A stretch of DNA of 64,000 nt from Zopfochytrium polystomum (taxonomy: Eukaryota; Chytridiomycota; Chytridiomycetes; Chytridiales; Chytridiaceae). The translations under genes were made by a program, and so were the position numbers. The first letter of the stretch is position 1; every line of letters begins with the position of its first letter. The notes beneath the pieces are model-generated. The model was not told the origin of the DNA and ran no database searches. It saw only the letters and a program-made list of their open reading frames with translations. Below, one piece after another: positions 1-64,000 of this stretch. The DNA lies in assembly GCA_025765615.1 (NCBI GenBank), contig JAIVFJ010000201.1, forward strand, positions 53,696-117,695. Direction: 5' to 3'.

Positions 1-3000
1 ACAACAGCAACAGCAACAGCATCGCCGCCGCCGCCGCGAACGGAGGAGGACAAGGAGGAGGAGGAGACGGCCGCTACGCCGCCACGGCCGCCGCAGTGGC
101 CAACAACTCCATCACCTCCGATTATTCCGGTGGTTGCTCCACTGGCTGCGGCTCTGTGGGCTCTGCCACCACCTCCCGATCCTCCTCCTCCCGCCGCTCA
201 AGGCCCGTGTCGGCGTCCTCCGTCTCCTTCTCCCCCCAACGTCACCGTCTTCTCGGGCCTCCCCCTGGCGTCGCCCAGCCCAAAGCACTCGTCGTCGTCG
301 TCGTCGTCGTCAGCAAAGAAACTCCACCACCACCACAGATCGTCCATGCGACCCTCCACATCCACCAGCCGGCCTGGAGCGTCCGGATCCTCGCCCGATC
401 TTGCTTCCTCCCTTTCGTCCTGCGGCTCCTCACGGTCTCAATCCCGGCCGAGCCCCATTCTGAAAACGGGCTCGCTGGACGGCGGGGGCCACTCTCCCAC
501 CCTTATCGATCATCATCACCATCACGCCTTCCCCGACCTCCTCGCAACGGATCGGTCAAGATCTTTGAGCCTCGGCATGGCGCAGCACTCGTCTTCGCCC
601 TCGCACCTCCCAACACCTTCATCTTCCTCCCTCTCCCCTGCCCCAATACATGACGGCTCGCCAAGGCAAGAGCCGTCCGCCGGTCCGCAGACGGCGGCGG
701 ACGCTGTCAGGAGACCGGTCACAAGCCACGCTCAGTTTTTCGCTGGAGATAGCGAGGAGGAGGAGGACGAGGGGAACGAGGACTTCCACAAGACCCAGGT
801 GAGCTTGCATGCCTCCCTTCTCCTTCACTTCCGCTTTGCAGCCCCATACCCTTCCCTTCTCTCCTTCACTTCCGCTTGTGCCCCCTCTCTTGAACCGATG
901 CCCGTCATGTCGCTGTCCGTCGCTGCCCGATAACCAATCAGATCGTTCCACCCCACCAGGTCACTACTGGAAAGAGGCTGGGCCGCTCTGAGGAGGACGA
1001 GGATGCAGACACGGTTGGTGGAACACCGCCGACTCCTCACGACCCTCAGTCGACTCAAGCAACACCATCATTACCGCAAGGCGTCATGCCTGACTCTTCC
1101 CACCTCGCAACACCAACTCTAACCACGGCAACCCTCTCTGACGTGAATGGACTCTCCCAAGCCCAACCTTTTCCCCCGTCAAATAGTGGGAACCCCCCGA
1201 ATGTGCTGCTCCCGGATCCCAACCTGGCCGTTCGGATTAACCAACTTCGCATTCAGCATCAACAGCAGGCCGTAGCCCTCCAAGCTCGACAAAACGCCGA
1301 ACTGGCTCAATTGCATGAACGGCATCGCGCCGAACGCTCTGAGCTGCAGCGGCGAGTCTGGGCAGACCAGGCGGAGTTGGTTCAAGCACACGCGATGGCG
1401 TTGGCAAGAGCTGCCGCAGCGTCAGGTGCTGGGCATCAGGTTCCAAATGACGCTGTCACGGCTGACGTGCCTCCCCGACGAGCAGTTTCCCAACTTCAAA
1501 TAAGCGGCCAAGCCCGAGAAACTGAAACTCAGCGGTTTCCGCACCCGGTCGTGGAAGGTTCTCAAGCTACAGGCATGTACCGGCAAGATGGCCCATCGCG
1601 CCCACCTGCGGAAGAGCAGCAGCAGCAGCGCCATCCATTCCGACGAACTGCCTCAACGGCTGGCCTTTACAACCCCGTCGCCAGGAGACCGGACGACTCA
1701 GCTGGCAAGCCGACCGCACCCGGTAATAAAACCGTTCCCGCCAGGCAGGCGCAGCATGACCAGCAGCCGCAGCAGCAGCAACAGCCGCAACGGCCTGCCG
1801 CAGACCCGTCGGCACGACGCGATCAGACTGGGACTCAACAGCAGCAAGAAAACGAGCGGCAGCATCAAGACTCGTACAGTAGAGTTATACGGAGCATGTC
1901 AACACCAAGCATTCCGAGGAAGATCAGTATTGGCTTTGAGGTGGTCGACTCAACCCGAGGGGTCGCGGGAAAACCGCAGCCCTCGATCAGCGAGGAGCCC
2001 GGTGGTCGTCCCGGTGTCTTTGCCGGGGGAAATGGTAGAAATCGACTTGGTTCCAAGTCTGCGGTTGGGCTATCAGGATTTGCGAGCTTCGCCCCAAGCT
2101 TGCCAAGCCTATCTCGCCGAATGGAGCCCTCGGTCTCTGCAACACCTGTACTCGCAACGGGTGTGTTGACCTCCCCAACCGACTCGCTTCACGGAGCGTC
2201 TGCCTCGGCATCGTCGAACGAACTTCATCATTCTCAGCAACGAGCGGCGCAACCTCAGCCTAACCTCCGGCCCCAAACCCATGCCTATCCCAAGGCTAAA
2301 ACCACGTTTGTGATGTCACACTCTGACGACGAGGACGAAGAATATGACAGCGACAGGGCTAAGTCGCCTCAGCAGCCGCAGCCGCTTCGACGGCGCGTGG
2401 GTAGTGCAGTGTCGACCGGAAGCAGCAGTGGAAGTAGCAGCGGCGCTTCCGCGACCTTTAAGTCACCCACACTCGGCCCCAACTCCCGCCCACCGGAACT
2501 AATGTCTCGTCCGGTCAGCATTGTGAGCCACCACATAACACAAGCTCGTCGCTTCACGCAAATGTCTCTTCCTCCACCCTCTGAAACGATTGAGGAGCAC
2601 GCGGCAGGCGGATCATCGCCTTCGAACAGCCGTTCGGGCTTCCTCTCCCGCCAAGCCCTCGGAAGTAAAAGCGCAACCAGCCTCACCGCTCTTTTAGCCT
2701 CTGCTGCATGGGTGGGTGCTCCAGGGGAAGTTGTGACGCGGACAGAGGTGGCTGGGCGTGACACATCGGGTCCACGGAGGAGGAGTGACTACGGCCATGC
2801 TGGAATGTCCGCGGACGACCCACGGATAGGAATGTCATTCTTGACTCAATACCAGCAGCAGCTTCGTTTGTCGCGAGCTCTTCCCTTGGCGCCGGCTGCC
2901 AAGGCAGGTTCCACGGCAAGACCGAACGCCCACGACGCACACAGCACACATTACTCCACCGTATCCCCAACTTCACCAAATAACCCTGCAGTTGCAGAGT

Positions 3001-4949
3001 CCTTGACGCGACCGCAACCGATCCGTGCGTTTCCATCGGCCCCGTTTCTCCCGTCGTTGGGTGGTGGACAGGTCGGCCGGAGACCAGTACCTGCCGACGT
3101 CCCGCAAAACGAGCGGACGGACTCCCGACCGACCGCACCGTCGAATGCCGATGCCGCGCAGCAACCGCCCGCGGGACAGAAAGCGGTGAGCGGTTCGCCA
3201 TTGGCTGCGGTAGCCCCGCCGGCTGCTACGGCGATCCCGATCGCGAACCCGCATGCAGGCCCGCATCACGCGTACCTTCAACAGCCATGGAAACCGCCAG
3301 AAGTCCTTGCTGCGGAAGCGGACGCCGACGCAGCGGCCGCCGCGCGCGCCGCGATCGCGAGAGCAAACGGCGTCCCGCGGACAATGGCTTCATTTGAGAG
3401 GAGGATGCGCGACCTTCGGAGCCACCACGTGAGGCAGATCGAAGCTTTAAGGGAGCAGCACCGCATCCTGGAGGAAGGCGCGGCCGAAGCGGCGGACGCT
3501 GGTGCTGCGACCGCTGGGGGCGGTGTCGTCGCGGGCGCTGGAGTCGGCCCCACGAACGCAATGATCGAGCACCATCGCAGCCAAATGCGTGCTCTCGTCG
3601 ACGTGCTGCAGCGCGAAGAGTTTGAGCTGGTGGAATCGGCGCGAAGGGTGCTTGGACCGGTCGAGTGGCCGCCCCAAGCGCAGCCACACGGCCCGCAACA
3701 GCACCCCCACCAGCCTCCGGGCTTCTTCATGCGGCGCGACGGCGGAGCCCCCGGTGTCGCTCCCCATCCCGCAACGGCGGCGGAAATAGAGGCCGCCGGG
3801 CCTTCCGACGACGACGCCGCCGCCGCCGCCGCCAGCGCCTTGCCGCCCCAGCAGCAACAGGAGCAGCAGTTTCTCCGACACCAGTACGAGCAGCAGATGA
3901 AGCACTTTCGCCAGCAGCAGATGCAGTCGGAGCAAATGCAGGTGCAGCGGCTCCTGGCGCAGCAGGCGCAACAAATTCAGCTGCAGTATCGTTTGCAACA
4001 TCAGCAGCAGCAGCAACAGCAGGAGCATTTTGCGGCGGCGGCAGCGCCGGCGGCGTACCCTTCCGCGCAGGTGACGAGGCCAAGCGCCGCGGTTCACGCG
4101 CCCGCCCAAGGTGCGATCCAAGTCCGCGCCGGGCCGTCCATGTTGGCACCGCCCGCCGCAGCGGGCGGCGCAGCCAGACCGTCGGTTGCGTTTGCGCTCG
4201 CGGCAGACAGCGCGGACGACGCCGAGGGCAGCAGCGCCGGCACGCTCGTATCTGACTCTGGACGGAGCGTCGATGATGCGGGCGACGACGACGGCGATCG
4301 AGATGGAGACGAGGACGCGGAAGAGGACGAGGAAGAATACGAGGAGGAAGATGAAGAAGAAGAAGATTACGAGGACGAAGATGAAGAGGAAGAGGAGGAG
4401 GAAGCGGCGGACGAGGAAGACGGCAGCGACGGTCCGTACGGCTACGAAGAGTACGAAGACGACATTGCGCAAGACGCGCAGGCCGAGGGCGGAGAGGAGG
4501 GCCACTACTACGACGGCGAAGACGACGGCGGCGGCGGCGGGGGTGGCCCAAGCTACGCGCCACAGCTGCCGGCCGTGGGCGACGGCCGCCACATTTTCCG
4601 CGACGATCCGGCGGCTGCGTCGGCGGCGGGCCCAAGAGGCGAGGCCGATCCGGAAGGCTTGTCAGGCGGGGGTGCCTCCTCCTCCGCCGCGGCTGCTGGC
4701 CAAGCCACAGGGTTCGTCCTCTTGCAAGGGCCGATGGTCGCGTTGCAAGAGTTTACTGCCCCGGCCGCCGGGCTCACTCCTCCGTCCTTTTCGCCAGCTG
4801 CGGCCGCTGCTGGGCGCCGGCAGCAGCAGCGGATCCCCGGCGCCGGGGGCGGAGGAGGAGGAGGCCGAAGAGGAGGTGGAGGAGGAGGTAGAGGAGAAGG
4901 GGGAGGGAGAGGACGGAGAGAGGGGTACCAGGCGGTGTGGCTGTCGTAA
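1..4949 (+). CDS. Low-complexity Q/S/P-rich protein, 5' end outside window
   Basis: Unrecognised protein, at least 1595 residues. The frame is open from base 1, so the true start lies upstream. Exons: <1-798 and 960-4949; the 161-bp intron has a GTGAGC donor after CAG and a CCACCAG acceptor, and joins two frames in phase 0. The protein is mostly disordered: Pro/Ser-rich start, two charged Gln-rich coiled-coil stretches (nt 1230-1430 and 3380-3660, with repeated R/E/Q/L heptad-like patterns), poly-Gln runs near 3850-4020, a long Glu/Asp block at 4200-4520 and a Gly/Arg tail at 4840-4930. Tyr and Asp/Glu-rich patches alternate. No enzymatic motif is seen. Such composition is common in fungal nuclear or scaffold proteins, but I cannot name a family. 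The last Gly-rich part could be a non-coding tail if a further 3' intron exists. Confidence 0.75.
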
Positions 4950-6126
4950 CGATGGAAGGGTGTTTGGGGGGGGGCACGACGCGTCGCTTCACCTAACGTT
5001 CGTCGTCGTCGTCGCCGCCGCCTGAAAACCCTCCTCCGCCTCCTCGTCATTTCTCCCTCCTCCTTGTTCCGCAAGAAGAAGCAAGGAAGGAGAGACTGCT
5101 TGCCACCTGCCCACCCATCCACCCCACCCACCCACCCACCCACTCACAACCAACCCCACCCTCGTCACTGTTAGCCGTTATCTCTCCTATAGTCAGTTTT
5201 GAATGGTTTATCATTTTTTGTTCTTTTTTTTTTTTTTTTGTTTTTGGGTGCTTTGTTTTCTATTTGTTTTTCTCTCACTTTCCCTCTTTCTCCTCTCTTT
5301 GATGACGCAACGGGAAAATCAAACAAAACAAAACAAAAAAGAAATTTCTTCAGGATCAAAAGAACGAAAACGAAAAAGTCGTCCAAAAAGTGGCTGAAGT
5401 GGCGAAAAAAATTTTGTGGGAGTAAATTTACATTTTCCCAACAGAGTGGCGGGAAGACAGACCCTGCCAGAGAGGTATTCTCGGGACAGAGAGCGAGAGA
5501 GAGACAGCCAGAGAGAGAGAGAGAGAGAGAGAGTGAGAGAGAGAGAGAGAGTGTGTGTGTGTGTGATGTTTGAGTCTTCCAAACCCCGGTTAGCGCAGCA
5601 CATCAAATAATAGAATACGCCAAGACCACCACCAACACAGGGCGAGCATCCCAACACTGCAGCCGTTCCTTCCCCGTCCCCCAGCGACCCAGCGGCCAGA
5701 ACGCCGAATCACGGCCTGCGTGCTCTCGATCTCCAAACCGGGACCGCCTTGGGAGCGGCGCTGGGACCCGCCGAAAAGGTGAGCTTGGAAGGGTGCCGCG
5801 ACTTTGAAAGGCGGGGCAGGAAGGAGTGGGCCGGCTGAATCTCTTTTCAGTGAGAGGGGGGGGGGGAGCACTTGAAGTCGCAGTTGGGCTCACCCAAATC
5901 CCAGGTGTGGATTGTGTGGCGTGGCGGCCTCCAAATCTCTTTTTCCGCCAATCCGTTAACTGTTTTCCATCACAACTTTGATAGTAAACCTAGCAGCTGC
6001 GTGCACTCTGCCTCAGTAGTGCGCAAGTTCCCGCAGTAATAGCCCGGTCCCGCTTGGACCGACTGATCTGCCCAACGTTAGCCTTTGTTGCGGCGGCGTT
6101 GTGATTCGCATCAACAACCCTGAAAC

Positions 6127-6164
<38 letters not shown>

Positions 6165-6191
6165 AAGCTGCCGACGACTCCTCCCACAACA
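4950..6191. other. Intergenic region with simple repeats
   Basis: No supported gene. Contains a T-rich stretch at 5215-5280, a (GA)n then (GT)n tract at about 5495-5564, a G-run at 5856-5866, and a 36-nt A-tract at 6128-6163. The A-tract ends 28 bp before the ATG of the next gene, so it probably lies in that gene's promoter or 5' leader. Confidence 0.7.
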
Positions 6192-9100
6192 ATGTCTGAT
6201 TTCCCGCCCTCGAAGCGATACCCTCCCGCCGCTCCTCTGACCCCAGTCGTCAAGCAATATGGCAGCCCATACTCCCTGCCTCACTATCATCCCCGATCCC
6301 ACCACCAAGATGCTGCGCACATTGCGGCGCTAATGTCATCAAAGAACCCGTTCCCGCCTCATTTCCCATCGCTAGCACCACCGCCCTCCCCACCACCTCC
6401 ACCAGCGCTGTTCACGGCAATTGTTCGCTCAAAGTGGTGCAGACTCATCCTGGTGTTGGTGCTCCTGACGCAGATCGCCCTCGCGATATCGTGGATCGCA
6501 TTCAGACCGCCAAGTCGTGTGGACCTGGCGAGCCACCACCCACCCCCACCAGCTCAGGTCGTCCCGATCATTGCCACCACTGTCATCAAGATCGTGGAAC
6601 CAGCACCCAATGTTCAGACCACCACCACCACCCCACCCGTAGCGCCGAACCCTTCCCCGGACATGTGGCCGGTTGTGTCTGCCGATCGGCCACGGCTGCC
6701 CTCTCCGCCACCGCCACCACCGCCACCAGCACCCGAGCATCAGCAGCAGCAATCTCCATCAACTCCAGCCACGCCAGCGGCGGTCCCGAGCGTGAAGGAG
6801 CCTGTTGTGCCGTCAGAGAGGCTGTGGCCACTGACGAACCCGCTCCCATTCTCAGAGTTCAACTTCTCCTTCCCGTCTCCGCCAGTCCGTCCCATGAAGG
6901 GTCTCCGCATGGCAAACCTCCCAGAGACCTCGCCGCATTTTGGGTATATGCTGCAGGATGGACCCTTGATGCTCAAACGAACTATGGAGCGTCCGCGCTC
7001 CGAGCACACCATCGTTTTCGACTCGTCGCTGCGGGGAGAGTTCCTGCACCTCGCAAAATACCATGACGACGTTTTAGCTGGAAAGGACGAGGGTGTCGGT
7101 TACTGTCCGACCATGCCAGAGTGCCAGTTCCAGATTTCAGATGACTACGAGCGGATGGCCGACGGCGCAGACGCTTTGGTGACCGACAAGATAACGGTTA
7201 GTCGTGTTTTTAATGATTCAACCTGCTGAAGTGGCTGTTCTAATTTTGGTTTTCGCACGTGATAGGGGATCTTGGTTCATAATGCGTCACTGCATTTCAC
7301 CAAAATTGGCGTGGTGCCACACCCAGACAAGGCGCTGGAGGAGTACGAATGGTACGGAACGGATGCGCACGCATCTCACCTTCCGATGCTCTCGAGAAAT
7401 CAAGCGTATTCGCGACCCATCCATATACCATTGTACTCGATTGCAGAAACTCAAGCTGACTTCACAAAGTCTGTCAACTTTTCCGCGAAGCTGCCCGTGA
7501 TCCTTTTTGTGATTCCGCCTCAGGCGAGCTGCGAGGTTGAGCCAGGTCGTCGAGAAGCGATTATTGACGTTGCCCGTCAACTTCGCCGAGAGAGTGCGAT
7601 GCCGATAAAATTCATTGCTCCAAACTGGCACCCTGAGAAAGTGCGACGAGGGGCCTCTCCAAGAAAAGGCACCGAGAACGTGAAGGCACAGGGAAATGTG
7701 GTTGGCGCTGGCTTGATCGACGCCGATTTATCGTCGCGGGATCCAATTTTGGGCAACTGCGACATGATGACCGAGATCTTTAAAGATAGGCCACATGAGC
7801 AGCCTGTTCGTCAAATTCCAAACCTTGTGTCGTTCAGTCAGCGCAGTTCGGCGTATTCGCCTCGCGCTCTTGCCACAGCTTTGCAGCAGCTGGACTCGCT
7901 ATGTCCCCCGCCCGAGCCGCTGGATCCTGGATCGGAGAGGCCATCGTATGACCCGTTTAGCTACGACCGGTACACCCGCTGTCTGCTCCTTCATTCCCTC
8001 GCGATAGCCGTGGCCGAGCCGGTCGCAGAACCGCGTTTGGTGTCGGACTGGGTATTCAAGGCGCAGTCTGCCGGAACCCAAACCTTTCACCTCGCGGCGA
8101 AATTCTTCGATAACAATGAGTATGAACTCTCGACCTTGTTTCCTGGGGGATCGGCCCTGTCCATCGACGTGAATCTGGTTCGGTACCGTCGGACCGCGGG
8201 AGACACGATACTACGTCACATTGGCACTATTCTCAAGAAGGGCTCAGACTATGTTAGAGACCGTTTCGTGCTGAAAGCGAGCTACCAGGACCCTGACAGA
8301 GCCCCACAGTTCCCAACACAGTTGATGACATTTATGTCGACTGGGAGCAAGCTGTCTTTTCCCTGCCGAGTTTGCGCGCACGTGAAAATCAAGAAGTCCA
8401 ATGTTCAATGCGCCCTCAGCGTTGTGAAACACGTTGTCGATCAGGGGATGGAGCGTAGGAAACGGACCGAGAGGGAAAGGCCAGAGCCAGCTGATCTTAC
8501 CTCGCCGCCCGTTCAGTCACCACGCGGTGTTGACAAAGGCGGCCAAGTCCCCTCCCATCTTATGGGTCCAGCTCCGTTCCCTTGGGTCCCGCCATCACGG
8601 CTGGCAAACGAATCTTGGGGCCCAGTGTCAACAGCGGAGTTCCTCCATCCCTCCGAGCGAGTGTACGGTCTCGCACCAGAATTTGCCGGCGTCATCGATC
8701 AAATCTACGTTATGCACTATTCACGCGCGGCACGGCGTCGTTCGCACATTGCGAAAGTTATGCACCGTTTGTCGTCAGAGGCGCAGCTCATTATGGATTT
8801 GGACCGCGAGGACCTTTTCTCCCGCTGCCGAGCGGTGCATCGACTGGTCGGTGAGCCCTGCGACGAGTATGGACCCTCTCAGAGTTTACAAGAACGGCGA
8901 GCGACGGCCAGTTCAGCTTCGTCATGGCGAGATGTCACTCGTTTACAAGAATGTGATGGCGTGGTATCTCATGCTTATGCACAACCAGAACTATGGGCTC
9001 ATTGTGGAAGACGATGCCGAAATCGAAGTCGGCGTTTCTGCTTCATCGTTTGGTGCTACTTTGGGCCACCTTTCCCCCAATTATGCTATTACGTACGTTG

Positions 9101-9402
9101 GCACCTGCTCGAAATCCAACAAAGCTAGATTGGGCCAAGAACGGAAGGTTGAAGTTACACTGGGTGCCAGATGCACAGGCGCGTACACGATATCGAAGCA
9201 AGGAGTCATTCTGATGTTTAAAAACTTCCCGTTGAGAGTCGCCATCGACCTGCAAATGATCGATGTGACTCTCTGGGGAAAGACTCCGTACGGCATTACC
9301 CGGCATCCAGACTACCGAAACTTCTTCATCACACCGGCTCTTCTCCGCCCCTCGGAAACTGTCAACGAGGTCGACGAAACGGGCATCCGAACCGGCGCGT
9401 GA
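6192..9402 (+). CDS. Type II membrane glycosyltransferase, GT10-like region plus GT25 domain
   Basis: Predicted Golgi/ER glycosyltransferase of 1035 residues. Exons: 6192-7196, 7266-8850, 8885-9402; introns 69 bp (GTTAGT donor) and 34 bp (GTGAGC donor, CTCAGAG acceptor). Residues 1-82 are cytosolic and Pro-rich; one TM segment lies at about 83-104; residues 105-260 are a Pro-rich stem. Residues 300-780 resemble a degenerate fucosyltransferase (GT10) fold: a Cys-x-Cys-like region followed by an ADALV-type motif, later FPGGSALSIDV and a CRVC motif. The usual GT10 FENS/TEK signature is not evident. Residues about 812-1010 form a GT25 domain: IYVMHYSRAARRR start motif, GEMSLVYKNVMAW and the metal-binding acidic motif E905-D906-D907. 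GT25 enzymes add galactose or glucose to proteins or glycans. The 34-bp intron is inferred because the GT25 motif changes frame there; an assembly indel is the alternative. Confidence 0.75.
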
Positions 9403-12183
9403 CAAGCTTACATTTTGGTACTTTGCCGATGGCGTTGTCCTTTTTGTTTGGTTGACGCCTGCCCTCTTTCGGGGTGTTTTGTGTTTGTTCGTCGGTGGGA
9501 GTTCCGTATTTTCTGGAACGAGTGAACCCCTTCCTTTTTGAGCCATATTGTAGTACAGTTTCCCGCATCCTCCCTTCAGTCCCCTCCTCAACTACTTTCG
9601 CACGCCGGCACCTACACCGCTCCCTCCTCCCCCCCCGTCACCTCCCCCTTCCCCCCTTACTCCCACCCCCTGTTTTGAGAAGCTTAGGTGGCGTTTGTTC
9701 GAGCCCATGCCCCACATTTAAATATTTCAGGCTTGCACTGTGATTGTTCATTCTTGTCGTTTCGTCCCCCGTCCTGCCCACCCCCCTTTCTTGAAAGCTC
9801 GTCAGCTTTCTTTCTATTTTTTTTTTCTTTTTTTCGCGTCTTCCCCAAACCCCCCATCCAACCCCCCTTTTTGTCCTTCCTTGCTTTTTTCGTGATTGAT
9901 GGTGTTTATCGTACTAGACGTCGAAGAGACAAGCCAATTCCATATCCTGGTTTTCTTTTCGTTTTTTTTTCTCTTTTTTTTTCTTTCTTTTTTTTGTGTT
10001 TCGGCCCTTCGCCGTGCCTGTTTCTCTCCCTCCTTTCCTTTCGGTAACACTGCTCCCTCTTCTCTCTCCTCCGCCGCCCGTCACCAGTCACAGTCACGAG
10101 AACGGCACCGGTTTGGGCTCAGCCCGTGATTTGCCTTTCTCTTTTTTATCTTTTTTTTTGTTTCTCGTTTACAGCTTTCCCCCTTGTACTTTCGGGCACA
10201 CCTCTTTTTGTTGAACGTTCGGCCCCTTCTTCTCACCCAGACTCGTCGCCCTCTCCCCCACTCTCCTCCCTCTCTCTCACCTCTCTCACCACCCCCCCCT
10301 AGTTGTTCTGCCCCTCTTCTCCACTTTGCTTGTCGTTTTTGTTTGGCCTTATAGTGTACCTTAAAAAAAAAATGAGAAAAATCGAAAACAGAACAAAAAG
10401 ATACTGAGCGAACAGAGGAAGAGAAAATAGTTTCGGAAAGGAGACCAAAAATGCGCTTCGAGGCACCCTCCTCCTCGTCCCCAAATAGACACTTTTCTCT
10501 CGGCTGCTACCAATCCCACCCCGGCCCCTTAAAGCGTTGGCCATAGTTGAGGTTCTCAATGAGCTCTTACTTTACAATGAGAAATGGCAAATCCTATTTG
10601 TGACACATATTGCACCCAAGTCATCACCACCTCATGCACTGTGTGAGATGTCGCTCCTGCACACATAGTCCAAGACTGACATTCCTCAAAGGTGTGGGCA
10701 AGAGCAAAAAGCCAGCACGAAGGAAAACCTTATGACATAGGCAATGTGAGGAAACGCAAACCACCAAAGGAAAAGAATGTAAACATGTATGACTGTCCAC
10801 CAGGCTGCTCAACAATTAAGAATTGCCTGTGACTTTCGTTGGAAATGGGTCGACAGAACGAGTTAAACCTTTTCGCACAGTTTAAACTTACATTCGTGCC
10901 CTTCAAAACAATTCGTCGTCTCTTGCAGCGAAAGCTCAGTGGGAGGAGCTTTTTGTTGGTATTTTGATGCAGAGAGTGACGAGGAACATCTTGTAACTTG
11001 TCTTTTTGAGGGTAGTCCGTCTATACAGGAAGCGGACAGACAAAAGACGTCTCTTTTCCAGCCCATAGTTTAGGATTGGATAAAAATGACTCAACTGATA
11101 CTGTATCCCAACCCAACCCTTCTTAAATGTATCCTAACCAGTGCAACCAAGACTTATAACTGAACCATAACTGCAAACAGCAAAAAAAGCTATGAAGCAC
11201 GGTTAAACTACAAACTGGGAGGAATCACACCGCTAACTATGACTTAATTAGACAACAGTCTTAAATGCAAGGCAATCTGTACATACCAGGAAAAGCAATT
11301 TGTTATACTTATCCTGACCATATCCTAACCGCACATCGGGGCCAGTTAAGCAATTTTGCCTAATCCTGAACCGCACTGCAGATAGAATAAGCCCAGATTG
11401 CAGTATTATCTGTCTATCCACCGATCCTTATTTCCCAATGTGCTTGTGTGGCCCATGAGGGGTGAAGTCCACTTATGTTGGAGACACATGGTACCTGTCA
11501 GAATCCTCTCGTCCAACAATAGACTTGGCTGGGGAGTTGCAGGTCAGCAGACAGAGCGCGTTGCGGGTCTGGGGTAACTGCGGTACTGCAGAGGAAAAGA
11601 CAGACAGAAAGGACAAATCAAATCAAGTTGACAGACTGTCACACACTTGAATCCCCACCAGTGCTATGCTTTTGCCTGGCTTAAAGCCAATGTTGCATGT
11701 TGCGTGTGCTTTTTTTAGCAGTCTACTGAGGCCCCTGAGCTTCCTTATTCCCTGGGTGAATTACTCTTTGTTTATGTGTTTATTGTGCGCACCGTCCCAA
11801 ATTGGATTTTGTTGCTAAAATTCTCCCCAACTGATTTCCCTGACATTGAACCCCGTTTTCCCTGACACAACACGCAGACAGACTGCCCCTGCCTCTCAGG
11901 CCTGCCCATTTCCCCTGACAAGTTCTTTTGCCAAAATAATTATGGCGTCGCGGAAAAGTGAAACACACAATAACCAATTCAACGAATGTTCAAGAAGAGA
12001 TTCTAAACTTTTTTTCTGCCCGTGACCTGCGGGACTTAGTTGCTTTGGACTGGTATCATTACTGTCCCAGATTGCCCACGCCACCCAGTTCGGTCACGTG
12101 CTGAATTTTGCTGCTGATGGTTTATTGGCTTACCCTTTTTGGGCAAGGAGCGGCACACACACGCACACACACAGCGCGATATG

Positions 12184-12184
<1 letters not shown>

Positions 12185-12242
<58 letters not shown>
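12185..12242. repeat. (GA)n microsatellite
   Basis: GA run of about 28 units, 115 bp before a (CT)n run at 12357-12412; the two are complementary and could pair into a long hairpin just upstream of the PX gene. Confidence 0.95.
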
Positions 12243-12246
<4 letters not shown>

Positions 12247-12354
12247 AAGAAAGAGAAAGAGAGACAGAAACAGGGACAGAGAGAATCCAATCTCCTATAC
12301 CGTTTGTCGTCCGCGCCCTTCTTCATTCCGTTGCGGCCCACTTGCCTTTCCATC

Positions 12355-12356
<2 letters not shown>

Positions 12357-12415
<59 letters not shown>

Positions 12416-12432
12416 GTCTCTCTCTCTCTCTC
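12357..12432. repeat. (CT)n microsatellite
   Basis: CT run with one TTCTGT interruption, ending about 40 bp before the chosen PX-gene ATG; likely its pyrimidine-rich promoter or leader. Confidence 0.95.
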
Positions 12433-12474
12433 CATTTCCCTTTCTCCCCTTCCTTCCCTCACTCTGCTTCGTGC

Positions 12475-15400
12475 ATGCAGCCGCCGCCGCCGCCGTCGCC
12501 GCCGCCGCCGCTCCAGACGCTGCAGCCACTACTTCTGCTTCCATCCATCGACGACCCTGCAAGCGGCTCCTCGCCGTCGTCGCCCTCGCCTCCCCAGCCG
12601 TCTTTTCATTGCTCGCACACTCCTGTTGCTCCAGCTCCCCCGCCTCCTCCAATTTCACCCTCACCGTCTCCTGCGCACACTAACCCTGCCGCCACTGCCT
12701 CGCTCTTACTCTCCTCCTCAAGCCGCAACCGACTTGTGGATCCATACTCGTCGCCGCATCGTTGGCCCGTCTCGCCAACAACGGCTGACTCTCAAGCAGC
12801 CGTTACCTCTTCAACCACGATGTCCGATCTGCCTCTTTCCGTTTCCTCGGTCTCCGCCGTACAACCATCGCATCGCCCGCTTGATGTCGGACATACTTCT
12901 TCCGTGGACCGCCTGCTAACCATTCAAACGGAAGGTGTGATTTCCAAGAAGGCCGAGACGATTCCTGGCTTCAGGCCCACTACCTCTCCACACAAATCGA
13001 CTCCTTCGGCCCAAAGTCAATCCACGTTTGGCAATGCCCAACCTTTCGCTGCAGCACGCAATGACCCTATTTTGCCGCCGTCCCCAGACTCGCTTCAAAC
13101 TCCTCCTTCTCCACCCCAACCCCAACTCGTTGATCCCGGATTGCAAGGTTCTCGCAGTCCTCCACCGATGCCACTGCAACGGGTTAGCGAACTCCCAAAC
13201 CGCACAGCCTCGTCGAATAATTCGTCTTCGTCAGCATCCTCACCTCCAGTCTCTCCGGCGCGATCGCTGCATTTTGTGGAGGGATACTCTCTTGATGAAA
13301 TGGCTGCAAAGCTTTACCCTGATCATAGGCGCCAATCGCGGAAGTCTCTTTCGTCCCTTTCAATTGCGTCATCTTCCGCCACGGGCCAGTCGCTCAATTG
13401 GGGAGTCGATCGCTCCCAGCTTCAAGCGTGGGCGGCGCAGAATGCGGCAGCCCTTGAGGAGGTGGGTGGCAGCCTCGATGACGGCGAAGGCGATGAAGAC
13501 GATTACGAGCAAGCGGCAGAGGCCAGTGGCGCAACCGTGACGTCAGGCATAGTAGCTTTCGCTGCTGATGCATGGTTGGAGATGCGCGTTCAAATAAGTG
13601 ACGAGGAAATCAGACCAGCACCTGCGGATATTTGTTCAGGCTCCAATCGGAGTGGAATGATGGCCCAGCAGACGCATTCTCTCGGCAACCTTCTCGCTCG
13701 GCAGCTATCCGGAGTGACAGAGGAAGATGAAGACTACGCGGAGAAAGCTAGTAACAGGCAGGAGAGATACCATCTTGGAACTGGGAAAGGACGTCCTCAG
13801 TCAGTTACTACACAAGGCGGTTCGAAGAGCAGGACCGAACCGCTTGCGAATGATGAGGACGACGATGGTGGGGGAGAAGATAGTGATCTTCGCGCCGTTA
13901 TAAACGACCTTTTAATGGCAATGCCGGGGCCGGTGAGACGCCGCACCAGCGATGCGGCGCCGGGCCTCTCACGATCTGCTCCAAACACTTACATGGACGT
14001 CTTCGACGAGGAAGAGTACCCTGGGTCAGAGGCTGTTTCGGTTGAGGAGTACCGACGAGCCTTGGAAGGTAATCTTCGGCGCGCAATGAGGCCCGACCCG
14101 CCAGAAACCCAGTTTGGAGCACCTTCGCGTGGTAGGTCCCCCGGGGAATCGGTTAAATCGACGATCTCCTGGTCCAGGAAGATGGCGACATTTGCGATCG
14201 ACAATGACGCAGACGGAAGTGGAAGCCTCCGTCGGAGGCAAAAAGGGAAAGCGAAATCTCTAAGGAAGGAAACAGGATCAGACTCTCGACGATCGTCGGT
14301 AGCATCGACTGAAACAACCAGTAGCCAGCAGAATTCCGTTTTTGGAATGATCATGGCACTTTTCGGTAACACAAATAGCGGGTCGAGCGCCGAAATGAAG
14401 GTAATAAGGAAACGTGAGATCGGCGCGCATTTACCTTTTATGACCAACCAGATTGACCGTCCTAAAACACAACCAAATCCGAAAGCGTCCGTTTCGTCCC
14501 TGAACTCTGTTCGTTCCATCCCCCATCGCCACAGCCGGCCCTCCCTGGGAAGTGTGTCGTCAGCTGTGCCGCATTCAACTCACCGTCGTGCTTCCAAGAG
14601 GCTGTCCACCCTTAGTTCTCTCAGTAATAACACAATTCACCTGTCACGTCCTGGCACACCAAATGGTGCACCAGTGACGGCTCGCGCACAGCATCCAACC
14701 GTCTTAAGCATTCCCCCCACAAGCACCTTCTCTTCTCCCACACCTTTAACTCCGAACACGCCCTCTTCACCCTTTCCATCCGCTGAACCTGACTCTTTCT
14801 TCAGCCATACATCGTTCAAGGAACAGCGCGAGCATTCCCGGTCGCTGGATACTTTCACATCCCTATCAGAGAAAGTGACCAGCACGTCACTGGCCTCCCA
14901 TCGCACACCACCTATCCAACCGATGGCACAACAACCACCACCACCACTTTTCAATTCAATCCTCTTTCCCGGCTTTTTCGGGAGCAACACGCCAAAGTTG
15001 GAGGACCTGAACACGATGGATGGTGGCAGTGAGAACGAGGACGCTCCCCTTGGCGAGAGTAGTGACGAAGATGACGAAACCGGCGATGATGAAGAACAAG
15101 CGTACAGCGAGACAGACGGTGAAGACTGCAGCAGAGAGGACGACGAAAGCTATAACGAGAACGATGAGGCGATAACTAGGAGTGAAGATGTCGAGAGCGG
15201 CATCCTTCACGCGTTTCATCCACACGCAGGTGCCCGCACAGTTTCCTACTCCTATGATCCCGGGGACGACGCAGAAAGTATTGTATCCAGGGGACGAACT
15301 CGGAGATCAGCCCGACACGAACGCCAACGTGCATCAACAGGTGGAATGAGAGACGGACCGCGCCGTGCACGCGGCCGTCCAGGATCCGCTGAGAGGGCCT

Positions 15401-17137
15401 ACGATGGCCTCGACCGCATGAAAAGGCTGGATGCAGACTCTCCTACACTTCCGGGAACCTCCATCAACTCGGTCTCGTCGCCCAGGGCGGCCACCGGAGG
15501 TAACTCAAATCCACCTCCAACTGCTGGACACACCACCGATTTAGCCCGCACAGGCACAGCTTTCGGCGGTCGCGGTCAAAAAGGACCGGCGTCACCAGTC
15601 CGCTCTTCTGCTCGTCCGGCGTCTCCTTCCTTTCAGTCGTCCTACGTCTCCCTTCCAAAGTCGCCGCACTTTGGAAACACATCCGTCTCCCCGTTTTCCC
15701 CTTCAGCTGCCCAGTCGATTGTGAGTAAAGCTTTGGGGGGCCTCGGGATTCATTTGAACTTTTCAAACTTCACAACCGGTCCTACCACCGATGGGACTAC
15801 GCGTATCGACCAAACAAGTAGCTCGCCGTCGGCTCTGGCTGAAGGAGCTGGAAGGAGCAGTTCGATGACAGGCATTGCGACAACCTTCACAAGCGAATTC
15901 AGATCAGATTTTGCTGCTCTTCCGCCTTCGGACCCTTCTCAGTCCCGCCGCATGATGCGTCCAGCCTCTCCCGATTCCACGTCGTCCTCATCTTCGTCCT
16001 ATTCCTCATCCTCATCTGCATCGGATGGAATCGTCGCGAGGCGGCGGGGCAGCCGCTCCCCGCAATTTTCATTTTCATCCGGGACACTACGCAACCAGGA
16101 TATTGGAACGATGAATACAAGTAGCGCGTCTACTCCTTGGACTCCAACTCGACTCGGAAGTGTGGGCTCGTCGGCGTCCTCAAGCAGTGGTGTGGGACCA
16201 CTTGTTTCGAGCGTGTATTACAAAAACGGCCTCTACATTTCGGTGGATCAACCAGTCACGAACGAGGAGGAGGGCTATACGGCGTACAGGGTTACAGTTA
16301 AGGTGAGGTCACCCGTGATTAGAATATTAGACGATCTTTTTTTTTAACGCATACTTTCTTTCAATCAGCTGCTGAGAGCCAATGTACTTGGTTTCAGAAA
16401 TCGAGCACCAAGGACGTTTGTCGTTTACAAGCGATACAGAGAATTTAGAGCTTTTTACTTATCTATCGTGAGTAGTGCTCAGATCACCTTTAACATAGGA
16501 GCTAACTTCAAATGTTTCACTTCACTTGCATCAAAGTTTGCTACATATAGGAAGACCGTCTTAACTTGGCCAGAATTTCCGCGGAAGTCCTTTTTCGGTA
16601 AGCGAGCCGTTCACACCGCAACCGATTGTGAGTGTCTAAGCAAGCTTCATTCTGCCCACAACAGATCGATTCGACCCATCGACAATTTCCAGCCGCCTCT
16701 CTGCTTTCTCTTCACTGATGACCTTCGTCTCTCTGCACCCTACTCTTCACGCTTCGCGAGCCCTACTCACGTTCTTGGAATCTTCTCCTGTCGTGAGCAG
16801 CCTTAGCAACGAAGAGCCGTCGGCCGCCACAAACGGAGGATCCACTCTGTCGTCTTCGTCTTCTACGTCCTCCCTCTCGTCTTCATCAACAGCTATGTCA
16901 TCAATACCAACCCCCGAGCTTCCACAAGGCGGAGTTGGTACCCCTCTTTTTGACCTCGGTTCGCCACTGGCTGGTTCCATGGCCGTTGGTGCAGCCGGCC
17001 CGCCTTCCGGTGGCGTGGTCCTGTACGAGCGCGGAAGCGCCAGTCGGGGACTCGTGCTGTCGAGAGTTCTTGCAGTTGGCCGGGAAATGGAGAAAGACAG
17101 AGACGGAGGGGGTAGGAGCCTGTCCAATCCGTTGTAA
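12475..17137 (+). CDS. PX-domain protein, 1480 aa
   Basis: Phosphoinositide-binding PX-domain protein, probably acting on endosomal or plasma membranes. Exons: 12475-16302, 16369-16467, 16555-16597, 16665-17137. I chose the first in-frame ATG after the (CT)n tract; a later ATG at 12820 is also possible. Residues 1-1240 are disordered, Ser/Pro-rich, with acidic patches. The PX domain is at about 1250-1370 and is interrupted by all three introns. After splicing it shows YRVTVK, the basic VVYKRYREFRAFY strand-helix that contacts PtdIns3P, the WPEFPRKSFF proline loop and the closing helices ending ALLTFLES. Splice joins restore this motif order in phase 0, 0 and 1. The second intron (87 nt) is in frame and stop-free, so retention would add 29 residues within the domain. 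The C-terminal 150 residues are Ser/Gly-rich. The exact ortholog is unknown. Confidence 0.85.
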
Positions 17138-17756
17138 TGTTGGCGCTCGCGATGAAGCGCCGCTCAAGCGTTTGACTGATCTCTAACTCGTCCGTGCGTT
17201 TTCCTTTTTCTCACCTGGATGACTATGGAAGAATTGCGCACATCTTACTAATGTGCTGCGTACAGTGTTAAAGTTCTATTTCTCTTTCCTCTATTCGATT
17301 TCGACGATGGCTTGGCTTTCCTCTTTTCTCGTTTGTTCGAAACAGTTTGACCTTTGAGAGGAATGATCCCACAACTGCTTGGACCCCCACCCCTCCAATG
17401 AACGTAACCCCCTCAACCCTTCCTACTTTTCCCCTCAGACCTCAACAATCTGAAATTTTGCCAATCCGCTTACCTTTTCTCCCATAGTGGACGTTCCAGC
17501 GTCCTCCTTCTCCCCTCTTGCTGGTTTGATTGTACGTGGGGCAAGCGCCATCAGGGCCGGAACAGGACTGACTGACTCTTCGCATCCTACTTGAAATATC
17601 GAGAAGGCGGCCCGCTTATCACCTCCCTCGAACAACACTCGCCGTTTTGTGGGAGCTTGACCCGTGGCGTTTCTATTGTAGCTCTATTGTTGGGTGTCTC
17701 TCACGTGGTCCAACAACCCCATACCCAGAGCTGCAGCACTTTTGGGCCGCCGACCT
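17138..17756. other. Intergenic spacer between convergent genes
   Basis: Spacer between the stop of the PX gene (+) and the stop of the Cdc14-family gene (-). T/C-rich, no ORF worth calling; it should hold both 3' UTRs. Confidence 0.6.
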
Positions 17757-18432
17757 CTATTTCCTCCTTACACCGGGCATCCTCGGCCCGTCTCCAATCA
17801 TTGCAGCCCGTCCGCCGCGGTTCGCCGGTGGCCCTGCCCGCTCTTTGGCTTCAAACGAAGGTACGATCTCGAGGCTCGGATTTTGCCCTGGAATCTGGGG
17901 CGTCCGGGGCGGCTGCGGCGGCGGCGGCCGGCGCCGTTCGAGGGACGCAGGGGCGGCGGCCGCGGCCGCCGCCGGCTGTGTGGGAGCCGCAGCAGCAGCG
18001 GTGGCGGCGGCCAGACGACGCAGAAACGCGTCGCCAAAGAAGCGGGCGAGGAGGCGGTGCTTGGCGGACGATGCGCGGGGGGCCCGGCGCGGCGGGGGCG
18101 GCCGCAAAGCGTCCGAGTCGCTTTGCGGGTCGTGGGAGTGGTCTCTTGAGTCGCTCTTGTGCGGAGTGGCAGGACTGGGTTCGGGTGAGCCTCCCTCGGA
18201 GGATAGGTAGAATATGAGGAACTCTACGAGCTTGACGCTATTTTTTTTTTTTTTTTTTTTTTGTTCAAATGAGAGGTGAGCCTCCATTCTCCCAATGTAT
18301 CCCCTACCCTATCTTCGGTCAAGACTTACAGAACGGATTGCGAGCAGTCCCGGCGGATGGTGATGTTCTGTAAAACTTTCAAGGCAGAGGAGCTTTCAAA
18401 GGCCTGGTTTCTCTTGTGAGATGTATGGCAAC

Positions 18433-18523
<91 letters not shown>

Positions 18524-19352
18524 TACCCGAAAGTTTGGCGGAGACTCGGCGAGGATGCACTCAAGTGTTTCAAGCACGGCTATTGTGGTCAGCTCGTCGG
18601 CTTCATTCAGCATCGAGACGAGTTGCTGGTGGTTTGCAAGTGTTGAAAGGCGTGCATGCTGAGGGAAGGGAGAACAAAAATGCAGACCCACCTCCATAGC
18701 ATCTTCGCTTTCGAAATATCGAACCGAAGGGGAATGTATAAGGCAGAGGAGCTGAATGATGCGAAGAGCCTCTAGTCGTACTACGTGGTTCGATAAGCCC
18801 TATCGGTTGGTCTCGGATAGGCGATCTGTCGACTAACCATTTGGAGGAAACTTCTTGGACGAGATTCGAACCAGCTCGCCGACTAAGAGACCTGGGAACG
18901 TGGATTTGTGCATCAGGTCAGAACAAGATCTTACAACGCGCTCCATGGCAAGAAAATCCACAAAGCACACACACACGCAATAGCGACAGTCCAGGCGTAA
19001 AAAGCAGGTCCATCTCACTTCGATCACCTTGGGAGATGCCGCCGTCCAAGACAGACTCAAAAAGCAGAAAGTCGAGGTACTCGCACCGGACGGCGGTCGT
19101 GACCAGGTTGCGCAATGCACAGAGGAGCCTTTCAGGAGCGTCATCCGAGGACGATACCAACAGTTGTTTGCATAGGCCATCCATGAGCTCGCTAACACCG
19201 GCGTCATCAGGCCGTATAGGCTTCCCAACGACTTCACCGGTGTGCCGCCTGACCGCTGCAACAGCCGCTTCGATCTGGCGCCGCTTTTCGTCGGCTCGCT
19301 TCCAAATCTCGAACACGGTCCGTCCTTCTTCTGCTCCATCGCGGTTGGCCAT
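17757..19352 (-). CDS. cdc14: Cdc14-SIN family protein (septation initiation network)
   Basis: Likely homolog of the S. pombe SIN component Cdc14 (partner of Sid1 kinase; not the Cdc14 phosphatase), an ARM-like helical protein controlling septation. Exons on the minus strand: 19352-19028, 18891-18838, 18780-18692, 18658-18527, 18403-18330, 18237-17757; 384 residues. Introns are 136, 57, 33, 123 and 92 bp. Joining them gives the family pattern: an [19 protein letters not shown] segment (family: LLQGxLLLHPxSRxLF), then a [28 protein letters not shown] join (family: LETLxxIL-x-PxNxRxFE), then [14 protein letters not shown] (family: VKxxEFLYFYLxPE), then a KHRLLARFF helix. The remaining C-terminus is Pro/Ala-rich. 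The first 108 residues are less conserved. Intron 4 contains the (GA)n microsatellite, which acts as its pyrimidine tract on this strand. The first splice join is the least certain. Confidence 0.7.
18435..18521. repeat. (GA)n microsatellite, 87 bp, inside an intron
   Basis: Pure GA dinucleotide run on the plus strand; on the coding (minus) strand it is CT and fills most of intron 4 of the Cdc14-family gene between its GTACGC donor and CCAG acceptor. Length will be polymorphic. Confidence 0.95.
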
Positions 19353-20133
19353 TTTTGGAACAGGACCGGAGAGCGGAGACCAGAGCGGGGAGCAGGAAAT
19401 GTGAGTGTGTGGAGAGATTGGCAACGTCCCCACTGGAAGGAGACCCAAGTTATGCGCAGAGTGTGGGACTAGCAAGTAACAGAGTTTGAGAAAAGTGTTC
19501 CCAGATGAAGTCCACGGACGAGGCCTCCAAGCCCCCGCCTCCCTCTCCCGCTGCCCCTCACCCGCGCTTCTTCACCTTCCCGCTTCCCCCCCCACCCCAC
19601 TTGGCGTTGATGATGCGGATCGCTTTGTCTTCTGTTTTTGGCCTCCACAAGAAAACGCGCGCGAAACAAGAAAGTTTGTCTTGACGCGAAAATTTCCCTG
19701 ACATGAAAACTTGGTAGAGCTGGCGGTTTGTCAACTGGAGCCGCCTTCGTTTCTGCTGAACGGTCAAACTCGTTTCTCTTGCAGGGAATCCTCTTCAGCC
19801 TGCCGCGCGGTGGCTCCTTCTATCTTTCGCTCTCCTTCTTCCTCTACCTCCCTCACCGTCTCTCTCCAAAGTTCTATCTTGCTTGCTTGTTTGTATCCTA
19901 CCCCTTGCGCCTGTGTTCCAAGTGCCCGAGCAGCAGACGATTAACCTCACGGCTAGTACACTATCAACGGGAGGGTAGGGTAACGGCTCCACCATTGGGA
20001 AGCTTCTCACCAACGACCACCATTTGCCATTTAGCGATCCTCTCGAAAAGTTTCCTTTCACTGTTCCCTCGGGCCATCCCAACAATATCGATTCACTCTT
20101 AAACGCAGGGCGTTCAGCTTTCCTCCTCGACAA
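19353..20133. promoter_or_regulatory. Divergent intergenic region (Cdc14-family gene / kinase)
   Basis: The 781 bp between two divergently transcribed start codons must contain both promoters. It includes pyrimidine-rich stretches (19800-19900) typical of fungal promoters. I could not identify a convincing TATA box or named operator. Confidence 0.5.
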
Positions 20134-22206
20134 ATGTTACCTTTTCGTCAACCTCACCACCAGAAGAGAGTAACTCAGGCAAATCAAAATGATAGCGGCG
20201 CTTCCGCAACTGTCTGGCAGTGGGTTACGTGGGATCCCCGACGCGTTTTGTCGACAACCGATGCCTTTGTACATGCGGCGTCGCTGCTGACTGGCAACTC
20301 GTACCTTTACCCAACTACCTTGTTTGGCTGCGACGATACGCTCTCGGGCGGAGCCGGTCACTCGCCTCGCCAGCCCACTCCAACAGCAGACTCGATCCGA
20401 ACCTGCAGCGGCACGGCAGATTCCAACGCAACCACCGCGACGGCCGCCAGCGCCGCCTCATTTCCCACCCCAGCATCCCATCCGCCGTCGCCCTTCCCGC
20501 TACCCTTCAAGTCGCCTCCCGTTTCGTTTTCCTCTCCTTCGCTCTCGTCGCACAAGCCCTCGCCAACACCGCCTCCAAACGCCGCAGCTCCCAGCACCAA
20601 CCCGGACGCTCCCGGGACCGGCTCCGCCCCCGGATTCGTCGCCAGCGCGCCCGTTCCAGCCGTAACGGGGTGCGGCGGCGGGGGCGGCGCGCGCAAGATA
20701 TCGCTGCCTTCTGCGCACCCGTGCGGGCGGCTGACCCTGCAGCGGCAACGGCACAGCGAGTTTGTGCGGCTGCGGGCAGAGTGGCAGGCGCGCGGGGTGG
20801 ACGCGCGGTGCGAGGGACTGCTGGACGCCATAGTGTCGGACGTGTTTTGGGGGCGGTACCCGTTGCCGGAAGGGTTTCTGAGCAAGTATGAGCCGCTAAG
20901 GGGACAGGTCGTCGGCAGCGGAGCGAATGGGAGGATTTTTTGCACGCGGCAGAGGAAGCCGGCAGGTGGAGGCCCCGGCGGGAGAGACTACCCATCCCTT
21001 GCTGTCAAGATTACATTGGCCCTGATGGGTACAGCGGCAGAGGTCGAAATGTTAGTTTTCGGTTCCTGTTTTGCAGTCGCTCGCCGAACCCTCAGATTTA
21101 CCACCAAAATCCACTTTATAACAGGCTTAAGCTCTGCAAATCCCCTTTCGTTGTTGGCCTCCGAGATCACTTTTCAGATCAAACAATCTGTATCTCGGTC
21201 ATGGAACTCGGCGGGACACCCTGGACGGCAAACAATCCTCTCTTGGTGGGAAAACCACACTTGGCGTTTCGCGAGAGGCCTCCCAGCAACCGCATCAACG
21301 TCAGAGACTTGCACGCCTGCTTGTATGCGCATGACAGGATTCCCATTTATCGCGTTCGCAAGTTGTTCCGGGGAATTGCAGAGGCCGTTGAGTATTTGCA
21401 CAACACTGTCGGCGTATTTCACGGAGACCTAAAGGTCAACTTATCAATCTTCGCTCCTCGTTTCTTCTGCAAAGATTTTTTTGCCGTTAATAGCTGATAA
21501 AACGTTGGATAATAGCTTCAGAACATCCTTGTTGATGCCGACTTCAACGTGAAGCTTGTCGATATGAGTGCCGCCCGCAAAATTAGCGGAGGTCCCCTCG
21601 ACCGGTTCTTTGGTAAAAGTGTGGGCTAATTAAAAAGTATTTAAAACCCACGTGATAATTAGGCACTCCTATGTATGGCTCGCCAGAGGCAACGCGAGGG
21701 GGAATTTTCGATGGATGCAAGAATGACATTTGGTCGGAGCCACGCGAAAGTTAGCAAAGAATGACTGATGAATCTTACCTCTTGTGAACATCAAAAAACA
21801 GGTCGCTGGGCATCATTTTATTCATGTTATTGACGTGCTCAGACCGTGAGCCCGTCTTCGTTAACCAAGTTCCCAAGGTGCCAAGGTCGATACAGCCTGG
21901 TGAGTTTGAGGGAGGTTCTTGAAGGAGGTTCTCTTTTCCCTTTAACGAACCTGTCCTAACCGGCGACCTTCGGTTGTTGTTCACAGACGCAGCGAGCGTG
22001 GTGCGCAGCTGCCTGAGCCATCATCCGTCGCACCGACCCACGATCCATTCCTTACGCACGCACCCTTTTATTCAGGTTCCGCAAATGCAGCAGCACGCGG
22101 CCTTTCCGGCTGCGATGACAATGACGACGGCGGTGACAACTCGCCGGGCAGCCCACCCGGCGTCGACTCTCTCGTCTCCGGGTTCGATGATGCTGGTCGC
22201 ACGACC

Positions 22207-22210
<4 letters not shown>
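20134..22210 (+). CDS. Protein kinase with atypical HGD and DMS motifs
   Basis: Ser/Thr-type protein kinase of 587 residues. Exons: 20134-21050, 21077-21434, 21516-21612, 21663-21732, 21802-21899, 21987-22210. The N-terminal 230 residues are Ser/Pro/Ala-rich. The kinase domain then shows a glycine loop (VGSGANGRIF), the ATP lysine in LAVKI, a hinge (SVMELGG), the catalytic loop HGDLKLQN (normally HRDLKxxN), the metal-binding Asp in VDMS (normally DFG), a GSPE activation-segment end (normally APE), DIWSLG and the subdomain XI arginine in HPSHRPT. Lys, both catalytic Asp residues and the Asn are kept, so activity is possible. Intron 1 is only 26 bp (GTTAGT...TTGCAG) yet is needed to keep the kinase frame; intron 4 has a weak GTCGGA donor. 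The substrate family is not recognised. Confidence 0.82.
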
Positions 22211-22238
<28 letters not shown>

Positions 22239-22687
22239 GATGATGACGAAGAATGATGATAAGACGATCAGGCTTGACTGACTGTGAGCTTTGGGAGCGA
22301 AAAAGAGTTGAGGGTGTGGCTGGCGGGAACGTCCGTTGGCAGCTGCGCTACCGATAATTCCCAATAAACGGAGGAAGCTGGCCAGCCAGCAAGCACAGCG
22401 ATTGATCGCTTGCCACACACGAACACGCCTCAGGTGCTCGCACGACTCAAATGCACAGACAGAGATGAAAGTATGACATCGAACGGGATGACTATTTTAT
22501 TGAACGCCCCCTGCCTCCACTAGCTTCTGTCGAAACAAAATGGAACGGCGCGACGTGAAAAACGAGTAAGAGGAGAGATGAGGGGGGCGAAGGACGAGGA
22601 GAGAGGTGCAAAACGAGGAGGCATGGCGAAACACGAAAAGGTGAGGCGAAGGGCAGAGGAATGCGAGGTGCGAGGACAGAAGCTACG
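22211..22687. other. Convergent spacer with ATG/GAT triplet repeat
   Basis: Spacer between the ends of the kinase (+) and polyubiquitin (-) genes. It starts with a (ATG)n-like triplet tract at 22208-22258 directly after the kinase stop. No gene seen. Confidence 0.7.
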
Positions 22688-24426
<1,739 letters not shown>

Positions 24427-24560
24427 GGGGAAAAAAATCGGTTTGGTGGCGAAGCGGCAGTGGTTGAGTTGATTGATTGATTGTTTGATTGTTTTGTTCC
24501 AATATTTTTCCTCCGCCTTCCTTGTCAAAGTGGATACCCAACCGTGCCTCACTTCTGCCT

Positions 24561-24574
24561 GCCTCTCTCTCTCT

Positions 24575-24619
<45 letters not shown>
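24561..24619. repeat. (CT)n microsatellite
   Basis: CT dinucleotide tract broken by a CCCTCC interruption, between the polyubiquitin promoter and the 3' end of the next minus-strand gene. Confidence 0.9.
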
Positions 24620-24622
<3 letters not shown>

Positions 24623-24794
24623 TCTCTCTGACTCCACCCCTTCTCGAATATTCCGCTTCGCACAATTTCTGTCTCGCTTCAATGAGAAAATTCCCTTCAA
24701 ATCGAACAAAAGCAAATGGGAACATCTATTGCCTCTTGACAGATACACGAACATTCACTTCAAACCGAGTTTCGCCAGTTCTATTTGAAGTTTC

Positions 24795-25600
24795 TCATTT
24801 AGCGCCACGTTCCTGCAAGCTAAAATGAGAAAAAAAAGGTATTTTTCTCACCAAAAACTCCAGCGCAGCGTAGGCAGCCCAAGAAGCAAAGCAAAACCAG
24901 GCTGATACCACCGACATTTGAATAACGCCAAGGTTTTTAGTGAACGTGGATTGGGTGTCTGTCTCGAAGAAACCGCCTGTGAAAATAGTTCCGCAGCTGA
25001 ATCCTTCGCTTTGAAACTGCTTGCATGTGTGGTCGATACCGGCTGCCGCGACGACAGCCATTATAAAAGCGATGGCAGTATAACCGACGGCGAGAATTGC
25101 CATGCCAAAGATAAGGCGAACCGCACGGAATTCGGAACGAATAATGTACAAGAGAGACACACCGCCGATGACAAGCGCAAGGATCATACCAGCGGCGGCA
25201 AGACTGCAGATTGATAGCGTCAAATATCGAAAAAAAGTAAGAGAACGAAAAGCGTACCCCATAATGCCTGAACACGAAGTGGAATTTGCGGAGAACAGGT
25301 AGTAACCGGGGTTGCTTACATCGTCCCTATAGTCCTCGATGAAAAGGATGCAGACCTTGGACGGTCCGTAGCGAGCTTGGTCGGCGATACCACCAAGCGT
25401 CAAGAGGGACGTGAACTAGACAACGTTTACGGGCTGTTTAGATTGGCAGATCCCTGCAATAAGAGAATGGCTTTCATTCGAACTGACCAATTGAACGAAG
25501 TGAAGGCCGCCATAGAGGCCAATCCTCAGCCAGTTCGACTGCACATGGAAGGGGTAAGCGCATCGCTCGCGAGAATCAAGCAAACGGTCTGTCTTACCAT
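24795..25600 (-). CDS. Four-TM membrane protein with ATG-only first exon
   Basis: Small integral membrane protein, 206 residues (193 if a last 39-bp in-frame intron at 24851-24813 is removed). Exons: 25600-25598 (just the ATG, followed by GTAAGA), 25538-25488, 25415-25258, 25203-24795. Segments: TM1 about 3-25, spanning the exon 2/3 join; a loop with an N-glycosylation-like NST site and a Cys; TM2 (LAAAGMILALVIGGVSLLY); TM3 (FGMAILAVGYTAIAFIMAV); a Cys-containing loop; TM4 (SVVSAWFCFASWAAYAALEFL). The layout, four helices with short termini and an extracytosolic cysteine loop, resembles MARVEL-type or SUR7-like fungal proteins, but I see no decisive motif. It shares a 192-bp divergent promoter with translin. 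Confidence 0.7.
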
Positions 25601-25792
25601 AACTTGCAATGGAGGGTAGATCTGGAAATTCGAGTGAGGGCGGGTAACACTGTGGGGAGGTCCAGATCAGATTGGCGACAATGTGGCCGCCGTTGCGCCA
25701 GCGCCACAAACGGAACCCACCTGACTTTTTTTTTTTCTATTTTAATTTTGAATTTTGATTTTCTACCAGACAGGACAAGTCGGGACGAAATC

Positions 25793-26812
25793 ATGCTTGC
25801 CATCTTTGACCAGATCGCGAGGGAGCTGGAGGACGAGACCGCCCTGCGCGACGGCATTCGACAGGAGGTCAAGGAGCTCGAAAAGCTGACCCGCGCGATT
25901 GGTTCGTTGGCGTTGGCGTTCTGTCGATCGAACGGCTAGGACGCTATCCTCCCACCCGCTGACTCCTTATCTTCGTCCACGTTCCATGACGACAACAAAT
26001 CCTAAAAACATGTAACAACGCAAAGGTGCGCAACTCAACGCAGTTCACTCCAACGCGACCCAGGAAAACATTACACTGCAAGGGACAAAAGCTCTGGAAA
26101 GTCTCGCACAAGTTCGATCTCAGATTTCAAAGCTGGCTAGCTTGACACCACCCGACCAGTACTTCAGGTACAATTCGATGTGGACATTTCCTCTGCAATC
26201 AGGTGAGTCGTAGCTTACACTGTTGAACCACCCTAGGAATTTGCATTGATCATTTTGCTTCTGTAGCTTGCTTTCTTTCCGCATACGCGTATTACATGAA
26301 GAACGGTCGACTTTTGACAACTCAGGAAGCGGAGCAGATTCTTGGGGGTAAGCAAGTTTTTGGGCGTCAACAAAAAGTAATTTGGATTCTCACGCGTTCC
26401 TTTTGATTGTCAAGTTCCTGTCTCGTTGGATAGTTCCGTTCAAACTTTTCACGTCAGCATAGAGGAATACCTCCACGGTATCATCTCCCTAACATCCGAA
26501 CTGACGAGACTAGCTGTCAACAGCGTCACTGCAGGCGACTTTTCGCGGCCGCTCGAGATTCACAAATTCGTCAGCGACCTGCACGCGGGATTTCAGATGC
26601 TCAACTTGAAGAACGACAGCTTGCGGAAGCGGTTTGATTCGCTCAAGTATGAGGTGTGTTAGAGTAAACCGCACGAAATGTCCGCATTCTGCCCTCCTGA
26701 CTTGTAAGTGTCCATCTCCAATGCACTCCAGGTCAAGCGGGTGGAGGAGATCGTGTACGACATATCCGTCCGAGGTCTGGCTGGAAAAAAAGGAGCGACT
26801 GCCGCCCCGTGA
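25793..26812 (+). CDS. TSN: Translin
   Basis: Translin, the single-stranded nucleic-acid binding subunit that forms an octamer and, with TRAX, the C3PO endoribonuclease. Exons: 25793-25901, 26026-26202, 26267-26347, 26415-26653, 26732-26812, giving 228 residues, the same length as the human protein. The all-helical family is evident: FDQIARELEDETALRDGI start, a YYRF-like QYFRYNSMWTF segment, YLHGIISLTSELTRLAVNSV and TAGDFSRPLEIHKFVSDL blocks, then LNLKNDSLRKRFDSLKYE and VEEIVYDISVRGL near the C-terminus. All splice joins fall inside these blocks in matching phase (1,1,1,0). The start ATG is the first after a T-rich stretch. No TRAX gene is seen nearby. Confidence 0.97.
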
Positions 26813-27231
26813 AGGAGTTCTGCCATAGTACATAATCAAAACTGTACAAGCCCACCCACATTGAGCAACTATTTTGAGCCTGGGCGTTTGCAAAATGATT
26901 CAATGAAGCTTTTAAGTGGGGCTACATATTCAAGGTAAGAATTGGCCACAACCGACGCCAGAAAATGCGACACCACTTCGTCCGCTCGATCAAATAGCTG
27001 AATTACTCGTTTTCTCTGCGGCTGGCACCATGTTCACAGAAAATTATGTTTTGACGAATGTAGACAGGGCGGAAGTGACAGACTGCGTGTTGATTGTGTT
27101 TGCAGGACCAAGGACCCTTGTCATTCAAACTTGGTCCAGCCATCCTGTCCAGTTTCGTTCGCCCTATCGTATGCCATGATCTCCCCTTTAGAACAACCAG
27201 GAGAAAGAATAGACCGCAACGAAACATTGCC
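26813..27231. other. Convergent spacer (translin / NECAP)
   Basis: 419 bp between the two stop codons. AT-richer than the flanking exons; holds both 3' UTRs and no supported gene. Confidence 0.6.
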
Positions 27232-28584
27232 TTACCCAACAAAATCGCCAAAGTTGGCCCAGCCGTCGTCAGCCTCTTGCGAAATACTCGAATTGAGATT
27301 CGCCGTTGAGGGCGGCTTGGGTGGCATGGTCGGCTGTTCGCGGTGGCTCTGCGAAATTGCCAAGAAAGGGTCATACGACTCTGATGATGCAACATGTGCA
27401 GTTGTTGGGGTTGCGTTCGTGCTTGGCGGCGGGGGCAGCGTAAACGCAAGCTTGCTTGCAGGGGGGGGAGGTAAAAGGACGGACGCTGCTATGAAGACCA
27501 TTAATACTTTTACATACGAGTGATGATCCCGAATCCAAACCATTTTCTGTTGTTCCGTCTTGCTTTGCCTTCTTCTTCCCACCCATCTGCTCGACCAGAT
27601 GAATCTCTCAACACCAATTTGAAAGAGAATATGCACTTACACCTCCTATGTTGATCACAATCTTTTGGTCCTCCTTGAGGCTGAAGTCCGGTGGCGGAGC
27701 ACCTTTAATGGCTCCTGTGAATTTCGGGGCATTCTTGTTTTTGACGACTCTGATGGACGAACGGGTCGTAAATCAGCGAAAAGCATCGAAGAACAGTCCA
27801 CCGACTTTACGTGATCTTGGATCGCTACGTTGAAATCGAACGCCCAAGAGCGCTCAGGGAATCCCATGCCAATAAAAGCATGCTTTCCTGCAGGGTGGTA
27901 CGTGATCGCCGAGCGCAATCCGCCCCCAAGTCAGAACCATGCCGCTCAACTGCAACGGGCATGTTCGCTGACCTGATGCTATGTCGACGATCGTCAAGAC
28001 AAAGTACCGGCTGGAGTCCAACACTGGTTCGACGCTGGTGCCATCCATATTGTAGGGGCATTGAGCGAAGAGTTCACCTTCAATATGCAATAGCGACAAC
28101 AGTCAGTCGGCAGTTTACGTTAAAAGCGATAGCTGCTGGTTAGAGTGTTCGAACCTGTAGTGCTGTCCTGAAGAAAAGGACCAGGATGAGTCGTGTGGAG
28201 AGGCGGTGGCGCAAATAGGCGATGTTACCTCCAGCTTGATGAACAGATCGTCTCCTTTCGCTACGACCCGAAGCCGGCCCTTCCAGAGAAACTGGTTGAC
28301 GTCCCAATCGGACGCCCTGGACCGAGCCAAAAGTGTGGAGAGGGAACGGCGTTTCTGTCAGCTCCAATCCATCGCCACCAATCAAGCTCCACGCATGCAA
28401 CAAACCCACCGATATCCTCGGCTGTTCGCCCGAGGTGGAATCCTTCCGAACGATGTTGATCGCAGAAGAAGTCCAGTCGCCGGTATTAGTCGGTGGAATC
28501 CTCGTATTTCACTGGCGTGGAGTACCTGTACACCATGCACTCTTTGACTACGAGAAGAACGGATTCATACGCGTCGTCGGACAT
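27232..28584 (-). CDS. NECAP, clathrin/AP-2 associated endocytic protein
   Basis: Adaptin-ear-binding coat-associated protein (NECAP family), which binds AP-2 and regulates clathrin-coated vesicle formation. Exons: 28584-28526, 28442-28410 (33 nt), 28316-28229, 28167-28155 (13 nt), 28077-27973, 27887-27811, 27733-27641, 27586-27541, 27488-27232; 256 residues. The assembled N-terminus gives the PH-like NECAP domain: [93 protein letters not shown] and IQDH, then [15 protein letters not shown]. The C-terminus is Pro-rich and ends [10 protein letters not shown], a WxxF-type ear-binding motif. The 33-nt and 13-nt micro-exons are needed to complete conserved blocks. The join after IQDH (intron 27810-27734) is the only ambiguous one; an alternative reads through VKSVD. 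Confidence 0.96.
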
Positions 28585-28933
28585 CCCTTGTGGGTGTATT
28601 CAAATGGCGAGAAAAAAAAAAGGAACAAAAACAATGCCTCCCTATCAGTACTCACTCCAATGCTCGTAATTCATTTACACCACACATATTAATATGAACA
28701 AAGGCGCTCCTCTGTGTTCTGGGAGCTATCCATCCAGCCGTGCAGGGAGAAACAGGCAGTCATCTGGTTGCAGTCATCGGGTTGACCTTTTTGGCAAGCC
28801 CAACAGGCTAATGCTAGAACGGGGCAAACGAGAATCCTTCCAGCAGAGATTGTTGAGGAGGGAGAGGTGGGACTTCCTGCATCAATAACTGACACATAGA
28901 TTCCAGTGCCCAGTTACATTTTATTCTTAAATC
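28585..28933. other. Spacer between two minus-strand genes
   Basis: 349 bp separating the NECAP start from the ADE1 stop; should contain the ADE1 3' UTR and the NECAP promoter. A short A-run lies at 28612-28620. Nothing else recognised. Confidence 0.6.
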
Positions 28934-30395
28934 CTAAACCTTATTCGGGTTGGACACCTGCCCTCGCGGTTTCGTAAGGATGGCCGAGGCTTCCCGGTAC
29001 TTTGCGACAGTCTTCTGGACAATATCATCCGGCAATTCTATGCCAGTCTTCTTGTCAAAGTTGACGGAAAGTAGATAGTCGCGCAAAAACTGCTTGTCAT
29101 AGCTGCTCGGTGAGCGAGGCAAGATGAGCTAAGCTTTTTCCAGTCGTGTTAGGCAAAGAAGGAACGTTGCAGACCTCGGTTGGGCACTCCCAGGATTATA
29201 CTTATCAGCGGGCCAAAATCGGGAAGAATCTGTGGAGGATGTGAGTGCTCCGTGGGCTTCCATGCTTGACGCTTGAATTACCAGGTGTGAGCACTTCATC
29301 CGCAAGAACAACGTTCCCGGACTCATCAAGTCCAAATTCGAACTTTGTGTCCGCAAGAATGATGCCTCTTGACCGAGCATAGTTGCTGGCCTAAAAAACC
29401 GAAAATTGTTGGGCGGATTTCTTCTCCAGACACGCTACCTTTGTATAGATTTTCAGAGCTATTTCCTCAATCTTCTTGGCTAGTTCCGAGCCGATTTGCT
29501 GGGCCACTAATATTTTGAGACTGTAAAAACACCTGACTCAAATTGCTCAAGAATTAATCTCACGCTTATCGGGATGAATATTCTCGTCTGATTTCCGTTT
29601 GCGATCAGTTTCGGTTGGGCGCTCTTGTTCAAGACTAACCGTGGTCCCCGATTTCAGCCTTTGTGCTGGGAGTGAAAATTGCCTTGTCGAGCTTGTCCGA
29701 TTCCCGAAGCCCTGGCGGCAATTTGATGTCGCAGACTGTACCCTTCTTCTGATACTCAGCCCAACCGGACCCTACACGGACCCAACATGCGGCCAAAAAA
29801 GGAAAGAAGGAACAGCGAATGGTCAGTATGCGCTTAATGAAGAGAGTTGTTCATACCAGAGAGGTACCCCCGCACAATCGCCTCGCACGGAACAATCTTC
29901 AGCTTCTTCACGAGCATCGAGCGGCCTTCCAACTGGTCCCGGTACTTTTGGACCGACGCAGGCATTTGGTTGATGTCGGCGGTGACGAGGTGATTGCTGA
30001 CGATGTCTTCGAGGAACGAAAACCAGAACACGCTCATCTGCGTCAACAGCTTGCCCTTGTCGGTGATGCCCTATGTGTTGGAATAAAGGGACGGCAGCGA
30101 CAAGATGAGCTCTTTCACAGAGGAGGCGGACTGTCGTTTGGGCATCGACGTTACATTCTTCATGATCACATCGAACGCGCTTATGCGGTCGGTCGCCACG
30201 AACAGCAAGTGGCGGTCGTCGATGTCGTAGAGGTCGCGCACCTTGCCGCGCGCCAAGAGCTTTAGGTCTGGGCAGTTCTGCGAGTGTTGAAAAGGACTAA
30301 GTGTTCACTCTGGAGTCTGCCGGAAGAAGTTGTGGATAAAGCAAAAGGGAAGGTGAATCACGCTCTGTGCTCACGCTGTGAGTGAGAGCCGCCAT
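28934..30395 (-). CDS. ADE1: SAICAR synthetase (purine biosynthesis)
   Basis: Phosphoribosylaminoimidazole-succinocarboxamide synthase: ligates aspartate to CAIR using ATP in de novo purine synthesis. Exons: 30395-30375, 30277-30155, 30070-29857, 29771-29640, 29587-29564 (24 nt), 29506-29439, 29390-29282, 29229-29175, 29102-28934; 304 residues, about the length of yeast Ade1. Visible motifs: [12 protein letters not shown] and [14 protein letters not shown] near the N-terminus, [36 protein letters not shown], the [11 protein letters not shown] active-site block (split by two introns), [29 protein letters not shown] and [11 protein letters not shown]. The gene is stand-alone, as in fungi, rather than fused to AIR carboxylase as in animals. 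The first exon codes for only seven residues; its GTGAGC donor is good but the choice is inferred. Confidence 0.97.
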
Positions 30396-30546
30396 TCTGA
30401 TCTTGACAAGGCTTTTATTACGCAGTGTGAAAGAAAAAAGTGTTGGCGGGTTCGGGCACTGCTATTCAGATTCACACGGAAAGAGAGAAAGAGAAGGGGG
30501 TAAAAAAAAAAAAAAAAGCTGGTGCTGGACGGCCTAGTGTTATTGT
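30396..30546. other. Short spacer with A-tract
   Basis: 151 bp between the ADE1 start and the stop of the next minus-strand gene, with an A-run at 30501-30517. Must hold the ADE1 promoter. Confidence 0.6.
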
Positions 30547-33396
30547 TCATGTCATGGCGAGCGACCGCGCAAGCTCCAAGAGCTCGCCCAGCCAGCGCTC
30601 CTCGCTCCGACCCCCCTTATTCTCCTTCACGCCGTCCGCGTACCGCCCAAAGTGTCTCATGATGTTTCGGCCGACGCGATGCGCCATCTGGGGATGACCG
30701 CGGCATATCTGCAAAAGCATTTTGATCTCCTCGCGAAGAAACGACGGCGGCCGCTCCATCCCAACCGCCAGCGTCAATAGCATCACGCGGTCAAGAAGGC
30801 GAAGTTCGTTCATGTGCTGCAATTTGGAGTGGAAGTGTTGGAAACTTTGAGGATGAGCCGACGAAAAATGAAAAAGTGAACAGCCGCGAACCGTTTTGAA
30901 AAGCTCACTCTCCGCACAAGCAAAAATAGTCTTATCGACCGCGCGGACATCGAATATTCCCATAAGCGAAGCCTTCCTCATGTATTCGTGTTTGGCAAGA
31001 TCCGATAGAACGCTCGCAAGTCCGAATGTCGGTCCCGATCCTGCTAGGACTGAAACAGCTTGGTCGCGAAACATTGCACAGGAACAAGCCTGAGCGAGCA
31101 CGGCGAGCGACGTCGAAAGTCGACGAACTACGAAGACTTCTGTAGGTGACTTGGTGCCGTCTGAAGATAGCGAGTCGGGTAGGTCTTGCAAACTCAAACC
31201 CTTTTGAATGAGTGCTGGCACAACCATATGTGTTGAAAGCATATTGTATATGGGAGATCCTTGGTATTGTCAGTACCCCGTTGGTTCAAAAGTCTTCACC
31301 TTCGTGCATTGGGTAGCTGCCGCAGAACTGGGCGATGATTCCTGTTCCAAGGCTTTGAATCTGTGGTTGCTTCCGATGCAAGCAAGCCAGCAGTCCTGCA
31401 AACGGCCGCACATCCAAAAATAAGTCCCGCAAAGCAGGGGTTTCGCAAACTTCTTGAAAAAACGAAAGGAGCTCCGACTCTGTTCTTTCCTCAAATTCTG
31501 CCGTGCCCAGACACGACCAAAGCGACGTAAAACTGGCTCGGATTTTGTCAGCGCTAGACTGCGAGGACTTGGCGTGAGGGCTTTCATTTGATTGACACAC
31601 ATATGCACCTTCCACGAAGTTGCCGTCAACACGTTATGCTTTTGCGCACAATTTCGCAGTAACTCGAGTGCTTCGTCCGAGTCATTTCCCCTTTTTGTAA
31701 GCTCAGACGCGGCGAGCTCGACCGTATACGCGTAAGATGTTGCACCTTCATCGACTGAGTTTGCATCTAGTGCCGAATTTGCGAGCCAATACTTCACTCC
31801 TATCACTCGATTAGACCTTGATTGCACGGGCATTTCATTTTACCATCAAGCCTGGTATCACAGATTCCAATCAAAGAGCGAGAGGCAAACGCAATGAAGT
31901 CATTAAGCAAGAGCCCCTGCATGCTCGATACTGCCTGCTGAATTAAGGCAATGGTGGGAAAGCCAATACAATCCTCTTTGGAGCGCCATGACTCGAGAGC
32001 AGGATGAAACAGCAGCGACAGTGCCTCGCACTGCCCATCTGTGTCGCCATTGACATATCTTCCGCAGATCAGGAACTAAACAATCATAGTTGACCACGAC
32101 TGGTTCTCACCTCCACCTAAAAACCCTTTCCAACCAGAACTCCCAATTTGTCTCGACCAAGTTCTGAACTATTGTGAATACGCGATCAGCGAGGTGCTCA
32201 TACGCCACTGCCGGCTTCATAGACAAATAGGACGCGACTAGCAGCATCATCGGCTTGCTTTCACAAAAATAGTAGAGGACATACAGTAGTGTACTGAGAC
32301 ATTTTTCTGAAGAATCTAAATCGTCTTGGCCCAGTGATTGAGTTGAAACTGTGTTAATGACAAGCTGCAGAGCCGCTGTGGCGAGCTGCGGCGGCACTGC
32401 AAAATGTAGTGCGGCCCAAAGGCATTGCAGGGACTCTGACGATAGAGGCGATTGAGTGGCACTGACGCTACTGGAGGCTCCCACTTTCGAAAACAGCCAC
32501 CGGGCATCGGCGGGGTCGCAACGCGCGATGCATCCGAGTAGTGTAGAGGGTGGGTATCGGAGCATCATTGTTGGGCCGCGGGACGACCATGACTGCTCGC
32601 CGGCAGTGGCTAGTGTCATCTCCATTCTTCTCATCGTTCGCCGGATTAGTACGAGATGCTGCAATTTGTTTCCGAAGAAAGATGAATTAGGTGGTGAAGG
32701 CTGCCACTGTGCAAGTAAAGTCATACCGTCTGCGCAAATCTCTGAAATCCCCTAGGGTCCATCAGAAGCGGTGCAATCAGAGTGTTCAACAGCGAGAGAA
32801 CTTCCATGGACACTGGGAGACTCTGAAGGGCCGGGTTATCCAGCATCGGCTCGGCCTTTTCAAGAGCGAGACTGGACGGTGTCATGTTAGAGAAAACCAT
32901 TGGGGCGGATCCTAGGTGTAGGCACATACCTGATGGTCTCCGCCTTCGAGACCTGCGACAGCAAGGTGTTGGATGCGGTGGTGCTTGACAAGTGTCCGTG
33001 GAGAACTCCGTGCGCGGGCGTGAAGACCCCCGAAACGAGAAACATGGCGACCCGAGAGCCCGTCTCCCTCACGAATTCGCGCAAAACTGTGCCGCCGTCG
33101 CCACTGGCCGCGTCCATCTCGTTGGCCAAGTCGTGCAGACGAGCAAAGACCCTGTCCACCGCGCATTCGCTGCCGGCGGCGGTGGTGATCGGCGAGTGTT
33201 TCTTGGAGTCCAGGTGTGCGAGGAGCGCGGCGCCCTGGGAGATCGCCGTGGTGCCGCCGCCTCGCGCGAGGGATTCAAAGATTGATGCCACTATATCGTC
33301 ACATTCCGCAGGGTCGCTCCCGTTGGCGGCGAGGATGCGGTCCAGCTCGCGGCCCGGGCAGGAAGCGAAGCGCAGCGACTCTAACGCGATCTTCAT
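30547..33396 (-). CDS. Unrecognised 845-aa helical protein
   Basis: Large mostly helical protein without a recognised family. Exons: 33396-32930, 32871-32727, 32658-32111, 32058-31844, 31799-31609, 31558-31300, 31259-30547. Introns are 58, 68, 52, 44, about 50 and 40 bp, several with CTAAC/CTAAT or TACTGAC-like branch sites. Every join keeps phase and gives uninterrupted, amphipathic Leu-rich helices (for example ESLQCLWAALHFAVPPQLATAALQLV-type stretches), which suggests an ARM/HEAT-like solenoid. No signal peptide, TM segment or catalytic motif is visible. Two uncertain points: the exon 3 end (32111 or 32117) and the exon 6 start (31558 or 31567). It shares a 197-bp divergent promoter with the next plus-strand gene. 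Confidence 0.7.
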
Positions 33397-33593
33397 GATC
33401 AACGGCTGGCACCAACCAAAACCAAGGCAGACAAGTCACCCCTCCTAACCACATAAGACTGCAATACTCCACAATAGAGAGGGAGAGGGAGAGAGAAAAA
33501 AAAAAAAAAAAAAAAAAAAAGAGTGTGAGTTGTCCAGGTGTTTGCCCACAGCAGTTTCGAGTGATTTGTTCGTTCCCTCTCCGTCTCGCCGTC
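33397..33593. promoter_or_regulatory. Compact divergent promoter with A-tract
   Basis: 197 bp between two divergent start codons, containing a GA-rich stretch and a 24-nt A-run at 33497-33520. A nucleosome-excluding poly(dA:dT) tract between divergent genes is a known fungal promoter feature; the function here is inferred. Confidence 0.55.
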
Positions 33594-36500
33594 ATGGACA
33601 CAACTCCCGCCGCCGGCACCACCACCACAGCCGCCGCAATCGAGGACATCGACACCGACGACGGGCCAAAAACTCTCGCACCCTCCCCCGCCGCCCTCGC
33701 TTGCTCCGCATTATTGGGTCCCTGCTTCTCCAACGGTCAGCAGCCGGGGCCAGCCGCCGCCGCCGCCATAGACATGGAGACTTCTCCCTCTCCCGACGGC
33801 GCCGAAGTAGGCAACGACGGGCGCCGCGGCGCCTGCAGCCCATCGCACACCCACAGCGCCAAAGATGCTTACATTGGCTCACATTTGGCGGACGAGATGG
33901 AAGAGAAAGGCATCTCCTTGGCACCATCGATGGCGAACCTTGGGGCCGCTGAACAGAACGGAAATTCGGGAAGACAAGACGAAGAGCCGGAACACGAAGA
34001 CAGCGTTACCGCCGCCACCGCCTTCACCACTTCCGCAACAATGATGGACCCGAAAGCCGATTGTGAGCGCAGTTCCGTCAAAGAAGAGGGACTTGAAAAT
34101 TCTGAGACGTCCACGGACAAAGAAGAAACCGCTCTCATCGTGGGGAGCGACGAAGCAAAGGTTGGGCCTGCCGCAGGGAGCCAAGAGGACCAGGAGAAAG
34201 CCCTGAAAAATCAGCTGGCGGCCGAACGCATCCTTAAAAGAAGTCCCATCGCCCAGGTATCGCTTCGCGGCCACACATGCTCGTCGATCTTCCTTCTTCT
34301 GCCCCACATCTTGCTTTGCTTCTCTGGGAGTCACCCTTTATTGAATCAGGGATGGGAGTTAACTTGCTGATCTCTGGCTCACTTTCTCTCTTCCATTGCT
34401 TCCCAGCTCTCCGAGAGGCTTAAGAGACGCCTTAAGCTGGCAACCTTCAAGGTTTTATTCGGGGTCGAGAACGCAGACTTGGGAAAGGTACTGAATAAGG
34501 GGTGGGCGATGCAAGGAATTGTCAGACATTTTTCGGTCCCTTTGATCGGTTTTCTTCCTTTTCTGTCGCTCGCACAGCTCAATGCTGTGATTGATACCAC
34601 AGGGTTGTCTGGCCTCATCGACCAATACCAGCCGACGGAAGCTTCGCTGCACCTTCGTCAGTCCCTCGAGACCGTCCGCGAAATAGCTGCCCACGCTGCG
34701 GAGACCGACACCTTGGCCTCCATTATACATCTGGATCCCGACGACGAACCCCTCCAACAGCGGTCGGCGACGCAGGCAGCGCTCAGCTGTTATGACCCAA
34801 CCTCAAAAGGGAAAAACCTTGCACCACTTTCGGCCGCCTCCATTGCAACCATGCTAAACATAACAAAGCCCAGCACGGTAAGGCGCGCCTCCGCTGATGC
34901 GCCGTGAGCGCTGAGCAATGAACTATTTTCCCACACGCGGATTCTCATGTTGTGCCTGTTGCTTCTCTTTCTATTCCTAGCTCAGAGAATGGTTTCGCGA
35001 GCACCACGTTGCAGGACCCTACGTCCCCATACCAACCCGACCCACAGCTTCAGCGAGGTACCGAAGCCTTCGAGGTGGGACGCCAGTTGATCGTATTGTG
35101 CACCGGCATGGCCACGAAGCGGTAGCCGCCGGCCAGGGCGCCTCTATCAGCACTTCTCACGGCTACTCTCCATGGAATCTCGATGATGATCCGATTGTTG
35201 GCTCCTGCGCAAACCTCAAAAGCTCCACCGACAATTTATTGCTTATGCCCGAATCCTCCAAAGCCGACTCCCCGTCACCGTCGTCATCGAATCCCGCGAC
35301 CCTGCAGGAGACTTCAAAGCCGGCAGCGGCCGCGAAAACAATGGCCATGCCAGTAATGACAGAGACTGCGGCTGCAAAGCCAGACCAGCCGTGGCAGCAC
35401 GCAGGGCTGCAATTGTTTTCAGCCGGTGCTCAATTTGCAGGAACCAGGCCGGAGTGTAACGATGATCTTACTACTGCGCCGGCTGCACCAAGGTCAATTA
35501 TGGCTTTTGAGCCGCCGATGGCAGGTGTCGCTTCACACGGGGATGGAGTGGGCAATGCGCTGGGTCCGTTTGGGGATTTCGGAGACGCGTCGTTTGGCTT
35601 GGCCCCTTCGGCTGAAGGAGCCTCGGGAAGCTACTTTCACCAGTTTGGGCGAAACAGCAGCAGCAACCTGGAGAGCCTCGGCTTGGTGGGAAGCAGCGCT
35701 GGAAGCCGGGCAACGCCTCTTCCAGCGTTGCTTCCAGCCGCGACACGAGGAAGCGTCGGAACGGCGCGGTTGTCCGGCCGAGTGTCATCCACAGCGGTCC
35801 CGGGGAGCTCCCCGACCACCACTTTGATGGCTCCGCCACGACATGCACCGTCACCTCTGCGTCGACTTGGTGCCCTAAACCAGGGCGAGCTCGCATGGCA
35901 CTTGCAAAATATGTCCGCGGAGACGGTCGCAGTCTCGGCCGTGTTCTCCCATGCGTTCTCGGGCGGAAACGCACCGCAGCAAACCAGTGGCACCGCACGC
36001 GTAGCCGCAACTGCCGTCAGCCCTAGCACGAGCGGTACAACGGCCGCGAGTTCCAAATATCACCAGGCTTGCGCCAGCTTCGACGGTGCGATCGAAGAGG
36101 GAGGTAAGGCACAGTCAGCGAGGCTGGAGCAAGGGAGGGTTGGCTGGGATTCGGCGGACTTTTCTACTTTGCAGGACAAACATGAGCGGCATTCAATGGA
36201 CTTCGGCTTCTTTGACAGTAAAACGTCGTCGGGGTCGAAAACATTGGATTGGTCTTCGGAACTCCTCGAAAGAGACCAACCGACTTTGGCCCCTTCGAGA
36301 GTCCCTCCCGTGCACATGCCGCTGTCGTCGTTTGTGGCAGGCAACCTAGCAGTGGACGACAATCGATGTGATTACCCGACGTCGTTTCAGGCTGGATCTT
36401 TCGACCTTCCTCCGATGCAGCGCGGGTCGCCTGAGCCTTCCTTGACGTTCATGCAGCAGCTTCATGGAGCTGATGCATCCGACAGCAGAACCGAGCTTCA

Positions 36501-37641
36501 ATCGATGGTCGGTGGCCAAGGCAAGATGTTCGGGTACCAGCAGAGCGGCTCTTCTTTTCCGATGCATCAACAATACCCGCAGCATGGGGAGAGACAGGCA
36601 CAACGGAGTCAAGGCCGCATCCTTCATGGTCAGCCGCGCCAACCACAGCAGTCCAGCCATCGCGACGACCGCGGGTTCCATGTGCAGCGCCAACAGCCCT
36701 ACCAGCATCCAAGGCAGCATCAAAATAGCCAGTTCGGTTATTACACACACCGTAGCAACACTGGGGCCAGGAGTCTTGTTCTACCCTCGCCCTCGTTCCA
36801 AGACTCCTCAAGCATCCGGCCCCGCACGCAACACCCTCTCCCTCACCACCTTGAGAGCAAAAGCCATTATAACCGCGGGCATCACCAGCCCGCATCAATG
36901 TTAACACCTTGCGCGACGACACAGCGCCATACCCCACAGTTTACAGTCGATGCTTCGTCAAACCCAACGCTAGGGAACCATCATCCACATGGACGCAACC
37001 TGCACCATTCTCACCAACAACAACATGCACCACAATATCACCACTTGCAGCAGCCTCTTCGCTGCCCACCGCACACTTCGTTTACGCGGCACGGCAACGC
37101 ATCGCTGAACCCATTCCCACGGAGCGCAGGCCAGTACGACCTCACAACCGCGGCCAGCGCCGCCAACGGCGGCGTCGGCGCAGCGGACGCAGCTCATTTG
37201 CGGCTCTCCGGCGAGACCTCTGTTCCCGAGTCGGGGCCGCCGCGAACGGTGCAGCCGCCGTTATCGTCGTCGACCCAGCAGGCGCCGGCGTTCCATCACT
37301 TGCAGCGCCAGCTGGACGCACCGCCGGGCTCAGCGCAAGAGCTTTTACCCGCGCTGCAGTCCCACCGGGGTGGCGGAATGCCTGAAAGCGGCGACGATGT
37401 CAGGCGGGCGGAGGTGGCGGCGGCGGCGGCCGTTGCTGCCGAAGAGTCTGAGGAGGAGTTTTCGTTTTTGCAGGCTATGCGGGATGCGGGTGGGTTGGTT
37501 CCGATTGGAGCAGGCGAGCTGTGCGCTGATGGTATTCTCTCCAGTCGCGATGATATGTGCGGTAGCAGCGAGAGGAGTGTCGTGGGTAACAATGAGTCTC
37601 TGGATGTTGGCTTGGCGAATGGTTGGGAAGCAATGCATTAG
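33594..37641 (+). CDS. Low-complexity protein with Whi5-like motif
   Basis: Predicted 1234-residue protein, largely disordered. Exons: 33594-34256, 34407-34487, 34578-34877, 34981-37641; all joins are in phase 0 with good donors (GTATCG, GTACTG, GTAAGG) and C/T-rich acceptors. Residues 1-221 are Ala/Thr/Glu-rich. Exon 2 (residues 222-248) holds a compact basic-hydrophobic stretch, RLKRRLKLATFKVLFG, similar in pattern to the short Whi5/Nrm1 (G1/S repressor) motif, in which conserved Leu/Ala/Lys/Val positions bind the SBF/MBF transcription factor. Residues 249-348 are helical. The C-terminal 887 residues are Ser/Gly/His/Gln-rich with poly-Q/H patches and an acidic end. A role as a transcriptional regulator is plausible but unproven. 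Confidence 0.7.
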
Positions 37642-39912
37642 TAGAAACCTCTCAGTGAGTTTCTGATTCCCTTTTCTAGTTTCAACTCTGTTCCGATTGA
37701 TGCGATTGTTTGCGATGTTGTCAAGAATAAAATGGCGGTGAGGATTGGTCTCCTGCTTTTAAGCTCTGTGGTGGTGCCTCTAGGTTCCTGTAAATACATC
37801 ATTCCCCCATCTCCCTGTGTGTTGGCTCCTGTGGCCTCTGGTGGGCCTGGTTTTCACTGGGTTCAGACCCTCTTTCTCTCATATTAATGCCTGTGATGTC
37901 ATGGTGCCACATTTGGGTGAGGGAGTGGGTGTTAACCTTCCTTGCTTCTAAGATAGGGAATTCCTCTGGCTTGGTGAAGCAGATGTCTGTGTCCTTGTAG
38001 GATGAAGTAAGAAGAGTCCCACTGTCTCCCACTCCTGTGTGCCCCCCTCCTTGGATTGAATTGGAACTTCTCCTTGGAGTGAGACAAGTTGTTAGGCGGA
38101 ACTGACTGGTTAGCAGCAAGAGGCACAAGACAGACCTGAACCTATTGTGACTGTCAGTTATCGTTCTCCTGATGCCCATGGGAGAGCAAGCCACTGCCAA
38201 TGCAGACCTGGGCGCTGGCTTGCGCTGATGACAAATACTCCGAGTATTAAGTGGAACGGAAACCTGGTGTCAACAGTTTTCCTCTTCCTCTGCTCAAGCA
38301 GATAATATAGGAGAGGTTTTTACCCTGTGCTGGTCACGCTTGCCTAGCAACTATTACAGCGTGTATATCATCATCATGTATCAATAATTCATAACAGAGT
38401 TTTTCTCCTTTCTCTCCAAGTTGGGGAGAAGGACCACCCACAAACACACATCTCCACTTCATTCACTCCTTCCACTCACTCACTCAGAGTAGACTGTTTA
38501 CACAAGTTGTATCTGGTTCTGTTAAGTGGAAGACAGTTCTTGTCAGGAACATGGCAGGACAGGGCAAGGCAGACAAGGAACTGAGAGGAGTGATGATTGT
38601 ATTGGAAACAATAATTCACTTGATGGATGGGACAGGTCCCCCATCCCCCTTTTATACCTTTTGAGAGCCGTCCTTGTCAAGACCCAAAGAAAGTTCCAGA
38701 AAGAGCAATTAGTAATACCATGATACCAATGATACCAATGACAACAAGACAAGTCAGGAAAGCAAAGAAGGTTCCAAAAGGTTCCACAAGGTTCCATGAA
38801 GGAATGTTCTAGAAGGTTCCAGATGTTTCCAGAGGGTGATTCATAACAGTTCTGATTTAATTCAACAGACCTCTGCACACTAATTGTTCCTTGTGTTTGC
38901 CCTTTGTGTCCAACCCCCTCCAACTTAGGGCTTGTCTTTGACAGAGAGGGAGCCTTGCTCCATGGTGCATGGTGGTGGCTCCACCTCCCCACTCTCTTGT
39001 CTTCTTCAGTTGGATTGGAGTGCTGCACTTAGTGCTGCTCCCTGGAGCTTGCTGCCTCTTGTGCCTCCAGCATTGTTACTGGATTTCCCAGTCCCCTTTG
39101 GCTTTGGCTTTTGCCTCCCATTAGGCCCACTCTGTGTCATGGACCAGAGAACCATGCACATTCTCTGCTAGTGTGCCACCTTTTCACAATTGCCTTTGGT
39201 CTGAGTGTGAGAGTCTTCTCTTTGTGTGTAGTAAGAGAGTTTCTTTGTGTTTCTTTGACTTCTTAAGACTCCAAATACATTGTTCTGTCTAGTGGCTAAC
39301 CCTAATATAACAAAATTGTCATAAGTGGGAGGAGAGCTTTTAGGAAGACCCCAGCTAAGAGCAGAGATAAGTAATCTCACACCTCTTGTCCTGCGTGTCC
39401 TCGTCGATTCCGCTGTAGCTGGTGGCGTCACAACTTCTTTTGGAGTTCTTCTGCCGCTATTTGAGCTGTATTTTTTGCAACAAGCAGAATGTCTTAACAG
39501 GGTGTCGAGCGAATCGGGGACCCATGCGAAGAACTCTATGTTCAGCTGGACAATGACTCGTTAAACAAGAGGCTTTTGCCACAATTAGGAACCGCAGTCA
39601 AACGGCGCTGACCAACTACAAACAGTTGGATGAACTCGCGTTGAACCACGATGGGATTAGGAAATGGTCGTATTTCTCATCTTCTGCTCTTGGTCTGTGC
39701 GTGGTTGGTGTTTGTAGCAGAGCGACGCCCGCCCTCTCTGTTCGTCTTTAAACGGAAGCTTCTGCCGAGTCATGCTTGTGACTATTAGTTACTCTTCCAT
39801 TGTCTGCTCTTAAAGTATGTGTAAGGAGGAAGAAGAGGCCGTTCACGAGTATATTAAATTTGCAGAAAGTTATAGATGAAGAAGCAGCAGGTTGTGGCAG
39901 TACAGCCGGAAA
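37642..39912. other. CpG-poor intergenic region with degenerate repeats
   Basis: 2.27 kb without a supported gene. From about 37750 to 39330 the DNA is TG/CA-rich and CpG-poor, unlike the neighbouring exons, and includes a short degenerate tandem array of GGTTCCA-type units at 38769-38836. It resembles a decayed element. 39340-39912 is the 3' flank of the transporter gene. Confidence 0.6.
38769..38836. repeat. Degenerate GGTTCCA tandem repeat
   Basis: At least five AGGTTCC-like units spaced 10-12 bp apart in a CpG-poor stretch. Could be the remnant of a longer satellite or element end. Confidence 0.7.
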
Positions 39913-41337
39913 TTAAATGTCTGTGACGAGATTAGCGGGCACGACGGTGCTGCTGCTTACAGCGCTACCGTCCTTGTCTGCAAACGAGAGCTCAAAGATA
40001 GCAGCAAACCCAAAGATAAGCAACAAAATGGCGCCAAATATAGTGACTGGAAAAAGGGAAAGTAATTAAGCTTGGTTCATTGCTGGCGAGTCAATAAAAT
40101 GGTATACAAACCAGCTTTGACGCTTATCCTCTCTGCAAGGAAGCGGCCCCCCATGACGGCCAGCAACGCGCAAACACCGTGACCAATCAGGGCGCCAATC
40201 ATGACGAACCAGAAATCATGTGCGCCGGCGAGAGCAATTGCTGAAAAGATCATAGTAAGTCGGATTTTTGCTTCAGTTCATCAATTAAAGCAATGATCGG
40301 GACAAACTATTCTTACTTGCGATTTGACTGCGGTCGCCCCATTCAGCGAGGAACGTAAGTATAAAGCACTGGACAAAGACTGACGGGACAAGCTTTGAGA
40401 ACCGCTTCCACAACGGCGGCTGGTTCGGCGGCTCCTCGGGGTTAAGAGCCACGGCCGAGTTCGAACCAGCTTTCATCGGTTCAACGAGGGGGGTTGACGG
40501 CCTGGGCTCCGGCTCTGGTTCCTCCTCAAAGGTAAAGTTGCGGGCCGCTTCAATGGCGATGTCGAGGCTGTCACCAGTGGCTCGGCCATCAAGGTCTTCT
40601 GAATTAAGAGGTGCATAGCGGGCAGATGCCGACAGTGAAGGACGGCCGACAGAGGAATCGAGGGCAGTCCCTCCAGATCCTCCAGTAGCTGTCTTAAATT
40701 CACTCTTGACGCTACGGCCCTCAACGTCAAACTTTCCGTGATCGCTGGAGTCATCGTCAGGCTCATCTCTCTCCAAATCGTTCTCGAGATCTGCAAGTTC
40801 TGCCTTGCTCTCCTCGCCGGTCATATGGTAGCCGTCCCATGCCATCTTGGCGCCAAATACAATCAGAAGGACAGCGGCCACCCACTCCGTTGTCTCCTTT
40901 GACACGAGGGTCGGTAAAACGCGACCAAGCATGCCCGCAAGTAGTGTCATAATCGTCAGCGAGGACATCGCAGCAACGAATACGAGCCATCGAGGGTTGC
41001 GCATGGCAAGAACGGCGGAAATCAGAAATGTCTTATCGCCAAGTTCTGAGACGGCGATCACAACAAAGGAGACCCAAAAGGCCGCCCAAGGAGTCTGCGG
41101 CAAGGCTTGAAAATCGTCCAAATCAAAATCGCTGCCAACTGGAGGCGGAGTCGGGCCTGGTGTAGCCGAGTTGGAAGTCGCGGCGGAAACAACAGCTGTG
41201 GCAAAGGAAGTCATCAAGGCGGACGAAGTGGCCGACAGGGATGTCGCGGATGAACTGAGAGCAGCACTTGCTGAGTCGGCGAGGGCTGATCCAGCAGAGG
41301 AAGATATCGACAGTGCTGATGAAATCATTGAGGCCAT
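39913..41337 (-). CDS. GDT1: Gdt1/TMEM165 (UPF0016) family cation transporter
   Basis: Golgi Ca2+/Mn2+:H+ antiporter family protein, 427 residues, needed in yeast for Golgi manganese and calcium supply and so for glycosylation. Exons: 41337-40317, 40240-40112, 40046-39913. The two signature motifs E-x-G-D-(K/R)-(S/T) are present: E98-LGDKT in the first helix of repeat 1 and E332-WGDRS in repeat 2. Repeat 1 helices lie at about 85-185 and repeat 2 from about 320 to 415; between them is an acidic cytosolic linker of about 130 residues. The N-terminus is Ser/Ala-rich and may hold a signal anchor. The start is the ATG giving this Ser/Ala leader; an upstream in-frame GTG was not used. Intron donors are GTAAGA and GTTTGT. 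Confidence 0.97.
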
Positions 41338-41460
41338 TTCTTTTGTAGATATTCGTGTCCGGTAAAACGAAGGGTCTATCACACGTCGACCGAGAGTCGC
41401 CTGGAGTTGAACAGAACGCTGCTGTTAGGGATTGGCCAACGGTCAAGCGACTCGAGAATA

Positions 41461-41486
41461 CGCACACACGCACACACACACACACA

Positions 41487-41532
<46 letters not shown>
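41461..41532. repeat. (CA)n-(CT)n compound microsatellite
   Basis: CA run followed directly by a CT run, about 130 bp upstream of the Gdt1 start codon on the opposite strand, probably in its promoter. Confidence 0.95.
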
Positions 41533-41534
<2 letters not shown>

Positions 41535-41703
41535 CTCTCTATCTCCATTTCCTCTCTCTCGCGTGCGCGCTCTCGTTCTCTCCCTATCTCGCTCTCGGCG
41601 GGCGCACTCGAACGAGGGCACAGATGCACCTAACAGTGGAGTGATGATGGCGGTGGGGATGAGGTCAGGGAACAAAAGCGCATAGTTTTTTTCTTTTTTA
41701 CTC

Positions 41704-41773
41704 TTTTGTTTTTGTTTTGTTTTGTTTTGTTTTGTTTTGTTTTGTTTTGTTTTGTTTTGTTTTGTTTTGTTTT
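41704..41773. repeat. (TTTTG)n pentanucleotide tandem repeat
   Basis: About 13-14 copies of a TTTTG unit, followed by a T-run at 41790-41808. Non-coding. Confidence 0.95.
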
Positions 41774-42057
41774 ATCTTGCTTCGTTTCCTTTTTTTTTTT
41801 TTTTTTTTGGTTGTTGGATGGTTGTCTCCATAGCAAATAGAGAAAAGAAAATTTTACTTCGGTGGTTGCACCATCCACACCCAGTCCAGCGCGTGCGCGA
41901 CGCGACCATGGCTGGCTGAGAGAAGCTTCTTCAGTGGAAAACTCATTTTTCCGGCTGTTAGTAACACAATTGTTTGTGACGGAATTGGGGAGAATGGTCA
42001 ACCGGTAAATAAGCGAAAACAGAATTGAAGAGAAACAAGGAGAAAACATTACACCAA

Positions 42058-42560
42058 TCAATAAGCGAACAAAAAACCTGACTTGTCACCTCCACGCCCC
42101 TCCTGCGCAGTCGTCGTGACGTAGGTGCTTCTTATTTTTGTTGCGTCAAACTTTCTTTTCTCTACGACACTTACTGCGATCGGAGCTGTCAGAGTAGTAG
42201 GATGACGTTTCTGACATTTCGTCCAACTCTTCACCGGAGCCAGTGTTATCAGGGTCGTTGTTGTCGTGCTTGAGTCCCTGCTGTCATCATTCAAGTACAT
42301 CTTTTTGGCCAATTTCCTGGGCCACTCAATTTCATCCTCTGTGTTCGAGTTCCTACGCTTTTTTTCTCACAATAGTTCCAGCATTCCAGTGTATCGGAGC
42401 GAAAATTGGCGCAAAGGAGGCCTATACTTGGAATCACAGTCAGCAAGGCAGATAGGTACATAAAGAAAACAAATGCTCTTACTGTGTCGCTGAACGTTTC
42501 CATTCCTTAGCGGTGGGTGAAGACATATTGGAGGGCACCTGCATCAGCAGTACTGATTTG
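42058..42560 (-). CDS. Possible small spliced gene, weak support
   Basis: Minus-strand reading frames suggest a short gene: a start region coding MSSPTAKEWKRSAT before a GTAAGA donor near 42482, and a later charged segment coding NTEDEIEWPRKLAKKMYLND (42270-42340) followed by a Thr-rich stretch and a GTAAGT donor near 42174. I could not find a set of GT-AG joins that links all frames, and no family is recognised. Composition is gene-like rather than CpG-poor, which is the main reason to list it. It may equally be spurious. Confidence 0.2.
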
Positions 42561-42912
42561 TGTTCTGCTCTAGGAAAGGTGGAAGGGGGTGTTCGGTACA
42601 ACAGGGAGGAACGGGTTGATTGACCTACTTTTGAGAAGTTAAGGGTCACTCGTTGAAATTGGAAGTGTAAGTGGTGGGGAGCATTCTCCACTCACAGCAT
42701 CCAGAGGGGGGTGGGGATTGCAACCAAAGACGAGAAAAACGGTGGTGTGAGATCCCATTTTTCAAGAATTGGAGATGGGCTCAGGCCCTGGCCGACGCTT
42801 CAGCTCCCTAATCTGTCCTGAGTGCCTCCTCTCTTGACTCTCCTCCAGAGCAGCGGCCAATTTTGAAGGCCCTTAAAACATTCCACAACAGCTCAAAGCA
42901 CAACAGACCTCC

Positions 42913-43148
42913 TTGCACACTGAGCTGAATGAGCATCAGACCTCAGTGCACGCTGATATCCAAAAACTCACCACTAAGTTTGCCCAGCTTGGAACAATTC
43001 CTGAAACACTGGAACACAGCCTGACAAAGGTGGACCACAACATCCAGAGACTTGCAGCTGATGCAGCCAACATGGACATTTTGCTCAAAAACCATGCTGG
43101 TGCCATCCACAACCTAAATCAGCAAGTCACCACACTGGAGCCACTCAC
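42913..43148 (+). pseudogene. Coiled-coil gag-like fragment, interrupted by LTR
   Basis: Open frame coding about 78 residues of strongly heptad-patterned sequence (TELNEHQTSVHADIQKL, later LEHSLTKVDHNIQRL). Such coiled coils are common at the N-terminus of Ty3/gypsy-type Gag proteins. The frame runs into the outer end of the 229-bp LTR at 43149 and stops, so the LTR appears inserted in it. Identity as Gag is inference. Confidence 0.4.
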
Positions 43149-43377
43149 TGAAAGAATTCACTATGTTGGTTGATTGGTGGATTGGGCTGCTGTGGTATAC
43201 ACTACTGAAGGTGGTGGTGGTGGGAGGTTGATCTTGGCTTCTGTCAGTCTTGTGTTTGTCTTTATACAAAACTGTTACAAGGACCATCACTTGCAAAATG
43301 CTGCAAGTCATCCTTGCAGAGCAGTAACAGGTCAAAGCTCCTGCACACTGCTTGCACCAAAGGGCCCAAAACTAACA
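43149..43377 (-). mobile_element. LTR, 229 bp, copy 1
   Basis: On the minus strand it begins TGTTAG and ends CTTTCA, i.e. TG...CA ends. It is near-identical to two other 229-bp copies at 45137-45365 (+) and 47128-47356 (-). A TATAAAG-like box lies in the middle. No clear target-site duplication is visible at this copy. Confidence 0.75.
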
Positions 43378-44135
43378 GATGCTGGAGTTGCTGCTCATTC
43401 AGTTGAGGATGTTGTTGAGGAAAGTCTTTATCTTGCCAGAAGAGAAAGGTCATGTCTACGTGTGAGAGCTGTGGCAATGTCCTCCATTTTGTGCTTTTCT
43501 GCTGCCTGGCATTGGGCACGGTAGAGGGCCTGGCGATGGCGGTTGAGGGCGGGAACCAAACCATCACAATAGTCAGTTGTGTCAAAGATGCGGGCTTTGT
43601 ACTGAGAGTGGATGTGGGACAAGAAGGAGTAAGACTGATCTACGCCCCACTCAGATGGGGTCAAAGGAATTGAAGGGAAGATGTTAGCCAGATCATGCGC
43701 AGGGCTTTTGGTGCGAGCCCACAGTTTCTCTACTTTCCAACATGCCACGAGAAAGTTTGGCACAGCAATCTATCTTTGGCGCTGCTGAGGAGGTTCCCTT
43801 GTGAGGAAAAAACTTTTTACCAAGCTGAAGAAGCAACTGGTGAAATGATGTGGAGAGTGTGTCAAGGTTGCTGACAAGGAGTGATGCACGTTCTGGAGGG
43901 GTCTTGAAAGGGTAGGGATGGAGAGGGGAGGAATTTGAGAGCGGAGGAACTCAAGCTTGGAGGGAAGAAGAATGCTGTCCAAGGCTGCAAGGGCTGCTGA
44001 GAGGGGGGGCACGCTCAAGTGAGATGGCTGATGTGCAATTATCCAGTTGCTCTTCTGAAGCTTCCAGGGGTTTGATAACCTGCCGGCGCAGAGGGGAAAA
44101 GAGAAATGTTGAGATTCGACCCACGGGGTACACTG
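43378..44135 (-). pseudogene. Decayed gag-like ORFs next to LTR copy 1
   Basis: Two to three minus-strand frames (43763-43428 and 44018-43770 best) code for Leu/Ser-rich helical sequence, including a stretch FLVACWKVEKLWARTK and a downstream GLVPALNRHRQALYRAQ. Frames shift twice and stop before the LTR. The position immediately upstream of a same-strand LTR suggests an internal region of an LTR retrotransposon, deleted for pol. The family is not certain. Confidence 0.4.
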
Positions 44136-44699
44136 CGCCCGTTACTTAAGATCGCTTTGAGTACTCCATCCAATCACATTCGATGGGGAGTTTGAAGGGC
44201 TCAGTAGATTCAATACTTGAATGGGGCGCTTGGAAGGACTAATCTGTTCTCAATAAAAAGAGATAGGCAAAGGCGGCTGTTGTTCTAGCTTTGTTCATCC
44301 TGCCGGTAGGAACAATGCAATTAGAACATGCACAAAAACGCTCAAACTACGCACTCTGCACATGTAACACAGCACAGCAGGCATGCAGAAGCAGTGTACC
44401 ACTGCCTCATGCTCCGGAATTCCGCTCTCTGCACTGGAATTCCGCTACCTGATCCGGAATTCCAGCTTTCCTGCTGTGCTGTGCAATCTGAACAATGCAA
44501 CAGGCATTTAGGAATCAGGGATTGCACCAATCACTGAATTTCTAAAAAAAAGTGATATAAATACTGAGCTCACCAGAGATTGCACCAATCATTGGATTTC
44601 TAAAAACAAGGAAAAAAGGGGCTTGTTTCCAAAACAAGCTTCCTGATTTGGAAACAACCAAACCAATTTACAAGCAACTGTTTCTCAAACAAGCTGTAA

Positions 44700-44930
44700 A
44701 TTGGTTCCTGGTGGTACTCAGCCGAGACAAAGTACTCAGCCCAAGGTGGTACTCAGCCCTGGCTGGTACTTAGCCCAGGGTGGTGCACAGCCCAGGCTGG
44801 TACTCAGCCCAGGCTGGTACTTAGCCCAGGCTGGTACTTAGCCCTGGTTGGTACTCAGCCCTGAGTGATGCCCAGCCCTGGGTGGTACTCAGCCCTGAAT
44901 GGGTACTTAGCCCAGGCTGGGGGTTGGTGC
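44700..44930. repeat. GGTACTCAGCCC minisatellite
   Basis: About ten units of roughly 18-20 bp based on TGGTACTCAGCCCAGGC with A/T and C/T variants. The same array, inverted, is present at 47563-47793 in the other arm. Confidence 0.85.
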
Positions 44931-45136
44931 TCAGCCTGTTTTATCTCATTTCTGTGGCCTGCTCTGTGCAGCCCACTGCTCCCTCTGTTTTCTGATGGCT
45001 CCAACCTGCAGGAGTATAAAAGCAGCAACCTCTCACAGAGATCAAAAAAGGAATCCAACCCCCTCCTTGCTTGCTGCCTTGACAGAATCCAGTGCAAAAC
45101 AAGCCAATCTCTCTTCCTCCATTTGCTCTCTCTTCC

Positions 45137-45365
45137 TGTTAGTTTTGGGTCTTTTGGTGTAAGCAGTGTGCAGGAGCTTTGACCTGATACTGCTCTGCAA
45201 GGATGACTTGCAGCATTTTGCAAGTGATGGTCCTTGTAACAGTTTTGTATAAAGACAAACACAAGACTGACAGAAGCCAAGATCAACCTCCCACCACCAC
45301 CACCTTCAGTAGTGTACACCACAGCAGCCCAACCCATCAATCAGCCAACATAGCAAATTCTTTCA
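45137..45365 (+). mobile_element. LTR, 229 bp, copy 2
   Basis: TGTTAG...TTTCA, same length and nearly the same sequence as copies 1 and 3. It lies inside the left arm of the inverted repeat; 140 bp of a TC-rich sequence follow before the arm ends. Confidence 0.75.
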
Positions 45366-45508
45366 CTTCCATCTCTGCCCACTCACTCCTCTCTCCTCTC
45401 TCCATCCTCTCACTCCTCTCCCTTTTCCATCATCACTGCTCTCTCTCTCTCTCTCTCTTCATCCCCACACTCACCAAGTCCTTCCAGTCCTGGGTGGGAT
45501 TTCATCAA

Positions 45509-46984
45509 TTCATCCCTTCTAACTTGGGTCCACGCCCCACAGCTCCCGCAGGGTCGGTATGGCCCAGGGCCTTCAGTTGCGCCACCCACATCACTCCCAG
45601 CTAAGAGTGCGCCTGCAGTCACAGAGCCAGTCGCCGCCCCCACTCATGCCCTGGTCAGGGAAACTGTGGTAGGAGCTCTGGTTCAACATGTAGTCAAATG
45701 AGAAGGATACAGTATGCGTTCTGGCCTTCTGTCCCTGGGAACCATTTGAAATGCATAATGCTCGCCGCAGTCAGGCCCCTGCGTACTCTGCATGTTGGGC
45801 GACATTAGGATCATTGGGGTCCACTTGATCGTTGCGTAATACATTAAAGCGATCTGGGTCGATGCAGTGGTGGAGATCATTGCTTTTGTTGGATAGTTCC
45901 GAAATTAGGTTGTCCAACCAATCTCCAAAATTTGCTGCGCCTTTAAGAATGGGGAATGCACAGAAGGCATACTTGATTTGATCATGCTCGCTCAGGGAGG
46001 AAAATGTGTGAGAGCTTTGCAGGAGAATAGAAATTTGAAAGGCAGTGATTTCCCTGATTTGGTGGCGGGTTCTGAGACTTCTTGAGCAGGTAATATGAGT
46101 TTGGAACTCTTCAATATGCTCTAAACAAATTCAGTAGATGCTTTGAGGTCAAGATATCGGTGTGAATAGGTGTAGCAGGTGTGTGTAACGAGTTGGTGTT
46201 GAGAAAAATGGACTTGTCACAATAAGAAACGAGTTGTGAATGAGAAATGAGTGGTGGCACTGCTAAATAGCGCGAAATGTAGCTACACAGCAAAATTGAA
46301 TATCCCACGACGTAGAGGATCAATTTGGAGGATCACTGAGTTGCCTCAAGTAGATCTGAAGCTGTAGAATGCAGGAAAAATGGTTTGAAGTGAATTGGTG
46401 GAGTTTTGGCTAAGTTGTGTTGGTGGGAAGCTCCAAGTAACGAATTTTTGACGAATTTGGCGCTAATGGGACAGTAAAAACGCGGACAGCTGTTATTCGG
46501 CAAGGAACCAGTCGAGGACCACGACATTTAGTGCAGAGATAGAGTGGAAGAAGCTTTTTCCTGTGGTGGTAAGCGATTCCCAAAGCAATTAAAGGAAGTT
46601 GGCAGACTTGGAAGCCAGGTTTCAGTCGATTTTTGCACTTTCCAATGTGCCTGATGCTGTGAATGATTGATTCTCCTTGTCAAACTACGCTTATGCAACA
46701 AAAAACGACTGTCAAAACGTCTTCTCCACTGCTAAAAGTGGTGTGGGCAGCGGTGGAGGCGTGAGGGACAAAAAGTGACGGCGTTGGTTCTGCAGGTAGT
46801 GATGCTGGTGATGTCTGATGGTGAGTGGCACTGTTTGTTTACTCATTTTACACGCGTTGTTGTACTCCAGGTGATTGGGATGGGTCACAATTTTGTATAA
46901 AAGAAATTACTGCTGCTGTTTGTGGATGGTGGTGAACTACTCTGGTGGACTACTCTCTTGTGATGGTGAAGCTGAGATGGGAGA
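45509..46984. other. Spacer of the inverted repeat
   Basis: 1.48 kb unique sequence between the arms. No intact ORF. Its right end (46870-46985) is a reversed fragment of the 3' part of the second LTR family found complete at 49788-50033. Confidence 0.7.
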
Positions 46985-46985
46985 C
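46870..46985 (-). mobile_element. Partial LTR of second family
   Basis: The reverse complement matches 49905-50028 almost base for base over the stretch with CACAAGAGAGTAGTCCACC. It is truncated at both ends and abuts the right arm of the inverted repeat. Confidence 0.7.
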
Positions 46986-48333
46986 TGATAAAATCCCACC
47001 CAGGACTGGAAGGACTTGGTGAGTGTGGGGATGAAGAGAGAGAGAGAGAGAGAGCAGTGATGATGGAAAAGGGAGAGGAGTGAGAGGATGGAGAGAGGAG
47101 AGAGGAGTGAGTGGGCAGAGATGGAAGTGAAAGAATTTGCTATGTTGGCTGATTGATGGGTTGGGCTGCTGTGGTGTACACTACTGAAGGTGGTGGTGGT
47201 GGGAGGTTGATCTTGGCTTCTGTCAGTCTTGTGTTTGTCTTTATACAAAACTGTTACAAGGACCATCACTTGCAAAATGCTGCAAGTCATCCTTGCAGAG
47301 CAGTATCAGGTCAAAGCTCCTGCACACTGCTTACACCAAAAGACCCAAAACTAACAGGAAGAGAGAGCAAATGGAGGAAGAGAGATTGGCTTGTTTTGCA
47401 CTGGATTCTGTCAAGGCAGCAAGCAAGGAGGGGGTTGGATTCCTTTTTTGATCTCTGTGAGAGGTTGCTGCTTTTATACTCCTGCAGGTTGGAGCCATCA
47501 GAAAACAGAGGGAGCAGTGGGCTGCACAGAGCAGGCCACAGAAATGAGATAAAACAGGCTGAGCACCAACCCCCAGCCTGGGCTAAGTACCCATTCAGGG
47601 CTGAGTACCACCCAGGGCTGGGCATCACTCAGGGCTGAGTACCAACCAGGGCTAAGTACCAGCCTGGGCTAAGTACCAGCCTGGGCTGAGTACCAGCCTG
47701 GGCTGTGCACCACCCTGGGCTAAGTACCAGCCAGGGCTGAGTACCACCTTGGGCTGAGTACTTTGTCTCGGCTGAGTACCACCAGGAACCAATTTACAGC
47801 TTGTTTGAGAAACAGTTGCTTGTAAATTGGTTTGGTTGTTTCCAAATCAGGAAGCTTGTTTTGGAAACAAGCCCCTTTTTTCCTTGTTTTTAGAAATCCA
47901 ATGATTGGTGCAATCTCTGGTGAGCTCAGTATTTATATCACTTTTTTTTAGAAATTCAGTGATTGGTGCAATCCCTGATTCCTAAATGCCTGTTGCATTG
48001 TTCAGATTGCACAGCACAGCAGGAAAGCTGGAATTCCGGATCAGGTAGCGGAATTCCAGTGCAGAGAGCGGAATTCCGGAGCATGAGGCAGTGGTACACT
48101 GCTTCTGCATGCCTGCTGTGCTGTGTTACATGTGCAGAGTGCGTAGTTTGAGCGTTTTTGTGCATGTTCTAATTGCATTGTTCCTACCGGCAGGATGAAC
48201 AAAGCTAGAACAACAGCCGCCTTTGCCTATCTCTTTTTATTGAGAACAGATTAGCCCTTCCAAGCGCCCCATTCAAGTATTGAATCTACTGAGCCCTTCA
48301 AACACCCCATCCAATGTGACTGGATGGAGTTCT
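46985..48333 (-). repeat. Right arm of large inverted repeat
   Basis: Reverse complement of 44160-45508, same internal order (LTR, minisatellite, GGAATTCC triplet repeats). Only the last 80 bp near 48250-48333 differ noticeably. The arms' near identity points to a recent duplication-inversion or gene conversion. Confidence 0.9.
47128..47356 (-). mobile_element. LTR, 229 bp, copy 3
   Basis: Mirror of copy 2 inside the right arm of the inverted repeat. Confidence 0.75.
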
Positions 48334-48629
48334 CAAAGGGATCATCAGTAACAGGCGTAGTGTACCCCATGGGTCGAATCTCAACATGGATGCCTGTTCG
48401 TGGAGCCCATTCCATGAGGAACACCACCAGGGGAGATAAGTCCCTTGGCGCCTGATGTTACGCATAGGGTAAAGTGCAGAAGGCGGGCTGTGGAGAGAGG
48501 AAGAGAGGGCTCTCTGGCACAGGGTGTCCCAAGCCGCATCGTGCAGAAGGCTCACCTGCCAATGATATTTCTATTTCCTTTTTCTGCATCCTAATACTCA
48601 CAAACACCTCTGTAATTTTACTAACACCA

Positions 48630-49660
48630 CCAAATCATACCCCTGAAGACAAAACAATTGCTGAAACACCAACTAGAGACCTACCACCTCAAGCACCATC
48701 ACCAGAACCACCACCACCAGAGCCTCCACCTACACATGTGCGCAAACCACCATGCAGTCCTACGCGTATCCCATCTCCAAAACATACTCAATCAGGACAT
48801 CTTTATTTAACCAGTGTCAAATGTCCAGACCCAGCAACATGCACTGAGGCCATGAGTGGAAAGTGGTCCAAAGAGTGGATAGCAGCAGAGCAGACAGAGA
48901 TTGACGCCCTCAGAATGCTTGCAGCTTTTGAAGTCATTGATCGACCCAAGAATGTCAATGTCGTGCAGAACAAATGGGTTTACAAGGTTAAGCTTCGACC
49001 AGAGGCAGCATTGAGCGCTTTCGCGCACGACTAGTGGCTAAGGGCTTTACACAGCGTTGTGGCGTTGATTTCTGGAACAATCACTCTCCTGTTGTTCGCA
49101 TCAATAGTCTACGATGGCTCCTTGCTATGACAGCCTCAAACGGTTGGGACACAGCCACGGTTGATATTAGCAATGCCTACCTCAACAGCAAACTTGATGT
49201 CCCCACCTACATGGAGCAACCGGATGGCTACCATTCTGTTGGCAAGGTCTGGCTTTGGCACAAAGCTGTCAATGGTATCAAGCAAGCGGGGCATTGTTGG
49301 TATCAGGAACTCATTGGTCGTCTCAAGTCTGCTGGCTACCAACAAAGCGCAGCAGATCCGTGCATCCTCTTCAAGCACACAACGTGTTATTTTCATTGCG
49401 ATCTATGTCAATGTTATTTGTTTCTTTGGGCACACAGAGGAAATCACCTCTGCCATCGCTTTGCTAAAATCCCTCTATAAGCTCCACGAACTAGGTCATA
49501 TCAAGACCGTACTGAATATGGATGTTCATCGAACGCAAACTGGCATCTACTTGCATCAACGAACTTACACCAAAGAGTTACTCCAACGCCATGCAGACCT
49601 AGTCAATGGAAAGACAGCAGTACCTGCTCTCCCAAGTTCTCTCACTCTTCAACCTTGAGA
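48630..49660 (+). pseudogene. Ty1/copia pol remnant (reverse transcriptase)
   Basis: Translates to a copia-type RVT_2 reverse transcriptase: a Pro-rich linker, WIAAEQTEIDAL, NKWVYKVKLRPE, then after a frame change ARLVAKGFTQRCGVDF, the NSLRWLLAMTAS and DISNAYLNSKLDVPTYMEQPDGY blocks, and after a second frame change an IAIYVNV segment where active elements have YVDD. So it carries at least two frameshifts (near 49005 and 49380) and a substituted catalytic Asp pair. It ends shortly before a purine-rich tract and an LTR, so it is the 3' half of a dead copia element in plus orientation. Confidence 0.9.
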
Positions 49661-49787
49661 AAATGATCAACCCACAGACCTGTTTATTGCTTTTCCTTAA
49701 CCAGTGTACGGTTTCCTTACATTGACTATGGCGTAAGGTTTTCCTCCGTGCTGGCCCTTTTGCTCCTGCCCACAGCTTAGGGGAGAG

Positions 49788-50033
49788 TGTTAGATTTTCG
49801 GTTTTTGCAGTAAGCAGTATGCAGGAGCAACACCTCACAGTGTGGTGTATGGGAGCACCAACTGTGATGAGGACTTGGTGCATTTTTTGTCACCTGGTCT
49901 TTGTCACAATTTTGTATAAAGCCAAACAACATCCATTGTGCAACAGTCTGCCATCTCAGCTTCACCATCACAAGAGAGTAGTCCACCAGAGTAGTTCACC
50001 ACCATCCACAAACAGCAGCAGTCATTTCTTTCA
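49788..50033 (+). mobile_element. 3' LTR of the copia element (second LTR family)
   Basis: Preceded by a polypurine tract (TTAGGGGAGAG, 49778-49787). Starts TGTTAGA and ends TTTCA (TG...CA). It shares the AAGCAGTATGCAGGAGC and TTTTGTATAAAG blocks with the 229-bp LTRs but differs elsewhere, so it is a related family. No matching 5' LTR was found in the window. Confidence 0.75.
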
Positions 50034-50039
50034 GCAAGG

Positions 50040-53010
50040 CGTCAGGTTGTGGTGGGGCAGCAGCGGCAGGAGAAGTGGCCGATGGGGACCAGGTGTAGTC
50101 ATGGAACGCAGAGTCAATTGTCGTTTCAGATTCAAGGCCAAAGTGCTGATCGTACATGGCCTTGAAGGTCATCCAGGTAAAGGAGAAGAGGCTCCCTCAG
50201 ATGTGCATGAAGAACTGGGAGCCTTTTGCCGTCAGAAAGGTGCTTGCGTTGAGCATGTGCTCAAAGAAGCTGCTGGTGTCCCAGAAAAGCGGTTCGTATG
50301 TGGAAGTGTCAACAGGTTGGAGGACCAGACGCGTCAAGTAACTGAAGACGTGGAACAGAAGTTCAGCAGTGATGGGATATCTGTATTGCGATCCAACTGT
50401 AAGAGTGGTGGGATGGCATGGTGCTTGCGCATGTCTTTGGCGACACGGTAGTCGATATTGCTGTTTGGACCACCATTACCAAAACCAGCAAAGGGACTGA
50501 CGGGTTTGAGGGTCTCCTCATGTGCCATGGTGTCGGGAATCAGTGGCACACCAACTCCTGATGGCGTGGGTGGCGTGCAGTGAGGCACCATTGACACGGG
50601 TGTCTGTGGTGTCCGTGGAGACACAACTCCAGGTGGGGACACATAGGGGACATGTGCTCCATCTGGTGGTGCAAGTGATCGACGATACAATGTCTCAACT
50701 GGGGGACGAGTGGGGCTGGCAGTGTGGGCAGCTGGAACTTGAGCAGCTGTGGATGGGGCCACTGTGGCAGCACGTTGGTGGTATTCCTCAGCACAAGCAG
50801 CCTCAGCTTCTCAGGCAGCAAGTCTGGTGCAGTGAGCAGTGTCAGCAGCATCACGGAGGCCAGTCACAAGGGCAGCCGTAGCTTGTTCAGCCTCCTGGCG
50901 AATGAGGGCAGCATGTTCAGCAGATCCACGGGAAGTGGCTTCGTGGGCAGCAGCTTCAGCAATTTCAGCGTGGGCAGCGTTAGCACAGGCAAGGGCAGTG
51001 CAGGCTGCTGCAGTTTGGGCTGCCTCAGTGTCAAAACGGGCAGAACGGGATGACCGAGGGCGGGAAGTGGCGTCAGAGGTGGGGACCTCTGAGGACATCG
51101 ACAAAAGGTGTATGCGTGGTTGTGGGTGGACGAAAGCTGAGGGATCAGGCAAAACTCGCGGGCAACGACTCTCAGCAGGCACTGTGAATTGTTCCACGTG
51201 CGAGGGGATCAGGAAGGGCTGTTCAGCTGCAGTGCGAAAGCTGGGGATACTAGCAACCTGGGTAGCCCAGTTGGCGGTTACCCGGGGTACGGCAGGTAGA
51301 TCCAGGAGGGCCCTCCCTTTATGTTTTTTGATGCCACTGGTTGGCAACACAACCAAAGTTTTTCAACTTTCTTAACGAAAAACAGGCATAGATCCAGGAT
51401 TAGTTGAAACAAGAAAAACAAGTTTTATTTCTATTTGTGCAGCTTCTAGGCCAACAAAACAGAAAATCGCGTGAAAACAACTCAGGGTTCAGCATGCGGG
51501 GAAGAAGAGCGGCTAACAGGCTTACTTCCAAAACGCTCAGCAGGAAGGATAGCACTCTCAAGTGTATCCTTGTCTGTGTTACTAATATCCTCAGTAGTAT
51601 TGACAGGCGGAGCACTGACAGGGACAGGCACCGACACTGTAGCTGCAGCAGCAGCAGCGGCAGCAAGAGCAGTTGGAGTGACAGGGCTGCTGGCGGATCC
51701 TTCGAAGATGTTGCTAAACTCGTTGATAAGCACATTGTTTCCAGGCAGGGAGTATACTGAGGAAAGAGCAATTTTTTCAGGGTTGGGGAGCCCATGTCGT
51801 TGAAGAAACGGGCCCACTGCATGTCATTAAGCTGGGCCACTTCTGCAAGTGTGTTGACAGGCCTGTCAGGAAGCCAGGCTGGCAGGCGTATCAACCATGA
51901 CAGTATCCAGCTCAACTGGTGTAGATGGAACAGGAGTTACAGCAGCAGGTGTTGAGGAAGCTGGTGTTGGGGCTGGTGTAAAGGTGCACGCAAGCACTTC
52001 TGTTGTAGCAGGAGCAGGTCTGGCAAGAGCTGTGATTCCTCAATTCCTTGCAGCTTGGCGTTAAGCTGGATAAATCCGCCTGCAATCGGACAGGACATAG
52101 CGGCCAGTCCAGGACAGGATGATACAGTTGCTGTTTGTACCACGACGCGTTCAAGGTCGCCAGCAATGACTCGATCGGGAGAAATCTCAGCAACGGGAGT
52201 GGCATTGTGGTCAACATCCATGGAAGTGGTGCCGGGGGCGTTCACTGCTGTCGGGACAGCAGCAGGGATGACAGAGGTTGGAGCCGCTGCGACAGGCATG
52301 ACTGGAGCAGGGGAAGCGGCAGGAGTTGTGACTTGACAGGCAGCCGTGTTCAGGGCACAAGCAGAGGCGCGCTGGGCGCGTTTGCGTTGCTCTTCGCGTT
52401 CCAGGTTGTGACGAACTCTCATCTCTGTTGCTACACAGGCGTATTCGGCAGCACACTGCTGAAGACTGTAGTACTGCTGATTAACAGCATGGTTGTTTGC
52501 AACAGCACCTCGTTGTTGGAGCTGTTGCCAAACTTCGGCACACGTAAATCAGACGGGTGCAACAGAGAGGTTCGCTCCCGTAAACAGAATGGGGGGAGCG
52601 CCTCGAGCGCAGGTTCTGCAGGCTGGAGGGATAGTCGGCACAACTGCACTGCTGCTCCCCTCAGGAGCGGTCGACTGACGCATCAGGGCTCCAGCTGTCG
52701 CAAAAGCGGAGGTAGGTGACGCGTTCCCAGGTGACAGTTTGGGAGCTGCGGAGCTGCAGGCTGCAGCGGGAGAGGTCGACTGCACGGTAGGGGCAACCGG
52801 GGTCGCAGACGTGATCACAGAGCCCAACGGGGTGCTGTTGGTCTCAGGGAGTCTGTAGGAATGGATGATCCCTTTTTGGGCAACAAATTCAGAAGCAGCC
52901 ACAAGGCAGGGGTACCCTGGTAACACTAACCAGAAGAGCTACCCTTGTGCGGGACCTCAGTAACGGCAGCATGCTGTTTTCCTTTGCTCTTCGTCATCGC
53001 GGGTGCAGAC
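50040..53010 (-). pseudogene. Decayed Ala/Pro/Ser-rich ORF series, possibly gag-derived
   Basis: The minus strand carries a chain of broken frames: a start near 53005 (MTKSKGKQHAAVTEV), then 52926-52549, 52540-51937, 51817-51482, 51356-50811 and 50762-50334. Pieces are Ala/Thr/Pro-rich, with a charged segment NLEREEQRKRAQRASA and an Ala/His/Glu repeat-like helix near 50950. All share one strand and similar composition, suggesting one former protein of about 900 residues with many frameshifts. No zinc knuckle or protease is visible, so gag identity is only a guess. Confidence 0.4.
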
Positions 53011-53033
53011 GGGAAGGGGTGTCTGTTTGTGAA

Positions 53034-53830
53034 AAGTTTTTCTTTCTTTCTTTTTTTTTCTTTTACAAATTTATATTGTAATATTTTTCAAGCAAATCAA
53101 TGCAGATGGGCCACACCTCTGAGTAACAGGGTGGTTGCAGTTGCTAATAGAGCAAGTAACTGGGAAATAATCCGAAAAATATGAACATTCATACGCTGAT
53201 AGAACTCAATGAGCTCTATCTGCTGGTGTCGGAGAATCATCATTTTTTCAAAATGTCGCGGAGTGCCAAGCAAAAAACGCTATCTCGGTATAGGGGAAAC
53301 AATGCAACTCGCCATTTTGGGAGCGCCTAGATGTTGCTGTGATGAAACTATTCACCAAGTTTCATCTTTGTACCACTTGTAACAGTGGAGTTACACAGGG
53401 ACAAAGATTTTTTGCAGCAGAGTGCACAACCTATTTTTCTTAACTTTGTTAGGAGAAAAATTACCCTGGTACACAGGGACCAAGTAGTTGAGTAGAACTA
53501 AGAGTCTTCTACTTTTTAGCTCAAAATGAGCGTTCCCAGACCTCTGTGTGTGGTCAGCAGCAGGTTGGCGCAGGGTTTTTAACAGGTTTCTTAGTCAGGT
53601 GCGTATTGCAGGGCGGGACGCCCCTAGTGACGCGTTTCTGGCCAGTTCAGCAGTACAAGACACAAAAGAAGAGTTGCTTTGAACTCTTTTTCCAGGAGGA
53701 ATTGCTGAATTTGCTCGTTACTCTTGAGGGTTAGGTCAGGTGTCATCACAACTCAGCACTTAGCGCTGAGTGTAAATTTGCTGGTTACGATGGTTTGCAG
53801 CACGCTCCAAAACCATTCCTATAGCAAGAG
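53034..53830. other. AT-rich non-coding region
   Basis: About 800 bp with no supported ORF. Begins with a T-rich stretch (53041-53062). Ends at the first telomeric-type 12-mer. Confidence 0.6.
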
Positions 53831-53842
53831 GGTTAGGGTTAG
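53831..53842 (+). repeat. Telomeric-motif junction 1
   Basis: GGTTAGGGTTAG followed by C: nearly two TTAGGG units at the 5' boundary of the first tRNA-headed element. Confidence 0.85.
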
Positions 53843-54657
53843 CGCCGGCCTGTGTAGGACAGTGGTTAAGTCGGCTGACCTGCACAGTGGGGGGCCCAGG
53901 TTCGATTCCCGGCAAGACGAAACAGGGAAGTGCGGAGTAAAAACCATCCGATAAGGACACCCTGGCCACCGGCAACGGATGCCCCCTGGTGGTTAGTCTG
54001 GCTAGTCCAGGCGAGGTAGCTCAAGTAACGGGAAGGTACCTTGGTGGTACTGGGCCGTCGCGGTTAAGTTGAGTGATGTCCCCAATGACAGCTCCCCATA
54101 CGGACAGCTAAGGAGACTATACTGACCGGCGTGACTGATGAGAGCGGCTACCGGTGTGCTAAGCATGCTCAAGGTTTCACGGTGCCTAGAAAATAAGTAG
54201 CCCTAAGCGAGGGGGGCGAGGGTTCAACTCCCTCCTAGGTACGCGGTCAGGGTGGCGCCTCGCAGCGCCACTCCTTGGTTTTTGCTCTATCATCGATTTT
54301 TGCTCTCTCTTCGATCGTTGCTTATTCTTCGACTTCTGCTTTCTCTTCGTATTGTGCTTATTCTTCGATTTACGCTTTTCTTTCTTCGACTCGCCCCCCC
54401 TATGATCGGGGGGCCTTACGCATTCCCACCACCCCCTTCGGGGGGGGGTCGGGCCTCATAGTTTCCGTTGGTGGTTGTTCTTCGTTGGGTGTCAGTGTGG
54501 GTTTTTTCAAGGTTCGCCCTTTTTTCCCTCACGCCCGCACTCGGCGTATTCGGGCCTAGATGCAGGTCTCTAACTGTTGTTTCCACTTCATCATTGGGCC
54601 GGTGAGGGTGGATTCGATCACCAAAACAGTTGTAGTAGATAATAAATTTCTTGAGGA
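53843..54657 (+). mobile_element. tRNA-headed SINE-like element (element A)
   Basis: 815 bp bounded on both sides by a telomeric 12-mer. The head (53843-53915) has an A-box-like GGACAGTGGTTAAG and a perfect pol III B box GGTTCGATTCC (53899-53909), and resembles a degenerate tRNA with a GCA anticodon position. The body (53940-54250) recurs at 54738-55056 in element B and ends with a second B-box-like GGTTCAACTCC (54221-54231). The tail (54270-54657) has tandem CTTCGATTTTTGCT-like units, a C-run/G-run hairpin (54396-54449) and a 3' end shared with element C. Head-body-LINE-like tail is SINE architecture. Confidence 0.6.
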
Positions 54658-54669
54658 GTTAGGGTTAGC
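54658..54669 (+). repeat. Telomeric-motif junction 2
   Basis: GTTAGGGTTAGC joining the 3' end of element A to the 5' end of element B. Confidence 0.9.
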
Positions 54670-57600
54670 CCTCTGAGTTTGCTGGTGAGGGGCGCCGGTT
54701 CGATCCCGGCAAAGGTACTAGGGGAAAGGCACTTAAAAACCATCTGATAAGGACACCCCGGCCCTCCTCTGGTAGCCCCTGGTGGTTAGTACGGTGAAAG
54801 CCGTGCGAGGTAGCTCAAATAACGGGAAGGTACCTGGCACGCTCCCCAGGTACTGGGCCGTCGCGGTTAAGTTGAGTGATGTCCTCCAATGACGGCTCCC
54901 CATAAGGACAGCTAAGGAGGGCTATACTGACCGGCGCGACTGATGAGAGCGGCTACCGGTGTGCTAAGCATGCTCAAGGTTTCACGGTGCCTAGAGAATA
55001 AAGTTGAACCCACAGTTGGGGGTCCTGAGGGTTCGACTCCCTCCTAGGTACGGTCAGAAGGCTCGTTCAGATAGGAGCCAGTGTGCCCTTGACCCCCAGA
55101 AGATGGGCCATTACGAAGATCATTTCCGCACAACCATAGGCCATGATCCAACTGGAACTGATGTCCCTGACGCCGTGGCTCTGGAAGAATCAGCGGTTAC
55201 TGTGAACAAAGTCCCTCTGAAGCAGTCGGAAGTCTCCTGGATTAAGAAGGTTCATGTTGAAGAAGCATGCAAGGTTGCCCCCAGGGGCAAAGCCCCTGGA
55301 GAAGACATGCTCTTTGGGGAGTTGGTCTCAATTGCTCCGCACTTGGTTGCTGCAGTCCTGCACAGATTCTTTCAGCTTGTGGCCTCTCTTCATGTGGTTC
55401 CTTCTCTGTGGTCCGTGGCCAATGTGGCCTTGGTCTACAAGAACAAGGGTCTCAACAGTGATGTTGCAAACTACAGACCCATCTCCTTGTGCTCTAGGAT
55501 GCGACTTGTGTTTGAGCGAGTGATTGCACCCCAGGTTGAGCGCGTGGTTGAAGGGATGATCCACAGGGCGCAGGGGGGTTTCAGAAGAAAGCGGTCCACC
55601 ATGGACCAGGCCTACACTTTGCATGAGCTTCAGCAGCTGAACCCCCAGATGCATGTGGTGTATTTGGACATTAAGGCTGCGTATGACTGCACAAACAGGA
55701 GTCTGGTGTGGGACTCCATCTGGTTTGCCAAGAATGACAAGAGTCGTGACTTTACAAGGACTCAACTGCTGCCGATCCTCAGATCTTTGTTTGATTTCAA
55801 TGCATGCCAGCTGCTGGTACTTGGGAACAAGTCTGCTCAGATCCAAGTGACAAGAGGATTTCTCCAAGGCACAGTCCTGTCACCCATGCTGTTCAATGTA
55901 GCCATCAACTCCTTGCCTCAGACATTGGCCATGTCTTTCAGGGACCACATGCTGACATTTAATGCAACCTCGCTCAACTCGCTGCTCTTTGCAGACGACT
56001 CCTCAGTTTTTGCCAAGGATGCGACAGTACTTCAGAGAATGCTAGACAAGGTGCATGAGTGGTCCCTTAAGCGGGGGATGACATTTGCTGCCAAGAAGTG
56101 TGTTGCAGTTTCAGCCAAGAAGAATTTGAAGTTGAAGATGAATGGAGTGGAGATTCCCCAGGAGGAGTCTACTACCCAGTTGGGTCTTGTGCGCACCTGC
56201 AGGGGTATTGACTTTGAGGCCTCGCTGGTCATGAGACTGAGGAAAACAGAAAAGATGCTGGCCTTTTTGGCTTCTCGGGGTTTCAATGGCTGGGGCTTCA
56301 GGCCTGTGAGCTCTTACAGGGTTTACATGTGTTTCCTGAGACCAATGATGGAGTATGGGTTTGCTCTGCGCCCCTTGACCCACACACAGCTGAAGGATGC
56401 GCAGAAGTTGCAGGACAAGTGCCTGCGGCAGGCGCTGTCACTGGGGAAGACCTCCTCAGGGGCGGCCCTGCATCTGATGTTTGGAGTGGCCCCTGTGGCA
56501 GCCAGGAACAAGATGCTGAACGCTAGATACTTTTTCAGACTGCACCACATTCAGGATGCTCGCAACACAACCGCTCAGATGTACAGGCATATGGTGGAAA
56601 AGATTGCTTCAGGGGCCTCTGTGGGACAGTCCTTGACAAAGTTTTCGCTTGACTATACGGATATTCAGGATTTCTTGAACTCGGTGAGGCGGCCCTCCTT
56701 TGTGGAGTTGCCACTTGTGCTCCCCACAACCAAGGCCTATGACATTGAGTTGCCAGTGGTGAGAACAAAGAACATTGAGGCTGCAGACATGCTGTCGATG
56801 CACAAGCGGGCTCTGGTGAGGTGCCAGAAGAAATCCTCCCCTACTGGGGTGGCTCAGGCTTTGGAGGTGCCTTCACACATGGGGCCATGCCAAGTTATTC
56901 GATCTGGTGCGGCATTTAACAGGAAGTGGCTCAGACACCTGCTGATGTGGATGGCTGGGATGGTAGCATTTCACCAACAGTGTGCAAGGGCTGGCTGTGC
57001 AGAGAAGTGCACTAGGAGGCATGTTTTGGAGTGTTCAGGGGTTAAGGACAGGCTGGAGAGGCTGCATCCTGAGCTGATTCCCACTGCAGAGCAACAGGAT
57101 TTGAACATTTCAGCAGTGGATTTGGGCCTAAGGTCGCTGGTCTTTTGGGCCCCCTACAGTGCCAAAGCTGAGGACAAGATCTCCAAGGAGACTCGCATTG
57201 CATCAAAGAAGATGGGAATGAAGCTGGCCAGGATGATCATGCAGATGCGCATTGAGTGTGGAGGACTTGCGAATTTCACTGATGCTTCAGAGACAACAGC
57301 AGCACAGGAGGCAGAGGTTGTGGTGGAGGCAGGTCGTGTGGACCGACAGGATATGAGCATTCAGGAACGGATGGCAGCAGCCAGGGTGCGCAAGCTTGCA
57401 AGGTCGGTCATCATCACCACCTATGATCCAGTAAGGAACAAACAGTGGCGGGAGTCAAGGGAGAAGTGGAAGAAGAAGGAAACGGAGGGGGTTGAGGGGA
57501 CAGTGGACGGCAACGGGCATGTGGACTCTGATTCAGAGGAGGAGGCTGGAGCTGGGTGACAGTTTGTGCAGTGTTTCAGGTGCAGTCCTTCGAACCTCAT

Positions 57601-57850
57601 TTGTTCTCTATTTGTTTTCTTGTTGTTAAATTTCACCTCACCTCTGTGGATCCTTTCCTCTTTTTCTTTTTGACCTAGTTGCTGTCCTTTGTTTTTCTCT
57701 TATGCCTTTTGATTCTCTACTTGGCACCTCTTTCTTGCCTCTGGACATGTTTCTCCTATTTCATATGTACGCACTTTTTAACTTTCAAAGTTGCAGATTC
57801 CTCACCCCTTCCCTCGGGGGGGGGTTGGAGCGAATAAATCCCGTTGAAAA
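54670..57850 (+). mobile_element. Non-LTR retrotransposon with intact RT (element B)
   Basis: 3.2 kb flanked by the telomeric 12-mer. The 5' region has a B box GGTTCGATCCC (54697-54707), a 320-bp body homologous to that in element A, and another B box GGTTCGACTCC (55030-55040). Then one long ORF for a LINE-type reverse transcriptase (55103-57559) and a 290-bp T-rich 3' UTR ending in CCCTTCCCTCGGGGGGG and AATAAATCC before the next 12-mer. Confidence 0.75.
55103..57559 (+). CDS. LINE-type reverse transcriptase, 818 aa, no endonuclease domain seen
   Basis: Intact reverse transcriptase of a non-LTR retrotransposon. Start: first ATG of the frame, just after the pol III-like 5' region. Motifs in order: GKAPGEDMLFGEL, NYRPISLCSRMRLVFERVI, GGFRRKRSTMDQ, motif A LDIKAAYDC with D189, motif B RGFLQGTVLSPMLFNVAIN, motif C LFADDSSVFA with D298-D299, motif D GMTFAAKKCVAV and the motif E-like TTQLGLVRTCRG. 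The thumb and helical connection follow, then a C-terminal CARAGC-AEKC-TRRHVLEC cysteine-histidine cluster and an acidic, basic tail. All catalytic Asp are present and there is no stop or frameshift, so it may be active. An apurinic-type endonuclease domain, expected N-terminal to this, is absent from the ORF, and a restriction-like PD-D motif is not obvious downstream. Confidence 0.93.
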   Translation: MGHYEDHFRTTIGHDPTGTDVPDAVALEESAVTVNKVPLKQSEVSWIKKVHVEEACKVAPRGKAPGEDMLFGELVSIAPHLVAAVLHRFFQLVASLHVVPSLWSVANVALVYKNKGLNSDVANYRPISLCSRMRLVFERVIAPQVERVVEGMIHRAQGGFRRKRSTMDQAYTLHELQQLNPQMHVVYLDIKAAYDCTNRSLVWDSIWFAKNDKSRDFTRTQLLPILRSLFDFNACQLLVLGNKSAQIQVTRGFLQGTVLSPMLFNVAINSLPQTLAMSFRDHMLTFNATSLNSLLFADDSSVFAKDATVLQRMLDKVHEWSLKRGMTFAAKKCVAVSAKKNLKLKMNGVEIPQEESTTQLGLVRTCRGIDFEASLVMRLRKTEKMLAFLASRGFNGWGFRPVSSYRVYMCFLRPMMEYGFALRPLTHTQLKDAQKLQDKCLRQALSLGKTSSGAALHLMFGVAPVAARNKMLNARYFFRLHHIQDARNTTAQMYRHMVEKIASGASVGQSLTKFSLDYTDIQDFLNSVRRPSFVELPLVLPTTKAYDIELPVVRTKNIEAADMLSMHKRALVRCQKKSSPTGVAQALEVPSHMGPCQVIRSGAAFNRKWLRHLLMWMAGMVAFHQQCARAGCAEKCTRRHVLECSGVKDRLERLHPELIPTAEQQDLNISAVDLGLRSLVFWAPYSAKAEDKISKETRIASKKMGMKLARMIMQMRIECGGLANFTDASETTAAQEAEVVVEAGRVDRQDMSIQERMAAARVRKLARSVIITTYDPVRNKQWRESREKWKKKETEGVEGTVDGNGHVDSDSEEEAGAG

Positions 57851-57862
57851 GTTAGGGTTAGC
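57851..57862 (+). repeat. Telomeric-motif junction 3
   Basis: GTTAGGGTTAGC between the 3' UTR of element B and the start of element C. Confidence 0.9.
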
Positions 57863-59232
57863 GAGGAAAAACTTTGCAATTTTCGGGGGTGGTGGCTGCG
57901 TAGCCTTGGCCGCTCGGCTCCTGGCGACGCTGCCTTCGATGGTGGCGGCGGGTGGTGCGGGGCCCCAACCGCCAGCGTGTGGCGGGCCCCGCAGCGTCGT
58001 GAGCGATCACGGCGCCGGGAACGGCGAGTCTGAAGCGTGGGATGTGATCCCCCAGGCTGGCCTGCGAAAATGGCAGTAGCAGGACGTTTTCAGATCGTTT
58101 GACCTGCGATCCCCCCCTCAGTGGCGATTGCCCCAAGGCTTGTCGCATGGGAAGCGTTCCCCCCCGCTTGGCCCAGGAAATGAGCAGTACTGGGATGCGA
58201 CAGTAAGTTGGCGATCTAGCTGTGTGTTGCAGGTTTGGTGGTATTGCGACATTCCTCCCTAGCCCCTGTCGCTTCGGGCGCTTTGGCGCCCTTTTTTCCC
58301 GTTGATCATAGCAATCCCTCCGACTATCGCCTTTTCGACATGCTCGGAGTGACGGCTGACCCCGTCGCTCCCCGCTCGATCGCGCTCAAGCATGGCAGGT
58401 AACGACGAGAGGGGGTTGAGTCCCCCTTCCTGATCCTTTTTCCTGCCTTGTCACGCCTGTCTTCGTTTTTGCATCCTGCGACGCCGACTTTGGTTGGGAC
58501 AGCGCCTTGCGGCGCTGCCTGTCGCGCTTCAGCTCCGGCGGCGCCTTGCGGCGCTGCTCTTCGTACTTCGTCCGCGGCGGCGCCGCAAGGCGCCGTCCTC
58601 CGCACTTCGGATGGGGCGGTGCCCCGCACCGCCCTGTGTTTCCTCGTTTGGCTGGGGCGGCGCCTCGCGGCACCACACCCTGCAGTTCGGTTAGGGCGGC
58701 GCCTTGGGCCACCTGTCGTACTTCGGTTGGGGCAGCGCTTTGGGAGCTGCCCGATTGCTTTTTTTGACTCTCGATTTCCTCCGATTTGTTTTTCCGTTTT
58801 TCGCATGTGTCTTCGCTTCCTCTTCGATCTTTGCATTTTCTCCGACCTTACGTCTTCGCTTCCCTTTCGATCTTTGCTTTATCTTCGATCTCTGCTTATT
58901 CTTCGATTCCTGCTTTTTCTTCGAATTTTGCATTACCCTTTGATTTATGCTTTTCTTTCTTTGATCTGGCCCCCCTCGTTGAAGGGGGGCCCTACGCATT
59001 CCCACCCCCCCCTTCGGGGGGGGGTCAGGCCTCATAGTTTCCGTTGGTGGTTGTTCATTGTTGGGTGTTAGTGTGGGTTTTTTCAAGGTTCGCCCTTTTT
59101 TCCCTCACGCCCGCACTTGGCGTATTCAGGCCTAGATGCAGATCTCTAACTGTTGTCTCCACTTCATCATTGGGCCAGTGAGGGTGGATTCAATCACCAA
59201 AACAGTTGTAGTAGATAATAAATTTCTTGAGG
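57863..59232 (+). mobile_element. Non-coding element with hairpin and T-rich tandem repeats (element C)
   Basis: 1.37 kb flanked by the telomeric 12-mer. 58490-58760 holds about five units carrying GGCGCCTTGCGGCGCTGC-like palindromes, each able to form a strong hairpin. 58800-58960 holds tandem 17-20 bp units of the TTCGATCTTTGCTT type, as in element A. The last 270 bp, from the C-run/G-run hairpin (58974-59029) to 59232, are about 95% identical to the 3' end of element A. No coding capacity is supported. It looks like a non-autonomous relative sharing a 3' tail for priming. Confidence 0.6.
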
Positions 59233-59244
59233 AGTTAGGGTTAG
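59233..59244 (+). repeat. Telomeric-motif junction 4
   Basis: GTTAGGGTTAGC at the 3' end of element C, after the same TTTCTTGAGGA sequence that precedes junction 2. Confidence 0.9.
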
Positions 59245-60225
59245 CCTTTTTAGCTCTGAGTAGCACGAGGTTTAGGGTGTTTCTGCGAATTTTACCAGAA
59301 GCGTACAGTTTAATTAAGGAAACCGCTTTTCGTGAAATTCAGCGTGTTTTGCATAACAAGCATGCAGAGTCTCGACCATGAATAGTAAGAGAACAACTTG
59401 AGTATCTTTTCCAACCCAGGATTCCTGAGGTTTTGGAAATCTCCCTTATCCAAAATGACGGAAATTAGAAACGCAACGCAGCTGGGCACAAGCTTTTTCT
59501 GCAATTGACCGGCAGCTCCTTGCTTCTCAAAACTGAAAGGTCTGCAGAAGGTATCTTTTAAGCCCACCACCAGAGAGGGATATGCTTCCTAGCGAAAGTT
59601 AGCTTTGTTGGCATTGCCGGCAAGGTAGCAGATTGAAATCCGGCTGTAACACCTGATTCTACATATTAACTTCATATGAAAAATATATATTCATGATGCT
59701 GAAAGCAAGCTCTACAAGTGTAGGGGTATGGCAGGTCCGCTGAATGCCTCCACAAAAAGTTGATTTCTGGACCTAACTCCGTGGATTCTGAACGTGTCAA
59801 AAGCGTAACTATGTCGTTTGATAGCGCTTGGCGAGGGCTTTCCAACGCACTATCACGAAAATCTCTTGCTAGATTCCCCGTGGAGTTACGATGTTGGGGC
59901 ATCGAACCCCTCTGAACACGAATTAACTTTGCGATTTTTTTCTAATTTTCTTTTACTAATTAAAAGTTCCTAACTTTTGCAGATCTGTATGCTGATTTGG
60001 CAGAGCTTTCAAACGCGCTATCCATGCGTGGGATATGTTGAGTTTTGGGGTCAAGTTACTAAGTGGTGACATCAAAAATGTGGTCCTGTCTCGCGGCAGG
60101 TTGAAAGTCAGGTGCCACCCAGCTTTGTCGTTGCTGACAGTGAAAACACATTCTTTGTTTGTGAAAAATACATTCAAAATTCAACTGCGAGCTGTACGGC
60201 TGACACAATTCGAGGAAGCCCCCCA
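59245..60225. other. AT-rich unannotated region
   Basis: No ORF supported. Contains two diverged copies of a short segment with GCTTTCCAACGC/GCTTTCAAACGC (59838 and 60008). Ends at the first direct repeat. Confidence 0.5.
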
Positions 60226-61511
60226 TGTGAGACTATACTCACTCCTTTGACCCTGGGATCTGGGCCCTAGAGTGAGGGAAAGCAAATAATAGGCTAAAAC
60301 TAACTTTATTGGGCTGTTGTCTAGGGGGTGTTTCAACCCTACTACTTGCCTAGTCCACGAAGTATCCCTACTGATCTGTCTAACAGGGGTCTCAAACACA
60401 AAGAATGAACATTCTGAGGGATCAGTGCTGGAGCACCGATTACTCACATGGCAACAGGCCGATGCAAGGGGAAACAGAAGGGCACTCCCAAGGGTGCAAC
60501 ACAACTGCAGAATAAAGAGAGAGAAGAGGAAATGAGGTTTTTTATCTCAGGAACCAAATCTCAAATACAACAGGAGCAGTTAATAACAACAGGACAGACA
60601 GGGCGCAACCTAGCGCCCCTTGTCGCAAACAGTGCTGCAGGAGCCCTCATCGTCGCCAGCGACGGGAGGGAGAGAGAGAAGGGAGTCAACTATGTAGGGG
60701 TCTGAATCACCAGCAGGGAACTTGCACGCGGAAACACCTGCGATCGTACACACACCCCACTGGGCTGCGTCGGCACGATCACTCTTGGGCTTATTCGCAT
60801 CGCACTCGTACTCACACATCTCACTCTCACAGCAATAGGACTGAGGCAGGCACTCGTGGATCGAACACTCAGGTGTCAGGGACCGCGCAGGGCGCAGCCA
60901 CCTACACCCTTGTGGGGTCAACAACACCACTGCCGTCGCCTCCGCGGCGGGCGAGTGTCTGTGATCCTCACTCCAACACAGAGCCACCAGTGTCACACAG
61001 TCGGTGGTGGGGCCAGCTGCATACCCCACCTGCGGCCCTTAAGAGGAGCCCTCGAAGGGACCATGTACTCACCTGGGTGTGTACCACCTCTCACTACCCT
61101 CACCTTTGCGAGCCAGATGAATTTGAAGGGACTCTGTATTGGTGCCAAAGGACAGAAATCAGATTGAAGAAAAAAGGAAAAGAGAAATGGCCCAAAAACA
61201 GAGAGAGAGAAAATTGACAAGTGTAACCCATGACTCAGAGCATCCACCACAAATGCTCTACATCCCCCCAACCCTATGTGTGTATGGACAAGTGCCGAAA
61301 ATAAATAATAAATTAGGCGGGCTCAGGGTACAGCCTGTCAGGCACCCCATCCCCAGGCAGTTGGGCAGTCTCTGTAAGTCACCGAAAAAGAAAATATGTT
61401 GAGAAAACCCTGGTGCAACAGAAACTGTTAAGACGAAAGTAGTAAAAGCAGGCCCAATAATAAAGACAGGTTAGCTGCAAATACACTTTGATAACGCCTT
61501 GGAAACTAAAG
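60226..61511 (+). repeat. Long direct repeat, copy 1 (LTR-like)
   Basis: 1.29 kb repeated in the same orientation at 62652. Starts with the palindrome GTGAG-ACTATA-CTCAC and ends CTTGGAAACTAAAGA. No coding potential is convincing. Size and pairing suit LTRs of a retrotransposon or two copies of a dispersed element; the start is TG but the end is not CA. Confidence 0.8.
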
Positions 61512-62651
61512 ATCTGGGAATAATAATAGGGGTCCCAATCCTTGCAGTTTTATGACAGGTACGCTTGTTTTTGTGAATAAAACCCCAAGACTTTATCACT
61601 GAGACCTTGGTGTAGTCTCGCACCAAACTCATATTGATGGGCTCAAGGTCATAAATATGTGTGGAGCAACAAATGTTATAAAGGACAGCTGTGCGTTGCT
61701 TTTCATCACTGATTCGCTGGTTTTCTGCAGAAGGATCCAGTGGTCGAATATTGTCGCCGGCGCCCATAATTGTTATGAACTGAGGGGGATTGCAAGGAGG
61801 GCCATCAAAAAGAACTGTGGCAGATGTGGAGGCGGAAAGCTGGTGGTGTGCAAAATGAATAGCCATTATGGAGCCACAGGAGGATAAAGCAGAGGTGATT
61901 GCGTGACGCAGGGAGTCCTTCAGTTCATCAAATTTTTTTCCAGTAGTTCCAGGAGCCAGGTCTTGGAGGATGAGTCAGTTGGCATGTCTGTTGGTGAATT
62001 CTGTGGCAGCAGCTGGTAGTTGACAGGTGAAGAAAATTTAATGTTGGGATGTGGTCTGAAGACAGGCAGCCTGTTCATCCAACAAAGGATGCAAAAGGCG
62101 GAGCGAGTAAGAAGCCTGGTCCTTTGAGAGCAAGGGCTGCTGTCGGATGGTGAGGTTGCAAGTGGAGGTGAAGTGTAGGATGTCAAGTTCAGTGAGTGGG
62201 GCAACAGTGGGGTCTGGTTGAGTGGTGATTGTCAATATGTGTTGATCAGCGTGGGTGACGAAAAACTTGGAGGGAGGTGGGCTGCTCATGAAAGGGGGTA
62301 GCAATCCCAATTCAGCACAAAAGTTGTGATGGTGAAGGGGGTGATTGCAGTCTGATTTGGAAGACGAGGCCAGCAATCGCTGGAGGCAATCTGGCAGCAA
62401 TCCGGAGTTATTCTGGCGACGATCTGGAGTCAATCTGACGATGATCTGACGATCTGACAACGATCTGACATCAATCTGGCAGTGGGAAGGCGGTGGAGGG
62501 TGCAGTCTTGAGTGTCAGTTGACTTTTGCCCATCACGTTGCTCCGCAGTCCTGCTCCACTTCGGGGGGCTTGTTGGGATTCTACTCTCTTCCTTCTGCCC
62601 ACACTCTAAATATTTTGATTCTTATCACCGACAAAACAACAGAAGTACTGT
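61512..62651 (-). pseudogene. Sequence between the direct repeats with broken ORFs
   Basis: 1.14 kb. Minus-strand frames 62460-62038, 62204-61920 and 61866-61471 code for helical, Leu/Ser/His-containing sequence in three frames, suggesting one decayed protein of about 300 residues. No motif is recognised; a gag remnant is possible because of the flanking repeats. Confidence 0.35.
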
Positions 62652-63996
62652 TGTGAGACTATACTCACTCCTTTGACCCTGGGATCTGGGCCCTAGAGTG
62701 AGGGAAAGCAAATAATAGGCTAAAACTAACTTTATTGGGCTGTTGTCTAGGGGGTGTTTCAACCCTACTACTTGCCTAGTCCACGAAGTATCCCTACTGA
62801 TCTGTCTAACAGGGGTCTCAAACACAAAGAGTGAACATTCAGAGGGACAATCCTCTGAAGGATCGGTGCTGGAGCACCGATTACTCGCATGGCCGCGGGC
62901 CGATGCAAGGGGAAACGGAAGGGCACTCCCGAGGGCGCAACACAACCGCAGAATAAAGAGAGAGAAGAGGGAAACAGGGGTTTTTATCTCAGGAACCTAA
63001 TCTCACACACAACAGGAGCGGTTAATAGCGACGGGACGGACAGGGCGCGACCTAGCGCCCCTCGTCGCGGAGGGTGCTGCAGGAGCCCCCGTCGTCGCCA
63101 GCGACAGGGGGGGAGAGAGAGAAGGGAGTCGACTATGTAGGGGTCGGAAGGTCGCCAGCAGGGAACTCGCACGCGGAAACACCTGCAATCGTACACGCAC
63201 CCCGCTGGGCTGCGTCGGCACGATCACTCGACCAACGGGCTTTATCGCATCGCACTCGTACTCACACATCTCACCCTCACAGCAATAGGACCGAGGCAGG
63301 CGCTTGTAGATCGAACTCTCAGGTGTCGGGGGCTGCACTGGGCGCAGCCACCAACACCCTCGCGGGGACGGGAAGGTTGGGGACAACGACGCCGTCGTCG
63401 TCACCACCACCACCACCGTCATCGCAGCGGGCAAGCGCCAGGGATCCTCACTCCAACACAGAGCCGGCAATGTCACACAGTCGCTGGTGGGGCCAGCTGC
63501 ATTCCCCACCCACGGCCCCTTAAGAGGAGCCCCACGAAGGGACCATGTACACACCCGGGTGTGTACCATCTCTCACTACCCTCACCTTTGTGAGCCAGAT
63601 GGATTTGAAGGGACTCTGTATTGGTGCCAATGGACAGAAATCAGATTGAAGAAAAAAGGAAAAAGAGAAATGGCCCAAAAACAGAGAGAGAGAAAATTGA
63701 CAAGTCAACCCCCTGACTTGGAGCATCCACCACAAATGCTCTAAGTCCCCCCCAACCCTATGCGTGTATGTACAAGTGCCAAAAATAAATAATAAATTAG
63801 GCGGGCTTGAGGTACGGCCTGTCAGACACCCCATCCCTAGGCAGTCAGGCAGTCTCCGTTAGTCACCGAAAAAGAAAATATGTTGAGAAAACCCTGGTGC
63901 AACGGAAACTGTTAAGACGAAAGTAGTAAAAGCAGACCCCATAATAAAGACGGGTTAGCCGCAAATACACTTTGATAACGCCTTGGAAACTAAAGA
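62652..63996 (+). repeat. Long direct repeat, copy 2 (LTR-like)
   Basis: Same order as copy 1 with scattered substitutions and extra triplet-rich DNA (ACC/GTC repeats near 63390-63425) explaining its greater length. It reaches the window end, so its true end may lie outside. Confidence 0.8.
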
Positions 63997-64000
63997 ACCG

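What the first reader, a model, noticed from the sequence alone, without database searches (positions are those of the whole stretch)
53831..59244. Head-to-tail array of three retroelements separated by a telomeric 12-mer
GTTAGGGTTAG(C) occurs at 53831, 54658, 57851 and 59233. Each copy sits exactly at an element boundary: A, B and C all lie between two copies. Isolated TTAGGGTTAG exactly at such joins is what telomere-repeat-targeted LINEs (TRAS/SART type) or telomere-associated endonuclease-deficient retroelements leave behind. Here the array combines an RT-coding element, a tRNA-headed element and a hairpin-rich non-coding element, which would be a multi-component telomere-linked system.
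Basis: partly seen in the sequence, partly recalled or inferred. Interest (0 to 1): 0.88.

Follow-up and report, generated by a model that had tools for sequence, protein, structure and literature searches.

The report
Telomere-seeded, self-renewing retroelement landing site
In the genome of a chytrid fungus, copies of several retroelement families stand head to tail, each flanked by copies of one 12-letter telomere-like sequence; each insertion likely duplicated that sequence and so would have left a fresh landing site for the next, likely near chromosome ends and also at interior sites, two of which look like repaired breaks.

Summary
Confirmed and largely explained. GTTAGGGTTAGC occurs four times (53832, 54658, 57851, 59234) and delimits three retroelement copies. 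The host is the chytrid Zopfochytrium polystomum. Genome-wide, 75 of 88 exact LINE1 3' ends are followed at once by GTTAGGGTTAG, the other 13 by variants with 1-3 changes. The 12-mer is not an element tail: within arrays, tails agree at position 12 in 104 of 104 pairs (72 expected by shuffling) but at position 13 only as expected (45 of 104), also between element families. So it is a 12-bp target-site duplication covering the whole target (two telomere units), and each insertion leaves an intact site. A full-length LINE carries an APE-type endonuclease and RT. B is a 5'-truncated LINE2-LINE1 chimera; A and C are non-autonomous and share a 3' tail. On contigs of 60 kb or more, arrays with the exact telomeric 12-mer lie near contig ends, 3' end outward, in 10 of 14 cases, never inward; arrays with other 12-mers, the class of this one, show no such bias. 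At this locus 16 of 16 fetched paralogous flanks lack the 12-mer. Best reading: telomere-targeting LINEs and passengers colonised short telomeric seeds, some at break scars. It works like SART/TRAS and MoTeR; membership in either is not shown.

The parts
53601..53831 (+). left flank: copy of a dispersed repeat family, cut at the telomeric 12-mer
   Evidence: flanks joined around one 12-mer match paralogous copies running straight across the site
53832..53843 (+). target-site duplication, copy 1 (GTTAGGGTTAGC)
53844..54657 (+). element A: non-autonomous, tRNA-like head; 53887-54243 is about 82% identical to the LINE2 5' block; 54293-54657 is the tail shared with C
54658..54669 (+). target-site duplication, copy 2
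54670..55053 (+). element B, 5' part: LINE2 5' block (LINE2 positions 31-412, 96%)
55053..57850 (+). element B, 3' part: 5'-truncated LINE1 (positions 3254-6050, 97%)
55004..57559 (+). ORF of B, 851 aa, RT domain at residues 154-382; the endonuclease half of ORF2 is missing
   Evidence: compare full ORF2
57851..57862 (+). target-site duplication, copy 3
57863..59233 (+). element C: non-autonomous, GC-rich inverted repeat; no match to the LINE1 or LINE2 copies in the library comparison; 58867-59233 is the tail shared with A
59234..59245 (+). target-site duplication, copy 4
59246..59475 (+). right flank: the same dispersed repeat resumes here

Best explanation
This is a nest of three non-LTR retroelement copies at one 12-bp telomere-like site, likely built by successive target-primed insertions that each duplicated the whole site. 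Shown: the 12-mer on both sides of each of the three copies, array-specific variants shared by different families elsewhere in the genome, the fixed register of the 3' ends, and a full-length relative with APE endonuclease plus RT. Inferred: the ORF2 endonuclease nicks the C-strand just before GTTAGG. The freed 3' end primes copying of LINE RNA, or of passenger RNA (A, C). The second nick falls 12 nt away, so the duplication contains the complete target. Insertion therefore does not consume its site, and arrays grow head to tail. B likely arose when the enzyme jumped from a LINE1 RNA to a LINE2 RNA. In telomeres this would give subtelomeric arrays with 3' ends outward. Elsewhere the elements use short telomere-like seeds; at this locus the seed likely came from break repair, because paralogous copies of the flank lack it.
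For:: in held loci, 77 of 93 tails of three types are followed by exact GTTAGGGTTAG, 10 more with one mismatch, 3 with two, 3 with more; 75 of 88 exact LINE1 termini genome-wide carry the exact 11-mer; others (3; 10) show variants with 1-3 changes at the other 13. (tails only, 20 arrays): same 12-mer in 100 of 104 within-array pairs (52.8 expected, 0 of 20000 shuffles reach it), base 12 in 104 of 104 (72.4 expected), base 13 in 45 (45.6 expected); pairs of different tail types share the 12-mer in 67 of 68. One search, with 15 hand-picked 5'-flank sites added: 132 of 137; of 110 motif sites in held loci, 88 have an element ending at them and 78 one starting, often 5'-truncated. LINE1 with ORF1 (418 aa) and ORF2 (1260 aa; Exo_endo_phos E 1.4e-6, above the cut-off; RVT_1 E 2.7e-25); exact-telomeric arrays on contigs of 60 kb or more lie within 20 kb of an end with the 3' side outward in 10 of 14 (1.3 expected), 0 inward; other arrays 5 outward, 6 inward, 14 interior of 25 (Fisher p 0.002); 16 of 16 fetched flank copies, of 26 that cross the site, lack the 12-mer; at C173 four of four fetched paralogs lack it and hold about 0.9 kb that C173 lacks; of 12 interstitial GTTAGGGTTAGC loci, 7 are occupied.
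Against: No activity was measured. The cleavage sites are read from junctions only. No copy in the held loci is followed by a long (TTAGGG)n tract, so insertion into a living telomere was not seen. Contig ends are not all chromosome ends; in the unsplit set 9 of 35 end-near arrays point inward. Only 7 of the 20 multi-tail arrays carry variant 12-mers and so inform the duplication test. In the two ORF2 proteins the endonuclease has Asp where 8 of 9 aligned relatives have Glu, and the endonuclease match of LINE2 is below Pfam's cut-off. At C564 the two 12-mers differ. 5' ends lacking the motif were not searched for. The break-scar origin of the seed rests on two loci; at C201 point changes in a diverged repeat copy remain possible. 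Some arrays are segmental duplicates (C44 three times; C203 and C4), so counts are not all independent.
Confidence: 0.83

Rival explanations
1. The 12-mer is the elements' own 3' tail (like a poly(A) or microsatellite tail), and arrays form by template jumping from one RNA to the next.
For: It follows nearly every 3' end in one register.
Against: Variants are array-specific and shared by different tail types (C21, C102, C321, C201); the copy before the first element is preceded by non-element DNA; in C201 and C173 the 12th base belongs to the flank.
Confidence: 0.04
2. Telomeric DNA and retroelements were captured together at double-strand breaks, without endonuclease-directed insertion; the 12-mers are filler.
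For: At C201 and C173 the 12-mer is foreign to the paralogous sequence and stands in place of about 14 nt and about 0.9 kb.
Against: Later insertions repeat the native 12th base; 5'-truncated copies keep exact 3' ends; the register is the same in 88 of 88 exact LINE1 termini, variants included.
Confidence: 0.08
3. Arrays grew by recombination or break-induced replication between 12-mers, as proposed for some MoTeR arrays, not by repeated insertion.
For: C44 holds three similar blocks, so segmental amplification does occur.
Against: In many arrays adjacent copies belong to different families and have different 5' truncation points.
Confidence: 0.1

Closest known systems
SART1 and TRAS1 (Bombyx mori telomere-specific LINEs; PMC7265360 and PMC4700185, passages seen)
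   Same: endonuclease and RT in ORF2, two ORFs; insertion into telomeric repeats in a fixed register; elements lie in the G-strand direction, as the 3' junction described for SART1 implies
   Different: SART1 needs at least three TTAGG units, has a poly(A) tail and joins at AGG. Here single 12-mers are occupied, the 3' ends are GTTGAAAA, ATTGAAAA or TTGAGGA, the join is at GTTAGG, and the duplication equals the target. The clade was not tested.
MoTeR1/MoTeR2 (Magnaporthe oryzae; PMC7367193 and PMC8381367, passages seen)
   Same: fungal; head-to-tail arrays of autonomous and non-autonomous elements separated by telomeric sequence
   Different: MoTeR has a putative restriction-like endonuclease, spacers from half a unit to more than 20 units, and 5' ends toward the chromosome end; here APE type, a 12-bp spacer and, in end-near exact-motif arrays, 3' ends outward
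FoTeRs (Fusarium oxysporum; PMC12857005, passages seen)
   Same: fungal telomere-associated non-LTR elements
   Different: FoTeR has a restriction-like endonuclease, the 5' end toward the terminus, no copies reported outside telomeres and no definable target duplication; here APE type, opposite orientation, exact 12-bp duplication, interior sites too

Membership tests
Site-specific non-LTR retrotransposon (LINE) | RT of non-LTR type with an endonuclease in the same protein | tested here: met
   (LINE1; the LINE2 endonuclease match is below Pfam's cut-off)
Site-specific non-LTR retrotransposon (LINE) | one fixed target, with target-site duplication | tested here: met
SART/TRAS | APE-type endonuclease (named so from recall; the passages seen speak of an EN domain) | tested here: met
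   Exo_endo_phos E 1.4e-6; GDFN and SDHR motifs
SART/TRAS | at least three telomere units as target (SART1) | tested here: not met
   single 12-mers are occupied
SART/TRAS | poly(A) 3' end joined to AGG (SART1) | tested here: not met
   GTTGAAAA, ATTGAAAA or TTGAGGA joined to GTTAGG
SART/TRAS | membership of the R1 clade by RT phylogeny (recalled) | not tested
   no R1-clade references on hand; by phmmer the RT of B scores higher to human L1 ORF2p (3e-13) than to R2 (8e-8)
MoTeR/FoTeR | C-terminal restriction-like endonuclease | tested here: not met
   an N-terminal Exo_endo_phos domain is found instead; no restriction-like endonuclease family listed by Pfam
MoTeR/FoTeR | 5' end toward chromosome terminus | tested here: not met
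   exact-motif arrays on contigs of 60 kb or more: 10 of 14 with the 3' end outward, 0 inward; all arrays: 26 outward, 9 inward
MoTeR/FoTeR | telomeric spacers of variable length (MoTeR) | tested here: not met
   one 12-bp unit after the tails examined
SINE (elements A, C) | non-coding, mobilised by a partner LINE | tested here: inconclusive
   same site and duplication as the LINEs and a LINE2-like 5' block in A; mobilisation in trans is inferred
SINE (elements A, C) | tRNA-type Pol III promoter | tested here: inconclusive
   box A/B-like motifs in A; ARAGORN negative; not examined for C

The most novel reading that the evidence does not exclude
Short telomeric seeds left where telomerase-type repair healed chromosome breaks become permanent, self-renewing docking sites: each insertion by a telomere-targeting LINE or its passengers re-creates the complete 12-bp target, so telomere-like arrays are exported from chromosome ends to interior break scars.
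Probability: 0.5. Interest if true: 0.78.

Novelty: new variant of a known kind. Interest (0 to 1): 0.64.

Why it matters
In the papers seen, telomere-targeted LINEs are described from insects and, with another endonuclease type and the opposite orientation, from two ascomycete fungi. Here an APE-type system in a chytrid, with at least two LINE families and two non-autonomous families, shares one site. Because interior sites carry variant 12-mers, the target duplication can be measured, which the FoTeR authors state they could not do inside telomeres. The result gives a simple rule for head-to-tail nesting: a duplication as long as the target makes insertion non-consuming. It also suggests that interior telomeric scars can be recognised by the arrays they attract.

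Tried and rejected
Rejected: the 12-mer as an element tail; an endonuclease-deficient telomere element; chance; arrays tied only to chromosome ends or long telomere tracts. Rfam at both thresholds: nothing convincing. PDB search with the LINE1 endonuclease part alone: nothing relevant. RNA folds of the heads: z-scores between -1.8 and 0.6, not informative. Literature: searches returned no paper; the listings showed none describing this system by title or abstract start. The library lacks most subscription journals, so absence from print is not claimed. The third empty-site test (C564) was mixed: left-flank paralogs end where the telomeric motif starts, while the right flank, motif included, matches another contig end (C1). 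Dropped before the counts: one 5'-flank site whose offset I set wrongly (C16, 494328) and three tail rows too unlike the motif. One search adds ten variant termini to the junction set, all outside the exact-motif class.
Full report
Observation. The 11-mer GTTAGGGTTAG occurs at 53832, 54658, 57851 and 59234, all followed by C. It delimits A (53844-54657), B (54670-57850) and C (57863-59233). A and C share 368 aligned positions of 3' tail at 90% identity; A and B share a 5' block at about 80%.

Host and copies. The window is G000:C201:53696-117695 of an 80-Mb, 761-contig genome. A window protein matches Zopfochytrium polystomum at 100% identity over 82% of the query, on a contig of 117,695 bases, the length of C201; the species is a chytrid. 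The 3' part of B, the A/C tail, the A head and the B body gave 41, 40, 40 and 40 matches (only about 40 candidates are scored per search, so these are lower bounds).

What the elements are. A full-length relative of B's 3' part lies at C579:348-6397 (L080): ORF1 of 418 aa and ORF2 of 1260 aa, overlapping by ATGA, with an Exo_endo_phos domain (E 1.4e-6) and RVT_1 (E 2.7e-25). I call it LINE1. A second one (LINE2, L081:564-5331) has an ORF2 of 1250 aa, with RVT_1 and an Exo_endo_phos match below the cut-off (21.6 against 24.5 bits), and starts with a tRNA-like block. B in the window is LINE2 positions 31-412 joined to LINE1 positions 3254-6050, so it lacks the endonuclease. The join shows no clear microhomology. 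A and C are non-autonomous.

Junctions. In the held loci 93 tails of three types were examined. 77 are followed by exact GTTAGGGTTAG, 10 differ at one base, 3 at two and 3 at more; of these last three, two are inverted tail pieces on C16 and one is an indel variant. Genome-wide, an 18-base LINE1 terminus occurs 88 times, and 75 of these are joined to the exact 11-mer. Of the other 13, three are and ten were fetched; these are variants with 1-3 changes, such as GTTAGGGTTATG or GTTAGAGTTAGT. Of 110 motif sites in the held loci, long telomere arrays left out, 88 have an element ending at them, 78 have one starting after them, 66 have both and 10 have neither. 5' ends without the motif were not searched for.

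Duplication or tail. If the motif were part of the RNA, variants would go with the family. They go with the place. With tails alone (90 kept, 20 arrays with more than one, 104 pairs) the 12-mer is identical in 100 pairs (52.8 expected; 0 of 20000 shuffles reach it), base 12 in 104 of 104 (72.4 expected), base 13 in 45 (45.6 expected); pairs of different tail types share the 12-mer in 67 of 68. With 15 5'-flank sites picked by me (105 junctions, 46 arrays, 29 with more than one, 137 pairs) the figures are 132, 136 (86 expected) and 57 (61 expected). Seven of the 20 arrays carry variant motifs and bear the information: C102 has GTTAGGGTTAGT four times with three tail types, C21 has GATAGGGTTAGG with two, C201 has GTTAGGGTTAGC (four times with its left flank). 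The repeat is therefore 12 bp and comes from the site. C564 is an exception: its two 12-mers differ. Some arrays are segmental duplicates.

Where the arrays lie. From four hit lists (161 hits, 4 without contig length), 71 arrays result. On contigs of 60 kb or more, 35 of 51 lie within 20 kb of an end (12.5 expected), 26 with the 3' end outward and 9 with the 5' end outward (p 0.006). Split by motif (51 arrays, 39 on such contigs): exact GTTAGGGTTAGG arrays, 14, of which 10 outward, 0 inward, 4 interior; other 12-mers, 25, with 5 outward, 6 inward, 14 interior (Fisher p 0.002 for outward). The window's array is of the second class, though 4.8 kb from a contig end. Telomeres are (TTAGGG)n. In C20 and C253 the telomere is attached directly to an interrupted LINE of the array; in C15, C42 and C63 the last 3-4 kb hold no element of the library. 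These are the five telomeric ends that I looked at.

Pre-insertion sites. The window's flanks, joined around one 12-mer, give 33 matches, of which 26 are dispersed copies that run straight across the site. I fetched 16 of the 26; all 16 lack the 12-mer. Nine of them have GGTACTGTTAAC in the aligned place where C201 has GTTAGGGTTAGC, and the other seven have close variants of it. At C173 four paralogs with both flanks match up to the base before the 12-mer and resume about 0.9 kb later. In both, base 12 fits the native flank (C in 15 of 16 copies at C201, 4 of 4 at C173). A third test (C564) shows a flank repeat that ends where the motif begins, with the right flank matching the end of C1. So the motif is foreign at these loci and likely entered at a repaired break. 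The telomerase step is inferred; telomerase-made interstitial repeats are recalled from other organisms, not looked up. Of 12 interstitial GTTAGGGTTAGC loci, 7 carry elements and 5 show none of the library next to the motif; a thirteenth is a telomere.

Mechanism and comparison. The likely route is target-primed reverse transcription with a C-strand nick before GTTAGG and a second nick 12 nt away. SART1 (passages of PMC7265360) needs three units and joins at AGG; MoTeR (passages of PMC7367193, PMC8381367) and FoTeR (passages of PMC12857005) have restriction-like endonucleases and the reverse orientation. The system works like these; membership in either is not supported. The clade remains open (one search scores L1 above R2; R1 not tested).

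Noticed in passing
L080 ORF2 residue 39 and L081 ORF2 at the same column: The position that is Glu (mostly an ETW-type motif) in 8 of 9 aligned relatives (one has a gap) is Asp in both LINEs; the GDFN and SDHR/TDHR motifs are kept.
   Followed up: partly
L082 (C20 end) and L018 (C253 end): Telomere repeats are attached directly to an interrupted LINE2 and an interrupted LINE1-like copy, as if broken ends had been healed.
   Followed up: partly
G000: (TTAGGG)4 occurs 261 times on + and 0 times on - strands of contigs; in C15, C20, C42 and C63 it lies at the right-hand end. Only the first 100 places were listed. Perhaps an assembly effect.
   Followed up: no
window 60226-63996: A second repeat unit of about 2.4-2.5 kb occurs twice head to tail; its relation to the three elements was not examined.
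   Followed up: no
window 53887-54243, 54670-55053 and the LINE2 5' end: A block of about 370 nt is shared by the SINE-like A and the LINE2 5' region at about 82%, with two T-arm-like motifs (by eye); no Rfam family matches convincingly. Its function is unknown.
   Followed up: partly
window 48474-49658: ORFs reading like pieces of a Copia-type polyprotein (by eye), broken into several frames.
   Followed up: no
window 44855-45604 and 46937-47638: The same ORFs appear on opposite strands, so this looks like a large inverted duplication.
   Followed up: no
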